DNA of 56,159 nucleotides from Treponema sp. (lineage in GTDB: Bacteria; Spirochaetota; Spirochaetia; Treponematales; Breznakiellaceae): positions 1-56,159 of the forward strand of contig JAIRWM010000160.1 of NCBI GenBank assembly GCA_031268975.1, written 5' to 3'. The position numbers and the translations under genes are program-made. Shown here piece by piece: positions 1-56,159 of this stretch (positions are counted from its first letter, which is position 1; every line of letters starts with the position of its first letter). Below the pieces are notes generated by a model that had not been told where the DNA came from, did no database searches, and saw only the letters and a list, made by a program, of their open reading frames with translations.

Positions 1-118
1 AGTTGTTCGATAACTTCAGGTATCGAACAACTTCCACTAAAATACCGCAATTTCGCAGCCGTAAGGCGAGAAATTGCAAGGACTTGTGAGACAACCAACC
101 GGGTTGTCGAACAAGTCC
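1..118. repeat. Three stacked inverted repeats before the sugar ABC ATPase
   Basis: Three hairpins follow one another. The first has perfect 12-bp arms (1-12 and 21-32) around an 8-nt loop. The second pairs 47-56 with 66-77, with a 2-nt bulge. The third pairs 80-87 with 111-118 and, after an internal 3-nt mismatch, 91-96 with 102-107. The first and third share the motif TCGAACAA. No U-run follows, so a simple terminator is unlikely. In sugar ABC operons such structures commonly sit between the binding-protein gene and the membrane-component genes and set their relative expression; that the binding protein lies just left of the window is inference. Confidence 0.7.
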
Positions 119-134
119 AATACAGGGAGATAGA

Positions 135-1637
135 ATGGCCGATCTGGAATTTATCAATATCTCAAAAAGCTTCGGCGGAATTTCTGCCCTGAGGCAGGCA
201 AACCTTTCCTGTAACAAGGGTCAGGTTCACGCCCTCCTTGGGGAAAACGGAGCGGGAAAAAGCACCCTGTTAAAAGTACTCAGCGGCGCCATCCAGGCGA
301 ATTCCGGGGAAATCCGCATAGCGGGAAAAACCGTGAATATCAGGAATCCCCATGATGCCGCGGCTCATGGAGTCGGTACAGTATATCAGGAACTCTCAAT
401 CATTCCCAATTTGACGGTAAGCGAGAATATTTTTATCGGCCGTATTCCCAGGAACAAATTTGGCAGCTTTGATAAAAAGAAACTGCGGGAGAATACAAAA
501 GAACTTTTTGAAGAATACGGCGTTACGGATATTAATCCCGATGACATTGCCGGTCCCCTTTCCCTTTCCAAACGTCAAATGATCGAAATCCTCCGCGTAC
601 TTTCAAAAAAACCCGCGATTATTATTTTTGACGAAGCTACTTCGGCGCTTACGGAAAACAAGGTAAATTGGCTGCTCAAGCTGGCCCGAAAACTTGCCGA
701 TCAGGGCCGCATTGTTATTTTTATTTCCCATCGCATGTCTGAAATCAAGGACGGCTGTGATATTATCACCATTTTACGGAACGGCCAGACTGTCGGAGAA
801 ATGAAAGTAAATGAAGTTGAAATGGACAAGGCTATATCATTGATGCTGGGCCGAAAAATAGAAGGCTATTATCCTGAAATTGTAAGCCACAGGGCTGCTG
901 AAAAAGCGATGGAAGTAAAAAATCTCAGCCACAGGCATATTCTGTACGATATCCGCTTTGACCTGTACAGGGGAGAGGTTTTGGGCATAGGTGGGCTTGC
1001 CGGACAGGGTCAGGCGGAACTGCTCCTTTCGCTTTTTGGAATACTCAAAAGCAGAAATGATATTTCCCTCTACGGAAAACCGTACCGGATTCATTCGCCG
1101 AAAAAAAGCATTGAAAACGGCATAGCGCTTATCCCTGAAGATCGCGGCTTTCAGGGGCTTCTGCTTCCTTTTTCAATAAAATTTAACATTACCCTTTCTT
1201 CCCTTTCGCGTCTTGGCGCCGGCCCTCTTTTAAGCGGTATAAAGGAACAAACGGTTGTAACCGAATATATGAACGCCCTTCAGATCAAGGCGTTGAGCAA
1301 AGACATGGCCGTGGTAAATCTTTCAGGCGGCAACCAGCAGAAAGTTGTCCTTGCGAAAATGCTCGCCACAGGTCCGAAAATTCTTATGATGCACGACGTT
1401 ACAAGGGGCGTTGATGTAGGAACAAAAAAAGATATCTTCACCCTGGTGCGAGCCCTTGCCGCCGGAGGAAATTCCATCATCTATTTTTCAACCGACGTAG
1501 AGGAATTGGTCAATGTCTGCGACCGTGTTTTAGTGATGTTTGACGGAACCGTTACGGCCTCGTTTTCCGAATCCGAAAGAAACGAGGCAAATATCGTAAG
1601 TGCATCCATAGGAGTGAAAAGTGGCATACATAAATAA
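135..1637 (+). CDS. Sugar ABC transporter ATP-binding protein (RbsA/MglA/RhaT type)
   Basis: A 500-residue fused double nucleotide-binding protein that would energise import of a monosaccharide through the two permeases encoded next. The first half has an intact Walker A (GENGAGKST, about 36-44), a signature-like LSLSKRQ and Walker B IIIFDEAT. The second half has the degenerate Walker A normal for this family (GGLAGQGQ) and a good LSGGNQQK signature. Its Walker B is unusual: MMHDVTRGVD stands where LLDEPTRGID is usual, so both acidic positions are changed. The ATG follows AGGGAGA by about 5 nt. The gene overlaps the next by 17 nt, as in a tight operon. The substrate cannot be read from the sequence. 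Confidence 0.93.
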   Translation: MADLEFINISKSFGGISALRQANLSCNKGQVHALLGENGAGKSTLLKVLSGAIQANSGEIRIAGKTVNIRNPHDAAAHGVGTVYQELSIIPNLTVSENIFIGRIPRNKFGSFDKKKLRENTKELFEEYGVTDINPDDIAGPLSLSKRQMIEILRVLSKKPAIIIFDEATSALTENKVNWLLKLARKLADQGRIVIFISHRMSEIKDGCDIITILRNGQTVGEMKVNEVEMDKAISLMLGRKIEGYYPEIVSHRAAEKAMEVKNLSHRHILYDIRFDLYRGEVLGIGGLAGQGQAELLLSLFGILKSRNDISLYGKPYRIHSPKKSIENGIALIPEDRGFQGLLLPFSIKFNITLSSLSRLGAGPLLSGIKEQTVVTEYMNALQIKALSKDMAVVNLSGGNQQKVVLAKMLATGPKILMMHDVTRGVDVGTKKDIFTLVRALAAGGNSIIYFSTDVEELVNVCDRVLVMFDGTVTASFSESERNEANIVSASIGVKSGIHK

Positions 1638-2586
1638 GGCTTCAATTCTTGTCAGGAAGAATTGGATCGCCTGGGCTCCCTACATCGTTCTGATTATCCT
1701 TACCGTGATGATGGCTGCAATAAATCCCAACACCCTGAGCGGGAGATTCCTTGTTAATAAATCAGACTCGATTTTTTCACTTATCCTTGTTTCCATTGGA
1801 CAAACCCTTGTGCTTCTTTCGGGGGGCTTCGACCTTTCCGTCGGCGGCGTCGTATGCGTTACAAACAGCCTTATGGCGGTACGGATGGGAACAAGCCCGG
1901 GAACCATGCTCTTGTGGTCTTTAGTCTGCCTGCTCATAGGTCTGGGAATCGGTTGTTTTAACGGCTTTGTCATTGCCAAAACGAAAATGCAGCCCTTTAT
2001 AGCCACGCTGGCAACTCAGTCCATTTGTTACGGAGCGGCTCTGCTTATTCTCAAAAAAGACGGAGGTGAAATATCACCGGTGTTTATCAAAGCCGTTATG
2101 TACCGGGTCGGCGGTATTCCCCTTTCCGTGATATTAACGGTCGTTATTATATTCGCCTGGTTTTATGTACGCCGTACGCCATTCGGCCTTTCACTGTACG
2201 CCGTAGGCGGTGACGAAAAGGCAGCCCACCTTAACAGTATAAATGTATTCAGGATGAAAGTACTTGCCTACGGTTTATCAGGATTTTTCGCCGCCCTTAC
2301 AGGGATTTATCGTACAGCCCAGCTGGTTTCCGGATCTCCTACCGCCGGGGCGGCCTTTGTAATGACCTCGATAACCGCGGCGGTTATCGGCGGAACGGTT
2401 ATTACCGGAGGCGCAGGCGGCCTTGTGGGCACAATAGTGGGAGCGTACATATTAAGGGGAATTACCGATCTCCTGGTATTTCTTCGGGTATCCTCATACT
2501 GGACTTCGCTGGTACAGGGGGTTCTTCTTGTGGCCGCGGTAGCGTTGACCTCCTACGCAAAACTTCGCAAAAACAGTGAGGCATAA
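1621..2586 (+). CDS. Sugar ABC transporter permease 1
   Basis: A 321-residue polytopic inner-membrane protein of the BPD_transp_2 (RbsC/XylH) family, one of two different permeases expected to form a heterodimeric channel with the upstream ATPase. The family hallmark is visible as LLSGGFDLSVGGVVCVTNSL near residue 66, followed by FNGFVIAKTKMQPFIATLAT and the late glycine-rich segment AAVIGGTVITGGAGGLVGT. Translation probably starts at GTG 1621 because AGGAG lies 6-11 nt upstream, inside the end of the ATPase gene. Its neighbours fix it as a component of the first importer. The sugar transported is unknown. Confidence 0.92.
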   Translation: MAYINKASILVRKNWIAWAPYIVLIILTVMMAAINPNTLSGRFLVNKSDSIFSLILVSIGQTLVLLSGGFDLSVGGVVCVTNSLMAVRMGTSPGTMLLWSLVCLLIGLGIGCFNGFVIAKTKMQPFIATLATQSICYGAALLILKKDGGEISPVFIKAVMYRVGGIPLSVILTVVIIFAWFYVRRTPFGLSLYAVGGDEKAAHLNSINVFRMKVLAYGLSGFFAALTGIYRTAQLVSGSPTAGAAFVMTSITAAVIGGTVITGGAGGLVGTIVGAYILRGITDLLVFLRVSSYWTSLVQGVLLVAAVALTSYAKLRKNSEA

Positions 2587-2587
2587 A

Positions 2588-3565
2588 ATGAAAACACAGG
2601 ATTTCTGGGTAAGGCATTCCAGCGTTATCACCATTTATGTAATCGCCCTTTTTTTACTGGTCCTGGTTTCAATTCTCAGGCCCGGCTACGCCAGCGCCAA
2701 TAATCTCAATATCCTTTCAGCAGCTGCCGCCGTACTGGGAATTACCGCCATAGGCCAGACTTTTGTTATCCTGACCGGCGGCATGGACCTTTCCATACCC
2801 TGGATGTTTTCCATTTCAGCCTTCCTTTTCGCGGGAATTACCGGCGGCGACAGCAGTACCATGATCTATGCCATTCCCGCGGCATTACTTGCCGGCATAG
2901 GAATGGGTCTTGTCAACGGTTTTGGGATCGCCTATGTCGGTATCGTCCCGGTTATCATGACAATATCCACCAATATCATTTTTCAGGGCCTTCTTGTAGG
3001 AATTTCCGGCGGCATGCCCGGCGGCGCTCCGCCGGAAACTTTCAAAATTTTTGCTTCAGGCGGCATGGGCAGTGTTTCAACGCTTTTTATGCTGTGGGTG
3101 ATCATTTCCGCCATTGTACTGGTGGTACTGCACAAAACCCGGTTCGGCAGGAACATTTATTCCGTGGGAAGTAACGAAAACGTCGCATTCTTTTCAGGTA
3201 TCAACGTTAAGCTGACCAAGCTGTCTGCCTATGCCATTTGCGGGCTTTTTACCGCGGCCGCGGCCATTCTGTATTCGGGCAGGCTCGGACAACTCTACCT
3301 TGCCATGGGCGAACCCTACCAGATGCAGTCCATCGCCGCTGTAGCTATCGGCGGTGTCTCACTCAACGGCGGCAAGGGCAGTTACGCCGGTACCATGGGA
3401 GGAGTTCTTATCATTGTCGTACTCAATGGATTTCTTTCCGCCATGAACATCCCGCCCAACGTACAAAAGATCGTTTATGGCGCGGTGCTTTTTATCTCGG
3501 TCCTCATCGCAGCCCGGCAAATGAGCCTCCCCACAAAAAAACGGCGGGATTTAAACCCGGCATAA
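2588..3565 (+). CDS. Sugar ABC transporter permease 2
   Basis: A second BPD_transp_2 permease of 325 residues, paralogous to the preceding one. It shows the family motif LTGGMDLSIPWMFSISAF and the late segment AAVAIGGVSLNGGKGSYAGT. I place the start at ATG 2588 because GTGAGG sits a few bases upstream; a GTG at 2576 would add four residues and overlap the preceding stop. With the ATPase and permease 1 it completes the membrane part of the importer. No binding-protein gene follows, so that component should lie upstream of the window. The gene ends 31 bp before the converging SDR gene, in the terminator region. Confidence 0.92.
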   Translation: MKTQDFWVRHSSVITIYVIALFLLVLVSILRPGYASANNLNILSAAAAVLGITAIGQTFVILTGGMDLSIPWMFSISAFLFAGITGGDSSTMIYAIPAALLAGIGMGLVNGFGIAYVGIVPVIMTISTNIIFQGLLVGISGGMPGGAPPETFKIFASGGMGSVSTLFMLWVIISAIVLVVLHKTRFGRNIYSVGSNENVAFFSGINVKLTKLSAYAICGLFTAAAAILYSGRLGQLYLAMGEPYQMQSIAAVAIGGVSLNGGKGSYAGTMGGVLIIVVLNGFLSAMNIPPNVQKIVYGAVLFISVLIAARQMSLPTKKRRDLNPA

Positions 3566-3572
3566 ACCGCCG
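3535..3572 (-). terminator. Rho-independent terminator of the SDR/aco operon
   Basis: Read on the minus strand, a GC hairpin (CGGCGG at 3567-3572 pairing with CCGCCG at 3542-3547) is followed at once by a run of seven U (A7 at 3535-3541 on the plus strand). It lies 24 bp after the SDR stop codon and inside the 3' end of the converging permease gene. The long internal loop can pair further through GCCGGG and CCCG. Confidence 0.65.
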
Positions 3573-3595
3573 CCGGGTATGCACCCGCTTGCGAA

Positions 3596-4336
3596 TCAAA
3601 TCATCGCGATTCCGCCGTTGACATCGACGCAGGCGCCGGTGATGTATGAAGCGTAATCGCTTGCCAAAAAAAGGCAGGCTCCGGCGACGTCTTCACCGGT
3701 TCCGATGCGGCCCAGCGGCACGGTCTTCGGATCGTAGCCGAAGTCCGTGGTCATCCCGGTAGCGATAAGCCCGGGGGCGACGGAGTTAACCCGTATCTGT
3801 TTTGCCGCTCCGGCTTTTGCCAGGCTTTTGGTGAGGGTAAGAACCGCCGCCTTGGACGAAGGATAGTCCGGGGTAACGACAATGCCTCCGCTCCGGGCCG
3901 CCTGGGACGCGAGGTTGATAATGCAGCCGCCGCCCTGATTTTCCATTACCCGAAAAGTTTCGCGGCAGATAAAAAACAGGCCCTTTACGTTAATGTCAAA
4001 CGTAAAATTCCACTGGTCTTCAGTAACGTCGTAAAGGTTTCCCCTGCGGGAAACTCCGGCGCAGTTAAGCAGTATATCAAGGCGGCCGAGTTTCCCGGCC
4101 GCCTCGCGGACAAGAGCCTTGTCGTCGTCTTCCCTGCGGAGGTCCGCCGCGATGCAGACGCTTTTCACCCCTGTTTCCGATTCAATGTACGCCGCGGTTT
4201 TTTCAAGGTTCTCTTTCCGCACGTCGGTAAGAACCATGCCGCCTATATTGTGTTCCGCGTACATTTTCGCGCAGGCCGCTCCAATACCGCCCGCCGCGCC
4301 GGTAACAAGAGCCGTTTTCTTTTCCAGTGTAAACAT
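3596..4336 (-). CDS. Short-chain dehydrogenase/reductase (SDR)
   Basis: A 246-residue classical SDR. The Rossmann motif TGAAGGIG (12-19), Asp38 at the end of beta strand 2 (favouring NAD over NADP), NCAG (91-94), and the catalytic set Asn116, Ser144, Tyr158, Lys162 are all visible. The start is ATG 4336, preceded by GGGGGAGA; an upstream in-frame extension lacks a ribosome site. It is the last gene of the E1 alpha-E1 beta-E2 operon, 10 bp after E2. In acetoin/butanediol operons an SDR of this kind oxidises 2,3-butanediol to acetoin, but SDR substrates cannot be assigned from sequence, and a sugar or sugar-acid dehydrogenase fits the adjacent sugar transporters as well. Confidence 0.88.
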   Translation of the reverse strand: MFTLEKKTALVTGAAGGIGAACAKMYAEHNIGGMVLTDVRKENLEKTAAYIESETGVKSVCIAADLRREDDDKALVREAAGKLGRLDILLNCAGVSRRGNLYDVTEDQWNFTFDINVKGLFFICRETFRVMENQGGGCIINLASQAARSGGIVVTPDYPSSKAAVLTLTKSLAKAGAAKQIRVNSVAPGLIATGMTTDFGYDPKTVPLGRIGTGEDVAGACLFLASDYASYITGACVDVNGGIAMI

Positions 4337-4346
4337 GTCTCCCCCT

Positions 4347-5696
4347 CTACAGCATTTTGCAGGGATTTTCCAAATATTCCCTGATACGGGCAAGGAACTT
4401 TGCCGCCGGCGCTCCGTCGATCACCCGGTGATCGTAACTCAGCGTAAGCTTCATTACCGGATGAATCTCCACAGACTTCCCGCCGTCGATCCCGGTTACC
4501 GCAACCGGAGTATCTTCAATCATCCCAATCGCGAGAATACCGGCTTCCGGCGGATTGATGATGGCGGTAAATTCCTCAAGGCCGAACATGCCAAGGTTGG
4601 AAATGGTAAAGCTTCCGCCGGAATAATCGGCCGGCTCCAGGCCGCCGTTCCGGGCTTTGCCGGAAAGTTCCTTGATCGCAAGGGCAAGGTTTTTCAGCGA
4701 AAGTAGATCGGCGTCTTTTACCACGGGTACGATAAGGCCGTCGTCAACCGCCACGGCAACGCCAAGGTTGACAAAATCTTTCTGCCAGATTCCTTCGGCG
4801 GTAAGTTCGGCGTTCATTTCAGGGAAATCCAGCAGCGCCCGCACTGCCGCCATCGCGATAAGATCGTTGTAACCGACCGCTTTTTCAAGCGCCGCGCGGA
4901 GCCGGACGGCTTCGTCCATTCGTACTGAAACCCGGTGGGCGGCTTGAGCGTTTTCGTTCTGGCTCTGCTTCATCCTTTCGGCGATGATTTTCCGCATGCC
5001 CCTCATGGGGACAATTTTTTTCCTGCCGCCGGAAGCGCCGCCCGCCGCGTACGCACGGCCCCCGCGGGCCCGTTCTACATCATCCCTGGTGATTTTTCCG
5101 CGCGAGCCCGAGCCGGGTACTCCGCCAAGGGCGACTCCCGCGAGGGCGGCGGTTTTTGCCGCCAGCGGCGTTGCCTTTACCGAAGCGCTCCCCGCTTCCG
5201 CCGCGGCCAAAACGTCCCGCTCAACAATCATGCCGTCTGTTCCGGTTCCCCGGAGACTTTTCCAGTCAACGCCGCGCTCGGCGGCTGTTGTCTTCGCCCT
5301 GGGCGAGACAAACACCCGGCCTGCCGGGCCGCCGCCTGTGGACACGCCGCCGCCTGACCCCGCCGCGCTGCCGTCTGAGCCCGCACCGCCGCTTCCTGCG
5401 GACGCGCCGCCGCCTGAGGCCGGGCCGGCATCCGCCAGTACGCCGGAAATATTTTCACCGGGTTTTCCCACAACGGCGATAAGGCCGGTGATGGGAACAA
5501 CGGCGCCGGGACCGGCTACGATTTTGAGGAGCGTTCCGGAAACCATGGCGTCAATGGTGATGGTAAGCTTGTCGGTTTCCATGGAAAAAAGAGGTTTTCC
5601 CTCAACGACTTCCCCGCCTTCCTGAACGAGCCATTCAATGATCGTTCCTTCGGTCATCTGGAGGCCCTGCTTGGGCATTATAATTCGTTCTGCCAT
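4347..5696 (-). CDS. Dihydrolipoamide acyltransferase (E2), acetoin/pyruvate dehydrogenase type
   Basis: A 449-residue E2 core subunit. Domains in order: lipoyl domain 1-80 with lipoyl-lysine 43 in METDK; a long Gly/Ser/Ala linker (about 88-126); a peripheral-subunit-binding domain about 127-166 (VSPRAKTTAAERGVD); a second such domain about 172-212 (ATPLAAKTAA...ITRDDVERA); and the acyltransferase domain 225-449 with the catalytic HRVIDG (His423, Asp427). It passes the acyl group from E1 through lipoyl-lysine to CoA. It lies 10 bp after E1 beta and is preceded by AAGGGGAAG. No E3 (lipoamide dehydrogenase) gene is in the window. The substrate (acetoin, pyruvate or another 2-oxoacid) is unresolved. 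Confidence 0.9.
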   Translation of the reverse strand: MAERIIMPKQGLQMTEGTIIEWLVQEGGEVVEGKPLFSMETDKLTITIDAMVSGTLLKIVAGPGAVVPITGLIAVVGKPGENISGVLADAGPASGGGASAGSGGAGSDGSAAGSGGGVSTGGGPAGRVFVSPRAKTTAAERGVDWKSLRGTGTDGMIVERDVLAAAEAGSASVKATPLAAKTAALAGVALGGVPGSGSRGKITRDDVERARGGRAYAAGGASGGRKKIVPMRGMRKIIAERMKQSQNENAQAAHRVSVRMDEAVRLRAALEKAVGYNDLIAMAAVRALLDFPEMNAELTAEGIWQKDFVNLGVAVAVDDGLIVPVVKDADLLSLKNLALAIKELSGKARNGGLEPADYSGGSFTISNLGMFGLEEFTAIINPPEAGILAIGMIEDTPVAVTGIDGGKSVEIHPVMKLTLSYDHRVIDGAPAAKFLARIREYLENPCKML

Positions 5697-5706
5697 ACAC
5701 TTCCCC

Positions 5707-6690
5707 TTATACTTTATGGAGGGTTTTCTTTACCGCCGCCACAATGTCCACAACCTGGGGAACAACGGCGTTTTCAAGGCCCAGGTTAAAAGGAAGCGAG
5801 CACATCTTCGAGCCAACCCGTTCGGGAGGCGCGTCAAGGTAGCCAAACACTTCTTCAGTGACCCGGGCGGCGACTTCGGTACCCCAACCCATGTTTTTGT
5901 GGGCTTCGTGGACCGTCACGAGTCTTCCGGTTTTTTTGACGGAAGTGGTGATGGTCGTAATATCAAGGGGCGCCAGTGTCCGGGGATCGATTACTTCCAC
6001 CGAAATGCCTTCTTTGGCAAGCAGATCCGCCGCTTCCAGGGATTTCCCCCGGTACAGAAAGTTCGCCACTACCGTCGCGTGCTTTCCTTCCCGGACAATT
6101 TCCGCCTTGCCAAAAGGAACGGCGAATTCCGCGTCGTCGGGAACTTCGCCCTTGGCCGCGTACAGGGCCTTGTGTTCGAAAAACAGCACCGGGTTATCGT
6201 CCCGAATCGCCGTGCGGAGCAGGCCGGCGGCGTCGGCGGGACTTGACGGGCAAACCACCTTGACGCCGGGAATGTTCATCATCATGGACTCTACAGACTG
6301 GGAATGCTGGGCGCCGTTGCCCCGGCCGATTCCCTGCTGGCCCCGGACTACAAGGGGAACTTTTACTTTTCCGCCGAACATATAGCGAATTTTGGCGGCC
6401 TGGTTCAGCACCTGATCCATGGCAAGGTAGAGAAAGTCCATGTACATAAGCTCTACCACAGGCCGCATACCGACGCTGGCCGCGCCGACCCCCGCGCCGA
6501 CAAAAGTATTTTCCGAGATGGGGGTATTCCGCACCCGGTCTTCGCCGAATTCATCAAGCAGACCCCGGGTACATCCGAATATCCCACCCTGTTTGGCGAC
6601 ATCTTCGCCCATGACAAAAATCGCCGGATCCCGGCGCATTTCTTCCGCCAATACGTCTCTTATGGCAATCGCATAGGTTTTAACGCTCAT
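5707..6690 (-). CDS. acoB: 2-oxoacid/acetoin dehydrogenase E1 component, beta subunit
   Basis: A 327-residue transketolase-like beta subunit that forms the thiamine-diphosphate site together with E1 alpha. Recognisable parts are the N-terminal AIRDVLAEEMRRDPAIFVMGEDVAKQGGIFG, the PISENTFVGAGVGAASVGMRPVVE region and the C-terminal transketolase domain (VEVIDPRTLAPLD). Its start overlaps the alpha-subunit stop by 4 nt (ATGA) and has AAGGAG upstream, so the two are translationally coupled. Homologues annotated AcoB and PdhB are nearly indistinguishable; the symbol indicates family only. The absence of E3 and the linked SDR favour an acetoin-type or other dedicated catabolic complex over housekeeping pyruvate dehydrogenase. 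Confidence 0.88.
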   Translation of the reverse strand: MSVKTYAIAIRDVLAEEMRRDPAIFVMGEDVAKQGGIFGCTRGLLDEFGEDRVRNTPISENTFVGAGVGAASVGMRPVVELMYMDFLYLAMDQVLNQAAKIRYMFGGKVKVPLVVRGQQGIGRGNGAQHSQSVESMMMNIPGVKVVCPSSPADAAGLLRTAIRDDNPVLFFEHKALYAAKGEVPDDAEFAVPFGKAEIVREGKHATVVANFLYRGKSLEAADLLAKEGISVEVIDPRTLAPLDITTITTSVKKTGRLVTVHEAHKNMGWGTEVAARVTEEVFGYLDAPPERVGSKMCSLPFNLGLENAVVPQVVDIVAAVKKTLHKV

Positions 6691-7676
6691 AGAGGATACG
6701 CTCCTTCAACATACATTCCGTCCATTACTGTGGCCGGGTCCGGTTCCGGCGCCAAGAGGGCAAACTGCGCCGCCTCGTCAACATCGGCCTGGGCTTTGCT
6801 GTCAATCTCCGCAAGTTCCTTTTCCGGAGCAACGCCGTTTTCCAGAAGATACGCCCTGAACCGTTTCAGCGGGCATTTTTCCATCCAGGCCTCAACTTCT
6901 TCCCTGGTGCGGTACACTTCCGGATCGCCGGTCCAGTGGCCTTTCCAGCGGTAAGTCTTTGCCTCGATAAGCGACGGACCTTCTCCGGCAAGGGCTCTTT
7001 CCTTGCATTTCGCGAAAACGTCAAGGATCGCCATTACATCGTTTCCGTCAACCACAAAGCCCGGCATATCGTAACCGGTCGAACGGACGGCGATATCCTT
7101 TACCGACGTAGACTGTTTTACCGGAACCGAAATACCAAAACCGTTATTTTCGCAGACAAAAACCACCGGCAGCTTCCAGACAGAAGCCAGATTAAGGGAT
7201 TCGTGGAACGTTCCCTGGTTGCTTGCCCCGTCGCCGAAAAACGCGACGGTTACATGTTTCTGCTTCCGCAGTTTTTGGGCCAGGGCACCGCCGACGGCAA
7301 TCGGGAGCCCGCCGCCGACTATGGCGTTCGCCCCCAGGTTGCCTTTGGCCAGATCGCAGATATGCATGGAACCGCCCCTGCCGTGACAAAACCCGGCTTC
7401 TTTTCCCATAAGCTCGGAAAAAGCGCTCTTTAAGTCCCGGCTCTTGGCAATACCATGTCCGTGTCCCCGGTGGGTTGAAGTGATGTAATCGCCGTCGTCC
7501 AAAAGACCGATAACGGCGCCGCTTACGGCCTCCTGCCCGATACAAAGGTGCACCGAGCCGCGGAGCTTATTCTCCTGGAAAAACCGGAACGCGGTCTCTT
7601 CAAATAATCTGATTTGCCGCATTACCCGGTAGATATCCAGCAGCTTTTCCCTGCCGTACTTATTTTCCTGTTTCAC
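6687..7676 (-). CDS. acoA: 2-oxoacid/acetoin dehydrogenase E1 component, alpha subunit
   Basis: A 329-residue thiamine-diphosphate-dependent alpha subunit. It carries the TPP/Mg motif GDGASNQGTFHE (148 onward) ending in ENN at 176-178, the HRGHGHGIAK loop and GFCHGRGGSMH. I start it at GTG 7676 because a strong AGGAGG lies 7 nt upstream; the open frame extends 39 codons further, but that stretch is the promoter region and overlaps the divergent regulator gene. It is the first gene of a four-gene operon (E1 alpha, E1 beta, E2, SDR). Control is probably by the divergent GntR protein. AcoA and PdhA cannot be told apart safely from sequence alone. Confidence 0.88.
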   Translation of the reverse strand: MKQENKYGREKLLDIYRVMRQIRLFEETAFRFFQENKLRGSVHLCIGQEAVSGAVIGLLDDGDYITSTHRGHGHGIAKSRDLKSAFSELMGKEAGFCHGRGGSMHICDLAKGNLGANAIVGGGLPIAVGGALAQKLRKQKHVTVAFFGDGASNQGTFHESLNLASVWKLPVVFVCENNGFGISVPVKQSTSVKDIAVRSTGYDMPGFVVDGNDVMAILDVFAKCKERALAGEGPSLIEAKTYRWKGHWTGDPEVYRTREEVEAWMEKCPLKRFRAYLLENGVAPEKELAEIDSKAQADVDEAAQFALLAPEPDPATVMDGMYVEGAYPL

Positions 7677-7709
7677 GGGTTTTCCTCCTGAAAGAAACTT
7701 GACAGAATC

Positions 7710-7738
7710 ATTATAACAAATTAAAAGTGGTATTACAA
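7710..7738 (-). promoter_or_regulatory. Sigma-70 promoter of the acoA operon
   Basis: On the minus strand, -35 TTGTAA (7733-7738) and a perfect -10 TATAAT (7710-7715) are separated by exactly 17 nt. The predicted start of transcription is about 25-30 nt upstream of the GTG start codon, leaving room for the AGGAGG ribosome site. Confidence 0.75.
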
Positions 7739-7755
7739 TAAAAAAATTGGTATTA
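7728..7755. promoter_or_regulatory. Candidate GntR/FadR-type operator
   Basis: TGGTATTACAA (7728-7738) matches the FadR/PdhR-type operator TGGTnnnACCA except for one base. It covers the -35 element and part of the spacer of the acoA promoter. A second TGGTATTA half-site lies exactly 20 bp away (7748-7755), two helical turns on the same face. Position and similarity suggest repression of acoA and autoregulation of the regulator gene. Confidence 0.6.
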
Positions 7756-7781
7756 TTTATATGCCACCTTAAGGAAGGACA

Positions 7782-8468
7782 ATGTTCGAACATTTACAGC
7801 ACAAACGGATCTACGAAGAAGTCGTAGAACTGATTATACAGCAAATCCGCTCAGGGAAGCTCAAAATGGGCCAAAAACTGCCTCCTGAACGGGTTTTGGC
7901 CGAAGAAATGGGGGTAAGCAGGACCAGCCTGCGCGAAGCCCTGAGAGCCCTGGAAAGCATGGGGTTTATCTACTCGGTAACGGGCGGGGGGAACTACGTT
8001 AACTCCGTTTCCATAGGAAACGTTCTTTCGCCCCTTTCCGCCATGGTCGCCCAGGATACAAAGTTCGCCGCCGATATTATCGACGTCCGCCGCCACCTGG
8101 AAGTACACATGGCCTCCCTTGCCGCGAAAAACGCCACAAAACAGCAAATTTCCCAGATTTACAGCACCATCCTCAACATGCAGTCCGAAGTGGAGGAAGG
8201 GGGAATCGGCATAAAGGGGGACAACCAGTTTCACCTGGAAATCGCGAAAGCGTCGCAAAACAGGGCCTTTGCCGTCATATCCGAGCTTGTCGGCGAACTG
8301 ATGGCGGAATCCCGCAAAGCTACGCTGGAAATACCCGGCCAGCCGCTAAAAAGCATCGAAGACCACATAGCGATTTTTGAAGCCATACGGGACGGCGACG
8401 AAAACCGGGCCGCCGCCGCCATGGAAGGCCATTTGAACAAAGCCTGGCAGAATCTGGGGGTGATGTAG
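7782..8468 (+). CDS. GntR-family regulator, FadR/PdhR subfamily (FCD domain)
   Basis: A 228-residue transcription factor. The winged helix-turn-helix spans about 8-75 (GQKLPPERVLAEEMGVSRTSLREALRALESMG). The C-terminal FCD ligand domain spans about 95-220 and shows the expected acidic/histidine metal site: DVRRHLE, the His in QFHLEIAK, and histidines in SIEDHIAIF and EGHLNKAW. The ATG follows AAGGAAGG. It is divergent from acoA with a 105-bp intergenic region holding an operator-like site, so it most likely controls the dehydrogenase operon in response to an organic acid or acyl intermediate. The effector is unknown. A perfect TTGACA (7699-7704) faces this gene but has no convincing -10. Confidence 0.93.
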   Translation: MFEHLQHKRIYEEVVELIIQQIRSGKLKMGQKLPPERVLAEEMGVSRTSLREALRALESMGFIYSVTGGGNYVNSVSIGNVLSPLSAMVAQDTKFAADIIDVRRHLEVHMASLAAKNATKQQISQIYSTILNMQSEVEEGGIGIKGDNQFHLEIAKASQNRAFAVISELVGELMAESRKATLEIPGQPLKSIEDHIAIFEAIRDGDENRAAAAMEGHLNKAWQNLGVM

Positions 8469-8497
8469 GACACCCGGCGGTGCGGCCCGGGAAAACG

Positions 8498-9139
8498 CTA
8501 ATCCAGTATGGCAATAGCCCTGACCGGAGATCCGTCCCGCCCTTCCAGCTTCAGCGGCAGGGAAAAGAACGTAAACACCGTGTCCACGGGAAGAAGCTCC
8601 ATGTTCGCCAGTCCTTCAACAATGACGATCCGTTCTCCCAGCATCTTTACATGAACGTACTTCCAGTCATGGCCGTTGGGCGTCGGCATATCCATTCCGA
8701 CAAGGCCGACTTTCTTTTCCACAAACCAGTCGGCAAGTTCCTTTGAAACATACGGAAAGCCGGAAAAGAACGACTGGTCGGGAAACTTTTTGTCCCAGCC
8801 GGTATGAAGCAGAACGTTAACGCCCCGGGAAATGTGCTTTTCCACAGGCGCGAGATCTTCCGGGGTAATCGGCGTGTCGGGGGCCTTTTTTGTCAGATCA
8901 AGCCGCACTGCCTTGACCACGAGCCGTTCCAGCGGGATTTTGTCTACCGTTTCCCCGTCGTTGTAAAAATGCCGCTGGGCGTCCATGTGCGTCCCCTGAT
9001 GAAGGGATGTAACAAGCCTGGAAAGATTATAGCCAAGCGTTTCAAGACTACAGTGCCAGCTTATGGATATTTTGGGATCCATCGGCATACCGGGCGCTCC
9101 ATCATAAAGGGGCGCGCTCAAATCCACGAGTTTACTCAT
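8498..9139 (-). CDS. Cyclase-family metal-dependent hydrolase (kynurenine formamidase-like)
   Basis: A 213-residue protein of the Cyclase family (PF04199), which includes kynurenine formamidase, isatin hydrolase and polyketide cyclases. The metal-binding signature is seen as HQGTHMDAQRHF: His47, His51, Asp53 and His57, with Gln in place of the common proline in DAPxH. It ends the second sugar ABC operon, 85 bp after the binding-protein gene, with a strong hairpin in the gap and GGAGGT before the start. Tryptophan catabolism genes are absent, so lactone or formamide hydrolysis linked to the imported sugar is more plausible, but this is inference. Confidence 0.85.
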   Translation of the reverse strand: MSKLVDLSAPLYDGAPGMPMDPKISISWHCSLETLGYNLSRLVTSLHQGTHMDAQRHFYNDGETVDKIPLERLVVKAVRLDLTKKAPDTPITPEDLAPVEKHISRGVNVLLHTGWDKKFPDQSFFSGFPYVSKELADWFVEKKVGLVGMDMPTPNGHDWKYVHVKMLGERIVIVEGLANMELLPVDTVFTFFSLPLKLEGRDGSPVRAIAILD

Positions 9140-9182
9140 AATGTACCTCCATTAGCTCCCGCCGGAAATACCGGAGACGCAT

Positions 9183-9210
9183 GCGGCCGCTCCCGTCCGG
9201 AAGCGGCCGC
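9183..9210 (-). promoter_or_regulatory. Intercistronic hairpin after the binding-protein gene
   Basis: GCGGCCGCT (9183-9191) and AGCGGCCGC (9202-9210) form a perfect 9-bp GC-rich stem with a 10-nt loop. It lies 15 bp beyond the binding-protein stop. There is no U-run. It probably protects the abundant binding-protein mRNA 3' end or dampens read-through into the cyclase gene. Confidence 0.6.
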
Positions 9211-9224
9211 CGTCGAATGTCCGC

Positions 9225-10274
9225 CTAGTAGACGAAATCGTCCAGATTGTCCTTATTGAAGAGTTTGGGCTGCGGTATGGTAAATATTTGTCCGCTGGGC
9301 TCAATTTTGATGGTCCCAAGCCTGCCCGCGCTAAAACTCGCGCCGGGGGTGGGTGTAAAGCCGGCGTTCAGCTCGGCGTCAACCATGTACAGGCCAAGAT
9401 AACCTTCCGCGGGAGGATCCCAAAGCTGGAAACCCTTGGAAGAACCGTCGACTATAAACTGCTTCATTTCGGAGGGCAGTCCGAGGCCGGTAACAATTAC
9501 CCTGTCGGCAATACCGCGGGTCTGCACGACTTTGGTAGCGGCGGCGATTCCGACCGTGGTGGGAGCAATAACCCCGCGAAGATTGGGATACTTGGTCAGA
9601 AGGGCTTCCATTTCCGTGGTGGACTTTTCAGGCTGATCATCGCCATACACAACATCTACCAGCCTCATCTGGGCATACTTGGGGTTGCCCTTGGCAAGCT
9701 CGTCCCTCATCAACTGAACCCAATAATTTTGATCCGGCGCGTCCGTAGTGGCGGAAAGAATGGCGAATTCGCCCTGACCGCCGATAAGGCTGTGGAGCAG
9801 ATCGAGCTGGGCGACGCCGATGGTGTCGAAGTTGGTCGGCAGAATGGCCGCGTCCCGGTGGGTTTCGCTGCCGGGAATGTCCTGGTTGATGATATAAATC
9901 CGGGTGCCTTTCGCACGGGCATCATCAAAGGTTCCATTCAGAGCGTCGTTGGAATTGGCGGCGATAAAAATGGCCTTCGCTCCGTTCTGTACCGCGGCTT
10001 CCACATACTCAATCTGGCTCGTAGCTTCCGGCGTTGCCGGACCGGTAAAGATGTACTCATATTTGGCAGAAGAAGGATCAAGCTCCTTAAGCGCCTGATC
10101 AAACCCGGAACTCAGGGCAACAAAATAAGGGTTGCCAAGATTTTTGGGAATGAAATAAACCTTAACCTTCCCGCCGCCGGCAGACTGGCTCTTCCCGCCG
10201 CAGGCGGTAAATACCATCAGGGCCGCCAGGATTAGACACACACCAATAAACAATACTCTCCTTGTCACTTTCAT
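9225..10274 (-). CDS. Sugar-binding lipoprotein of ABC transporter (RhaS/LsrB-like)
   Basis: A 349-residue periplasmic binding protein of the type 1 sugar-binding fold. The start is ATG 10274, preceded by GGAGGAAG. A lipoprotein signal ends at Cys25 (VFTACGG, a relaxed spirochaete lipobox). The mature protein opens with VKVYFIPKNLGNPYFVALSSGF. The C-terminal half (VTGLGLPSEMKQFIVDGSSKGFQLWDP) resembles rhamnose- and autoinducer-2-binding proteins, whose family motif is GLGLPxxMxxxVxDGxxxxFxLWxP. It delivers its ligand to the two permeases encoded upstream. Rhamnose or another deoxy sugar is the best guess from family resemblance; AI-2 is an alternative. Confidence 0.9.
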   Translation of the reverse strand: MKVTRRVLFIGVCLILAALMVFTACGGKSQSAGGGKVKVYFIPKNLGNPYFVALSSGFDQALKELDPSSAKYEYIFTGPATPEATSQIEYVEAAVQNGAKAIFIAANSNDALNGTFDDARAKGTRIYIINQDIPGSETHRDAAILPTNFDTIGVAQLDLLHSLIGGQGEFAILSATTDAPDQNYWVQLMRDELAKGNPKYAQMRLVDVVYGDDQPEKSTTEMEALLTKYPNLRGVIAPTTVGIAAATKVVQTRGIADRVIVTGLGLPSEMKQFIVDGSSKGFQLWDPPAEGYLGLYMVDAELNAGFTPTPGASFSAGRLGTIKIEPSGQIFTIPQPKLFNKDNLDDFVY

Positions 10275-10356
10275 TTCTTCCTCCATAATCCGAAACTTCC
10301 GTATAAACCAGCCCATTAACAGGACCGGCCCTGTCGCCGTGACATTTCGCCGGCGG

Positions 10357-11364
10357 CTATTTATCCTTCATTTCCTGCAGCAAACTGCTGATATTGGGAA
10401 TGATAATGGATACCAAAAGTATAAGACCCATAACAAACATCTGGGCGTCAGAAGTAATATTGGCGACAATAAGACCGGTTTTCATGATAATAACCAGAAT
10501 TACCGCAATTACGGTTCCGATAATACTGCCCCGGCCCCCGTTAATATCCGCCCCGCCCAGCAATACCATAATCACCACATCAATTTCCGAATTCAGGTGC
10601 ATGTCGTACCGGACAAGGAGAAGCCGCGACATGGTAAGAATTCCCATAAGGGCGGATACAAACCCGGACATGATAAAAAGGCTCAGCTTAACCTGCCTGG
10701 TGTTAATCCCGCTGTGAATGGCCGCCTGCTCATTGGCGCCGACGGCGAAAATCTTTCTGCCGAAACCGGTCCTGTGAAGCAGCAAATAAAAGAACGCCGC
10801 CACCAGTAAAAAAATAAAAAGGGTAATGCCGAAATTGGCGCCCCCCACGGAAAAGAGCGTTTTCTTTTCAAAACTGTTAAACCACTGGGGAAAGGCGCCC
10901 TGGCTCTTGTCCCCGATAAAAATCTGGGAAATCCCCCGGAACAGGTTCATTGTACCGATGGTAACAATCATGGCCGGCAGATTAAAATACGCTATCAACA
11001 GGCCGTTAATAGTCCCGCAGCCAATGCCGGTAAGAATGCCAAATACGATGGAGGCCGCCATTGGAAGCCCCGCGTGGAACAAAAGAGCCGTAACTGTCGC
11101 GGAACAGCACATGACCGCAGGAACAGAAAGATCTATCATCCCGGCGGTTACGATAAGCGTCATTGTCAGGGCGGTCATACCCAATTCCATATACCGGGTA
11201 GAGGTCCGCAGGATATAGGAAAGATCGCGGAAACTGGCGGAAAGAGACATACTGACGATGAGCACAACTATCAAAAGCGCGAAAGGCACCAGTTCCCGGC
11301 GCGCTAAAATATTCCCTATACGGCGGGTCTTGAGACCTCTGATCGATCCGGTATCCATCTGCAT
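10357..11364 (-). CDS. Sugar ABC transporter permease (second system, permease B)
   Basis: A 335-residue BPD_transp_2 permease. Visible hallmarks are LIVTAGMIDLSVPAVMCCS, the central INGLLIAYFNLPAMIVTIGTMNLFRGI and the late VIMVLLGGADINGGRGSIIGT. An N-terminal cytoplasmic segment of about 25 residues precedes the first helix. It follows permease A by 8 bp and precedes the binding protein by 82 bp, so it belongs to the operon ATPase-permease A-permease B-binding protein-cyclase. RhaPQ and LsrCD systems share this pattern of two non-identical permeases. ATG 11364 is the only well-placed start. Confidence 0.92.
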   Translation of the reverse strand: MQMDTGSIRGLKTRRIGNILARRELVPFALLIVVLIVSMSLSASFRDLSYILRTSTRYMELGMTALTMTLIVTAGMIDLSVPAVMCCSATVTALLFHAGLPMAASIVFGILTGIGCGTINGLLIAYFNLPAMIVTIGTMNLFRGISQIFIGDKSQGAFPQWFNSFEKKTLFSVGGANFGITLFIFLLVAAFFYLLLHRTGFGRKIFAVGANEQAAIHSGINTRQVKLSLFIMSGFVSALMGILTMSRLLLVRYDMHLNSEIDVVIMVLLGGADINGGRGSIIGTVIAVILVIIMKTGLIVANITSDAQMFVMGLILLVSIIIPNISSLLQEMKDK

Positions 11365-11372
11365 TTCCTTAT

Positions 11373-12389
11373 CTATCTCCCTGCGCGGCTTATTTTTGTT
11401 TTGGCCTGCATCACTGTCACCAGGCGATCAATCAAAAGGGCTATTACAATAATAAACCCGTAACTAAACCGCTGCACCGTTCCCGGAATACCCACCATGG
11501 CTATCATGGTATTGATGGTTCCCAGAAGCAGGCATCCAAGCAGCACGCCGATTACCGTTCCCTTCCCGCCTGACACACTGACCCCGCCAATGATTGTCGC
11601 CGAAATAACGACAAACTCAAGACCGTTGCCGGTATTGTTTGGATTTACATAGCCGAAACGTCCCGCGGACATCATGGCGGTAATCCCGCACAGAAATCCG
11701 GTAATTAAAAAAATCAAAAATTCCGTTTTTTTACAGTCAATGCCCCTCAGGTGGGCCGCTTCCCTGTTCGATCCGACCGCGTAGACTTCCCGGCCAAAGT
11801 GGGTGTAGCGCAGCGCGAGGAAAAACACAAACGCGATGGCAAGGGCGATAACGACCAGCCAGGGAACCAGCACTTCGCCAAACGAGATGCCTTCCGATAC
11901 AAACTTGTCCAAAAGCGGAGGCAGTTCATAGCCGGTTACCATCTTGCCTTTTGAAATGATATATGTGAGTCCGCGATACGCGTTCATGGTACCCAGCGTT
12001 ACAATTATGGCGGGAATTTTCAGATAGGAAACAAGATAGCCGTTAAAAGCGCCGCCAAGCGTTCCAACCGCCATGGAAACCAAAAGCCCCGTCCACAGGG
12101 ACACTCCCGCGTCACGGAAAAGCATCCCCGCCACCATGGCGCTCAGGGCCACCGCCGACCCGATGGACAAATCAATGTCCTGGACAATGACGACCATCAT
12201 CATGCCCATTGCCATGGTCAAATTCAGGGGCATCCACAACAAAACGCTGTTAATGACGCCCGGCAGCCGGGTTTTGGTAAAAAGCTCGGGCCTCGCGATA
12301 CCGGAAATCAAAAAAATCAAAACAATGATACCGAAAGTCACAAGCTCTTTTATGTTATTGCTGAAAAATCGTTTCAAGGCGGTATTCAT
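11373..12389 (-). CDS. Sugar ABC transporter permease (second system, permease A)
   Basis: A 338-residue BPD_transp_2 permease with VIVQDIDLSIGSAVALSAM, FNGYLVSYLKIPAIIVTLGTMNAYRGL and VISATIIGGVSVSGGKGTVIG as family landmarks. I choose ATG 12389, which overlaps the ATPase stop by 4 nt (ATGA); the frame stays open 33 codons upstream but that part lies inside the ATPase gene. It pairs with permease B to form the membrane channel of the second importer. GTL/GTMN motifs near residue 130 are shared with RhaP/LsrC-like proteins, in line with the RhaS/LsrB-like binding protein. Confidence 0.92.
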   Translation of the reverse strand: MNTALKRFFSNNIKELVTFGIIVLIFLISGIARPELFTKTRLPGVINSVLLWMPLNLTMAMGMMMVVIVQDIDLSIGSAVALSAMVAGMLFRDAGVSLWTGLLVSMAVGTLGGAFNGYLVSYLKIPAIIVTLGTMNAYRGLTYIISKGKMVTGYELPPLLDKFVSEGISFGEVLVPWLVVIALAIAFVFFLALRYTHFGREVYAVGSNREAAHLRGIDCKKTEFLIFLITGFLCGITAMMSAGRFGYVNPNNTGNGLEFVVISATIIGGVSVSGGKGTVIGVLLGCLLLGTINTMIAMVGIPGTVQRFSYGFIIVIALLIDRLVTVMQAKTKISRAGR

Positions 12390-13900
12390 TTTGCCATACT
12401 CCGCTTCCTTGCGGTCGACGCCGCCATCATAATTTTCTTGCTGTCCAATTCGCCGCGATTGAACTCTGCCGTTATATGACCATCGCACATAACGTATACA
12501 CGGTCCGAAAGCTGCAAAATCTCAGGCAGTTCCGACGAAATCATCAAAATGGCCTTGCCCTGCTTGGCCAATTCGTTAATCAGTTTATACACTTCCGCTT
12601 TTGCGCCGACATCAATACCCCGCGTCGGCTCGTCAAGAATAAGAATGTCAGATTCGGTAAGAAGCCATTTTGCGATAACAACTTTTTGCTGATTCCCGCC
12701 GGAAAGCTCCCGCACCGCCTGATTCGAATCCCTCATGCGGACATTAAGGTACTTGGCATACTGTTTTACGAGGTCCGCCTCTTTTCTGGATTGTATAAAC
12801 CCAAACCTTGACGCTATGCGTCCCAGAATGGCGAATGTCATGTTAAACTTTATGCTGAACGGAGCGACCAGTCCGGTCCGGGCCCTGTCTTCTGAAACCA
12901 TGGATATTCCCAGCTTCATGGCCTGCAGGGGATTCCTGATAGCCGCCTTTTTCCCCTTGACATAAATATCGCCGGTAAAGGCCGGCTGGGTTCCGAATAT
13001 GGCGGAGGCAACCTCGCTGCGGCCGGCTCCGACAAGACCTGCCATACCGACAATCTCCCCCTTGCGGACATTGAGGGTTATATCCGCGTACTGCCCGGGA
13101 TAGCTTAAGCTTTTTGCCTCCAGCACGACATCCCCTATCGGAACCGTTTCTTTAACAATAAGTTCCTTGAAGGTTCGGTTAATCATCATATGGACAAGTT
13201 TATCCTGATCCGCGTCTTCCCTGGGACACTCCCCGACCAGGTTCCCGTCCCGCAGTACGGTAATCCTGTCGGCTATTTCCAGAATTTCGTCAAGCCGGTG
13301 CCCGATAAACACAATGGCCTTACCCTGCTGCTTGAGCTTCCGGATCATTTCAAAAAGGGTAGCCACTTCGCCGTGTGAAAGAGCTGCGGTCGGTTCGTCC
13401 ATAATGATCACTTTGGCGTTTTGCGACAGGGCGCAGGCGATTTCGATCATCTGCTGATCGGCGATGGTCATTCCGCGGACAGGATCCCTGCTTCGCATAC
13501 GGACATCCAGGCTTTCCAGAAGGGCGTCGGACTGCCGGTACAACTGATTCCAGTTAATGACGGGCGTTCCCCTGCCCCGGGTGTGGCCCAGGTACAAATT
13601 TTCCGTTACGTTCAAGTCCTGAAAAGTAAGCGGTTCCTGGTGAATCAGGGCGATCCCGGCCTGTCGGGCGGAGTGGGGATTCTTAAACTGCACCGGGTGA
13701 TCGTCTATCAAGAGCTGCCCGCCGGAAGGGGTATGTACTCCGCCGATAATCTTGACCAGAGTTGTTTTGCCGGCCCCGTTTTCGCCGATCAGCGCATGAA
13801 CCTCTCCCGCGCAGATATCAAAATCAACATCCCTTAAAACATATACGCCGCTAAAGGTCTTGCTGATCTTTTTTGCCTGCACGATGGGCTGAGTTGACAT
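12386..13900 (-). CDS. Sugar ABC transporter ATP-binding protein (second system)
   Basis: A 504-residue double-ATPase protein. The N-terminal domain has Walker A GENGAGKTT and Walker B VIIMDEPTAAL. The C-terminal domain has the family's degenerate P-loop GMAGLVGAGRSE, signature LSGGNQQKV and a fully canonical Walker B LILDEPTRGID, in contrast to the ATPase at 135-1637. The start is ATG 13900, with GGAGGAG 6-12 nt upstream. It is the first gene of a five-gene operon with its own candidate promoter. It energises uptake of the sugar bound by the RhaS/LsrB-like lipoprotein. Confidence 0.94.
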   Translation of the reverse strand: MSTQPIVQAKKISKTFSGVYVLRDVDFDICAGEVHALIGENGAGKTTLVKIIGGVHTPSGGQLLIDDHPVQFKNPHSARQAGIALIHQEPLTFQDLNVTENLYLGHTRGRGTPVINWNQLYRQSDALLESLDVRMRSRDPVRGMTIADQQMIEIACALSQNAKVIIMDEPTAALSHGEVATLFEMIRKLKQQGKAIVFIGHRLDEILEIADRITVLRDGNLVGECPREDADQDKLVHMMINRTFKELIVKETVPIGDVVLEAKSLSYPGQYADITLNVRKGEIVGMAGLVGAGRSEVASAIFGTQPAFTGDIYVKGKKAAIRNPLQAMKLGISMVSEDRARTGLVAPFSIKFNMTFAILGRIASRFGFIQSRKEADLVKQYAKYLNVRMRDSNQAVRELSGGNQQKVVIAKWLLTESDILILDEPTRGIDVGAKAEVYKLINELAKQGKAILMISSELPEILQLSDRVYVMCDGHITAEFNRGELDSKKIMMAASTARKRSMAK

Positions 13901-14013
13901 ATATAAACTCCTCCGGACAACACTTTCCCCGCGCCGGGACAATAGAGGTTTCCAAGACTTCTATTTTGGCGCGAATTTATCAATCGCGGTTCGGGAAAAC
14001 CCCGGTACAGTGT

Positions 14014-14043
14014 AGCATACCACAAAGTTTTTGAATAGCGCAA
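14014..14043 (-). promoter_or_regulatory. Candidate promoter of the second sugar ABC operon
   Basis: On the minus strand, -35 TTGCGC (14038-14043) and -10 TATGCT (14014-14019) are 18 nt apart, and TGG directly precedes the -10, giving an extended -10 (TGnTATGCT). The resulting 5' leader would be about 105 nt. Confidence 0.45.
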
Positions 14044-14083
14044 TGCCTCCTGACCGCCATGGACGGCGGCCACCCGTAAATGA

Positions 14084-14107
14084 CCAAAAACGCCCCCGCG
14101 TTTTTGG
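14084..14107. repeat. Perfect 10-bp inverted repeat with 4-nt loop
   Basis: CCAAAAACGC (14084-14093) and GCGTTTTTGG (14098-14107) pair perfectly around CCCC. It sits between the two divergent promoters and between two copies of a GACCG-CATGGACG repeat. It may be an operator, a bidirectional terminator-like element or part of a dispersed repeat. Confidence 0.6.
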
Positions 14108-14126
14108 ACCGACATGGACGTCGACA

Positions 14127-14155
14127 TTGCCCAAGCGTTTCGCTTTCGTTATACT
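14127..14155 (+). promoter_or_regulatory. Sigma-70 promoter of the DegS-like protease gene
   Basis: -35 TTGCCC (14127-14132) and -10 TATACT (14150-14155) are separated by exactly 17 nt. Transcription should start near 14161-14164, about 65 nt upstream of the protease ATG and right at the ATG of a 22-codon upstream open frame. Confidence 0.65.
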
Positions 14156-14163
14156 AAAATTCT

Positions 14164-14232
14164 ATGACAATTCCGGATCCGTGCGGCCGGCAGGCCGCGC
14201 CGAATGATTTAACAGGAGGTACGGCCTCATGA
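14164..14232 (+). CDS. Possible 22-codon leader peptide upstream of the protease
   Basis: An ATG lies 8 nt after the TATACT -10, so it would be at or next to the mRNA 5' end. The frame runs 22 codons (begins MTIPDPCG) and its TGA overlaps the protease ATG as ATGA. It runs through the protease's AGGAGG ribosome site. Real translation would couple it to the protease; the alternative is a chance frame in a short leader. Confidence 0.3.
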   Translation: MTIPDPCGRQAAPNDLTGGTAS

Positions 14233-15470
14233 AACTGTACAGCCGCGGGCAGCTTATCTTTTTTTCTGTGTTAACCGGTCTTATTATCGCGATGTTTTCC
14301 CTGGGGATTGGGATCTTAAAGTTCCCCTTTTCCGGGCGGGATTCCGAAGAAGCGGAAATGGCCGGTACGAAAGAGCCCGGACAGGGTTTCGTTCTCCGAC
14401 AATCGGGAAGCCCTTTGGGCCTCAGCCCGGAGTCGCTGAACGCCCAGGATCTGGTTCCGTTCAGCGCCGACGAGCGGGAAAATATAGCGGTTTACGAACA
14501 GTACAACGAAGCCGTAGTCAACATTACAACCGAGACCGTGGGGATCAACTGGTTCCTCGAACCGGTGCCCCAGGACGGCGGATCGGGTTCGGGTTCGATT
14601 ATTGATACCCGGGGTTATGTGCTTACCAACCATCATGTTATCGAAAAAGCCTACAAGGTTTTTATCAACCTTTCCGACGGGACCCAGCTTGAGGGAACCA
14701 TAACCGGGTCCGATCCGGAAAACGATCTTGCGGTAATTAAATTTACCCCTCCGCAGGGCGCCGCCATCACCACCATACCTCTGGGTGATTCCGACTCTCT
14801 CAGAGTAGGCCAGAAAGTGCTCGCCATCGGGAATCCGTTCGCGCTGGAACGGACCCTTACTGTCGGCATTGTTTCCGGCCTTGGCAGGCCCATTCAGATT
14901 AACCGGCAGAACATCGTTCGAAACATGATACAGACCGACGCTTCAATTAACCCCGGCAATTCCGGGGGGCCGCTGCTTGACTCACAGGGGAGAATGCTCG
15001 GAATAAACACGATGATCTATTCCCCGTCCGGGGGCTCGGTAGGCATCGGTTTTGCCATTCCGGTCAATACCGCAAGGCGCGTCGTATCCGAACTTATCGA
15101 ACATGGTAAAGTCCGCAGGGGCTGGATAGACGCTTCCGTGGTTCAGCTTTTTCCCAACCTGGTCCAGTACGCCAAACTGCCGGTATCGTCGGGGCTTATG
15201 GTTTCCCGGACAAAGCGCGGTGGCCTCGCGGAACAGGCCGGACTGCGCCAGGGTTCAGAGCCGGTACGCTACGGCTCCACGGTTATTTATCTTGGCGGGG
15301 ACATAATCACCGGCATGGACGGAATGACGGTCAATACGCTTACCGATCTGTATTCCGCGCTGGAAGACAACAAACCCGGCGAAAAAGTTGAAACAGAGGT
15401 GATGCGGAACGGAAAAACGGTCAAGCTGCAAATAACCCTGTCTGACCGGGAAGAAGTACTGAACCAGTAA
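14229..15470 (+). CDS. Membrane-anchored trypsin-like serine protease with PDZ domain (DegS/HtrA-like)
   Basis: A 413-residue HtrA-family protease. One uncleaved membrane helix (about 9-31) anchors it, as in DegS. The catalytic triad is His136 (TNHHV), Asp166 (ENDLAVI) and Ser245 (GNSGGPL). A single PDZ domain occupies about 300-400 and contains LMVSRTKRGGLAEQAGLRQGS and GDIITGMDGMTVNTLTDLYSAL. It would act in the periplasm on misfolded or signal-bearing envelope proteins. The ATG follows AGGAGG by 9 nt and the gene has its own promoter. It converges without spacer on the PEGA-domain gene. One PDZ instead of two and the anchor favour a DegS/HhoB-like role over DegP. Confidence 0.93.
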   Translation: MKLYSRGQLIFFSVLTGLIIAMFSLGIGILKFPFSGRDSEEAEMAGTKEPGQGFVLRQSGSPLGLSPESLNAQDLVPFSADERENIAVYEQYNEAVVNITTETVGINWFLEPVPQDGGSGSGSIIDTRGYVLTNHHVIEKAYKVFINLSDGTQLEGTITGSDPENDLAVIKFTPPQGAAITTIPLGDSDSLRVGQKVLAIGNPFALERTLTVGIVSGLGRPIQINRQNIVRNMIQTDASINPGNSGGPLLDSQGRMLGINTMIYSPSGGSVGIGFAIPVNTARRVVSELIEHGKVRRGWIDASVVQLFPNLVQYAKLPVSSGLMVSRTKRGGLAEQAGLRQGSEPVRYGSTVIYLGGDIITGMDGMTVNTLTDLYSALEDNKPGEKVETEVMRNGKTVKLQITLSDREEVLNQ

Positions 15471-17138
15471 TCAATACAGTACCCCAAATCCGATGCCGAA
15501 AAACCCGCCTGAGTTGTTTTTCCGGTGCCAGAACCCTCCGGAAAGGGAAAGGATCAGGCTGGAAGAAAAGAATTTCAGTTCCAGGGCGGACATAAACGGT
15601 CCCGGGCCCTCGCTGCCGTCGTCATCGCCGGAAGAACCCGGCGCGTAATCCCAATGGGCCGAAAGCCCGCCGGAAAAGTCCTTATACCGGAACAGCAGCC
15701 CTCCGCCGGCGGCCAGCCGGGGCGAAGCGGTGTCCGGGCGGCCGCCGAAACCGGCCCAAAGCAGGCCGGGCGTAAAGAGCAGATCAAGAACGGGATCTTC
15801 CAGAATACGCAGCGAAAGGGGAAAGGAAATTCCCGGCCCGGTTCCCATACCGAACGCGGTATAGGGGCCCTGTTCCGCCCAGCCGCAGGAAACGGCGGCC
15901 GCCGCGCCGAGCCCGGCCCTTCCCTCTCCCGGCTGGAGAAAACTCCACTTTGCCGAAGCGCCGCCGCCCCATACCGCGCCGCCGTCAAACCGGGGGCTTA
16001 TGTTAAGGGCGGCGGCCAGCTCAAGCCTGTCCAGAAACGAAGCGCGCAGCGCTGTCGCCAGGGGAAGGCTTTCCCAGGCCGCGCCGTCAAGAAGAGGCTT
16101 TCCCGCGAGGATCATCCCCTCAATTTGATAGGAATGGGCCGGAAGGGATTCCGGGGAAGCCGCGAAAAAAAGGCCGCCCTGGGAAGAAAAAGCGGAAAGA
16201 GGCCGGATTTCAAGGGAAGTATCCAGTTCGGCCGTATAACTTTGAATAAACGGAAACGCCCCTTCGCCGTCCCGGACGGAAAGCCGCAGCGTGTACTCGC
16301 CGTCGGGAAGCTCCAGACCCCGGCTGTCTTTCCCGTTCCAGGAAACATCCTGATACCATGTTTTGAATGGCCCCAGTGTTTTTGAAAAGACCCGATTTCC
16401 CCGGCTGTCAAAAACCTCAAGCTGCCCCGTCCCCGGCGCGGAAACGGAAAACCCCAGCTCCGTGGTTCCCAGCGCCCCCGAATTCCCCGGATTAAAGCGT
16501 TTCCGCTTTTGGCTGATTCCCGACACGGAAAGCGCTGCCGTTTTAAGGACAATCTCAAGGCGCTGCAGGGTTCCCTCGCCTACATACACAGCCCGAACGT
16601 TTTTTTCCCAGCCAAACGCCTCTACAGAAACAGTACGCCAGCCGGTTTCGGCGGCGAAAACCGTATCGTAGACCCTGGTTCCGTCAACATACACGGCGGG
16701 ATCGAAGGGAAGATCCTCCGGCGACTGCGGATCTTTTTTTATGTCGAGAAAAATCTCTCCCTTTGCTCTTTCAAGATCAACGGTAACTTCTATTCTGCTT
16801 GCAGATCGGATTACAACACGGAACCGCCTTTCAACATACCCTTCTTTCGTTACCCGCACACTGTATTCGCCGCTCCGCAGAGAACCAAAGCCAAGCGGCG
16901 TCTGGCCGCGTTCCACTCCGTCAATAAAAACCGTTGCCCCTTCCGGGACGCTGTTCACATAGAACCCCGTTCCTTCAACCTCGTCATAAGTATCCGCCCG
17001 AACAGGCAGCGGAAGAAAAAAAAGCGCGAAACAAACGGAACAAAAAAACAGCGTGAACGCAAAGCCGCCCCGGGCCGCGTACAAAAGCTCCCGCACCGGG
17101 CCTGTTTCGGCATGATTTGCCGCGTTGTTATCAGACAT
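15471..17138 (-). CDS. PEGA-domain exported protein with barrel-like C-terminus
   Basis: A 555-residue envelope protein. An N-terminal hydrophobic signal (about 25-48) ends near VRADTY. A clear PEGA domain lies at about 58-112 (VNSVPEGATVFIDGVERGQTP). A second PEGA-like or carboxypeptidase-regulatory-like unit follows at 115-180. A FlgD-like Ig fold spans about 218-295 (WNGKDSRGLELPDGEYTLRL). The last 250 residues alternate polar and aromatic residues and end in GIGFGVLY, resembling an outer-membrane barrel. The start is supported by a near-perfect promoter whose -10 lies only 6 nt before the ATG, implying a leaderless mRNA. The function is unknown; a peptidoglycan- or surface-associated structural role is likely. 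Confidence 0.8.
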   Translation of the reverse strand: MSDNNAANHAETGPVRELLYAARGGFAFTLFFCSVCFALFFLPLPVRADTYDEVEGTGFYVNSVPEGATVFIDGVERGQTPLGFGSLRSGEYSVRVTKEGYVERRFRVVIRSASRIEVTVDLERAKGEIFLDIKKDPQSPEDLPFDPAVYVDGTRVYDTVFAAETGWRTVSVEAFGWEKNVRAVYVGEGTLQRLEIVLKTAALSVSGISQKRKRFNPGNSGALGTTELGFSVSAPGTGQLEVFDSRGNRVFSKTLGPFKTWYQDVSWNGKDSRGLELPDGEYTLRLSVRDGEGAFPFIQSYTAELDTSLEIRPLSAFSSQGGLFFAASPESLPAHSYQIEGMILAGKPLLDGAAWESLPLATALRASFLDRLELAAALNISPRFDGGAVWGGGASAKWSFLQPGEGRAGLGAAAAVSCGWAEQGPYTAFGMGTGPGISFPLSLRILEDPVLDLLFTPGLLWAGFGGRPDTASPRLAAGGGLLFRYKDFSGGLSAHWDYAPGSSGDDDGSEGPGPFMSALELKFFSSSLILSLSGGFWHRKNNSGGFFGIGFGVLY

Positions 17139-17144
17139 GCGGCA

Positions 17145-17172
17145 AGTATACCCGACAGCTACCCTTTATCAA
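17145..17172 (-). promoter_or_regulatory. Promoter of the PEGA-domain gene, predicted leaderless
   Basis: On the minus strand, -35 TTGATA (17167-17172, 5 of 6 to consensus) and -10 TATACT (17145-17150, 5 of 6) are 16 nt apart. Only 6 nt (17139-17144) separate the -10 from ATG 17138, so transcription should begin at or within a base or two of the start codon. No ribosome-binding site is present. Confidence 0.6.
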
Positions 17173-17319
17173 AGCGTCCGAAAATATGCAAGATCAACAG
17201 GCAGGATGTGACGGCGAGAGATGAAAGGCGGAAAACCGCTGAACTGGAAGCAAAGCTCAAACAAAAGGACGGCGGAATGATCTGGACAAAACAGGGGCCG
17301 AGCCCTGGATTCGCCTGAC

Positions 17320-17640
17320 CGCGGATTATATACGCCCGACTCTGGATTGTGTACGGCAAAGTCTGCCGTATACACGGCAAGGTCTGCCGTATACACGGCA
17401 AGGTCTGCCGTATACACGGCAAAGTCTGCGGTATGTACGCCAAAGTCTGCGGTATATACGCCAAAGTCTGCGGTATGTACGGCAAAGTCTGCCGTATATA
17501 CGCCAAAGTCTGCCGTATATACGCCAAAGCCTGCGATATATACGCCAGACTGTGGATTATATACGCCAAAGTCTGGCGGACGTCCGCCAGAGTCGGGAGG
17601 GCGTCCGGCAGAGTCGGAACGGCGTGGTAACAATCGGAAG
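17320..17640. repeat. 21-bp tandem repeat array (about 12-14 units), each unit self-complementary
   Basis: Successive units begin TCTGCCGTATACACGGCAAG and recur every 21 bp. The core GCCGTATACACGGC is close to its own reverse complement, so each unit can form a small hairpin and both strands read similarly. The first units are nearly identical; rightward units diverge (CGGTATGTACGCC, CGGTATATACGCC, GGCGGACGTCCGCC) but often keep the palindromic symmetry. Because 21 is a multiple of 3, several frames stay open on both strands, giving heptapeptides such as YIRQSLP or VYTAKSA. The array abuts a leucine-rich-repeat remnant. A sister array lies near 39555-39640. Confidence 0.9.
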
Positions 17641-17806
17641 CAGAGCGTTTAACGAGGCCGGCAACCTCACCAGGGTTACGCTGCCCGGCGGGCTCAAGGC
17701 GCTGAATCAGGCTATTTTTTGGGATTGCGAAAGCCTGACCACGGTGAACCTGCCCGTGAAAACACGGCGGACCATTCAGGGTTGGGGCTATACCAGCGGC
17801 TTTTAG
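17552..17806 (+). pseudogene. BspA-type leucine-rich-repeat remnant fused to the 21-bp array
   Basis: From about 17624 the plus-strand frame encodes two LRR_5 units of the BspA/TpLRR type: TIGSRAFNEAGNLTRVTLPG and LNQAIFWDCESLTTVNLPV, then a short tail and a stop at 17804-17806. BspA-like proteins are large surface adhesins, often in families in treponemes. Here there is no signal peptide and no N-terminal body; the frame upstream continues into the 21-bp minisatellite without a normal start (only a GTG at 17552). I read it as the truncated 3' end of a former surface-protein gene or a recombination cassette. Confidence 0.6.
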
Positions 17807-18633
17807 TTTCGGAGAAAGGCGGGGGCGGCGTAAGGCGTCCAGAGGCTTGCGTCTGCGGACAGAAACAGCAGGCCGCCGGGGCAGGCCCACAGTTCGCTTT
17901 CCCCGGGAAGTTCGCTTCCCGTAGGAAGCGGCGCCAGAACGGTGTCTCCGGCGGCCCAGTTTTCTGCTTCGCGGAATGGCGAAGCAGAAAACCAGGGGCC
18001 GTTGTGGGGAATGACCACCGCCGCGGGAGAAGAATCCCGGGCTTTCAGGTAACTTGCCCTGAAGCCGGAAGCGGCGGTTTTTTCGGCGGCCGCTTTCCAG
18101 TCAACGCGCCAGGGATCTTCCCGCACCTCCGCCGGAGCGCCGGCGGAAAGCAGGGCCCTGAAGCGCCGCCAGTCGAAGAACCTGCCGCGCCGTACCGGGT
18201 TGGCGCTTTCCACGCCGGGGTGGGCTTCTTCCAGCGCCTGGTAAAAGGCGGCGTCGACCCCGCCTTTCCAGCTGAGGCGCAGTACGCCGCCGCCGGCGTC
18301 AAACGGAAAAATCGCGCCCGCGGGCCGGAACATGCCGGGGCCGATGCCCTTCTCCGGCCAAAACGGCCGCGCGGTTACGGGGCTTGGCCATTCGCGGAAA
18401 ATGTCCATAACGGGGACACCGCCGGAGGCGTTGGCCGAAAGCCGGTTTCCGTTTCGGCCATACCATTCCAGTTCCCACGACGGCTCTCCCAAAACTTCAA
18501 GCCAGGATTCCGGCGGCCGGGGAAATTCCGGAACAAGGGCGGAGGATAAGGCCGGATTGGAACAGCCTGTCAGCGCCGCGGACGTTAAAAGCGCCGCCGG
18601 AAACACAAAAAACGCAAACAAACGGGTTTTCAT
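17803..18633 (-). CDS. Predicted lipoprotein of unknown function
   Basis: A 276-residue protein starting at ATG 18633, with a lipoprotein signal ending in LTGC (Cys about 24) followed by SNPALSSA. The rest is rich in Trp, Pro, Gly and Arg (PSWELEWYGRNGNRL, MDIFREWPSPVTARPFWPEKGIGPGMFRPAG) and has no domain I recognise. The C-terminal part alternates short hydrophobic strands (AAVVIPHNGPWFSASPF, LWACPGGLLFLSADASLW), suggesting a beta-rich fold. It is divergent from the gene at 18714 and converges on the leucine-rich-repeat remnant. It is probably a treponeme-specific outer-envelope lipoprotein. Confidence 0.7.
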   Translation of the reverse strand: MKTRLFAFFVFPAALLTSAALTGCSNPALSSALVPEFPRPPESWLEVLGEPSWELEWYGRNGNRLSANASGGVPVMDIFREWPSPVTARPFWPEKGIGPGMFRPAGAIFPFDAGGGVLRLSWKGGVDAAFYQALEEAHPGVESANPVRRGRFFDWRRFRALLSAGAPAEVREDPWRVDWKAAAEKTAASGFRASYLKARDSSPAAVVIPHNGPWFSASPFREAENWAAGDTVLAPLPTGSELPGESELWACPGGLLFLSADASLWTPYAAPAFLRN

Positions 18634-18713
18634 GCTGTATAAAGGGCGCCGGGAACCGCCCTGCTTTGACCGCAAGATTGCTTTTTTTATCCAACTGGTA
18701 CATACTACCGGGG

Positions 18714-20096
18714 ATGGACAGCAAAGAGTACCAGGATGCCCTGGCCGCCGCGGTTGAAACGCGCCGTCTTTGGCTTGAAAAAACGGAATTTCATAAACTC
18801 AAGGATCAATGCAGGGCCTTTCACAACGCTTTTTCGACAGTTTACAGTCAGCTGATCCAGAAACGGCTTATCCGCGAAGATCCCTACAAACAGGAAGCGA
18901 AAGCCGGGGAAATCAAGGTTCCCGATCCGGTAAGCAGCGACGGCGACAAAACGGAACAGTTAACCGTGTGCCTTTCGGCTTACGATAACCAGCTTGATTT
19001 TCTGGTAAACTTTTCGCAGTTCAGCGTTGAATTTTTAACCCTGGAAAACATAAAAAGAATCATTGCCCTGATACGGTACATCGACTGGACCAAATTTACC
19101 ATGGACACCCAAAACCCCACGACAAAGGTCCTTGTGGACATTACCATACAGGCAAGAACCGGCGGGGATCCCCTTTCCGGCCGGGTTATCGGCGACGCGC
19201 TGAACGCCCTGGACAAGGCAAGCGCCGCGATAATGGGCTGCCTCAGGGAAGCCGCGTACTTTGACCGGGAATCCTACAAGCTGGAACTCAGGCGAAATCT
19301 GACCGGCGCCATGAAGTCGGGCGAAGCGGCTCCTGAAAACATACGGAAAAAATTTCACGCCGCCATGCCGGGGGAGCCGTTTTACCCGGACCTCGTGGAA
19401 GAGGTTCTAAAGGAAGATTTTACCCCGGGCGGAGAGAAAATCCGCGAAACGGTTTTAAAGCAGCTGGCGGTCCCGGAAAACAGGCCGAAAGCGGTAAAGC
19501 AGGAAGTTTCGTTCAAGATGACGCTGCTGGACGGATGCGTGATAATCAGCACCGTCGCGCTTACGCTGAACGACATTATCCCCAAACTGGACGAAAACAG
19601 CCTTCTCCTGCAAAACCGCAAAAACGGCTTTTTCGATCAGCTTAAAACAGCCTTCCGGCAGATGTTTCACAAGGCCCCCGATCCGGTAATATACGACATT
19701 GAATATATTGACACGGCGAAAGGCATACCGGTACAGGAAAAAATCGACTATAACGTATTCAGGGCGGATCTGGACCATAAAATCCGAAACTTCAGCGCGC
19801 TCGGCGGCCGGGGGGGAACATCGTCCCGGCTTGAGACGATGAACGAAAGCCAGCTTCTTCCGTATCTGGAAAAGGCCATACGGGACGCGCAGATACTATA
19901 CAGAACCCTTACCGGCCTTGACGAATACTTTAAGGCCCAAGCGTCCCGCGAACTGCGGGATAAAGTAAAGGGGATAAAGCCTGAACTGGCTACGGTAAAA
20001 AACGCTTTTATCAAGGCAAACCAGAAACGGCATGAGTACAGCGCCCAAGTAGAAGAAGAAGAGCAGCTTAAGCGGCTTGGGATTAGCATCCAATGA
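18714..20096 (+). CDS. Conserved hypothetical cytoplasmic protein
   Basis: A 460-residue soluble, mostly helical protein starting at ATG 18714. It has no signal peptide or membrane segment. The first 140 residues are helix-rich (ETRRLWLEKTEFHKLKDQCRAF); the middle contains NIKRIIALIRYIDWTKFTMD; the last 80 residues are charged and probably coiled-coil, ending QVEEEEQLKRLGISIQ. I recognise no catalytic motif. A CATACT element lies 7 nt before the ATG with a weak -35 17 nt further up, so the mRNA may be leaderless. It precedes a peptide-binding protein gene by 27 bp. The length and clean coding character suggest a real, lineage-specific gene. Confidence 0.75.
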   Translation: MDSKEYQDALAAAVETRRLWLEKTEFHKLKDQCRAFHNAFSTVYSQLIQKRLIREDPYKQEAKAGEIKVPDPVSSDGDKTEQLTVCLSAYDNQLDFLVNFSQFSVEFLTLENIKRIIALIRYIDWTKFTMDTQNPTTKVLVDITIQARTGGDPLSGRVIGDALNALDKASAAIMGCLREAAYFDRESYKLELRRNLTGAMKSGEAAPENIRKKFHAAMPGEPFYPDLVEEVLKEDFTPGGEKIRETVLKQLAVPENRPKAVKQEVSFKMTLLDGCVIISTVALTLNDIIPKLDENSLLLQNRKNGFFDQLKTAFRQMFHKAPDPVIYDIEYIDTAKGIPVQEKIDYNVFRADLDHKIRNFSALGGRGGTSSRLETMNESQLLPYLEKAIRDAQILYRTLTGLDEYFKAQASRELRDKVKGIKPELATVKNAFIKANQKRHEYSAQVEEEEQLKRLGISIQ

Positions 20097-20123
20097 ACCC
20101 CCGCCATAAAAAAGGAGACCAGT

Positions 20124-21746
20124 ATGAAAAAAACAAGTAAACTGACGGCCGCCGCGGCGCTGTTTTTTGCCGCTGCCGGAATTTTCGCGGAGCCCACTCC
20201 CGGACAGAAACTTTTTGAAAAACCCGGCTATGCCGAAACAAGGCCGGAGCCTTCAAGCCGCACGGAACTTACCGCCGTTTTTTCGGGAACGGAGGCGGAA
20301 CTGGATTTCCGTAAATCGTACCTGGCAAGCGAAGCCCAGATCTTTACCGCCCTTTACGAGGGACTTTTTTCCTACAACCCGCTGACGCTGGAACCTGTTC
20401 CGGCGGCGGCCAGTTCATGGCGGCTTTCCGAAGACAAAAAGGTCTGGACGTTTACCATCCGGGCGAACGCCAAATACTGGAACGGAGACCCGCTTGAGGC
20501 GGAAGATTTCAGGGCAGCCTGGCTTGACACCCTTGATCCGGCAAAAAATTCGCCGTATTCGTCCCTGTACGACATTATCTCGGGCGCACGGGAATTCAGG
20601 CTCGGCCTTACCCGGAACCCGGCGGAAGTGGGAATAAACGCGCCGGATTCAAGAACGCTTGTGGTTACCCTCAACGCGCCCGCTTCGTTCTTTCCCAGCA
20701 TGCTCTGTCATCATTCGTTCAGTCCCGTCCATCCTTCAATGGCCAATATCGAAAACTGGTCCGCCCCCGTTTCAAACGGGCCGTTCTTTGTAAGCGAAAA
20801 CGGAACCGGTTATTTAACCCTCCTGAAAAACAGAAATTACTGGGACGCCGGCAGCGTGGCGCTTGAAAAGATCACCATCCGTTTTGTGGACGATGATGAT
20901 GAATCTACGGCAATGTGGAATTCCGGGGAAGCCCGGTGGCTGGCCGGGGGGGTCAACCTGGAAACGCTTACGGACAGGTCCGGCATTGTCGTTAACCCAA
21001 TGTTTGCGACCCACTACTACTACATACGTTCCGAAGGCCCTTTCAGCGATCACCGGGTACGGCGGGCGCTCGTACTTGCCCTTCCCTGGGACGAAATACG
21101 GGAAAACCATTTCCTTCCGGCAAAAACCCTTGTGTACCCCATTCCCGGATACCCGGAACTCAAGGGCGTGGAGACGAATGTCGAAGAAGCCCAGGATCTG
21201 CTGGCGGAAGCGGGCTTCCCCAAAGGCATTGGTCTTCCGGAACTGGTGATACGCATTACCCCGGCGGAGGAAGCCGACCGTATCGGTAAGCTTATGGCCG
21301 CCGCGTGGATGGGCAAGCTGGGCATTCCGGTAAAGCTCGACGTGGTTCCCTACAGCCGTTATTTCGCGGCGCTCAAGGGCAAAGATTACAATGTCGGTTC
21401 TTCCACCTGGATAGGGGATTTTGCCGATCCGTATACGTTCCTCCAGATGTGGCGAAAGGACTCGAATCTTAACGATTCAGGGTATAACGACGGGGATTTT
21501 GAAACATTGATGGAAAAATCCATGACGGAAGAAGGGGACAAACGCTTTGAAATCCTGGGAGAAGCGGAACAAATGCTGCTTGACCGGGGAACGGTTCTTC
21601 CCATTTCCTACACGCCGGCGCTTAACATTGTCGATACCGACGAACTGGACGGATGGTTTCCCAACGCCCTTGACATACATCCGTTCAAGTATTTTTCGTT
21701 CAAAGCCTTTAAGCCCCTGCCCGGCGTGGCTGTGGTCCGGGAATGA
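20124..21746 (+). CDS. Oligopeptide ABC transporter substrate-binding protein (OppA family)
   Basis: A 540-residue SBP_bac_5 protein. A signal peptide (1-22) ends AAAGIFA-EP, suggesting signal peptidase I cleavage without a lipid anchor. Family landmarks are FTALYEGLFSYNPLTLEPVPAAASSWRLSEDKKVWTFTIR (from about 72), YWNGDPLEAEDFRAAW (about 119 onward) and the late LPISYTPALNIV. It binds peptides in the periplasm for an Opp-type importer whose permease and ATPase genes are not in the window, so it may be an orphan binding protein serving a distant system. The ATG has AAGGAGA 5-11 nt upstream. Confidence 0.92.
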   Translation: MKKTSKLTAAAALFFAAAGIFAEPTPGQKLFEKPGYAETRPEPSSRTELTAVFSGTEAELDFRKSYLASEAQIFTALYEGLFSYNPLTLEPVPAAASSWRLSEDKKVWTFTIRANAKYWNGDPLEAEDFRAAWLDTLDPAKNSPYSSLYDIISGAREFRLGLTRNPAEVGINAPDSRTLVVTLNAPASFFPSMLCHHSFSPVHPSMANIENWSAPVSNGPFFVSENGTGYLTLLKNRNYWDAGSVALEKITIRFVDDDDESTAMWNSGEARWLAGGVNLETLTDRSGIVVNPMFATHYYYIRSEGPFSDHRVRRALVLALPWDEIRENHFLPAKTLVYPIPGYPELKGVETNVEEAQDLLAEAGFPKGIGLPELVIRITPAEEADRIGKLMAAAWMGKLGIPVKLDVVPYSRYFAALKGKDYNVGSSTWIGDFADPYTFLQMWRKDSNLNDSGYNDGDFETLMEKSMTEEGDKRFEILGEAEQMLLDRGTVLPISYTPALNIVDTDELDGWFPNALDIHPFKYFSFKAFKPLPGVAVVRE

Positions 21747-21788
21747 CGGCATGGACGGGACACGCCGTTTTATGCTACACTCAGGCAA

Positions 21789-22289
21789 ATGAGCAAGACG
21801 GTTAAGGGCTTTCAGGTAGATCAGAAGGTTGTATACCCCAGTCAGGGAGTCGGGGTTATTCAGTCTATCGAAAAGAAGGAATTTAAAAAAGAAAAAATCC
21901 CCTACTACCGAATTTATCTGGAAGTGTCCGACATGACGATCATGGTGCCGGTGGACAAGGCCGAAGGTCTGGGAATACGGGCGATAGTCCCGAAAGACGA
22001 GGCGCTGCGCGCGCTTGAGCTTATAGGCGAAGATTACGAGCCCATTCCGTCGGACTGGAAGCTGCGCTACCAGACGAACCTGGATCTGTTGAAAAAAGGC
22101 AGCGTCAGCGATATCGCAGTCATTGTACGATCCCTGTACCACCGGAGCAAGGTAAAAGAGCTTCCCATTCTGGAGCGTAAACTTTACGATTCCGCGCTGA
22201 GGCTTTTTGAAGACGAGGTTTCCTACGCACTCCGAAAATCAAAAGAAGACGTGGAAAATCTTATCTTTAACCGGCTTGAAGCCAGGTAA
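21789..22289 (+). CDS. CarD-family transcriptional regulator
   Basis: A 166-residue CarD/CdnL-type protein. The N-terminal RNA-polymerase-interacting Tudor-like domain is clear (FQVDQKVVYPSQGVGVIQSIEKKEF, then PYYRIYLEVSDMTIMVPVDKAEGLGIR). The C-terminal helical DNA-binding domain runs about 75-166. CarD binds the RNA polymerase beta subunit and stabilises the open complex at many promoters, including stable-RNA promoters. Spirochaetes usually encode it next to ispD/ispF, as here. A TATGCT element lies 12 nt upstream of the ATG and no strong ribosome site is visible. Confidence 0.93.
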   Translation: MSKTVKGFQVDQKVVYPSQGVGVIQSIEKKEFKKEKIPYYRIYLEVSDMTIMVPVDKAEGLGIRAIVPKDEALRALELIGEDYEPIPSDWKLRYQTNLDLLKKGSVSDIAVIVRSLYHRSKVKELPILERKLYDSALRLFEDEVSYALRKSKEDVENLIFNRLEAR

Positions 22290-22371
22290 CGCCCCCGAAT
22301 CCGGGCGCCGCCGCGGACAGGGGCGGCCACTTTAACAAAACCGGCGCATTGTGTTACTGTGTCCGTACCGT

Positions 22372-23109
22372 ATGAATGCTCGCATCGCCGTTGTTATTGC
22401 CGCCGCAGGGTCGTCAAGCCGTTTCGGGGTAAAAAAAGAATACCGCCTTTTGGGAGACAAGCTTGACAGTGAAGGAAAACCGTTAACGGTTTTGGGCAAG
22501 ACAACCCTGGCCTTTGCCGCCTGTTCCCGGGTGGACATTATTGTAATAAGCGTTCCGCCCCATCCCCAGCACGGGGAAATCGCCGCCCGCGACTGTATCC
22601 CGGCGCGCCTGCTTAAATCCGGCGCGCGGCCGCGCGTTCTCTTTGTTCCCGGCGGATCGACGCGCCGGAGCTCGGTTCATCATGCCCTTGCCCTTCTTGA
22701 AGCGCACCATCCCGGTTATGTGCTGATACACGACGGCGCCCGCCCCTGGATTGAGCCTGCCCTTATCGACAGGATCATTGACGCGGTAACGCAAAAACGG
22801 GCCGTTATTCCACTGCTGCCGTTGACGGACACACCCAAGGAAATTGATAAAAACGGAACGATACTGCGGCACCTTCACCGCGTTATGGTCGGCGGCGCCC
22901 AGACTCCCCAGGCGTTTGCCTTTCCCGAAATCCTCGAAGCCCATAAAAAAGCCGCGCTGAAAGAACATGAAAACGGGGTGATTTACACCGACGACGCCGA
23001 AGTGTGGGGGGAATTTGAGGGCACGGTGGCGGTTGTGCCGGGATCTCCGGCCAACCGGAAAATTACTTTCCCCGAGGATCTTGAAATTATGGTAAGGGAT
23101 ACCGAATGA
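22372..23109 (+). CDS. ispD: 2-C-methyl-D-erythritol 4-phosphate cytidylyltransferase
   Basis: A 245-residue enzyme of the MEP isoprenoid pathway, converting MEP plus CTP to CDP-methylerythritol. The nucleotide loop AAAGSSSRFG (10-19, with Arg17) and Lys22 match the CTP-binding and catalytic basic residues. VLIHDGARPW and GGAQTPQAF are further family motifs. I start it at ATG 22372; a GTG at 22351 is possible, and neither has a clear ribosome site. It overlaps ispF by 4 nt (ATGA), the usual ispD-ispF coupling. It may have originated as a separate transcript from carD, since an 82-bp gap with GC-rich palindromes precedes it. Confidence 0.92.
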   Translation: MNARIAVVIAAAGSSSRFGVKKEYRLLGDKLDSEGKPLTVLGKTTLAFAACSRVDIIVISVPPHPQHGEIAARDCIPARLLKSGARPRVLFVPGGSTRRSSVHHALALLEAHHPGYVLIHDGARPWIEPALIDRIIDAVTQKRAVIPLLPLTDTPKEIDKNGTILRHLHRVMVGGAQTPQAFAFPEILEAHKKAALKEHENGVIYTDDAEVWGEFEGTVAVVPGSPANRKITFPEDLEIMVRDTE

Positions 23110-23582
23110 TCCGGGTCGGTCTGGGCTGGGATACCCACCGGCTTGAAAGCGGGCGGCGTTTTATTCTTGCCGGAATAGAATTTCCTTTTGAGAAAGGTAT
23201 GGCGGGCCATTCGGACGGGGACGTACTTGCCCATGCAGCGGCCGACGCTCTGCTGGGAGCGGCCGGGCTCGGCGACATTGGGGAATTTTTTCCTCCCGGC
23301 CAGAGCCAATGGAAAGACGCCGATTCCATGGAGCTGCTTGATCTGGTCTGGGCAAAGGTAAAAAAAGCCGGCTGGCGTCTTGTAAACCTTGACTGCGTAG
23401 TAATTGCCGAGAAACCGCCGATCCTTCCCATGCGGGAACAAATCCGGGAAAAGCTTGCCCGGCGTCTTGACGCGGAAAAACAGGCTGTATTTGTCAAAGG
23501 CAAAACCGGCGAAGGCGCCGGGCCCGCCGGGGAAGGGCTTACTGTCGAGGCGGAAGCGGTATGTCTGCTGGAAAAGTCGTAA
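23106..23582 (+). CDS. ispF: 2-C-methyl-D-erythritol 2,4-cyclodiphosphate synthase
   Basis: A 158-residue enzyme that cyclises CDP-methylerythritol phosphate in the MEP pathway. The zinc ligands are present: Asp9 and His11 in GWDTHRL and His43 in HSDGDVLAHA. The family segments DALLGAAGLGDIGEFFPP, LVNLDCVVIAEKPPI and the C-terminal GEGLTVEAEAVCLLEK are intact, as is the usual length. Its start overlaps ispD by 4 nt, and its end overlaps the nth gene by 22 nt, so the three are probably one transcription unit. Confidence 0.95.
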   Translation: MIRVGLGWDTHRLESGRRFILAGIEFPFEKGMAGHSDGDVLAHAAADALLGAAGLGDIGEFFPPGQSQWKDADSMELLDLVWAKVKKAGWRLVNLDCVVIAEKPPILPMREQIREKLARRLDAEKQAVFVKGKTGEGAGPAGEGLTVEAEAVCLLEKS

Positions 23583-24286
23583 AGCCGGGAACCGGGGAAC
23601 TTTCCGCCGGGCGCGGGGAGCGAAGTTCCCCGGACTGGGGCGGCATAGTCGCCGCGCTTAAAGCCTGGCGGAAAAAGCGGGGAGAAGAAGACCCCTCGGT
23701 AACAACAGTGGCGGAACGCTACAGGAAAGATCCCTGGGCGGTGCTGGTGTCCACAATCCTTTCACTTCGTACAAAAGACGAAGTAACCCTTAAAACATCC
23801 CACGCTCTTTTGGCAAAGGCCCCGAATCCGGCCTCGGCGCTGGCGCTTACGGAACAACAAGCCGCCGCCCTTGCCTATCCAGCCGGATTTTACAAAACAA
23901 AAGCCGCGAATATCAGAAAAATTGCGTCCATCATCATTGAAAAATACGGCGGCAGGGTTCCTTCGGACATGGACGCCCTGCTGGAACTTCCCGGAGTCGG
24001 GAGAAAAACCGCGAACCTGGTTCTTATTGAAGCCTACGACAAATACGGCATCTGCGTGGATATCCACGTTCACCGTATTTCCAACAGGACAGGCTGGCTG
24101 TCTTCCAAAACGCCGGAAGAAACAGAGATGATTTTACGAAACATACTTCCCAAAAAATTCTGGAAAGCAATCAATCCCCTTTTGGTGCTTTACGGACAAA
24201 ACGTCTGCAGGCCGCTGAGCCCGTTCTGCTCCCGCTGTGTGATAAAAAAACACTGCGCGGGCACGGGTGTGGAAAAAACCCGTTAG
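23561..24286 (+). CDS. nth: Endonuclease III
   Basis: A 241-residue base-excision-repair glycosylase/AP lyase that removes oxidised pyrimidines. The helix-hairpin-helix LPGVGRKTANLVL carries catalytic Lys149, and Asp167 lies in VDIHVHR. The C-terminal [4Fe-4S] loop has the exact spacing C216-x6-C223-x2-C226-x5-C232. An N-terminal extension of about 25 residues precedes the normal start region (WGGIVAALKAW). The ATG at 23561 lies within the end of ispF, an overlap of 22 nt. The 3' end overlaps the converging small membrane protein gene by 4 nt. Confidence 0.95.
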   Translation: MSAGKVVKPGTGELSAGRGERSSPDWGGIVAALKAWRKKRGEEDPSVTTVAERYRKDPWAVLVSTILSLRTKDEVTLKTSHALLAKAPNPASALALTEQQAAALAYPAGFYKTKAANIRKIASIIIEKYGGRVPSDMDALLELPGVGRKTANLVLIEAYDKYGICVDIHVHRISNRTGWLSSKTPEETEMILRNILPKKFWKAINPLLVLYGQNVCRPLSPFCSRCVIKKHCAGTGVEKTR

Positions 24287-24672
24287 CCGGACTTCGCGGT
24301 TAAATTTTCTTTCGTTCGGGCTTCTTCGCCGTCACTTGTCTCATCGTCGTCCGTTTCGCCGTCGCTTGTCCCGCCGCTATCCGGGGCGGAACGTTCCCAG
24401 TGGGGAAGGTTTTCGTTTCCGTCGTCTTCCGGCGGCTCGGCGGCCTTAAGCTCTTCCTTCTCGGCCGCCTCTTTTGCCTTGCGTTCGTCGGAACTGAGCT
24501 TGCGGTTGTATACAAAAAGACCCAGGGCGGCAAAAATTATGCCGTCCATGATGTATTTTTCAATTTTTTCGTCAATGCTGAAAGAAGTAAAATGCCGTAC
24601 AAGGCTGTAAGCGATGAGGAACACCCCCAGCCCCGCAGTGATCCAAAGAAGTGTCTTACGGTTTAGTTTCAT
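24283..24672 (-). CDS. Small two-helix membrane protein with acidic repeat tail
   Basis: A 129-residue protein. Two transmembrane helices are evident (LLWITAGLGVFLIAYSLV at about 8-25, and MDGIIFAALGLFVYN at about 42-56), joined by a short loop. A charged segment follows (KLSSDERKAKEAAEKEELKAAE), then an acidic low-complexity tail with two copies of a TSDGE motif around ETDDDE. I do not recognise a family. It lies 2 bp after the SpiroCoCo coiled-coil gene in the same direction, so the two are likely co-transcribed; it might anchor or partner that protein. The 3' end overlaps nth by 4 nt. Confidence 0.65.
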   Translation of the reverse strand: MKLNRKTLLWITAGLGVFLIAYSLVRHFTSFSIDEKIEKYIMDGIIFAALGLFVYNRKLSSDERKAKEAAEKEELKAAEPPEDDGNENLPHWERSAPDSGGTSDGETDDDETSDGEEARTKENLTAKSG

Positions 24673-24674
24673 TG

Positions 24675-27566
24675 TTAATCCTTTAGTCCCATCTCAAGTA
24701 TCAATTCAACTTCCCCCCTGGACATTTTGAGGGCGGTCGCTATTTCGTCCACTTTCCAGCCCTGGCGGGCAAGTTTTACCGCGTTGTCCCTGACGGCTAT
24801 ACTTGGCGCGCCCTGGGCCAGGCTCCTTGGGGTTTTCTTTTCATCTTTAACCAGCGCCCCCAGCAGCTTGACTTGATCCTGAACCTGCTTGTTTATTTCC
24901 CCGAACCTGGTTTCCGCGCGGGCAAGCCAGTCGCGGGCAACCTGCATGTCTTCTATGCGCTTTTCGACGGCGGCGAGATTTTCGTCCAGCGTTCCAAGCT
25001 TTTCTTCCGCTTCTTTCGCCCTGTCGCTTGCCTCCGAAAGCGTCGTGATGGAGTTCCCCAGGGATTCAAGCTCGCCGGAAGATCTGTCAATTTCTTCGGA
25101 AAAACGTTTGATTGCGGCTTCGGTTTCTTCAAGCAGTCGGAAATTCCGGTCTATCCCGGCGCTGGCTTCGTCCAGAACCTGGTTTTTCCGTTCCAGCCGC
25201 CGGAACCGTTCTTCCGACTCTTTCATGGCTTCATCGATTTTTCTAAGCTGTACCTGCATGCCCTGCAGTATGTCGTCGGACGTTGTTACCAGCCTGAGCT
25301 TTTCCTCCACCGCCTGCGAGGTACTGATAAGCCGGTTGAAGTCGTTTTCCATAACGTCAAGGTGATGTTTTTCCGAGAGAAAACGGTTCATTTTCGCGTT
25401 CACTTCATCGCCCAGCCGCCGCACGGTAACGCATTGGGCTTCTATCTGGGCCGCCTCGGTACGCCGCTGATCAAGCCCCTTGAGTTCACCCTTGAGGTCC
25501 TCTATGCGGCGTTCCAGATCCAGCCTGAGTTCGTCCGCTTTCTCAAAAAGCTTTGTCTGGGAAGAAAAATCCCTGATCCCTTCCCGCACCTGTTCTATTT
25601 CAGCTTTTGCCTTGTCAACACTGCCGGAAGTTTCCGCCAGCATACCTTTAATTTTGAATTCGGCGTCTTCCACCGCTTTTTCCGCGTCCTTGAGCCGCAC
25701 GCTGAATGTATCCTGCCAGTTTTCCAATTCCAGCCGGATTTTGTCTATTCTGCCGCTTGTTTCAAGCGACCAGCTTTCAATCCCGGAACCGGCGGCATTC
25801 TCCGCTTCCCTGAGGTCTGCGCTGAACCTGTTCTGCCAGTCTTCCATATCCCGCTGGTTTTGCTTGATCCGCTCTTCCATTTCCAGGGAACAGCGGCCAA
25901 GTTCGGCCTGGACGGTACGCTCCGCCTGAAGCCGGGCGTCTTCCAAATCGGCCTTGAGCTGTTCCTGCAGCCCGGCGAGACTGCGGTCGGTTTCGGCCAT
26001 ACCGGCCCGGATTCCTTCTTCAAACGCCCCGGCTTCGTTTTTGAGCCGGTCAAGGCCGCTTTTAAGCTCTTCGGCAAAGGAAAGCTCCAGATCGCCACGT
26101 TCCGACCGGGCGCCCTCTCCCAGAGCCTGCAGCCGTGTTTCGAGCTCCGACTGCCAACTGTCGATTTTCCTGTCTATGTCCCCGCTCCGCCTGGCAAGAT
26201 CGGCAAAAAAATCATCTTCAAAAACCTGGAGTTTTTCCGAAACATTTTCATAGGCTTTTGTCTTAAGCCCGTCAAGTTCATGTTCCAGTTCCGCCATTTC
26301 CGATTTAAGGACATCTACGGATTCCGTAAACACCCTGACCTGACCTTCCCGCTCCTTTTTCTGTTCTTCCTCAAACCGGGCAAAATCCCCGCGTACCCTT
26401 GATTTGGAATCTTCCATGGCCAGATGCAATTGTTGATCGAGTTTTTCCGCCTCACCGGCCATAACTTCAAAGCGTTCCCATTGCCGTACCTGAACGTCCT
26501 GGTATTCGGCCAGCCTTTTTTCGGTTTCCTCAAGAACACGCTGTTCCACCTCGGAAGTCCGCCGGGAAAGCTCGCCCGACAGCGCGGCGAGCCGGCCTTC
26601 GGTTTCTTCCGCGGAAGCGTCCCACTGGGCGCGCTGGGAAAGGGCCAGCGCGTCCAGAGCTTCCATGTCGCGTTTCCATTCAGCCTGGAAGGCCTTCTGC
26701 TCTTCCCGGTGGATTTTTTGCAGTTCCTGAATCTCTTCTGTTTTTGCCTTTGTGTTTTCCCTGAATTCCTTAAGCTTTCCTTCCACCGTTTCATGGAAGC
26801 GCTTTACCCGTTCCATGGCGTCTTCTTTAAGCTTGACCAGGGCCGCTTCTTCAAGTTTGCCGGAACGTACGCCCGCCCGTTCAAGGGCTTCTTTAAGGGT
26901 CTGGTTGATAACTTCCACATCCCGGGCAATCTGGGCTTTGCGGTCGCTTTCAATGCGGTCTATCGCGGAACGGTGGTCTTCCACCTGGCGCTCCACGGTT
27001 TCCGCAGCTTCCTGAAGGTCCGAAACGGTGGAACGTACCGCGGCAACCAGCGATTCGGCGGTATTTTCAAGAAAAGCGGTATTCTCCCGCTCAAAACGAA
27101 GCTCAATGGCCCCGATATCCTTTTCTATGCCGGAAACCTGGGATTTCGCCTCGTTTATTTTTTTGTCAACCTGTTCCACAAAAACCGACTCGTCCCGGAG
27201 GCGACCAAGGTTTTCTTCTACCCGGCCTGTCATGTGAATAAGCTCTTCAAGCGATTTATCGTAGGCGGTAATCCGCTCCCCAATCCGGTTTACCGCGTCG
27301 GCTTTTTCGGAAAGATCGCCTTCGGTAACGGCGAGCCTGGAGAGCACCTCCTTGGCGGCGCTTTTTTTTACATCGAGTTCCACCCCGTAATCGCGGACGG
27401 CGGCGGCTTTTTCTTCGGCAAAGGCCGCGATTTCTTCCTTTAGCTGTCTGCCGTAATTCCGCGCCAAGTCTACGGAACGGTTATGCCGGTCCAGATACCG
27501 CACAAGGATTATTGCCAGGGCGCAGATCCCCAGCGTTAAAATATTCCCTACCGTAAAAAAACTCAT
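24675..27566 (-). CDS. SpiroCoCo-type giant coiled-coil membrane protein
   Basis: A 963-residue protein with one N-terminal membrane helix (ILTLGICALAIILVRYLD, about 8-25), then about 850 residues of nearly unbroken coiled coil rich in Glu, Lys, Arg, Gln and Leu. Several stretches repeat a pattern resembling EMEERIKQNQRDMEDWQNRFSADL and RLELENWQDTFSVRLKDAE, suggesting internal duplication. The C-terminal 40 residues form a predicted helix-turn-helix (VKLARQGWKVDEIATALKMSRGEVELILEMG). Proteins with this plan are characteristic of spirochaetes and probably have a cytoskeletal or envelope-scaffold role; the HTH-like end could bind DNA or protein. It is co-directional with the genes on both sides. 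Confidence 0.82.
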   Translation of the reverse strand: MSFFTVGNILTLGICALAIILVRYLDRHNRSVDLARNYGRQLKEEIAAFAEEKAAAVRDYGVELDVKKSAAKEVLSRLAVTEGDLSEKADAVNRIGERITAYDKSLEELIHMTGRVEENLGRLRDESVFVEQVDKKINEAKSQVSGIEKDIGAIELRFERENTAFLENTAESLVAAVRSTVSDLQEAAETVERQVEDHRSAIDRIESDRKAQIARDVEVINQTLKEALERAGVRSGKLEEAALVKLKEDAMERVKRFHETVEGKLKEFRENTKAKTEEIQELQKIHREEQKAFQAEWKRDMEALDALALSQRAQWDASAEETEGRLAALSGELSRRTSEVEQRVLEETEKRLAEYQDVQVRQWERFEVMAGEAEKLDQQLHLAMEDSKSRVRGDFARFEEEQKKEREGQVRVFTESVDVLKSEMAELEHELDGLKTKAYENVSEKLQVFEDDFFADLARRSGDIDRKIDSWQSELETRLQALGEGARSERGDLELSFAEELKSGLDRLKNEAGAFEEGIRAGMAETDRSLAGLQEQLKADLEDARLQAERTVQAELGRCSLEMEERIKQNQRDMEDWQNRFSADLREAENAAGSGIESWSLETSGRIDKIRLELENWQDTFSVRLKDAEKAVEDAEFKIKGMLAETSGSVDKAKAEIEQVREGIRDFSSQTKLFEKADELRLDLERRIEDLKGELKGLDQRRTEAAQIEAQCVTVRRLGDEVNAKMNRFLSEKHHLDVMENDFNRLISTSQAVEEKLRLVTTSDDILQGMQVQLRKIDEAMKESEERFRRLERKNQVLDEASAGIDRNFRLLEETEAAIKRFSEEIDRSSGELESLGNSITTLSEASDRAKEAEEKLGTLDENLAAVEKRIEDMQVARDWLARAETRFGEINKQVQDQVKLLGALVKDEKKTPRSLAQGAPSIAVRDNAVKLARQGWKVDEIATALKMSRGEVELILEMGLKD

Positions 27567-27570
27567 TACC

Positions 27571-28263
27571 CTACCCTACCACATATCGCAGCAGTTGGCG
27601 ATAGTTCCTGAATATAAATTCGGCCCGGTCGCCGCCTTTTCCCCGGGAAAAACCGGTGCTCAATATTCCCCGCCGTATCAGCGCGGCTTTCATCCCGGCC
27701 CGCTTTGCCCCGCGTATATCATAGCCGGGACTGTTTCCCACATAGAGAATTTCCCCCGGAGAAAGCCCCATGGACGAAGCGAGCTTTTCAAAGGGCCGGG
27801 GATCGGGCTTAAGGGCGCAGAATTCTTCGGTGGAAAAAACGGCGTCAAAAAGGCCGTCCAGCCCCAGCAGTTCCAGCTTCCGCCGGGGAGGGAAATCCGA
27901 AAGCAGCCCCAGGCGGATTCCACGGGCTTTGAGCAGCGCAAGGGTTTCTTTTACGTGGGGAAACGGTTTTATCCGGGCAAAATGCTCTTCCCAGCCCCGG
28001 TAAATAAGGCGGAAAATCTTTTCCTTGACCTGTCCGGGATCCAGCTTACACTGTCCGGCCACAAGGGCGGCCTGGACATCGTAAAAATCCCCCCGCCCCT
28101 CAATCCGGGCGGAAGTCATTCTGTGAAGGCTGCCTCTTGCCTTGCCAAAAGCGCTGAGCAGGGCCCAATGGCGAAACACAAAGGGGATAAGTCTGATATT
28201 GAGTTTGTAGTTGGCGTACAGGGTCCCGTCCAGATCGAAGCCGACCCCTTGTATCCCTCCCAT
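27571..28263 (-). CDS. HAD-superfamily hydrolase
   Basis: A 230-residue haloacid-dehalogenase-like phosphatase. Motif I is GFDLDGTL with nucleophile Asp10 and Asp12; motif II is LLSDF; the lysine motif is ALKPDPRPFEKL; motif IV is YVGNSPGYDIRGAKRAGM, where Asn replaces the usual first Asp of GDS/GDD. The cap domain is helical (C1 type). The substrate is probably a small phosphorylated metabolite but cannot be specified. A TATACT element lies 6 nt before the ATG, suggesting a leaderless mRNA. It ends 4 bp upstream of the SpiroCoCo gene. Confidence 0.88.
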   Translation of the reverse strand: MGGIQGVGFDLDGTLYANYKLNIRLIPFVFRHWALLSAFGKARGSLHRMTSARIEGRGDFYDVQAALVAGQCKLDPGQVKEKIFRLIYRGWEEHFARIKPFPHVKETLALLKARGIRLGLLSDFPPRRKLELLGLDGLFDAVFSTEEFCALKPDPRPFEKLASSMGLSPGEILYVGNSPGYDIRGAKRAGMKAALIRRGILSTGFSRGKGGDRAEFIFRNYRQLLRYVVG

Positions 28264-28309
28264 GGCGTCAGTATAGCCTACAATTCAAAAAACGCACACC
28301 CGGGCCTGG

Positions 28310-28382
28310 GCTGTCCGCCGGGACGGGCGGGTTGTCCGTCAGGACGGTCGGGTTGTCCGGAACGTTGGTTACTTCCCGGACA
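28310..28382. repeat. Short 21-bp tandem array and hairpin
   Basis: Three 21-bp units (28310-28330, 28331-28351, 28352-28372) share GTTGTCCG...GGACGG; the first two contain the inverted pair GTCC/GGAC. The third merges into a 7-bp hairpin (TGTCCGG at 28354-28360 pairing with CCGGACA at 28376-28382) just past the stop codon of the next gene, which may help to terminate its transcript although no U-run follows. The sequence differs from the 17320 array, but the period is the same. Confidence 0.7.
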
Positions 28383-28386
28383 GCCT

Positions 28387-29760
28387 TTATGGCTGCGCCG
28401 TGAATCTGGCCTCTACGGGAACACGGACAAGGTTAACCATCTGCCCCGGATACCGGGCGATAAAGGCGTTAAGGGATGTTTCGACGGCGCTTTCAAAAAC
28501 CGCGGTCTGAAAAACCCCGTATTCGTTAAAATAGGGAAAGAAAACCGCTTCGTGGTAATGCTGGCGCATTCTGGGTACAGGCCCCGTTTCGGTATTCACG
28601 GAGGCCAGGTAAACGTACCCAGGTTCGTTGACCGCCAAGGTATACAGAAGCGGCCTAAGGCCTTCCATGCTGAACCCCGCGCCGGGAAGAAAAGCGGGAT
28701 AACTTTTCACGGCCGCCCTTCCGCCCCGCCTGTCTATAACGGCGGCAAAGGTTCCGCCGCGCACCTCAACATCTTCCAGCGCCGAGGTTCCCGGAGAACG
28801 CAGTACCCTCGCCGCCTCCATGGCAAGATTTCTGGTCCAGTCCAAACCAAAAGCGGGATCGCGAATCGCGGCGTAATTTTCGGCAAGGGAAGAACTTTTT
28901 TTCGACGACGCTTCCTTGAGCGGGGTTATGGGAAGAAGCCGGCCCGAAACGGGATACAAGAGGCCGTCCACGAACCACTTGGTAAAACCGGAACAATTAA
29001 GCCCCCCCCTCGCCGTTCCGTCCTCCGGGCCTCCGGACGTATTCTGGGGAGAAAGGGTGTTTATAAACACATAGCGGCCGTTTTCATCAATCGCCCCGTC
29101 GTCGGCGAATTTCAGTTTTGCAAGACCGGCGCGTACTTTGCCGGCCAGTTCCCGCGTATCCCGGTACATATCCGGGTCCGGATCGAAATAACGCCGCGGG
29201 AATTTATCCCCAAGCGCGTCAAAAATATCATTTAACGGCATGGTTAAAAGGCTTTCCATGGGAAAGCCCAGGGGAAGCCCCCGCACCACATAGGCCTCGT
29301 AAAGAACTACATCCAGCAGGCTCTTTCCATTGGCCGGATCTCCGCCGTCCCCGGCGTTTTCCATGGGCCTGAACTGTATGTAAGTGTAGGGATCGCTGTG
29401 AAGAAAAATCCGTATCCGCTCGTAGGCTCCGTCCATAAACCGGGTAAGCACCCAGGAACCCTGAGCCCAGCCGGGAAAGGTCCCGTTCCATTCCCGCGCC
29501 AGAATAACCGTAATTTCATTTCCCCGGGTTTCGGCCCTGACCTGTACAGGGCTGCCGCCGGGAAGGCTCCGGCTAAACGGCCTGTTTCGGATTACCCGGG
29601 CGGGGGTTTCCAGAAGCCATGCGTCTTTTACGGCGGCTCTAATGGCGGAATCGTCTTCTATCTGCCTTACCGGAAGATCCAGCGGGAAAAGGGCGGCTCC
29701 GCTCAGCAGCAGTATTCCCACAAGGGCGCGCTTTATGGTAGAATTACACGGTTTCATCAT
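28387..29760 (-). CDS. Conserved exported protein with NlpC/P60-like Cys-His signature
   Basis: A 457-residue protein with an N-terminal signal (IKRALVGILLLSGAALFPLDLPV). I prefer ATG 29760 because it places the signal near the N-terminus; an upstream ATG at 29805 would add 15 residues. The middle holds LNCSGFTKWFVDGLL, which resembles the catalytic-cysteine helix of papain-like NlpC/P60 proteins, and a later RQHYHEAVFFPYF could supply the histidine. The order Cys then His is right, but the rest is not typical, so peptidase activity is a hypothesis. It starts about 57 bp from the divergent cheY gene. It probably works in the periplasm. Confidence 0.72.
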   Translation of the reverse strand: MMKPCNSTIKRALVGILLLSGAALFPLDLPVRQIEDDSAIRAAVKDAWLLETPARVIRNRPFSRSLPGGSPVQVRAETRGNEITVILAREWNGTFPGWAQGSWVLTRFMDGAYERIRIFLHSDPYTYIQFRPMENAGDGGDPANGKSLLDVVLYEAYVVRGLPLGFPMESLLTMPLNDIFDALGDKFPRRYFDPDPDMYRDTRELAGKVRAGLAKLKFADDGAIDENGRYVFINTLSPQNTSGGPEDGTARGGLNCSGFTKWFVDGLLYPVSGRLLPITPLKEASSKKSSSLAENYAAIRDPAFGLDWTRNLAMEAARVLRSPGTSALEDVEVRGGTFAAVIDRRGGRAAVKSYPAFLPGAGFSMEGLRPLLYTLAVNEPGYVYLASVNTETGPVPRMRQHYHEAVFFPYFNEYGVFQTAVFESAVETSLNAFIARYPGQMVNLVRVPVEARFTAQP

Positions 29761-29816
29761 TTTCAGTATCGGAAAAAATGCGTCTTGAGGCAAATTTGTA
29801 AACATCGGGGGCGAAA

Positions 29817-30185
29817 GTGAAGACCGTTCTTGTCGTTGACGATTCCCGTATCATGAGAAATATTGTCATGAATACCTTCAAAGAGCTCAGAATTCCCTGC
29901 CGGTTTCTTGAAGCGGGAAACGGGAGAGACGCCTTTAACCTGCTTCAATCCGGGGAAGTCAACCTTGTCCTTCTGGACTGGAACATGCCGGAACTCTCCG
30001 GGATAGATTTTCTTGTAAAAGTGCGGGCCATGGAACAATACAAAAACCTCCCCATAATTATGATAACAAGTGAATCCGCCAAATACAATGTTATCGAAGC
30101 GCTGAAAAGCGGCGCGACCGATTATATTGTCAAACCGGTAAACGAAAAGGTATTTATCGAGAAATTATCAAAAATAACAATTTGA
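29817..30185 (+). CDS. cheY: CheY-type response regulator
   Basis: A 122-residue single-domain receiver. The acidic pocket Asp8-Asp9, phospho-acceptor Asp54 (LLDWNMP), Thr84 and Lys106 (YIVKPV) are all conserved, and no output domain follows. The start is a GTG with a weak GGGGGCGA upstream. It is the first gene of a run containing a CheX-like phosphatase, a CheA-like membrane kinase and a Cache sensor. Either it signals to the flagellar switch as a CheY, or it is an intermediate receiver of this local system; the gene name gives the family, not a proven motility role. Confidence 0.93.
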   Translation: MKTVLVVDDSRIMRNIVMNTFKELRIPCRFLEAGNGRDAFNLLQSGEVNLVLLDWNMPELSGIDFLVKVRAMEQYKNLPIIMITSESAKYNVIEALKSGATDYIVKPVNEKVFIEKLSKITI

Positions 30186-30201
30186 GGTTAAGGAAGACGC
30201 T

Positions 30202-30678
30202 ATGGAAAAGTATATTAAACCGTTTGTAGACGTAACGGAAAATGTCTTTGCCGAGTTTATCGGCGCGAAACTGGAAGTGGGAAATCCTTATTTTTCAAAA
30301 GCGGAAGCGATTAGCGAATGGGACATTTCCGCGGTCATCGGCCTTACAGGGGAGGCAAACGGCGCGGTGGTTGTTTCCATGAGGAGCGCCCTGGCGGAAA
30401 AACTGACTGAAAAACTCACGGGAAAACCCCATACATCGATAGACGGCGAAGTAGTGGACGCCGTAGGCGAAATCGTCAATATTATCGCCGGAAACGCCAA
30501 AAAAGGGCTGGAAGAAGCTTTCCGGCTGATTATCAGCCTTCCCACAATTATCCAGGGACAAAACCACCAGATAAAATGGCCCAGCGAACAAACACGGGTT
30601 ATCTGTATACCGTTTACAATTTACGGTTCGGAAGTATTCACCCTCTCTGTAGCCATTGAAGCGGCAAGGAACAGATGA
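30202..30678 (+). CDS. cheX: CheX/CheC-family CheY-P phosphatase
   Basis: A 158-residue CheX-like protein. The phosphatase signature D-x3-E-x2-N is present at Asp86, Glu90 and Asn93 (VVDAVGEIVNIIAGNAK), on the helix that inserts into the CheY active site. The N-terminus (YIKPFVDVTENVFAEFIG) is typical of CheX, and only one signature helix exists, unlike two-helix CheC. It would dephosphorylate the receiver encoded 16 bp upstream. AAGGAAG precedes the ATG, and its stop overlaps the kinase gene start by 4 nt. In spirochaetes CheX is normally the main CheY-P phosphatase. Confidence 0.9.
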   Translation: MEKYIKPFVDVTENVFAEFIGAKLEVGNPYFSKAEAISEWDISAVIGLTGEANGAVVVSMRSALAEKLTEKLTGKPHTSIDGEVVDAVGEIVNIIAGNAKKGLEEAFRLIISLPTIIQGQNHQIKWPSEQTRVICIPFTIYGSEVFTLSVAIEAARNR

Positions 30679-32657
30679 TGGCCGGAAATCATACTGTTTT
30701 TCTGAATTTTTTTCACAGCGGAAAAACGAACCTCGAAACCGATGGTGTTCTCCGTTATACGCTGTTTAACGCGATTCTCCTTTCCGGCGGGCTGTTTCTG
30801 ATACTTTTCGGCCTTTCGGTGTACCTGGAAGGCGATATAGAACGGAGCTTTCTTGACGCGGGAATGGCGCTTGTCTGTTTTGCCGCCATCGCCGTACTGA
30901 GAACAGGAATCCCGCTGATTATTCCCGGCGCCGCCGCAATCGGCGCTTTTGGCATACTCTGCGCCCGGTTTGTGGCCGGCGGAGAAATACGGGGATTCGC
31001 CCCGCTTTGGGTATACATTTTCCCGATGGTGTCCATTTTCATACTGGGACTCCAGACAGGGCTTATTTATTCTTTTTTGCTCCTCTGCACCATGCTGACC
31101 CTTACGTTCATTCCAGGTCTTTCAAAATTCAGCTATACGACTGACATGGCCGCGCGGTTCTGCGGGGTGTACGGCCTTGTCGCCATGCTTTCCGTTGTCT
31201 ACGAGCAGGTACGGCTTACCATGGGCCGGCGGGTCTCCAGGCTCACCAGAGAACTGAAAGTTGAGCGGGACACCGTCAGCGCGATGAAAGACAACCTTAA
31301 ACAGGGCATTTTTCTTATGGACGGGAATTTTATTATTCAGGGCGCTTATTCCAAACCGCTGGAAATAATCTTTTCAAAAACGGAACTCGAAGGAATGAAG
31401 TTTACAGACCTGCTTGTCCATTCCCTTAACGAAAAGGAACGAAACACCCTGGAAGACTATTTTGGAATGGTACTGAGAAAAGCCTACGACACGGCGATGC
31501 TGGAAAACATCAATCCGATTTCCGAATTTACCTATGTCCGCGGGGAAAACGCCGGCGCGCAGATTCTACAGTCTTCCTTTTCCGCCATAGACCGGGGTTT
31601 GGACGATATTGTTATTCTGGGAACCGTAGAAGATGTAACCGCCGCAAAAGGGCTGGCGCGTCAGATTACCGAGGAAGAAAGCCGCAGGGAAGAGGAAATG
31701 CGTTCTCTTTTCCAGGTTATCCAGGTGGAGCCCAGGGTATTCAGGGACTTTATTGAAGATACGGAATACGAATTTGACCGGATCAACGCGACGCTCATGA
31801 ACAAGAACCTTTCCGCCGACGATGTCCTCATTGAGATTTATCAATCTGTTCACGCGGTAAAGTCCAATTCCATCATTCTCGGACTTGATAATTTCGGTGA
31901 AAAGCTCCACGCGCTTGAGGACACGATAAGGAAAATACGGGACAGCGGGGATATTACGTTTGACAGCATCCTTCACATTACGCTGGAGCTTGAAAAAGTA
32001 TTCAGGGAAAAAGACCGCTTTCAAAACATCGTCGCCAAAATCGAATCGTTCAAAACGACGGGTGCTGTCAGGCAGGATCAGCATGTACTGGTGGAAACCC
32101 TTTCCCGCGCCTGTGACAAGGCCGCCACGGCGGCGAACAAAAAAGTACGCTTTGTCGTTGATGAAATTGACGGCCTTGTCCTTGAAAACGGCCCCCGCCG
32201 GGTTATCAGGGAAGTGCTTACGCAGCTTGTGCGGAATTCCGTGTACCACGGCATTGAGGTGCCGGCCGACAGGGAAAAGGGAGGCAAAGACAGCGAAGGC
32301 GCCGTACGGCTTTCAATTAAGCAAAAAGACGATCACATACACATAGTGCTCAGCGACGACGGAAAAGGCCTTGACTTCGCCAAAATCCGGAAAAAAGCCC
32401 TGGCGATGAATCTTATAAAAAGTGAAAAAGAAGCGGAAGATAAAAACAAGCTTCTTAAAATGATATTCAGCCCCGGATTTACCACGGCGGAACAGGCGGA
32501 TATGCACGCCGGGCGCGGAATAGGGCTCAATCTGGTCCGGGAACGGGTGCGGGGTCTCCGCGGTTCCATCAAACTTTCCAATACCCCGGGGAAAGGAATG
32601 ATCTTCAACATACTCATTCCCGCCGGGATAAGCGCCGAAAAAAACAAGGCGTCCTAG
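30675..32657 (+). CDS. Membrane-bound sensor kinase with PAS, Hpt and CheA-like ATPase domains
   Basis: A 660-residue protein. About five membrane helices fill 25-180, followed by a short coiled coil, a PAS-like domain (about 205-325), an Hpt phosphotransfer domain with His393 in SVHAVKSNSIILGL, and a HATPase domain of CheA type: N-box QLVRNSVYHGIEVP (Asn521), DDGKGLD (561-567) and AGRGIGLNLVRERV (612-625). It lacks the CheW-binding P5 domain, the CheY-binding P2 domain and a standard dimerisation H-box, so the phosphorylated histidine is probably the Hpt one, as in CheA. It would phosphorylate the nearby CheY. A 4-nt overlap with cheX shows coupling. Confidence 0.85.
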   Translation: MMAGNHTVFLNFFHSGKTNLETDGVLRYTLFNAILLSGGLFLILFGLSVYLEGDIERSFLDAGMALVCFAAIAVLRTGIPLIIPGAAAIGAFGILCARFVAGGEIRGFAPLWVYIFPMVSIFILGLQTGLIYSFLLLCTMLTLTFIPGLSKFSYTTDMAARFCGVYGLVAMLSVVYEQVRLTMGRRVSRLTRELKVERDTVSAMKDNLKQGIFLMDGNFIIQGAYSKPLEIIFSKTELEGMKFTDLLVHSLNEKERNTLEDYFGMVLRKAYDTAMLENINPISEFTYVRGENAGAQILQSSFSAIDRGLDDIVILGTVEDVTAAKGLARQITEEESRREEEMRSLFQVIQVEPRVFRDFIEDTEYEFDRINATLMNKNLSADDVLIEIYQSVHAVKSNSIILGLDNFGEKLHALEDTIRKIRDSGDITFDSILHITLELEKVFREKDRFQNIVAKIESFKTTGAVRQDQHVLVETLSRACDKAATAANKKVRFVVDEIDGLVLENGPRRVIREVLTQLVRNSVYHGIEVPADREKGGKDSEGAVRLSIKQKDDHIHIVLSDDGKGLDFAKIRKKALAMNLIKSEKEAEDKNKLLKMIFSPGFTTAEQADMHAGRGIGLNLVRERVRGLRGSIKLSNTPGKGMIFNILIPAGISAEKNKAS

Positions 32658-32668
32658 AGGAGTTTTTC

Positions 32669-33376
32669 GTGGAACTTGATAAAATTGAAGAACGGGAAAA
32701 AAACAGAAGCTCTTTCCGGTTTCAGCTTACCCTTTTTTTTATTTTCTTTTTTGTGTCCATTTTCGCGGTATTTATCATCACTTCGGTTCTGCAGGTAAAC
32801 GCCGTAACCCGCTATGTATGTTCCCGGCTGGGCCTTCCCATAATCGACCGCGCGATGTCCGTATTGGATGTCGATGCCTTTGAGGCGCTGGGCAGAAGCC
32901 TTGATCAGAATGATCCTTATTATGAACCGACAAGAAAAAAGCTGCTTGAAATAAAAGAAAATTCCGGATGCCGGTATCTGTATACCATGGTTCAGGAAGC
33001 CGGTACGGTTTTTCGCTATGTTATAGACGGCAGCGCTCCGCCTGACGATACGGAATCTTTTTCTCCCATCGGATCCACAGAAGATCTGGCGGAATGGGAT
33101 ACCGCTGTTCTTGACGCGATAAACACAAAAACCGTCCAATTGGGAAGCATACATCAAAGCGGAAAATGGGGCGCTACCATGTCGGTCTACGCCCCGATCC
33201 TTAAGCAAAACGGGGACTTCGCCGGCCTTGCCGCCTGCGATATAGACGCTTCGGGAGTTATTTCCTGGATACGTACCCAGGTTATCTGGCAGCTGGGAAT
33301 TGTTGTTCTTTTCAGCCTGGCCGGGCTCCTGGCGTACATCGCCATTGTCAGAAGAACAAACAAGTTATTTGCATGA
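32669..33376 (+). CDS. Stand-alone periplasmic Cache-type sensor with two membrane helices
   Basis: A 235-residue protein with an N-terminal helix (about 19-41), a periplasmic domain of about 160 residues and a second helix (about 207-228) followed by only seven residues. The periplasmic part has features of methyl-accepting chemotaxis sensor domains: GCRYLYTMVQEAGTVFRYVIDGSAPPDD, then SVYAPILKQNGDFAGLAACDIDAS near the end. HAMP and signalling domains are absent: the frame stops right after the second helix. The start is GTG 32669 with AGAGGAG upstream. It follows the CheA-like kinase by 11 bp and probably feeds signals to it through membrane contact. It overlaps the SGNH gene by 4 nt. Confidence 0.8.
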   Translation: MELDKIEEREKNRSSFRFQLTLFFIFFFVSIFAVFIITSVLQVNAVTRYVCSRLGLPIIDRAMSVLDVDAFEALGRSLDQNDPYYEPTRKKLLEIKENSGCRYLYTMVQEAGTVFRYVIDGSAPPDDTESFSPIGSTEDLAEWDTAVLDAINTKTVQLGSIHQSGKWGATMSVYAPILKQNGDFAGLAACDIDASGVISWIRTQVIWQLGIVVLFSLAGLLAYIAIVRRTNKLFA

Positions 33377-34056
33377 AAACAATTCTTTGCTACGGGGATT
33401 CAAACACATACGGCTATGATCCCCGGGACGGAAGCCGTTACGATCATACAGTCCGCTGGCCGGCTGTTATGGCGAAGATGCTTAACGCCGGCGCCTCCCC
33501 CGAGGCGCCCTCCCCGGGGGGAGGTCCGCGCCCGGAAAACGGTCTTTTTTGGGTTGTGGAAGAGGGGCTGAACGGACGGACAACCTGCCTTGAGGATCCG
33601 ATAGAAGGCGACAAGAACGGGCTGCGTCAGCTTATTCCCATTTTACGGAGCCACAGGCCCCTTGACTTGGTTATCGTCATGCTGGGATCAAACGATCTTA
33701 AACGCCGTTTTAACCCCACCCCGTATGACATTTCCCACGGAGCCCAGCTTGTGGCAAAGGCGATACTCGCCTCGGAAACCGGCCCCCAGGACGGCAAGCC
33801 AACCGTTCTTATGGTGTGCCCGCCGCCCCTTATCGAGTCCCCGGCGTTCCGCCAGATACTTGACCCCGGCGCCGTGGAACTGTCGCACAAGCTTTCTCCC
33901 TGCTATGCCGCGTGCGCCAGGGAATGCGGGGCGGCGTTCTTTGACGCAGGAAGCGTGGTTACATCAAGTCCCGCCGACGGCCTGCACTGGGAAGCGGAAG
34001 GCCACCTTGCGTTTGCCCAGGCCATGGCGGGACAGGTACGGAAACTTTTGGGCTGA
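33373..34056 (+). CDS. SGNH/GDSL-family hydrolase (arylesterase-like)
   Basis: A 227-residue lipase/esterase of the SGNH fold. Block I is CYGDSNTYGYDPRDGSRY with nucleophile Ser10; block III is VIVMLGSNDLK; the catalytic Asp-His pair is in DGLHWEAEGHLAFA near the C-terminus. No signal peptide is present, so it is cytoplasmic, resembling bacterial acetylxylan esterase/arylesterases. It may deacylate sugars or other esters. Its ATG overlaps the stop of the Cache sensor by 4 nt, which ties it to the signalling operon, although a functional link is not obvious. It converges on mtnA with 22 bp between. Confidence 0.88.
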   Translation: MKTILCYGDSNTYGYDPRDGSRYDHTVRWPAVMAKMLNAGASPEAPSPGGGPRPENGLFWVVEEGLNGRTTCLEDPIEGDKNGLRQLIPILRSHRPLDLVIVMLGSNDLKRRFNPTPYDISHGAQLVAKAILASETGPQDGKPTVLMVCPPPLIESPAFRQILDPGAVELSHKLSPCYAACARECGAAFFDAGSVVTSSPADGLHWEAEGHLAFAQAMAGQVRKLLG

Positions 34057-34078
34057 CGGCTAAGGAAGCATTTTAGTG

Positions 34079-35200
34079 CTACTTTAATGTGGATTTTTCG
34101 CCGCTTTGAAAAAGCGCGTTTTCCGCAGGAAAACGGGAAAAATCCCCCATGTTCCTGAAACATTCCGCGTAGGGAGCGCGGGCAACGCCGAATTCGGTAA
34201 CAATCGCGGTAATAAGGCTATTGTCCGTAACGTCAAAGGCCGGGTTAAATACCTTGACGGCATCCGGCGCCATGCGCTCCCTGTACCACATTTCGGTAAC
34301 TTCTTCCGCCCCGCGTTCTTCGATTACAATGTCTTTTCCTTCTTTGACAGACATGTCGATGGTGGAAGTGGGCGCACAGACATAAAACGGAATTCCGTAG
34401 TGCTTTGCGAGAATCGCGACGCAGGAAGTGCCGATTTTGTTCGCCGTATCTCCATTGGCGGCCACCCTGTCACAGCCCACAAAGCAGGCGTTTACCCAGC
34501 CGTTTTTCATCACCACACCCGCCATGTTGTCGCAGATAACGGTGGTGTCCACCCCGGCGGCGGCCATCTCAAACGCTGAAAGCCGCGCGCCCTGAAGGAG
34601 CGGCCGGGTTTCGTCGCAGAACACCCTGAAGTTCATGCCCCGCTCCCTGCCAAGGTGTACCGGGGCCAGGGCCGTTCCGTATTTTACCGCGGCAAGCTGA
34701 CCGGCGTTGCAGTGGGTAAGAATTCCGTCGCCGTCACTGACAAGGGAAAGGCCGTTTTCCCCAATGGCCCTGCAGACCCGGACATCCTCGTCCCGGATAT
34801 CCAGCGCCTCGTCGTGGAGGAATTTTTTTATCGCCGCCGGATTTTCGCCCTTGTGGGCAAGTACCACGCGTTCCATTCGGTTAAGCGCCCAGGAAAGATT
34901 CACCGCGGTGGGCCGTGACGAATCAAGATATTCTTTCGCTTTTTTAAAGCGGGCATAAAAACCACCGTAGTCTTTTTCGCCGATATCCAGCGCGGCCAGG
35001 TACACACCGATTGCCGCCGCGACCCCGATTGCCGGAGCGCCCCTGACCCGCAGAAGGCGTATCGCCTCAAAAATATCCTCCTGCCTGGTTAAATGGAGTA
35101 TTTCTACTTTTCCGGGAAGCTTCGTCTGGTCAATAATTGCAAGGGCTTTTTTTTCTTCGTCAAAAGAGACTGTGTCGATTGACAGTATATTTTCGCTCAT
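34079..35200 (-). CDS. mtnA: S-methyl-5-thioribose-1-phosphate isomerase (MtnA)
   Basis: A 373-residue aldose-ketose isomerase of the eIF2B-like family. RGAPAIG (53-59), catalytic Cys164 (LTHCNAG) and Asp244 (GCDRVAANGDTANKIGT) are conserved. It turns 5-methylthioribose-1-phosphate, or 5-deoxyribose-1-phosphate, into the 1-ulose phosphate. The gene 7 bp upstream is a class II aldolase, which together with MtnA matches the dihydroxyacetone-phosphate shunt that disposes of the SAM by-products methylthioadenosine and 5'-deoxyadenosine. No mtnK or nucleosidase is in the window. With mtnBCD also absent, this shunt is more likely than full methionine salvage. Confidence 0.93.
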   Translation of the reverse strand: MSENILSIDTVSFDEEKKALAIIDQTKLPGKVEILHLTRQEDIFEAIRLLRVRGAPAIGVAAAIGVYLAALDIGEKDYGGFYARFKKAKEYLDSSRPTAVNLSWALNRMERVVLAHKGENPAAIKKFLHDEALDIRDEDVRVCRAIGENGLSLVSDGDGILTHCNAGQLAAVKYGTALAPVHLGRERGMNFRVFCDETRPLLQGARLSAFEMAAAGVDTTVICDNMAGVVMKNGWVNACFVGCDRVAANGDTANKIGTSCVAILAKHYGIPFYVCAPTSTIDMSVKEGKDIVIEERGAEEVTEMWYRERMAPDAVKVFNPAFDVTDNSLITAIVTEFGVARAPYAECFRNMGDFSRFPAENALFQSGEKSTLK

Positions 35201-35207
35201 GTCCCTC

Positions 35208-36080
35208 TTACCTGCTCTTTCCGTGGGCCTCCGGCAGGAGCATGGACAGTACTTCCCGGACTATGGACTCTACATCCCCCGACGATACCGCGCCGGAGGA
35301 ATTTGCCGTCCCGGCGGTCCCTCGGGTGGAGGCCCCGGCAGCACAGGCGGCCCCGCCGGCGGGAACACCGCCGACATCGGCGAGATTGGTCGCCGTATCC
35401 GCGCAGCACGGAGGGACGCCCCCGGTACGGATACCGAGTTTTTCGCGGATGCCGACAATCTCCCGCACCTGTTCGCAGCTTAACACATTCGCCCTGCCGA
35501 TAATGTTGCCGGTGTACATAAGGATCATGGCGTAATGTTCCATTGCCTCAAGGCGATACCACGCTTCCATAAGGCTTGTTCCCCAGGCAAGGGCGCCGTG
35601 GTTCGCGAGAAGCAGGGCGTTATAGTCCCGGCAGTACGGGGCCACGGAATCGGGTATGCCCTGCGAACCCGGCGCTTCGTAGTGGACAACCGGAACAGTG
35701 CCAAGGTTTACCAGGGCTTCCGGATATATTGCCTTGTCAAGGCTTATACCCGCTATCGCAAAGGATGTGGAGACCGGAGGATGAGCGTGGCACACACCCA
35801 GTACACCGGGATTCTCGTTGTAAATCCGGAGGTGCATTTTTATTTCCGAAGACACGCTGAGCTTTCCCTGCTGAACGACCCTGCCGGAAAGATCCATTTT
35901 TACGAGTTCTTCGGCCTTCATAAATCCTTTGGATACCCCGGTCGGGGTGGCCCAAATTTGAGTTTCCGATACTTTGCAGGTGATATTCCCGTCGTTGGCC
36001 GCGACAAAGTTTTTGTCGTACATGCGCCGGCCTATTTCGAGAATACCCTGTTTTGCTTCGTAATCATTGGGATACTGCAT
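35208..36080 (-). CDS. Class II aldolase (fuculose-phosphate aldolase family) with encapsulation-peptide-like tail
   Basis: A 290-residue protein. The aldolase domain (1-215) has the zinc ligands His98, His100 (CHAHPP) and His161 (ANHGALAWG) and catalytic Glu79. Residues 222-268 form a Gly/Ala/Ser-rich linker, and 269-283 (DVESIVREVLSMLLP) form a short amphipathic helix: the layout of bacterial microcompartment encapsulation peptides. FucA proteins are normally about 215 residues. It would split a ketose-1-phosphate into DHAP and an aldehyde. ATG 36080 has AAGAGG upstream; the frame extends 7 codons further. It overlaps the upstream gene by 17 nt and precedes mtnA by 7 bp. Confidence 0.88.
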   Translation of the reverse strand: MQYPNDYEAKQGILEIGRRMYDKNFVAANDGNITCKVSETQIWATPTGVSKGFMKAEELVKMDLSGRVVQQGKLSVSSEIKMHLRIYNENPGVLGVCHAHPPVSTSFAIAGISLDKAIYPEALVNLGTVPVVHYEAPGSQGIPDSVAPYCRDYNALLLANHGALAWGTSLMEAWYRLEAMEHYAMILMYTGNIIGRANVLSCEQVREIVGIREKLGIRTGGVPPCCADTATNLADVGGVPAGGAACAAGASTRGTAGTANSSGAVSSGDVESIVREVLSMLLPEAHGKSR

Positions 36081-37428
36081 CGCCAGCCTCTTGGGGAACA
36101 TCCTGATCCGGCGGAATATCGGTTAGTTCGGACTGCCCGCCATCCGCCGGGGCTTCGGCTCTTTCTTCTTCCCAAATACCACCGTCCGCCGGCAGCCGGG
36201 CGTCTTCTTCCCAGCCGCCGGCCGATCCGGCCAGGGCGCTGTCAAGAAGCGCGTCCCCGCCGGCGCTCCGGTTGCGGACCATATCGCCGTAGCCTTCACG
36301 GGAAATAAAAACGGCGCCGCCCATTTGGGCGCTGTTGGCGTCCTGTAAAGGGGCGTCGTTCCCGTAAATAACGCAGAGGCTGCCGGGCCCTTTAAAAAAA
36401 TCGCCGGAGGAAAAAACGGCCCCGCCGTATCTTCCGGCGCTGTTTTTCCTCATGTTCCCGCCCAAAAGGGCAAGCGCGGAGGTGTTATCCGCGGCAACGG
36501 CGCCGCCGTATTCGGCGCTTTTATTATCTCCCAGTTCTCCGTCTTTCAGGGTAAAAATGCAGCGTTCGATAAGCGCAAGGCCGCCGCCCGAACCGCCGGA
36601 TGTATTCCCGGTAATGCCGCCGCCTTCCATTGTTAACGCCGCTCCCCGGTTAAGGACGAGTCCGCCCCCGGCCACCACGGCCTCGTTACCGGAAATGACG
36701 CCGCCTTTGAGGGTAAAGACGCCGCCTTCGTAAACGGCGACCCCGCCACCGCCTTCGGCCCTGTTTTCGCGGACTTCCCCGCTTTCCATAACCAGTTCCG
36801 TACCGGCGCCAACGATGGCGATGCCGCCGCCCACGCCGGACGACACGTTACCGGAGACCGAACCGCCCCTGAGATAGAGCTTTCCGCCGGGAGCGACGGC
36901 GATGCCGCCGCCGACAGTGGCCGACCGGTTCCCGGTAATTACCGCTCCCCGGCCAAGAATAACCTGGGCGCCGCCGCCGATCCCGATGCCGCCCCCTTCG
37001 CCGGCGCTGCTGCCCCCGGAAATTTCAACATCCTCAAAACAGACGGACGACACTCCCTTAACGAGAATTACCCGGCGATCCGCGTCCCGGCCGGAAAGTA
37101 CGGCCTTTTTGCCGTTAAAACTCCTCCCCCGAATCGTTATGAGGTCCCTGCCGGTACCCTGGATGATAAACACCCGCTCGGCGCTTGACGACTGTTCGCT
37201 TGACAGATCCAGCGTTCCTAAAAGGGTAATGGTTTTTGTGTTTGTCTGGGATGAGACAACAAGAGCCTTAAACAGGGATTTAAAAGGCGTTTCCTCGGAA
37301 AAGCCGTCGTTCCGGTCACTGCCGTTCGCGCTGACATAGTAGGTGCCGTAAGGGGCTTCTATCGGGGCGCCCACACAGCCCGCCAAAAACAAAGAGGCAA
37401 GAAAAAAAGGCAAAATCCGGGTTTTCAT
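36064..37428 (-). CDS. Lipoprotein with right-handed beta-helix repeats
   Basis: A 454-residue lipoprotein starting at ATG 37428, with signal LFLAGC (Cys about 18). An N-terminal DUF1565-like segment (GTYYVSANGSDRNDGFSEETPFKSLFKAL) is typical of pectate-lyase-fold surface proteins. From about 130 to 390 it has imperfect repeats of roughly 25-40 residues, rich in GGG and ISGN/ITGN (for example GGVISGNEAVVAGGGLVL), forming a parallel beta helix. The C-terminus is Ala, Asp, Glu-rich and low in complexity. It likely faces outward and binds or degrades polysaccharide, though no catalytic residues are evident. It overlaps the aldolase start by 17 nt in the same direction, an odd operon partner. Confidence 0.82.
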   Translation of the reverse strand: MKTRILPFFLASLFLAGCVGAPIEAPYGTYYVSANGSDRNDGFSEETPFKSLFKALVVSSQTNTKTITLLGTLDLSSEQSSSAERVFIIQGTGRDLITIRGRSFNGKKAVLSGRDADRRVILVKGVSSVCFEDVEISGGSSAGEGGGIGIGGGAQVILGRGAVITGNRSATVGGGIAVAPGGKLYLRGGSVSGNVSSGVGGGIAIVGAGTELVMESGEVRENRAEGGGGVAVYEGGVFTLKGGVISGNEAVVAGGGLVLNRGAALTMEGGGITGNTSGGSGGGLALIERCIFTLKDGELGDNKSAEYGGAVAADNTSALALLGGNMRKNSAGRYGGAVFSSGDFFKGPGSLCVIYGNDAPLQDANSAQMGGAVFISREGYGDMVRNRSAGGDALLDSALAGSAGGWEEDARLPADGGIWEEERAEAPADGGQSELTDIPPDQDVPQEAGDAVSQ

Positions 37429-37518
37429 ATTCTGTAGGGATAAACTGCCATAAAAACCCCTTTTAGGCAATACCGCGTAATGCCGCCTTGAAAAACTGGA
37501 AATATTCGGGAGATGTCG

Positions 37519-37524
37519 TATACT
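37519..37524 (+). promoter_or_regulatory. TATACT -10 element before the proline symporter, predicted leaderless
   Basis: TATACT lies 7 nt upstream of ATG 37532, and no ribosome-binding site is visible. A TGGAAA sequence 16 nt further upstream (37497-37502) is a weak -35. Confidence 0.4.
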
Positions 37525-37531
37525 TTTAACC

Positions 37532-39052
37532 ATGACGGGAATAGTTGTGGTGATGTTGTTGTATGTAACGGGGATGGTCCTTGTTGGGGTGTTTTCGTTC
37601 GGCAAGTCAGGCTCGGTTTCGGATTATTTCATCGGCGGCAGACGGCTCAATTCCTGGGTGGCGGCGTTTTCGGCTTTTTCCGGCGATATGTCGGGCTGGC
37701 TCATGCTGGGTTTCGCCGGGGCGGTATATGTCAATGGAACCGGCGAAGCGTGGATTGCCGCGGGACTGGTACTGGGCTGCGCCCTCAGTTGGTTTTTGGT
37801 GGCAAAACGGCTCCGCCGGTATTCCCTGGCCGCGAAATGTTCCATCACCATTCCTGAATATCTTGAAAACCGTTTCCGGGACTCTTCCCACACCCTGCGG
37901 CTTGTTTCGGCGATTTTTATCGTCCTGTTTTTTACCGTTTATACCGCGGCGGGCTTTGTCGCCTGCGGCACCCTGTTTTCCCAGATTTTCGGCATTGATT
38001 ACAACATAGCCCTTTTGGCGGGGGTTTTGGTGATTTTGGCCTATGCCACTCTGGGCGGATTCCGGGCGGTATGCTGGACCGATTTTTTCCAGGCGCTGAT
38101 CATGCTTATTACAATAATCTCGGTTCCCCTTCTCCTCCTTTTTCTCAACGGCGGCTTTTCAGTACTGTCGGAACTATCCCCCGCTTTTCTTAATCCTTTC
38201 CGGAGCGGTTCCGGCGCGCCCACCCCGGCGTTCAAGGTTATTTCGGGCCTTACCTGGGGGCTTGGCTATTTCGGCATGCCGCACATATTGATACGGTTCA
38301 TGGCGATAAAAAACGAAAAAGCCGTTTCCCGCGCCGGGTTTATCGCCGTGGCGGCCGTCGCCGTTTCCCTTGGCTTTATGATACTCATGGGGCTGGCGGG
38401 AGCTGCCGTAAACCCAGAGATTCCCGAACCGTCCCGGCTTTTTATTCTGTCCATTCAGAAAATTTTTACCGATTTTGACGCCGTCATGCCGTCGCCGTTT
38501 TTGGGAGGATTTTTTCTCTGCGGCATCTTTGCCAGCATCATGTCTACCGCCGATTCCCAGCTCATCCTGAGCGCATCGGCCCTTACCAACGACTTGTATC
38601 AGGGACTGGTCAAAAGGGAGGGAAAGGACAAACACTTCCTCCTGTTCGGCCGCGTTTCTGTCGCCGCGGTATCCATCGCAGCCTACCTCATCGCGCGCAG
38701 CCGCTTTTCCGCCCTGACGACCCTTGTGTCCAGCGCCTGGGCGGGCTTTGGCTCGGCCTTCGGCGCTTTAATCCTCCTTTCCCTGTACTGGAAACGACTG
38801 ACCCGCGAAGGCGCCATAGCCGGAATTTGCGCGGGAGGCCTTACGGTAGTCATCTGGGATTATTTTCCCCTTGTCCTTCGCGGCGCGGTCCGGATAAATC
38901 TGGAAACGGCGACGGGCCTTTACTCCCTGACGCCGGGCTTCTGTGTTTCCCTGCTTTGTATTGTCGTGGTAAGTCTGCTCTCGAAACCGCCTTCAAAAGA
39001 AATTCTGGACGAATTTGAAATAGCCTCCGCCGCGCCGGTTTTTGAAGAATGA
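37532..39052 (+). CDS. putP: Sodium/proline symporter (SSF family)
   Basis: A 506-residue sodium:solute symporter with about 13 membrane helices. The N-terminal region (VSDYFIGGRRLNSWVAAFSAFSGDMSGWLMLGFAGAVY) is characteristic of PutP, as are the SSF segments YATLGGFRAVCWTDFFQALIM and GIFASIMSTADSQLILSASALTNDLY, which contain conserved Na+-coordinating Ser residues. It imports proline with Na+. The full length matches the family. No putA or regulator is adjacent. A TATACT element is 7 nt before the ATG. The downstream 670 bp is a repeat-rich gap. Confidence 0.93.
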   Translation: MTGIVVVMLLYVTGMVLVGVFSFGKSGSVSDYFIGGRRLNSWVAAFSAFSGDMSGWLMLGFAGAVYVNGTGEAWIAAGLVLGCALSWFLVAKRLRRYSLAAKCSITIPEYLENRFRDSSHTLRLVSAIFIVLFFTVYTAAGFVACGTLFSQIFGIDYNIALLAGVLVILAYATLGGFRAVCWTDFFQALIMLITIISVPLLLLFLNGGFSVLSELSPAFLNPFRSGSGAPTPAFKVISGLTWGLGYFGMPHILIRFMAIKNEKAVSRAGFIAVAAVAVSLGFMILMGLAGAAVNPEIPEPSRLFILSIQKIFTDFDAVMPSPFLGGFFLCGIFASIMSTADSQLILSASALTNDLYQGLVKREGKDKHFLLFGRVSVAAVSIAAYLIARSRFSALTTLVSSAWAGFGSAFGALILLSLYWKRLTREGAIAGICAGGLTVVIWDYFPLVLRGAVRINLETATGLYSLTPGFCVSLLCIVVVSLLSKPPSKEILDEFEIASAAPVFEE

Positions 39053-39056
39053 ACCT

Positions 39057-39196
39057 CCTTGCCTTGAGGCTAAACTTGACCTGCAACTCAAAGTGTGGTT
39101 AGTTCTTTTTAGGAAGAATTCCACCATGAAGAATTCCACCACGAAGCCGTCCAGGGACGGCAGGGCACGAAGAACACGAAGAAAGAAAGAAGGATG
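39057..39196 (-). repeat. Dispersed repeat, copy A (inverted)
   Basis: Read on the minus strand this stretch has CTTCGTGTTCTTCGTGCC, then CCGTCCCTGGACGGC, TTCGTGGTGGAATTCTTC (partly duplicated) and CCTAAAAAGAACTAA, then a less conserved tail. The same order of motifs occurs in copy B at 39395-39550 in the opposite orientation. Both would read as a peptide like FVVEF-LKR-TL-LAS, but no start or context supports a gene. Confidence 0.75.
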
Positions 39197-39394
39197 ATTA
39201 GGCAGGAACAGGAGGCAACCGGCGTTTCTCCGGCGGGCTTCGAGGCCGTATAATGGGCGCGGTATACAATTGCTGAAGCCCACGCCCGGCTGCCGTGCCG
39301 GGGGAGCCGCGCTCAATGTTTCGCGCGCGGTTTCTGGGCGGGTTTTTTGTTCAATTTCAATACAAAACTGTTAAAAGACGGGGCCAGGAGGGTC

Positions 39395-39550
39395 GTCCTT
39401 TGATTTTTCCTCTCCCCCTTTGTGCCATTTGTGTCCCGCCGTCCCCGGACTCTTGATGGCCGCAAAGCGGCCTTCTTTGTGGTGGAATTTTCCCTAAAAA
39501 GAGCCAAGGCAACGCTGAATTACGGGGCACGTTTGGCTTCAGGGCGGGGT
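39395..39550 (+). repeat. Dispersed repeat, copy B
   Basis: This contains CTTTGTGCCATTTGTGTC, CCGTCCCCGGACTCTTG, a GGCCGCAAAGCGGCC palindrome (39460-39474), TTTGTGGTGGAATTTTC, CCTAAAAAGAGCCAA and GGCTTCAGGGCGGGG. It is homologous to copy A but inverted, with about 200 bp between them. Relative to A it has an extra palindromic segment after CCGGAC. This looks like a short non-coding mobile or intergenic repeat. Confidence 0.75.
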
Positions 39551-39554
39551 TCGT

Positions 39555-39640
39555 CATCAGACCGAAAGTCTGCCGGACGCCCCGCAGACTCTGCCGTGCA
39601 CAATTCAGGCTCTGCCGTACGCAATTCAGACTTTGCGGGG
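39555..39640. repeat. Second 21-bp tandem array (three units)
   Basis: Three units of exactly 21 bp, each starting TCTGCCG, end in GGCTC/GACTC-like junctions (TCTGCCGTGCACAATTCAGG and TCTGCCGTACGCAATTCAGA are two starts). They share the TCTGCCGTryrC core with the array at 17320-17640. The reverse strand again reads VRQSLN-like heptads. It ends about 75 bp before the HAD-IIA promoter. Confidence 0.75.
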
Positions 39641-39686
39641 AACAAATTTGACGCCGGGAGGAACCGGCGGACTGCCGGCGGCGGCA

Positions 39687-39716
39687 TTGAAGATCGGCGG
39701 CTTGATGGAGTATACT
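39687..39716 (+). promoter_or_regulatory. Promoter of the HAD-IIA gene, predicted leaderless
   Basis: -35 TTGAAG (39687-39692) and -10 TATACT (39711-39716) are 18 nt apart. ATG 39723 follows the -10 by 6 nt. The 6-nt gap reads GGAGGC, which could act as a ribosome site only if transcription began upstream. Confidence 0.5.
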
Positions 39717-39722
39717 GGAGGC

Positions 39723-40511
39723 ATGGAAAAGGATATTGCCTGTATCCGCGGAAAGGGCGCGTTCATTATCGATATGGACGGGGTTATTTACCACGGCAAC
39801 CAGCTTCTGAAAGGAGCGCTGGAGTTCGTGCAGTGGATGGAAAAAAACAACAAGGCGTTTCTTTTTCTTACCAATTCCAGCGAAAGAAGCCCGCTTGAAC
39901 TTTCGCAAAAACTTTCCCGGCTGGGCATAGAAGTTGATCCTGAACATTTTTATACCAGCGCCCTGGCCACGGCGGCTTTTCTTGCCACCCAGTGTCCGGG
40001 CGGCTCGGTCTACGCCATCGGGGAGCCGGGGCTTATTCAGGCCCTTTACGATCAGGGGTTTACGATGAACAACGTAAATCCCGACTACGTGGTTGTGGGG
40101 GAAGGCCGCAGCTATAATCTTGAGTCCCTTGAACGGGCGGTACGGCTGGTAACGGAAGGCTCGCGGCTTATCGGAACAAATCCCGACTTGAGCGGCCCGG
40201 TCGAAGGCGGCGTTATTGTTCCCGCCTGCGGGGCTCTTGTCGCGCCCATAGAAATGGCCGCGGGGAAAAAAGCGTATTTTGTCGGAAAGCCGAATCCGCT
40301 GATGATGCGTCATGGCCTGCGGCGGCTGGACGCCAAACGGGAGAACACGGCGATTATCGGCGACCGCATGGATACCGACATACAGGCCGGCGTAGAGTCG
40401 GAAATAGAAACGATACTGGTTCTTTCCGGGGTTACCCGGCCCGCGGATATCCACCGTTTTCCGTACCGGCCCCGGCATGTTCTTGAAGGTGTTTTTGAGA
40501 TTCCCGAATAA
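39723..40511 (+). CDS. HAD-IIA family sugar phosphatase (NagD-like)
   Basis: A 262-residue HAD hydrolase with a C2 cap. Motif I IIDMDGVIYHG carries nucleophile Asp17 and Asp19; motif II is FLFLTNSSERSP; the lysine lies in VGKPNPLMM; motif IV is IIGDRMDTDIQAG. This pattern and length match NagD/AraL-type phosphatases acting on nucleotides or sugar phosphates. I start it at ATG 39723 because a promoter lies just upstream and the homologous region begins there; the frame could extend 30 codons into repeat DNA. Its stop overlaps the hydF start by 1 nt (TAATG). Confidence 0.9.
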   Translation: MEKDIACIRGKGAFIIDMDGVIYHGNQLLKGALEFVQWMEKNNKAFLFLTNSSERSPLELSQKLSRLGIEVDPEHFYTSALATAAFLATQCPGGSVYAIGEPGLIQALYDQGFTMNNVNPDYVVVGEGRSYNLESLERAVRLVTEGSRLIGTNPDLSGPVEGGVIVPACGALVAPIEMAAGKKAYFVGKPNPLMMRHGLRRLDAKRENTAIIGDRMDTDIQAGVESEIETILVLSGVTRPADIHRFPYRPRHVLEGVFEIPE

Positions 40512-41749
40512 TGGGCATGAACGACACGCCTCTGGCGGACAGGATCCACATCGGTTTTTTCGGACGGCGCAACGCGGGCAAGTCGAGTCTTGTTAACGCC
40601 GTCACCGGGCAGGATCTTGTTATTGTTTCGGACGTTAAGGGAACCACGACGGATCCTGTTTCAAAATCAATGGAACTGCTGCCGCTCGGCCCGGTCCTTG
40701 TTATCGACACCCCCGGCATCGACGACTCAGGCGATCTCGGCGGGCTGCGGGTGCGGAAGGCAAAACAGGTTCTTAACAAAACCGACATCGCCGTTCTTGT
40801 GACCGACGCCCGCGACAAAGCGTTAAGCGGGGAGGAACGGGATCTCCTTTCCGCGTTCAAGGCAAAAGGGATCCCCTGTGTTATAGCCTGGAACAAATGC
40901 GATCTTCTTAATGAAGAAGACGCGGCCGAATCCCCGAGGGGCCCCGCCGATTCCTCCCGGAAAGAAATTTTTGTGTCGGCAAAAACCGGCGGCAACATTT
41001 CCGGACTAAAGGAATGTATCGCGGCGCTTTCGAAAACCGAAGAACCAAAATTGCGGATTGTCGCCGACCTTATCCGTCCGGGGGATTTTGTGGTGCTTGT
41101 TACGCCCATCGACAAGGCGGCCCCAAAGGGAAGGTTGATCCTCCCCCAGCAGCAAACCATACGGGACGTGCTGGAAGCCGACGCGGCGGCGATTGTCGTA
41201 AAAGAGTTCGAACTGAGGGAAACCCTGGAACAGCTTGGAAAAAAACCGTCCCTGGTTATTACCGACAGCCAGGTCTTCGCGAAAGTTTCCGCCGACACTC
41301 CGCCGGACATTCCCCTTACGTCGTTCTCCATTCTTTTTGCCCGGTTTAAGGGTTTTTTACTCCCCGCCGTGCGGGGCGTAAAAACCCTCGACAGTATAGC
41401 CCGCGGCGACAGGATCCTTATCTGCGAAGGCTGCACCCACCACCGTCAATGCGACGATATCGGCACGGTAAAACTTCCCCGCTGGATAAAGCAATACACA
41501 GGCGAAGCGGCGGAGTTCGCCTTTAGCTCAGGCGGCGAATTTCCCGGCGACCTTTCCCCCTACAGGCTCGTCCTCCATTGCGGCGCGTGTATGCTGGGCG
41601 GACGGGAAACGCGGTACCGCCAGGAATGCGCCGCGGATCAGGGCGTGCCGTTTACAAATTACGGAATTGCCATCGCCTTTATGCAGGGCATACTCCGAAG
41701 AAGCCTTGAGGTCTTTCCCCATATACTTGAGGAGCTGGGCGATCAATGA
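40511..41749 (+). CDS. hydF: [FeFe]-hydrogenase maturation GTPase HydF
   Basis: A 412-residue scaffold protein that assembles and transfers the 2Fe subcluster of [FeFe] hydrogenase. The GTPase domain has G1 GRRNAGKSS (18-26), G3 DTPG (66-69) and G4 NKCD (128-131). The C-terminal iron-sulfur site has C308-T-H310 and HCGAC (356-360), the HydF signature. It implies that the organism makes [FeFe] hydrogenase; hydE, hydG and hydA are not in the window. It is coupled to the HAD gene upstream (TAATG) and the aspartase-like gene downstream (ATGA overlap). Confidence 0.95.
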   Translation: MGMNDTPLADRIHIGFFGRRNAGKSSLVNAVTGQDLVIVSDVKGTTTDPVSKSMELLPLGPVLVIDTPGIDDSGDLGGLRVRKAKQVLNKTDIAVLVTDARDKALSGEERDLLSAFKAKGIPCVIAWNKCDLLNEEDAAESPRGPADSSRKEIFVSAKTGGNISGLKECIAALSKTEEPKLRIVADLIRPGDFVVLVTPIDKAAPKGRLILPQQQTIRDVLEADAAAIVVKEFELRETLEQLGKKPSLVITDSQVFAKVSADTPPDIPLTSFSILFARFKGFLLPAVRGVKTLDSIARGDRILICEGCTHHRQCDDIGTVKLPRWIKQYTGEAAEFAFSSGGEFPGDLSPYRLVLHCGACMLGGRETRYRQECAADQGVPFTNYGIAIAFMQGILRRSLEVFPHILEELGDQ

Positions 41750-43236
41750 CGGACGGCAAAGGCGGCGGTGCGCGCGGGGCGCGCGGGGCGCATAACGAAA
41801 GCGGGGAAACGCGTGTTGAAAAAGACGGCATCGGAGAGATGGTCCTTCCCGGAGACGCCCTTTACGGGCTGGAATCGGCCAGGGCGCGGGAGAATTTTTC
41901 ACTTGATTACCGCCCGGTAAACATGCGCCTTGTGTACGCCATGGTAAAGATAAAAAAGGCCGCCGCGATTACATTCGGCAAAGCCGCGGGCGCGTCCGCC
42001 GATAACGGCGAGGCGGAAAAATTCCGGGCCATAGCCGGGGCCTGCGACAGGATACTCACCTCCCCGCCGGCCGGGCTTTCGGAAGTCTTTATTACCGACG
42101 CGCTTCAGGGCGGGGCGGGAACGTCGGTCCACATGAACGTCAACGAAGCGCTCGCGAATATTGCCCTGGATATACTGGGGAAAAAACCCGGCTGCTATGA
42201 CGTGGTTCATCCGCTTAACGACGTAAACCGCTTTCAGTCAACAAACGATGTTTATCCCACAGCTTTGCGGATCGCCGCCATTGAAGCGCTCCGGGAACTT
42301 GCGGAAGAATGCGCGAAGTTTCAGGAAGTCTTGCAGAAAAAAGAAACCGAATACGGCGATATCGCCAAACTCGGCCGGACAGAGCTTATGGACGCGGTGC
42401 CGGTTACCCTTGGCGGGGAATTCGGAGCGTACGCCCAGGCCGCCGCCCGGGACAGGTGGAGGCTGTACAAGGTGGAGGAACGGCTCCGCCAGATAAACCT
42501 CGGCGGCGCGGCGGCAGGGCTCGCGGAGGCCGAAGGCGGAAAGGAAGACGTTCACGAAAGACGGCAATACCGTTTCGGGGTTATCGAGGAACTGCGGACA
42601 ATTACCGGCATAGGGCTTGCCGCGGCGGAGTATCCGATGGATCTTACCCAGAACAACGATGTCTTTGTGGAAGTGTCCGGCCTGCTCAAAGCCCTTGCCG
42701 TCAATCTGTCGAAAATCGCCGGGGACATCCGCCTGATGAATTCCGGCCCCCGCGGCGGCCTTGGCGAGATACGGCTCGCCCCGCTCCAGAAGGGCAGCAC
42801 CATAATGGCCGGTAAGGTAAACCCGGTTATTCCGGAAATGGTCATACAGGCAGGCATTAAGGTCATGGCAAACGACAGCGCAATCAGCATAGCGGCCTCC
42901 CGGGGAGAATTCGAGCTTAACGCGTTTTCTCCCCTCATCGCCGATTCGCTGCTTGAAAGCATTTCGCTGCTCCGCCGGACCTGTTTCCTTTTCCGCGTAA
43001 AATGCCTGGAACGCCTGACGCCGGACAGGGAACGCTGCGCCGAACTTCTTGACGCTTCCTGGGCGTTCGCCGCTTCGTTTGTGCCGGCGCTGGGCTACGA
43101 AACAGTAAGCCGGATCATCGCGGAGCACCAAAACAACCAGGAAGGAAACCGCCAGGCCGCGCGGCCGGCGGACGGGACGGCGGAAAAAATACGGCGCGCC
43201 CTGGAAGAAGCGGCCGTCCGGGCCGGCAATGGCTGA
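41746..43236 (+). CDS. aspA: Aspartate ammonia-lyase-like protein (aspartase/fumarase superfamily)
   Basis: A 496-residue lyase. The superfamily signature GSTIMAGKVNP (350-360) includes catalytic Ser351; QSTNDVYPTALR (164-174) and VPVTLGGEFGAYA (218-230) are further active-site segments. In the GRT-x-LMDAVPVT loop, Glu213 replaces the Gln of most aspartases and the His of fumarases, so the substrate needs testing. A Gly/Arg-rich extension of about 22 residues precedes the usual start (TRVEKDGIGEMVLPGDALYG). It would release ammonia from aspartate. Its start overlaps hydF by 4 nt, suggesting it supports hydrogenase maturation, possibly as a nitrogen source for the bridging dithiolate ligand; this link is inference. 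Confidence 0.87.
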   Translation: MTDGKGGGARGARGAHNESGETRVEKDGIGEMVLPGDALYGLESARARENFSLDYRPVNMRLVYAMVKIKKAAAITFGKAAGASADNGEAEKFRAIAGACDRILTSPPAGLSEVFITDALQGGAGTSVHMNVNEALANIALDILGKKPGCYDVVHPLNDVNRFQSTNDVYPTALRIAAIEALRELAEECAKFQEVLQKKETEYGDIAKLGRTELMDAVPVTLGGEFGAYAQAAARDRWRLYKVEERLRQINLGGAAAGLAEAEGGKEDVHERRQYRFGVIEELRTITGIGLAAAEYPMDLTQNNDVFVEVSGLLKALAVNLSKIAGDIRLMNSGPRGGLGEIRLAPLQKGSTIMAGKVNPVIPEMVIQAGIKVMANDSAISIAASRGEFELNAFSPLIADSLLESISLLRRTCFLFRVKCLERLTPDRERCAELLDASWAFAASFVPALGYETVSRIIAEHQNNQEGNRQAARPADGTAEKIRRALEEAAVRAGNG

Positions 43237-43291
43237 GACAAAAAAGGCGTTTTGCCGGAATGGGAAGGCGCCCGTTATTCGAAAGTCCGGT

Positions 43292-43846
43292 TTAATACCC
43301 CGTCGATCCCATTCGGACTTCTATTTCTTCTTCGGAAATTTTCCGTATTTCAACCGGCGTTTTAAAGTATACGCCTATACCCTTGACAAGTCCTATGTAA
43401 AAGTCGATCATCCTCCGCCTCGACTTATAGTGGATGCGAAGGATGTTTTTATCAATGTGTTCCACGTCAAAACGGGGCGGATGGGCGGCCTCTGTGCCGC
43501 TGGGAGAATCCGCGGTAACCTCTGAATGTATTGAATCAAGCTTCGTCAAAAAATCTTCGGCGCTCTTAATCTGCGCGTAATATTTCGGATACTCCCGGGG
43601 AGCGTATTCACATATCCAATATTCCCCAAACGCGTCGGCGGCCTGTTCTTTTGTGATATCCAGAACAATACAAAGATTTTTTACCATTTCGCCAAATTTT
43701 ACGTCCGAAAAATCAAAACCGTTAAAATACTGCATGTACGTTCTATTGTCCGATAAGCCGGACGCGCTTAAAATCTTGTCCAGCTTCTCCCTGCCGAACT
43801 TCTTCGTTATGAGTTCTATAAGACACAAAAAAATCGGAGCTCGCAT
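43292..43846 (-). CDS. Stand-alone H-NOX haem nitric-oxide/oxygen-binding protein
   Basis: A 184-residue H-NOX domain with no output domain. The proximal haem ligand is His107 (KLDSIHSEV), followed by the PPRF segment (123-126) and the haem-propionate-binding YxSxR motif Tyr140-Ser142-Arg144 (HYKSRRRMIDFYIGL). Phe149 aligns with the distal-pocket Tyr140 that stabilises O2 in Thermoanaerobacter H-NOX, so this protein should prefer NO over O2. The N-terminus (FLCLIELITKKFGREKLDKIL) and the FGEYW helix fit the family. AAGGGGG precedes the ATG and a near-consensus promoter lies upstream. The usual H-NOX partner (kinase, cyclase or MCP) is not adjacent. Confidence 0.82.
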   Translation of the reverse strand: MRAPIFLCLIELITKKFGREKLDKILSASGLSDNRTYMQYFNGFDFSDVKFGEMVKNLCIVLDITKEQAADAFGEYWICEYAPREYPKYYAQIKSAEDFLTKLDSIHSEVTADSPSGTEAAHPPRFDVEHIDKNILRIHYKSRRRMIDFYIGLVKGIGVYFKTPVEIRKISEEEIEVRMGSTGY

Positions 43847-43870
43847 TCAGAACATCCCCCTTGCTGTGCC

Positions 43871-43899
43871 ATTCTACGGCAGCAAGGATTCTGTGTCAA
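43871..43899 (-). promoter_or_regulatory. Near-consensus sigma-70 promoter of the H-NOX gene
   Basis: On the minus strand a perfect -35 TTGACA (43894-43899) and -10 TAGAAT (43871-43876, 5 of 6) are separated by exactly 17 nt, with the ATG about 24 nt after the -10. It lies between the hisG stop and the H-NOX start, so H-NOX can be expressed apart from hisG. Confidence 0.75.
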
Positions 43900-43927
43900 C
43901 GCAGCTTTCTGCCGATTCATCGCGCCT

Positions 43928-44791
43928 TCAGGGGACAACTTTACGGAGGCCGTATTCAACAATATCTGACGCGCCGAGTTTTTTTAAGCGGGGAATAAGA
44001 TCGGGTACTTCGCTTTTTTTGACGGCGATTTTCACCGCGTAGCCGCTTTCGCCGTGCAGGGGTGCCACGGTGGGGCTCCGCATTGCGGGCAGTTTTTCCC
44101 GGCTTGAGGCGATGGCGTCAAACCTGTCTCTGGGGAAATTCATTTCCAGCATAACCCGGCTCCGGCCTTCAAGCACGGCTTTGAACAGCATGGCAAGTTC
44201 TTCAATGCGGCTTCTTTTTTCGCCGTCCGCCATCGCCCCGCGGGAAGCGACAAAACGGGTGGAAGATTCCAGAATCGTGGCGACAATTTTAAGGCCGTTG
44301 TCCTTCAGGGTTTGGCCGGAAGAAGTATTGTCGATGATCATGTCGGCATCGTCGGGCGGGAAAACTTCCGTCGCGCCGTATGTACGCAGTATCCGGTATT
44401 CGCGGCCTTGTTCGCGTAGCCACGCTCCGGCAAGGTTTACATATTCGGTGGCAACTACAATGTTTTTTTTACGCAGCTCCGCCTCGTCTGTTTCGGCGGG
44501 AACGGCGGCGACAATGCTCACCCTGTCAAAGCCAAGGTCCAGTATTTCTTCCACATCGGCGCCGCTTTCCCTAATCCAGTCGATCCCGGTGAAGCCCACA
44601 TCGTGGCTGCCCAGTTCGAGAAGCTCCCCCACATTCTGGGGCTTCATGATTTTCGCGTCAAGCCAGTGGGCGGCAATGACCGGCCTGTATGTTCTGTCGG
44701 CAAGGCTTACCGGAAAACCCGCGTCGGCGAACAGGGCCTCTATGTTTCCGAATATGCGCCCTTTTGGGATAAGCACCCGAAGCTTTTTCAT
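43928..44791 (-). CDS. hisG: ATP phosphoribosyltransferase, long form
   Basis: A 287-residue HisG, the first enzyme of histidine biosynthesis (ATP plus PRPP). The N-terminal catalytic lobes show LRVLIPKGRIFGNIEALFADAGF and the DADMIIDNTSSGQTLKDNGLKI PRPP loop. The C-terminal 75 residues (VMLEMNFPRDRFDAIASSREKLPAMRSPTVAPL and later) are the regulatory ACT-like domain of the long form, so a HisZ partner is not needed. It starts 10 bp after the rpoC stop on the same strand, without a clear ribosome site, and may be transcribed by read-through from the RNA polymerase operon. No other his gene is in the window. Confidence 0.94.
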   Translation of the reverse strand: MKKLRVLIPKGRIFGNIEALFADAGFPVSLADRTYRPVIAAHWLDAKIMKPQNVGELLELGSHDVGFTGIDWIRESGADVEEILDLGFDRVSIVAAVPAETDEAELRKKNIVVATEYVNLAGAWLREQGREYRILRTYGATEVFPPDDADMIIDNTSSGQTLKDNGLKIVATILESSTRFVASRGAMADGEKRSRIEELAMLFKAVLEGRSRVMLEMNFPRDRFDAIASSREKLPAMRSPTVAPLHGESGYAVKIAVKKSEVPDLIPRLKKLGASDIVEYGLRKVVP

Positions 44792-44800
44792 GTAAAAAAG

Positions 44801-47800
44801 CTATTCCTCTGATTCAACGGTTTCTTCTTCCCCGCCCTCACCGTTAAGCTCGGCTGCAACGGCTTCCGTCTTCCGCCGCTCCAGTATTTCGTTCATCTGC
44901 TGATCCAAATCCTGGCTTTCTTCGTCGAACAGTTTGACTGCCCGGTAACGTTTCATGCCGGTGCCCGCGGGGATGGGGTGCCCTATGATAATGTTTTCCT
45001 TGAGGCCGCGCAGGGCGTCGGTTGAACCGGCAATGGCCGCGTTTGTCAAAACCCTGGTGGTTTCCTGGAAGCTTGCCGCCGAAAGGAACGAGTCGATGTT
45101 AAGCGACGCTTTGGTGATCGACTGAAGCATGGGCCGGGCAACCGCGGGCTGTCCGCCTTCCGCGATTACCCTGCTGTTTTCAGCGTGGAACCGGTACTTG
45201 TCGACCATTTGTCCGTAAATAAATTTCGTATCGCCGACCAAAGCGATCTCGACCTTTCTCATCATCTGGCGGATAATCACGCCGATATGTTTATCGTTTA
45301 TCGTAACGCCCTGAAGCCGGTACACCTGCTGGATTTCGTCCATCAGATAACGCTGAAGCGTTGACTCGCCCTTAATGTGGAGTATATCGTGCGGATTGGT
45401 GGGGCCCACACAGAGGGATTCCCCCGCTTCCACAGAATCTCCGTCACGGATCAAAAGACGCTTTGTCATGGGTATAAGGTGCTTGTATTCCTTGCCGAAT
45501 GAATCCTGGATAACCACAACCCGTTTGCCTTTGACAATGGACCTGAAATAAACCGTCCCGGAAACCTGCGCGAGTACCGCCGGGTTTTTCGGTTTCCGCG
45601 CCTCGAAAAGTTCTGAAACACGTGGAAGGCCCGACGTAATATCCGAAACCTTCGCGCTTTCCTTGAGCGTTTTAGCGATGGTTCTTCCGGCAATAATTTT
45701 TTCCCCTTCGTCAACCTGCATGTACGCACCGCCGGGAAGAAAGTAGGAAGCGATTTCATTTCCGTCGGCGTCTGCCAGGCAGATACGGGGCTGCTTGTTT
45801 TCCAGCTGGAACTCGGTTATCCGTTTTTCGGTTTTGCCGGTCTGCTCGTCAATTTCTTCCTTAAGGGTTGTCCCCGGAATGATATCGGCGTATTTAACAA
45901 TACCGCCTGTTTCGGCGATGATGGGGTCGGAGAACGGGTCGAACGAAGCGAGGGTTTTTTCCGCCTCAACCACGTCTCCGGCCTTTACGGCAATTTCAGA
46001 ACCGTTGCGAATATCAAGCTTTTGATCCTGGCCGATAAGGTACAGTGTTTTTGTTTTTGTCCGGCCCGCTCCTTCCAGAATCATGGCGTAGGCGATCTCG
46101 GTAGAAAGAATTTCCTTGCTGCCGTGTTTGATAACGGGATCGCCCCGGATAACCCGTTTTCCGTCTTCCACCAAAAGCTCGTCTTTTGAGTCGAGCTTGT
46201 GTTCTTTCATAACCCGGTTGACAACAGCGTATCCCTTGCGGGTAAACAGCCATTTTCCGTCGGCAAGCTCCACGTGGGATCCCGATATTTCGCGGACATA
46301 GACCGGGTATTTAAGGAATATCCGGTTATCCTCGCTTACTTTTGTCGCGACACCGCCGGTATGAAAGGTTCTCATGGTAAGCTGGGTGCCCGGCTGGCCG
46401 ATTGACTGGGCCGCGATGGTTCCGACCGCCTCCCCTATGTCCACTACATGGTTCGTGGCGAGGTTTCTTCCGTAACAGCGGCGGCAGACGCCGTGTTTTG
46501 CCTCACAGGTAAGAACGGTACGAATGCGGACAGATTCAATGCCGGCATCCTCGATTAAGTCGGCAATCTCCCTGGTAATTTCTTCGTTTACGTCGATGAT
46601 AAGCTCACCGGTAATGGGATGTTTGACCCGTTCAAGCGTATAACGTCCTTCAATGCGGTCGCTTAAAGATTCCTGGACTTCTTCGCCGTTTTTCAGGGCT
46701 GAATACGAAATGCCGTTTATCGTACCGCAGTCATCTTCGTTCACCACCACGTCCTGGGCAATATCCACAAGGCGCCGGGTAAGATAACCGGCCTCTGCGG
46801 TTTTAAGCGCCGTATCGGCAAGACCCTTACGGGCGCTGTTGGTGGAAATAAAGAATTCAATAACGGAAAGCCCTTCTTTAAAGTTCGCCTGTACGGGAAG
46901 CTCAATAATATCGCCGGAGGGTTTGGCCATAAGACCGCGCATGGCGGCAAGCTGCCGTATCTGGTTGCGGCTTCCCCGCGCGCCGGAATTGGCCATCATG
47001 TAAATCGAGTTAAACCCGTCGCGGTCTTTTTCCAGAGTTGTCATCATAATGTTGGTCAAATCTTCGTTTGTTTTGTTCCATACTTCAACGATCCTGTTAA
47101 ACCGTTCTTCCTGGGTTATAAGGCCCTTTCTGTGCTGCCCCTGAATTTCCTCAACCTTTCTGTTTGCTTCTTCGATCATCGCGGGCTTTTCTTTCGGAAC
47201 AACAATGTCGTCAATACCTATTGTCGCGCCGAAAACTGTCGCGTATTTGTAGCCGGTCGACTTTATCACATCAAGCATGCGCACCGTTGTCCATGAACCC
47301 TTTTCGTTAAAGGTATGTTCAATAAGCGCCCGGAGCTCTTTATCCTTTAGCTCATAATTAACAAAAGGAATTTCCGGAGGCATGTCTTCATTAAACACAA
47401 GCCGTCCCGCGGTGGTTTCGATAAGCAGACCTCTTGTCAGGTTTGATGTTTTCCCCACTTTCTCCCACACCGGGGTTTTGGGCGCTTTGACCTTGATCAA
47501 CGCTTCCCAATCCAGCGATCCGGATTCCACCGCCATAATAACTTCTTCCACAGAAGAAAATACCGGCAGCTTGTCCCCGCTTTTGCCGAGGCCCGGACGT
47601 TTCGCGTTCGGCTTGATACGGGTAAGAAAGTTTATCCCAAGCACCATATCCTGGGACGGGAATACAATGGTTTTTCCGTTTGCCGGATTAAGCAGGTTTT
47701 TCGCGCTCAGCATGAGCGTCCAGCATTCCATTTGGGCGGCCTGGGTAAGGGGCACATGAACGGCCATTTGATCGCCGTCAAAGTCTGCGTTAAACGCGTG

Positions 47801-49129
47801 ACACACCAGTGGATGCAGCTTGATGGCTTTCCCCTCAACAAGTACCGGCTCAAAAGCCTGGATACCCAGCCTGTGCAGGGTAGGCGCCCGGTTAAGCAGC
47901 ACCGGATGTTCCTTGACAACATCGTCAAGAATGGCAAAAACTTCCGGGGTTTCCGCCTCCACCAGCAGTTTCGCTTTTTTAATATTGTACACAACGTCTT
48001 TATCAACGAGCTTCTTCATAATAAACGGCTTGAAAAGCTCAAGAGCCATTTTTGTGGGAAGTCCGCACTGCCACATTTTAAGATCCGGCCCAACGGTAAT
48101 AACGCTGCGCCCGGAATAGTCAACCCGCTTTCCCAGCAGATTCTGGCGGAATCGGCCCTGCTTGCCTTTAAGCATATCGCTGATCGATTTAAGCGGCCGG
48201 TTGGACGCGCCCTTTACCACCCGCTTTTTCTTGGAATTGTCACACAGAGCGTCCACCGCTTCCTGCAGCATGCGCTTTTCGTTGCGTATAATGATGTCGG
48301 GGGCATTAAGGGTCTGGAGCCGTTTAAGCCGGTTGTTGCGGTTAATTACCCTGCGGTACAGGTCGTTAAGGTCGCTGGTGGCAAACCTGCCCCCGTCAAG
48401 CTGCACCATCGGCCGCAGTTCCGGGGGGATAACGGGAATAACATCGAGGATCATCCATTCGGGCTTGTTATCGGAATTGCGGAAATTTTCGACAATTTCA
48501 ATGCGCTTGAGGAGCCTTTTATCGCTTTTCGCGCCCTTTTCTATCATCCGTACCCTGAGCTCCGCGGCCATTTCGTCAAGGTTGATATTTTCAAGCAGGG
48601 TCCGCACCGCTTCGGCGCCCATGCCTGCGGTGAACGCCCCGCCGTAACGTTCCTGGGCTTCGTAATATTCTTCTTCCGTCAAAAGCTGGTTCTTTTTCAG
48701 GTCTGTATCGCCTGAATCTATTACCACATATTTTTCGTAATATAAAACGGAGCGGAGCGCCGCGAGGGACATGTCAAGCAGAAGGCCCATGCGGCTGGGA
48801 ACCGAACGGTAGTACCAGATATGGGAAACCGGAGCGGCAAGCTCAACATGGCCCATGCGTTCACGCCGTACCTTGAAATGGGTAACCTCAACGCCGCAGC
48901 GGTCACAGATAACGCCCTTGTAACGGATCGACTTGAACTTTCCGCAATAACATTCCCATTCCTTGGTCGTACCAAAAATACGCTCGCAGAAAAGGCCGTC
49001 TTTTTCCGGACGCAGCGTTCTGTAGTTGATTGTCTCTGGTTTTTTTACCTCGCCGTAAGACCACGCGCGGATCATCTCCGGCGAGGCGAGCTTTATCATA
49101 ATCGAGTCAAAATCCTGAATGTCCCTCAT
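44801..49129 (-). CDS. rpoC: RNA polymerase beta-prime subunit
   Basis: A 1442-residue RpoC. The N-terminal zinc site is Cys60, Cys62, Cys75 and Cys78; the catalytic Mg-binding NADFDGD is at 447-453; the second zinc site ([16 protein letters not shown]) and the trigger-loop/bridge-helix regions ([22 protein letters not shown]) are intact. The length fits bacteria without large lineage inserts. The acidic tail ([13 protein letters not shown]) is dispensable-looking. It follows rpoB by 86 bp. In many spirochaetes rpsL, rpsG and fusA come next; here hisG follows instead. Confidence 0.98.
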
Positions 49130-49215
49130 TAATATCCCCCGTTTAGGCCGCGGCCTGCGATCTCAAGTTCCATAAGCCGCCGATTGGTATGGTACGCAGC
49201 ATCTCCCACCCCGCT

Positions 49216-52200
49216 TCAGAAATTACTCCCCGATTTGGCGATCATCTCTTCATCCCGTTCCGTAAGGGGTATTTGCTTGCCCTTCGCGTCATAAATGGTC
49301 ATATCCAGCGCCAGGCCCCGAAGTTCCTGGACAAGTACGTTGAACGATTCGGGAATACCTGCGGTAGTCGAAGGTTCACCCTTGACAATGGCTTCGTATA
49401 TTTTGGAACGGCCTGTCATGTCGTCCGACTTAATCGTCAGAAGTTCCTGCAGCGTGTTCGCCGCGCCGTACGCTTCCAGCGCCCACACTTCCATTTCTCC
49501 CAGACGCTGTCCGCCGAACTGGGCTTTGCCTCCCAGCGGCTGCTGGGTTACCAGCGAGTACGGGCCTGTCGATCTGGCGTGCATCTTGTCATCGACAAGG
49601 TGATGCAATTTAAGGAAGTATATTATTCCGCAGAAAATGGGATTCACAAACGGTTCGCCCGTTCTGCCGTCGCGGAGTACGGCCTTGCTTGTAACCGGAA
49701 GCCCCGCCTCTTTAAGCTTTTCTTCAATGTCGCCGGTAGACGGAGACTGAAACACCGGAGTCGAATACCATTCGCCCAGAGTACTTGCCGCCCAGCCGAG
49801 TTCGGTTTCAAGAAGCTGGCCGATGTTCATCCGGGAAGGAACCCCCAGGGGCGTCAGGCAAATGTCCAGCGGGGTGCCGTCTTCCATGTAAGGCATATCC
49901 TCTTCCGGAAGAATCCGCGCCACAACGCCCTTGTTTCCGTGGCGGCCGGCCATTTTGTCCCCTTCCCTGAGCTTGCGTTTTGTCGCGATCAACACCTTTA
50001 CGACTTCGTCGACTCCGGGATTAAGATCATCGCCTTCTGTCCGGGAAAGCCGCTGTATGTCAATGATCGTTCCTTCGTTGCCGTGAGGCACTCTAAGAGA
50101 TGAATCACGGACTTCCTTGGCCTTTTCGCCGAATATGGAATTAAGCAGTTTGAATTCCGGCGTTGTTTCGGTTTCGCTTTTGGGAGTAACCTTTCCCACA
50201 AGAATATCCCCGGACCAGACCTTGGCGCCCACCCGTATAATGCCTTCCGGGTCCAGGTTGTCAAGGCTTTTTTCGCTTGTATTGGGAATATCGCGGGTAA
50301 TTTTTTCAGGCCCAAGCTTTGTTTCCCTGACTTCGGTTACAAATTCCTTTATGTGGATAGAGGTAAACATATCCTCTTTCACAACCCGTTCCGAAATAAG
50401 AATCGAGTCTTCGTAGTTGTATCCGTTCCAGGGCATAAAGCCTACGAGTATGTTTCTGCCAAGGGCAAGCTCGCCGTCCCTTGTGGCCGGGCCGTCGGCA
50501 ATTACCTGCCTGGCGGTAATTTTGTCGCCCGGCTTGACCACCGGCCGCTGATTGTAACAGGTGTCCTGATTTGTCCGCTGATATTTGACAAGCCGGTACA
50601 CGTCAAGACCGTCGGGAGTCGTCTGCGGCCCTGGCCCGGACTTGCCGTCAGGCTTTACGACAATTTCCCCGGAAGTAACCCGGATAACCGTACCGCTCCG
50701 GCGGGCTTTTACCAGTACGCCGGAATCGTAGGCGCACTTTTCTTCCATGCCGGTACCCACACGGGGCGCTTCGGGGAAGACTAACGGAACCGCCTGACGC
50801 TGCATATTGCTTCCCATAAGGGCCCTGTTGGCGTCGTCGTGTTCAAGGAACGGAATAAGCGAAGCGGACACGGAGATAATCTGCTTTGGACTAACGTCCA
50901 TGTACTGAACTTCTTCCGGCGCCCTGGTGGTATAATCCCCCTGATGATGACAGGAAACCTGGTCATCGGAAAAACCGCCGTTGTCGTTAAGTTTTGCCGA
51001 AGCCTGGGCGATGTAATACCGATCTTCGTCCATGGCCGAAAGGTATTCAATATCAGAGGTCGCTTTTCCCCTGACGACCCTGCGGTAGGGCGTTTCCAGA
51101 AAACCGTATTCATTGACCCGTGTATAGTTCGCCAGGGACACAATAAGCCCGATATTGGGACCTTCCGGCGTCTCAATGGGGCACATCCTGCCGTAGTGGG
51201 TATAGTGAACGTCCCTGACCTCAAAGCCCGCCCTGTCGCGGGAAAGACCGCCGGGGCCCAGGGCGTTAAGCCGCCTTTTGTGGGTAAGCTCCGCAAGGGG
51301 GTTTACCTGATCCATAAACTGGGAAAGCTGGCTTGAACCGAAAAATTCCTTTATGGCCGCCACAACGGGCTTTATCGAAATAAGATCCTGGGGCTTTGTT
51401 GTGTCGGTCTCTTTCAGGCTCATCCGTTCTTTGGCTATCCGCTCCATCCGGCTGAACGCCACTTTCATGGCATTGGCCATAAGCTCGCCGACCGAACGAA
51501 TCCGGCGGTTTCCCAGGTGATCAATATCGTCTATGTTTTCATCCCCAACATACACCTTGATAAGATATTTCATGGTGGCGATGATATCCCGCCGGGAAAG
51601 GGTAAAATCTTTTCTGGCTGGGCTTAAATCCTCATCGACAGAGGGAAGATCAAACTTTTTGTTGAGCTTGTAGCGGCCTACCCTGCCAAGATCATAGCGC
51701 TTGGGGGTAAAGAACATGTTGTTAAGTTCCCTTTCCGCGGTTTCTACGGTGATCGATTCCCCGGGCATAAGCACGGAGTACACCGCCGACAGCGACTCTT
51801 CCCTGGAAGGCTCGTCGCGGGAAGAATCTTCCTTTACAAATTTAATTTCTTCCCGCTCAAAACAATTAAGGAGCATCGGAGAGTTGATCGAATCCGGCGC
51901 TTCAAAGTTGATCACTTCCACCGACTTAATGCCGTGGGCAAGCAGTTCGTCCACATTATGCGGATGAAGCTTTTCCCCGGTGCGGTACAGTTTTTTCCGG
52001 CCGCCGTCGCCGGGCGCGGCTCCGTCTTCGCCGGAAGAAGCTCCACCTTTGCGGGGCTCCGCGGCCGCCGCCGTTTCTTCGGCAACCCATACGGGACTGG
52101 CCAGCACCCTGCCGGTGATTTTTTCGCGGGTTTCCTTGTCGTTTTTTATTTTGAATGTTTCAACGGCATAAAAAACCCTTATTATGTCTTCGCGGCTCCC

Positions 52201-52818
52201 GTAGCCCAGGGCGCGGAGGAATATGGTGCCGAGAATCCGTTTTTTCCGGTCTATTTTGGCGTAAATAAGCTCCCGCTTCTGATCGATTTCAAACTCAAGC
52301 CAGGAACCCCGGTACGGGATAATGCGGGAGGAATACACCCCTTTTTCATGGCTGAAAATAACGCCGGGGGAACGGTGAATCTGCGACACGACAACCCGCT
52401 CCGCGCCGTTGATGATAAACGTTCCCCGCTCTGTCATAATGGGGATATCCCCCATGTAAATGTCTTTTTGGCGGATCTCCCCGGTCTGCTGGAATATCAG
52501 ATTGACGCGGGCTTTAAGGGGTAAAGCGTAAGTAAGCCCCTTCTGCTTGCAGTCCAGTTCCGAGAATTTTACATTTTTTTCGTCCAGGGAATAGTATTCG
52601 TACTCAAGCGTCATGTCCCCGTTGGGACTTTCTATGGGAAACGTCGCCCTGAAAACCTCTTCCAGGCCCTGAATGTTCGGCTTTTCGCCGGCATCAACTT
52701 TTTCCCGCTGAAGAAAACGCTCGTAGGAACAAAGCTGAATATCAATCAGGTCAGGCAGGTCCATTACATCATGAATGCTCTTTCCCACATAGGATCGCTT
52801 CTTGTTCGTCTTTACCAT
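49216..52818 (-). CDS. rpoB: RNA polymerase beta subunit, with Asn at the rifampicin-critical position
   Basis: A 1200-residue RpoB. The rifampicin region begins [13 protein letters not shown] at about 492. Asn518 (codon 51265-51267) sits where E. coli has Ser531, and Ala509 where it has Ser522; Asp503 and His513 match Asp516 and His526. Asn at this position underlies the natural rifampicin resistance known in spirochaetes. An Ala/Gly/Ser-rich low-complexity insert (about 248-275) interrupts the beta lobe. The C-terminus has the expected [14 protein letters not shown]-like and [23 protein letters not shown] segments. It is preceded by a 128-bp gap with a strong hairpin. Confidence 0.98.
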
Positions 52819-52906
52819 TCCCGCCCCCGGTTGTTTTTTCGTCCCGGCGGGAAGGGAACAAACCGCCCTCCCCGCCGGCTGCCCTTTACAGGCAGTACCA
52901 AGGAAG

Positions 52907-52940
52907 CAGTCCGAACAAGTTTTTCAAACTTTTCGGACTG
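52907..52940 (-). promoter_or_regulatory. Hairpin between rplL and rpoB (attenuator or processing site)
   Basis: Arms of 15 bp with one mismatch (CAGTCCGAA plus AAGTTT, pairing with AAACTT plus TTCGGACTG) surround a 3-nt loop, 6 bp after the rplL stop. No U-run follows. In E. coli the same position holds a partial terminator and RNase III site that set the ratio of L7/L12 to RNA polymerase; a similar role is likely here. Confidence 0.65.
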
Positions 52941-52946
52941 TCCCTG

Positions 52947-53336
52947 TTATTCAATCTCGACAGTGCCGCCCGCGGCGGTAACCTGATCTTTAATTTTGGC
53001 GGCTTCTTCTTTGGAGACACTTTCCTTAAGCGGTTTGGGAGCGCCTTCGACAAGGTCTTTTGCCTCTTTAAGACCTAAACCTGTCATGGCCCGGACTTCC
53101 TTAATAACCGCGATCTTCTTTGTGTCGTCATACGCCTTGAGGATTACGTTGAATTCGGTCTTTTCTTCCGCTGCCGCCGCCGCGGGAGCCCCAGGGGCCG
53201 CGCCGGCCGCCGCCACAGCCACAGGGGCCGCCGCGGAAACGCCAAACTTCTCTTCCATCGCCTTGACCAGTTCGGAAACTTCCAAAACCGTCATGGAAGC
53301 AATCGCTTCCAGAATCTCTTCTTTTGTCGCTGCCAT
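52947..53336 (-). CDS. rplL: 50S ribosomal protein L7/L12
   Basis: A 129-residue stalk protein. The N-terminal dimerisation domain is [33 protein letters not shown], followed by an Ala/Pro/Gly-rich hinge (about 40-58) and the C-terminal factor-binding domain [45 protein letters not shown] start it at ATG 53336, with AGGAGA upstream; the frame could extend six codons. It recruits translation factors to the ribosome. It lies 187 bp after rplJ, with three hairpins in between. Confidence 0.97.
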
Positions 53337-53523
53337 ATTATCTTCTCCTGACAATTGGTTCCCGCTTCATACGAAGCTCGCCGGGCATTTCCCGGATAGT
53401 TATGCCTGCCTGCAAAGCAAGTTACTTTGCAGACATACTGTCCGACAGGACGACAGCACGAAGCCTGACGGACAGGTTTTTACGTGGACGGTTCCGGAAA
53501 AATTTTGGAACCGCCTTGTCCGG
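53337..53523 (-). promoter_or_regulatory. rplJ-rplL intercistronic region with three hairpins
   Basis: The 187-bp gap contains an 8-bp perfect hairpin (CTGCAAAG 53410-53417 with CTTTGCAG 53425-53432), a 7-bp pair CTGTCCG/CGGACAG (about 53439-53476) and a 7-bp pair CGGTTCC/GGAACCG (53489-53513). L7/L12 is needed at four copies or more per ribosome, so structures that raise its mRNA stability or translation relative to L10 are plausible. Confidence 0.55.
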
Positions 53524-54069
53524 TTACCCGGCTTTTTGATCAGCTATTGCCTTTACCGTACGGACAAGCCGGGACGGTACGTCGTTAAGGGCGGCGGCGA
53601 AATTTCTCGCGGGGCCGTTCATCACCGACATAAGCATGGAGATAAGCTGGAGCCTCCCCGGAAGCCGGGAAAACGCTTCCACCTGGGAAGTGGTATACAC
53701 CGCATCTCCCAAAAGACCGCCTTTTACCTTAAGCGCGGGCGCTTCTTTGGTAAAGTCGATAAGTATCTTTGCCACCTCGTTGGTGTCTTTTGGGACAATC
53801 GCTACCGCGGTCGGCCCGACAAGATAAGTTGACACATCCGGCGCTTTTAACTGCTCAAAGGCAAGGCGGGCAAAGTTGTTCTTTACCACCTTAAACGCCG
53901 CTTCTTTGCCCCGAAGCTGATCCCGCAGATTTGTAATCTGTTCTACCGTAAGCCCCCGGTAATCGGCAAAAATGAAATCGGGCGTTCCCTCTTCCGGTTC
54001 AAAGATTTTTTTAAGCGCGTCAATCGCCTTGATTTTGTATTCCTGCTGTTTTCTGGCTGCAATTGCCAT
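53524..54069 (-). CDS. rplJ: 50S ribosomal protein L10
   Basis: A 181-residue protein that forms the base of the L7/L12 stalk. The conserved N-terminal half is present (FIFADYRGLTVEQITNLRDQLRGKEAAFKVVKNNFARLAFEQ), then GPTAVAIV and a C-terminal helix that binds L7/L12 dimers. It lies 23 bp after rplA with AAGGAAGG before the ATG. L10 with L7/L12 is usually the autogenous repressor of this operon. Confidence 0.96.
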   Translation of the reverse strand: MAIAARKQQEYKIKAIDALKKIFEPEEGTPDFIFADYRGLTVEQITNLRDQLRGKEAAFKVVKNNFARLAFEQLKAPDVSTYLVGPTAVAIVPKDTNEVAKILIDFTKEAPALKVKGGLLGDAVYTTSQVEAFSRLPGRLQLISMLMSVMNGPARNFAAALNDVPSRLVRTVKAIADQKAG

Positions 54070-54092
54070 ATCAATCCTTCCTTGTGTAGAGC

Positions 54093-54770
54093 TTATTCAC
54101 TCTGGGAAACGACCCAGACTCCCGGCCCCATGGTTGACGCCACTGAAACGGTCTGAACGAATTCGCCTTTCGCGTCGGCCGGTTTTTTGCGCCGTATTTC
54201 GGTCATTACCGTCATGACGTTTTCCGCGACCTTATCGCTTTCCATGGAAACCTTGCCCACGGCCAGATGAACCACGCCGGTCTTGTCGGCCCTGAATTCC
54301 ACCCGGCCTTTTTTCAGCTCCGCAAGGGCGCCTTTAAGATCGAAGGTAACCGTCCCCGTTTTGGGGTTGGGCATAAGGCCTTTCCGGCCCAGTACCATAC
54401 CGAGCTTGCCTACGTCTTTCATCATATCCGGAGTCGCTACGGCGACATCGAACTCAAGCCATCCGCCCTTGATCTTTTCGATAAGATCGCCGGCGCCCAC
54501 AAAAGCCGCGCCGGCTTCCTGGGCTTCTTTTTCCTTTTCGGGCTTGCAGAACACCAGCACCTTTTTTTCTCCCCTGAACTGATGGGGAAGAACTACCGTA
54601 TCCCGCACGGACTGGCTCTTTTTAAGGTTTACCTTGACGGAAAGCTCCACGGTTTCGTCAAACTTGGCAAACGCCATGGATTTTACGAAATCAACGGCTT
54701 CCTTTACATCGTAGGAATTACCCGGATTGTATTTTTTGACAGCTTCCCGGTACTTTTTCCCATGTCTCAT
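54093..54770 (-). CDS. rplA: 50S ribosomal protein L1
   Basis: A 225-residue protein of the L1 stalk, which binds 23S rRNA and helps move the E-site tRNA. Family segments include [72 protein letters not shown] and [17 protein letters not shown]-like text near the C-terminus. Its start overlaps the rplK stop by 4 nt (ATGA), so the pair is translationally coupled. L1 commonly represses the rplK-rplA message. Confidence 0.97.
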
Positions 54771-55198
54771 TTTTCCACCTCCACGCCCATGGACCGGGCC
54801 GTACCGGCGATAATTTTCATGGCCGCCGGTATGTCGTTGGCGGAAAGATCGGGCATTTTAAGCTTTGCTATTTCTTCAAGCTTGGCCCTGGGGATGGTTC
54901 CCACCTTTGTCTTGTGGGATTCCGCCGACCCTTTCTCGAGGCTTATTGCCCTTTTAATAAGCACCGCCGCCGGAGGGGTTTTGAGGATGAATGTGAAGGA
55001 CTTGTCCGCGTACACGGTGATAACAACCGGAATAACAAGACCCGCCTCCATGGTTTTCGTCCGGTCGTTGAACTGCTGAACGAACTGGGGGGCGCTGACG
55101 CCGTGCGGACCAAGCGCGGGCCCGACAGGCGGGGCCGGAGTGGCCTTTCCCGCCGGGCACTGGAGCTTGATATAAGCCGCTACCTTTTTCTTTGCCAT
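54767..55198 (-). CDS. rplK: 50S ribosomal protein L11
   Basis: A 143-residue protein of the GTPase-associated centre. It shows [27 protein letters not shown], the proline-rich hallmark of the N-terminal domain, and the C-terminal rRNA-binding domain ([43 protein letters not shown]). The ATG follows AGGAG. It lies 77 bp after nusG, which leaves room for a leader structure but no clear promoter was found. Confidence 0.97.
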
Positions 55199-55275
55199 AA
55201 ACGCTCCTTTGTGGTATTACCGTGGCATGCGGTATAACGAGGCGCTGTCCCCGCCGGGCGCCGCCTCTCCCACAT

Positions 55276-55833
55276 TTATAATTTTTCTACCTGTAAAAGA
55301 TCGACTTCCACCGGCGTATTCCGGCCGAAGATACCTACCATAACCTTGAGTTTATTTTTTTCCTGATTCACTTCTTCTATAGTCCCGGTAAAGGATTCAA
55401 AGGGGCCGTCTACAATTTTTACCTGCTCGCCGGCGCTGAAACTCTGCCGCGAACGAGCCGGTTTTTCCCCCTTGAACTCCCCGGATCGCTGCAAAATGCC
55501 CCTGGCATCGTCTCCGGAAAGCGGCTGAGGCCGTTTATCGGAAGGAGTTCCCACAAATCCCGTAACACCCTGGATTTTTTTTATTTTTGAGCAGGTTTCC
55601 TTCCATTCGAGTTCGGGAAGATCCATCTCGATAAGCACATAACCGGGGAAAAACTTTTTGGTTTGGGTGCGTTTTTTTCCGTCCCGTACCTCGACAACCT
55701 CTTCCTGGGGAATTTTTATATCTTTGACAATTTCCTTGTCCAGATCCCCCGATCCGATCATGAGGCGCATAATCTTTTCTATTTTGTTTTCATACCCCGA
55801 ATAGGTATGAAGCACATACCAGCCCGCTGCCAT
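55276..55833 (-). CDS. nusG: Transcription termination/antitermination protein NusG
   Basis: A 185-residue NusG. The N-terminal NGN domain begins WYVLHTYSGYENKIEKIM and includes FFPGYVLIEMDL; the KOW domain has GEQVKIVDGPFESFTGTIEEVNQEKNKLKVMVGIFGRNTPVEVDLLQVEKL. It binds RNA polymerase and links transcription to Rho or to the leading ribosome. It follows secE by 9 bp in the usual secE-nusG order. Confidence 0.97.
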   Translation of the reverse strand: MAAGWYVLHTYSGYENKIEKIMRLMIGSGDLDKEIVKDIKIPQEEVVEVRDGKKRTQTKKFFPGYVLIEMDLPELEWKETCSKIKKIQGVTGFVGTPSDKRPQPLSGDDARGILQRSGEFKGEKPARSRQSFSAGEQVKIVDGPFESFTGTIEEVNQEKNKLKVMVGIFGRNTPVEVDLLQVEKL

Positions 55834-55842
55834 GACTACCTG

Positions 55843-56022
55843 TTAAAAAACCGCCTTCACACCGAGCATCAGCAGAAAGTCGACAAAGCCCAGAACGGCG
55901 GCGACGATTACCGTCGAAACTATGACAACCGCCACAGAACTTATCACGTCGTCTTTCCCCGGCCACACCACCTTGCGGAGCTCGGCATATGATTCTTTAA
56001 AAAACTGAACTATTTTCCCCAT
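55843..56022 (-). CDS. secE: Preprotein translocase subunit SecE
   Basis: A 59-residue single-span membrane protein of the SecYEG channel. The conserved cytoplasmic helix FFKESYAELRKVVWPGKDDV precedes the membrane helix (VAVVIVSTVIVAAVLGFVDFLLML). I choose ATG 56022, preceded by AGAGGA; an ATG 21 bp earlier would add MAKERKR without a good ribosome site. The short single-helix form is usual outside enterobacteria. Confidence 0.93.
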   Translation of the reverse strand: MGKIVQFFKESYAELRKVVWPGKDDVISSVAVVIVSTVIVAAVLGFVDFLLMLGVKAVF

Positions 56023-56060
56023 CCGTTTCCTCTCTTTAGCCATCCGAACAAACCGCTGTC

Positions 56061-56115
56061 TGCTCCCTCCGGGCCCCCCTCCAGTCGCAAACGTCCTGTT
56101 TGCTCCCTCCGGGCC
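56061..56115. repeat. Duplicated 15-bp motif upstream of secE
   Basis: TGCTCCCTCCGGGCC occurs at 56061-56075 and again at 56101-56115, 40 bp apart. The flanking bases are also partly alike (GT-TGCTCC). The remaining 44 bp to the window end are GC-rich with GGCGCC inverted segments; no gene is visible. A tRNA and rpmG often precede secE but are not in the window. Confidence 0.6.
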
Positions 56116-56159
56116 GGCCTGACGCCCTTTCGGCGCCCTCCTGGCGCCTTTTCCTCCCC

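Follow-up and report, generated by a model that had tools for sequence, protein, structure and literature searches.

The locus described here raised the question of where a class II aldolase with an extended C-terminus would act, and on which sugar phosphate. The window, that is, the whole 56,159-nucleotide stretch of Treponema sp. DNA that was analysed, encodes a PF00596-type aldolase of 297 aa (35208..36101, −), a predicted DHAP-shunt enzyme with a C-terminal encapsulation peptide, whose open reading frame ends in ...SSGAVSSGDVESIVREVLSMLLPEAHGKSR. Its catalytic domain (residues 1–225; 35427..36101, −) was conserved across an alignment of 25 homologues, with E86, H105, H107 and H168 invariant in 25/25 rows. 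These residues correspond to the Glu/three-His set (metal ligands and base) of class II aldolases. The solved class II aldolases that match the protein are 207–222 aa long, and the matches end at or before residue 224; about 72 residues are therefore a C-terminal extension. A Gly-rich, repetitive (beta-helix-like) open reading frame (36064–37605, −) overlaps the start of the aldolase gene by 38 bases at its 3′ end.

The extension opens with a conserved Gly/Cys stretch, GGVPPCCADTATNLADVG (residues 226–243; 35373..35426, −), which leads from domain to linker and had a column entropy of 1.18 bits. Its GGxPPCC...N-DV motif is conserved in the tailed clade, and a metal or disulfide function is possible. 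A variable Gly/Ala/Ser-rich linker, predicted to be disordered, follows (residues 244–273; 35283..35372, −); in the 25-homologue alignment mean column entropy was 2.49 bits over residues 244–274, and AlphaFold assigned residues 249–269 a pLDDT below 50. The amphipathic, putative encapsulation helix comes next (residues 274–288, core DVESIVREVLSML; 35238..35282, −). Conservation and AlphaFold both delimit it: mean column entropy was 1.53 bits over residues 276–288, positions 277, 280, 284, 285 and 288 were hydrophobic in 96–100% of rows, and a helix was modelled at 274–288 with a block mean pLDDT of about 77–79. The protein closes with a short charged end, LPEAHGKSR (35211..35237, −), which is not conserved. 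Encapsulation peptides are 15–20 residue amphipathic helices on a flexible linker (PMC8217296, PMC11157265), and the shape of the aldolase tail therefore fits, with a terminal position behind a flexible linker and a conserved hydrophobic face. The hydrophobic moment of the helix was reached by only 2% of shuffles, a modest result on its own, and by 9–26% in several homologues, so it was rejected as too weak to be the sole support for targeting. The stronger evidence is the conservation of the tail, its in-register likeness to cargo peptides of the organism's own bacterial microcompartment (BMC), and its co-occurrence with shell genes.

Shell genes were found elsewhere in the genome (G000; 93% complete, 4.5% contamination). 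All four PF00936 and three PF03319 matches lay on a single contig, C204, where the four BMC domains and three pentamer genes are accompanied by a CoA-acylating aldehyde dehydrogenase (AldDH), PduL, PduS and three DeoC aldolases. The order is deoC-deoC-pduL-BMC-P-AldDH-pduS-like-BMC-T-BMC-H-BMC-P-BMC-H-BMC-P-deoC, the first deoC being further upstream, with a kinase, a dehydrogenase and a set of ABC transporter genes in between. The surroundings hold sugar ABC transporters along with sugar kinases and dehydrogenases, and the BMC core itself adjoins two sets of rbs-type ABC transporter genes as well as FGGY kinases. All three deoC genes, which accompany one BMC core (L009:3917–11423 and L008:8007–8795), exceeded the TIGR00126 cut-off, and their products carry N-terminal peptide-like helices. 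A stray or contaminant contig was considered and is unlikely, as the same locus occurs in a congener (G001; 75–97% identity per gene) and closely similar loci occur in other Treponema (G006, G007, G019). In combining a DeoC-type aldolase, AldDH and shell genes, the locus follows the sugar phosphate utilization (SPU) type. RpiB was absent from the C204 locus; the genome has it on contigs C115 and C100 instead. Judged by gene content, C204 is a DeoC-based, SPU-like locus with RpiB elsewhere. Its DeoC aldolases are the resident signature enzymes of the organelle, and the window aldolase, encoded apart from the shell genes, would act as an additional input.

These results bear on the first-pass annotation, which had read the tail as a linker plus amphipathic helix and had proposed a microcompartment encoded outside the window. 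The former reading is confirmed, with about 72 extra residues that comprise a conserved helix and a variable, predicted-disordered linker. The latter is supported by C204, on which the BMC-H, BMC-T and BMC-P shell genes and the CoA-acylating aldehyde dehydrogenase that it had suggested searching for were all present, together with PduL and PduS.

We compared the aldolase tail with the N-terminal peptides of the C204 cargo. Ungapped scores were 38 for DeoC3, 27 for DeoC1, 25 for DeoC2 and 24 for AldDH, against a background maximum of 24 among 72 other protein termini of the window. In these pairings, VESIVREVLSMLL of the tail aligned with IERIAREVLEEIA of DeoC3, and DVESIVREVLSMLL with DINEIVKQVTASVM of DeoC1. 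The tail thus resembles the peptides of other cargo of an organelle whose shell is encoded in the same organism. The PduA motifs AMVKAA and AATDAGAAAA are said to line a peptide-binding groove (PMC11157265); the shell hexamer here reads ...DAMVKAANV... and ...VKAAVDAGAEAAK..., near the PduA groove motifs in a by-eye comparison.

To determine whether tail and shell occur together, two sets of genomes were surveyed, 393 from spirochaetes and 29 named genomes. PF00936 was present in 48/393 spirochaete genomes and a close aldolase homologue in seven. All five spirochaetes with a tailed homologue (G000, G041, G054, G065 and G391) carried PF00936, and neither of the two with an untailed one (G238 and G191) did; for tailed genomes against the rest of the 393, Fisher p = 2e-5. 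G391 is a weak case, with a single weak BMC domain and no PF03319. In the named set, PF00936 accompanied the tailed homologue in 21/27 genomes and was missing from both genomes that encode untailed proteins (L033 and L035). When the sets were pooled, shell genes were found in 26/32 tailed and 0/4 untailed cases (Fisher p = 0.0036, relatedness not corrected). Tailed homologues in organisms lacking microcompartments had been named in advance as evidence against targeting. The association stood up in the pooled counts; it failed for six tailed genomes, all drafts (G002, G003, G004, G005, G027 and G029), in which PF00936 and PF03319 were not detected, G002 being an apparently 62%-complete assembly. 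These six genomes are the main loose end of the co-occurrence. Taken together, the tail features, the cargo similarity and the co-occurrence indicate that the tail very probably sends the aldolase into the organelle, and we infer that the shell concerned is the one encoded on C204.

Two further homologues are of note. In an Oscillospiraceae MAG whose genome lacks shell genes, the aldolase is naturally fused to MtnK, with the kinase in place of the tail (L033:5986–7959). A 0.7 Mb Hadesarchaeal MAG in which no shell genes were detected encodes an aldolase of 42% identity whose terminal helix is similar (L038:2040–2786).

Structure and sequence comparisons were then considered for the substrate. 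Foldseek matched the aldolase to DrdA with bound DHAP (6btg, TMt 0.90) and also to 6btd; the likeness to DrdA was about equal to that to YgbL and FucA, and the best structural match was YgbL. By phmmer, the protein scored 62 bits to DrdA (6btd) vs 88 bits to YgbL (6voq), and its identity to DrdA is about 26%. Sequence and fold do not single out DrdA, and the substrate assignment therefore rests on gene neighbourhood. The neighbour is mtnA (34079..35200, −; TIGR00512 402 bits, cut-off 279), encoding S-methyl-5-thioribose-1-phosphate isomerase, which also converts 5-deoxyribose-1-P; it follows the aldolase stop after 7 bases, in the same orientation. The genome also encodes an MTA phosphorylase (L085; TIGR01694 288.6 vs cut-off 274.85) and an MTA/SAH nucleosidase. 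No match to MtnK was obtained in it, in a search that ran without a control and so shows little. The pattern of both MTA enzymes with MtnK undetected fits the phosphorylase variant of the DHAP shunt. Acireductone dioxygenase was above cut-off in 0 of 18 genomes with the aldolase gene, B. subtilis being among the controls that matched, and the usual methionine salvage route is therefore incomplete.

MtnK, MtnA and an aldolase constitute the DHAP shunt (PMC6079011, PMC10986504). The window aldolase has the class II fold with three His ligands and a catalytic Glu, and the clustering with MtnA and MtnK/MtnP is seen as an adjacent mtnA, MtnK-MtnA in relatives and MtnP in the genome. With mtnA 7 bases away and an MTA phosphorylase present, we consider it most likely that the aldolase serves the DHAP shunt, in 5′-deoxyadenosine/methylthioadenosine salvage, where it would release DHAP and acetaldehyde or methylthioacetaldehyde. 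The window also contains HydF, the [FeFe] hydrogenase maturation GTPase (40511–41749, +), whose radical-SAM partners HydE/HydG would supply 5′-deoxyadenosine.

In Clostridia, pathway and shell share one locus. Nine regions (L069–L074, L080, L081 and L083) have MtnK and MtnA directly before PduL, AldDH, PduS and shell genes, both exceeding curated cut-offs (MtnK TIGR01767, 426 bits). The tailed aldolase was visible at the head of the locus in 6/9, and in the others was outside the fetched stretch or on a different contig. In L071, for which every gene was annotated, the order is aldolase-CoA-disulfide reductase-two CoA-transferase genes-MtnK-MtnA-PduL-AldDH-PduS, followed by BMC-T-BMC-H-BMC-H-DhaK-DhaL-LacI-four BMC-P; this MtnK-MtnA microcompartment locus (L071:3927–18970) thus has the reductase, the two CoA-transferase genes and DhaK/DhaL besides. 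L072, by contrast, carries a sugar ABC transporter. Across these two loci, peptide-like ends were found only on the aldolase, AldDH (L071) and PduL (L072), with MtnK and MtnA lacking a convincing peptide. One Treponema region (L028) reads aldolase-ABC transporter-MtnK-MtnA, with no shell genes in the stretch. As far as gene arrangement tells, in Treponema the aldolase and mtnA form a satellite to an organelle of the DeoC ('SPU') type.

The same observations were weighed against other explanations. The examples given in the first-pass annotation pointed to fucose/rhamnose chemistry, which would have the enzyme cleave L-fuculose-1-P or L-rhamnulose-1-P to lactaldehyde in a PVM/GRM5-type organelle. 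Class II aldolases with a C-terminal peptide do exist in PVM, GRM5 and ACI loci (PMC8217296, PMC4207490), and the FucA fold is common to the window aldolase. However, the protein fell under every cut-off when scored against NCBIfam models, and far under those for FucA (TIGR01086, 54.8 bits vs 400) and for L-rhamnulose-phosphate aldolase (PRK03634, 41.5 vs 170). Moreover, its neighbour is mtnA, its relatives carry mtnK and not a fucose/rhamnose kinase or isomerase, and its own organelle has DeoC, which gives acetaldehyde. The assignment was rejected on family scores and neighbours; we regard it as improbable, and the DHAP shunt as more likely. An identity as MtnB, the methylthioribulose-1-P dehydratase of classical methionine salvage, with an incidental tail, is a still more distant prospect. 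MtnB is itself related to class II aldolases and can likewise be encoded next to mtnA, and its model (TIGR03328) did match, yet the 81.6 bits obtained were below the cut-off of 137 and below the scores of decarboxylase/aldolase models. The missing acireductone dioxygenase counts against it in all 18 genomes, and a BMC with AldDH suits an aldehyde product. The score and the missing dioxygenase led us to discard MtnB.

A third explanation leaves the chemistry aside and concerns the tail, whose helix might serve self-association (condensation or an oligomer contact) or bind a cytosolic protein such as MtnA rather than the shell. This would account for the six genomes that have a tailed homologue but no detected shell genes, and a short amphipathic helix alone is a weak signal. 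Against this, untailed homologues coincide with the absence of shell genes, the tail resembles the organelle's own cargo peptides, and in Clostridia the gene lies within a BMC locus. We consider a non-shell function unlikely, to much the same degree as the fucose/rhamnose assignment, if marginally less so.

The reading that we prefer is that two genes of the window make up a DHAP-shunt unit, one for an aldolase with a BMC encapsulation peptide at its C-terminus and, after it, one for MtnA, and we put its probability, including the working proposed below, at roughly 0.78. The MTA phosphorylase encoded in the genome would convert 5′-deoxyadenosine, which radical SAM enzymes leave as a by-product, or methylthioadenosine to 5-deoxyribose-1-P or methylthioribose-1-P. 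MtnA, which has no encapsulation peptide, would isomerise the product to the ribulose-1-phosphate, both steps taking place in the cytosol. The tail helix would dock on the inner face of the C204-encoded shell and pull the aldolase into the lumen, and the ribulose-1-phosphate would enter the shell, where the tethered enzyme would split it into DHAP and acetaldehyde (or methylthioacetaldehyde). The CoA-acylating dehydrogenase and PduL encoded on C204, enclosed in the same shell, would turn the acetaldehyde into acetyl-CoA and acetyl-phosphate, while electrons would be handled by PduS. Tagged DeoC in the same shell would feed the same aldehyde from 2-deoxyribose-5-P, and two deoxypentose-phosphate routes would meet in a single organelle that processes acetaldehyde.

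A broader proposal, held with less assurance and still on balance favoured, is that of a DHAP-shunt microcompartment whose signature enzyme is the aldolase of 5′-deoxyadenosine/methylthioadenosine salvage. In Clostridia it would be self-contained, with MtnK and MtnA encoded alongside, and in termite-gut Treponema the aldolase-mtnA pair would be a satellite sharing the DeoC shell. If true, a group of so far unassigned class-II-aldolase microcompartments would gain a function, and the disposal of radical-SAM by-products would be connected with bacterial organelles, two fields that stand apart in the literature searched. 5′-Deoxyadenosine is produced in quantity by anaerobes rich in radical SAM and glycyl-radical enzymes. 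Fermentation of acetaldehyde inside a shell would explain how such anaerobes could draw on 5′-deoxyadenosine for carbon and energy, and the toxic acetaldehyde from recycling would be both made and used within the organelle. E. coli with the shunt cannot ferment 5-deoxyribose (PMC10986504).

In the literature searched, no link between the DHAP shunt (mtnA/mtnK) and a microcompartment was found; the Clostridia locus type may already be labelled in supplementary BMC catalogues. One study of Acetobacterium woodii describes the methylthioribose kinase that neighbours a BMC cluster as 'unrelated to BMC function' (PMC7593272). PVM, GRM5, ACI, SPU-like and some MIC loci were already known to encode class II aldolases that bear a C-terminal peptide. 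In SPU-like, PVM-like/CoAT, MIC and ACI BMCs the class II aldolase is the presumed signature enzyme, for which the substrate is either not assigned or thought to be fuculose/rhamnulose-P (PMC4207490, PMC4149025, PMC8217296, PMC8156839). These systems share PduL and AldDH with the loci described here, the ACI aldolase shares the C-terminal peptide, and CoAT loci have two CoA-transferase genes, as in L071. Unlike L071, the CoAT locus gene table and the main-text descriptions of class-II-aldolase BMCs name no MtnK/MtnA, and the PVM-like/CoAT BMC was rejected as an identical system on the C. indolis gene table, which has neither mtnA nor mtnK. The GRM5 fucose/rhamnose BMC of C. phytofermentans (PMC3557285) similarly has a BMC-encoded aldolase that releases an aldehyde and DHAP, but with lactaldehyde/propanediol chemistry, a glycyl-radical dehydratase and other neighbours.

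The closest parallels are on the pathway side and the shell side. As in the DHAP shunt and 5-deoxyribose disposal (MtnN or MtnP, MtnK, MtnA and Ald2, or DrdK-DrdI-DrdA; PMC6079011, PMC10986504), MtnA is paired here with a class II aldolase of the DrdA fold (6btd/6btg), entry is by phosphorylase or kinase, and DHAP and acetaldehyde are the expected products. Unlike DrdA, the distantly related window aldolase carries a linker-helix tail, and its pathway is tied to a microcompartment. As in SPU BMCs (PMC4207490, PMC8217296), C204 has DeoC, an acetaldehyde-type AldDH, PduL, PduS and BMC-H/T/P. The SPU definition includes RpiB (PMC8217296), whereas C204 lacks it and has the tailed class II aldolase and mtnA as an extra satellite, and the Clostridia loci hold MtnK, MtnA and the class II aldolase where SPU loci have DeoC and RpiB.
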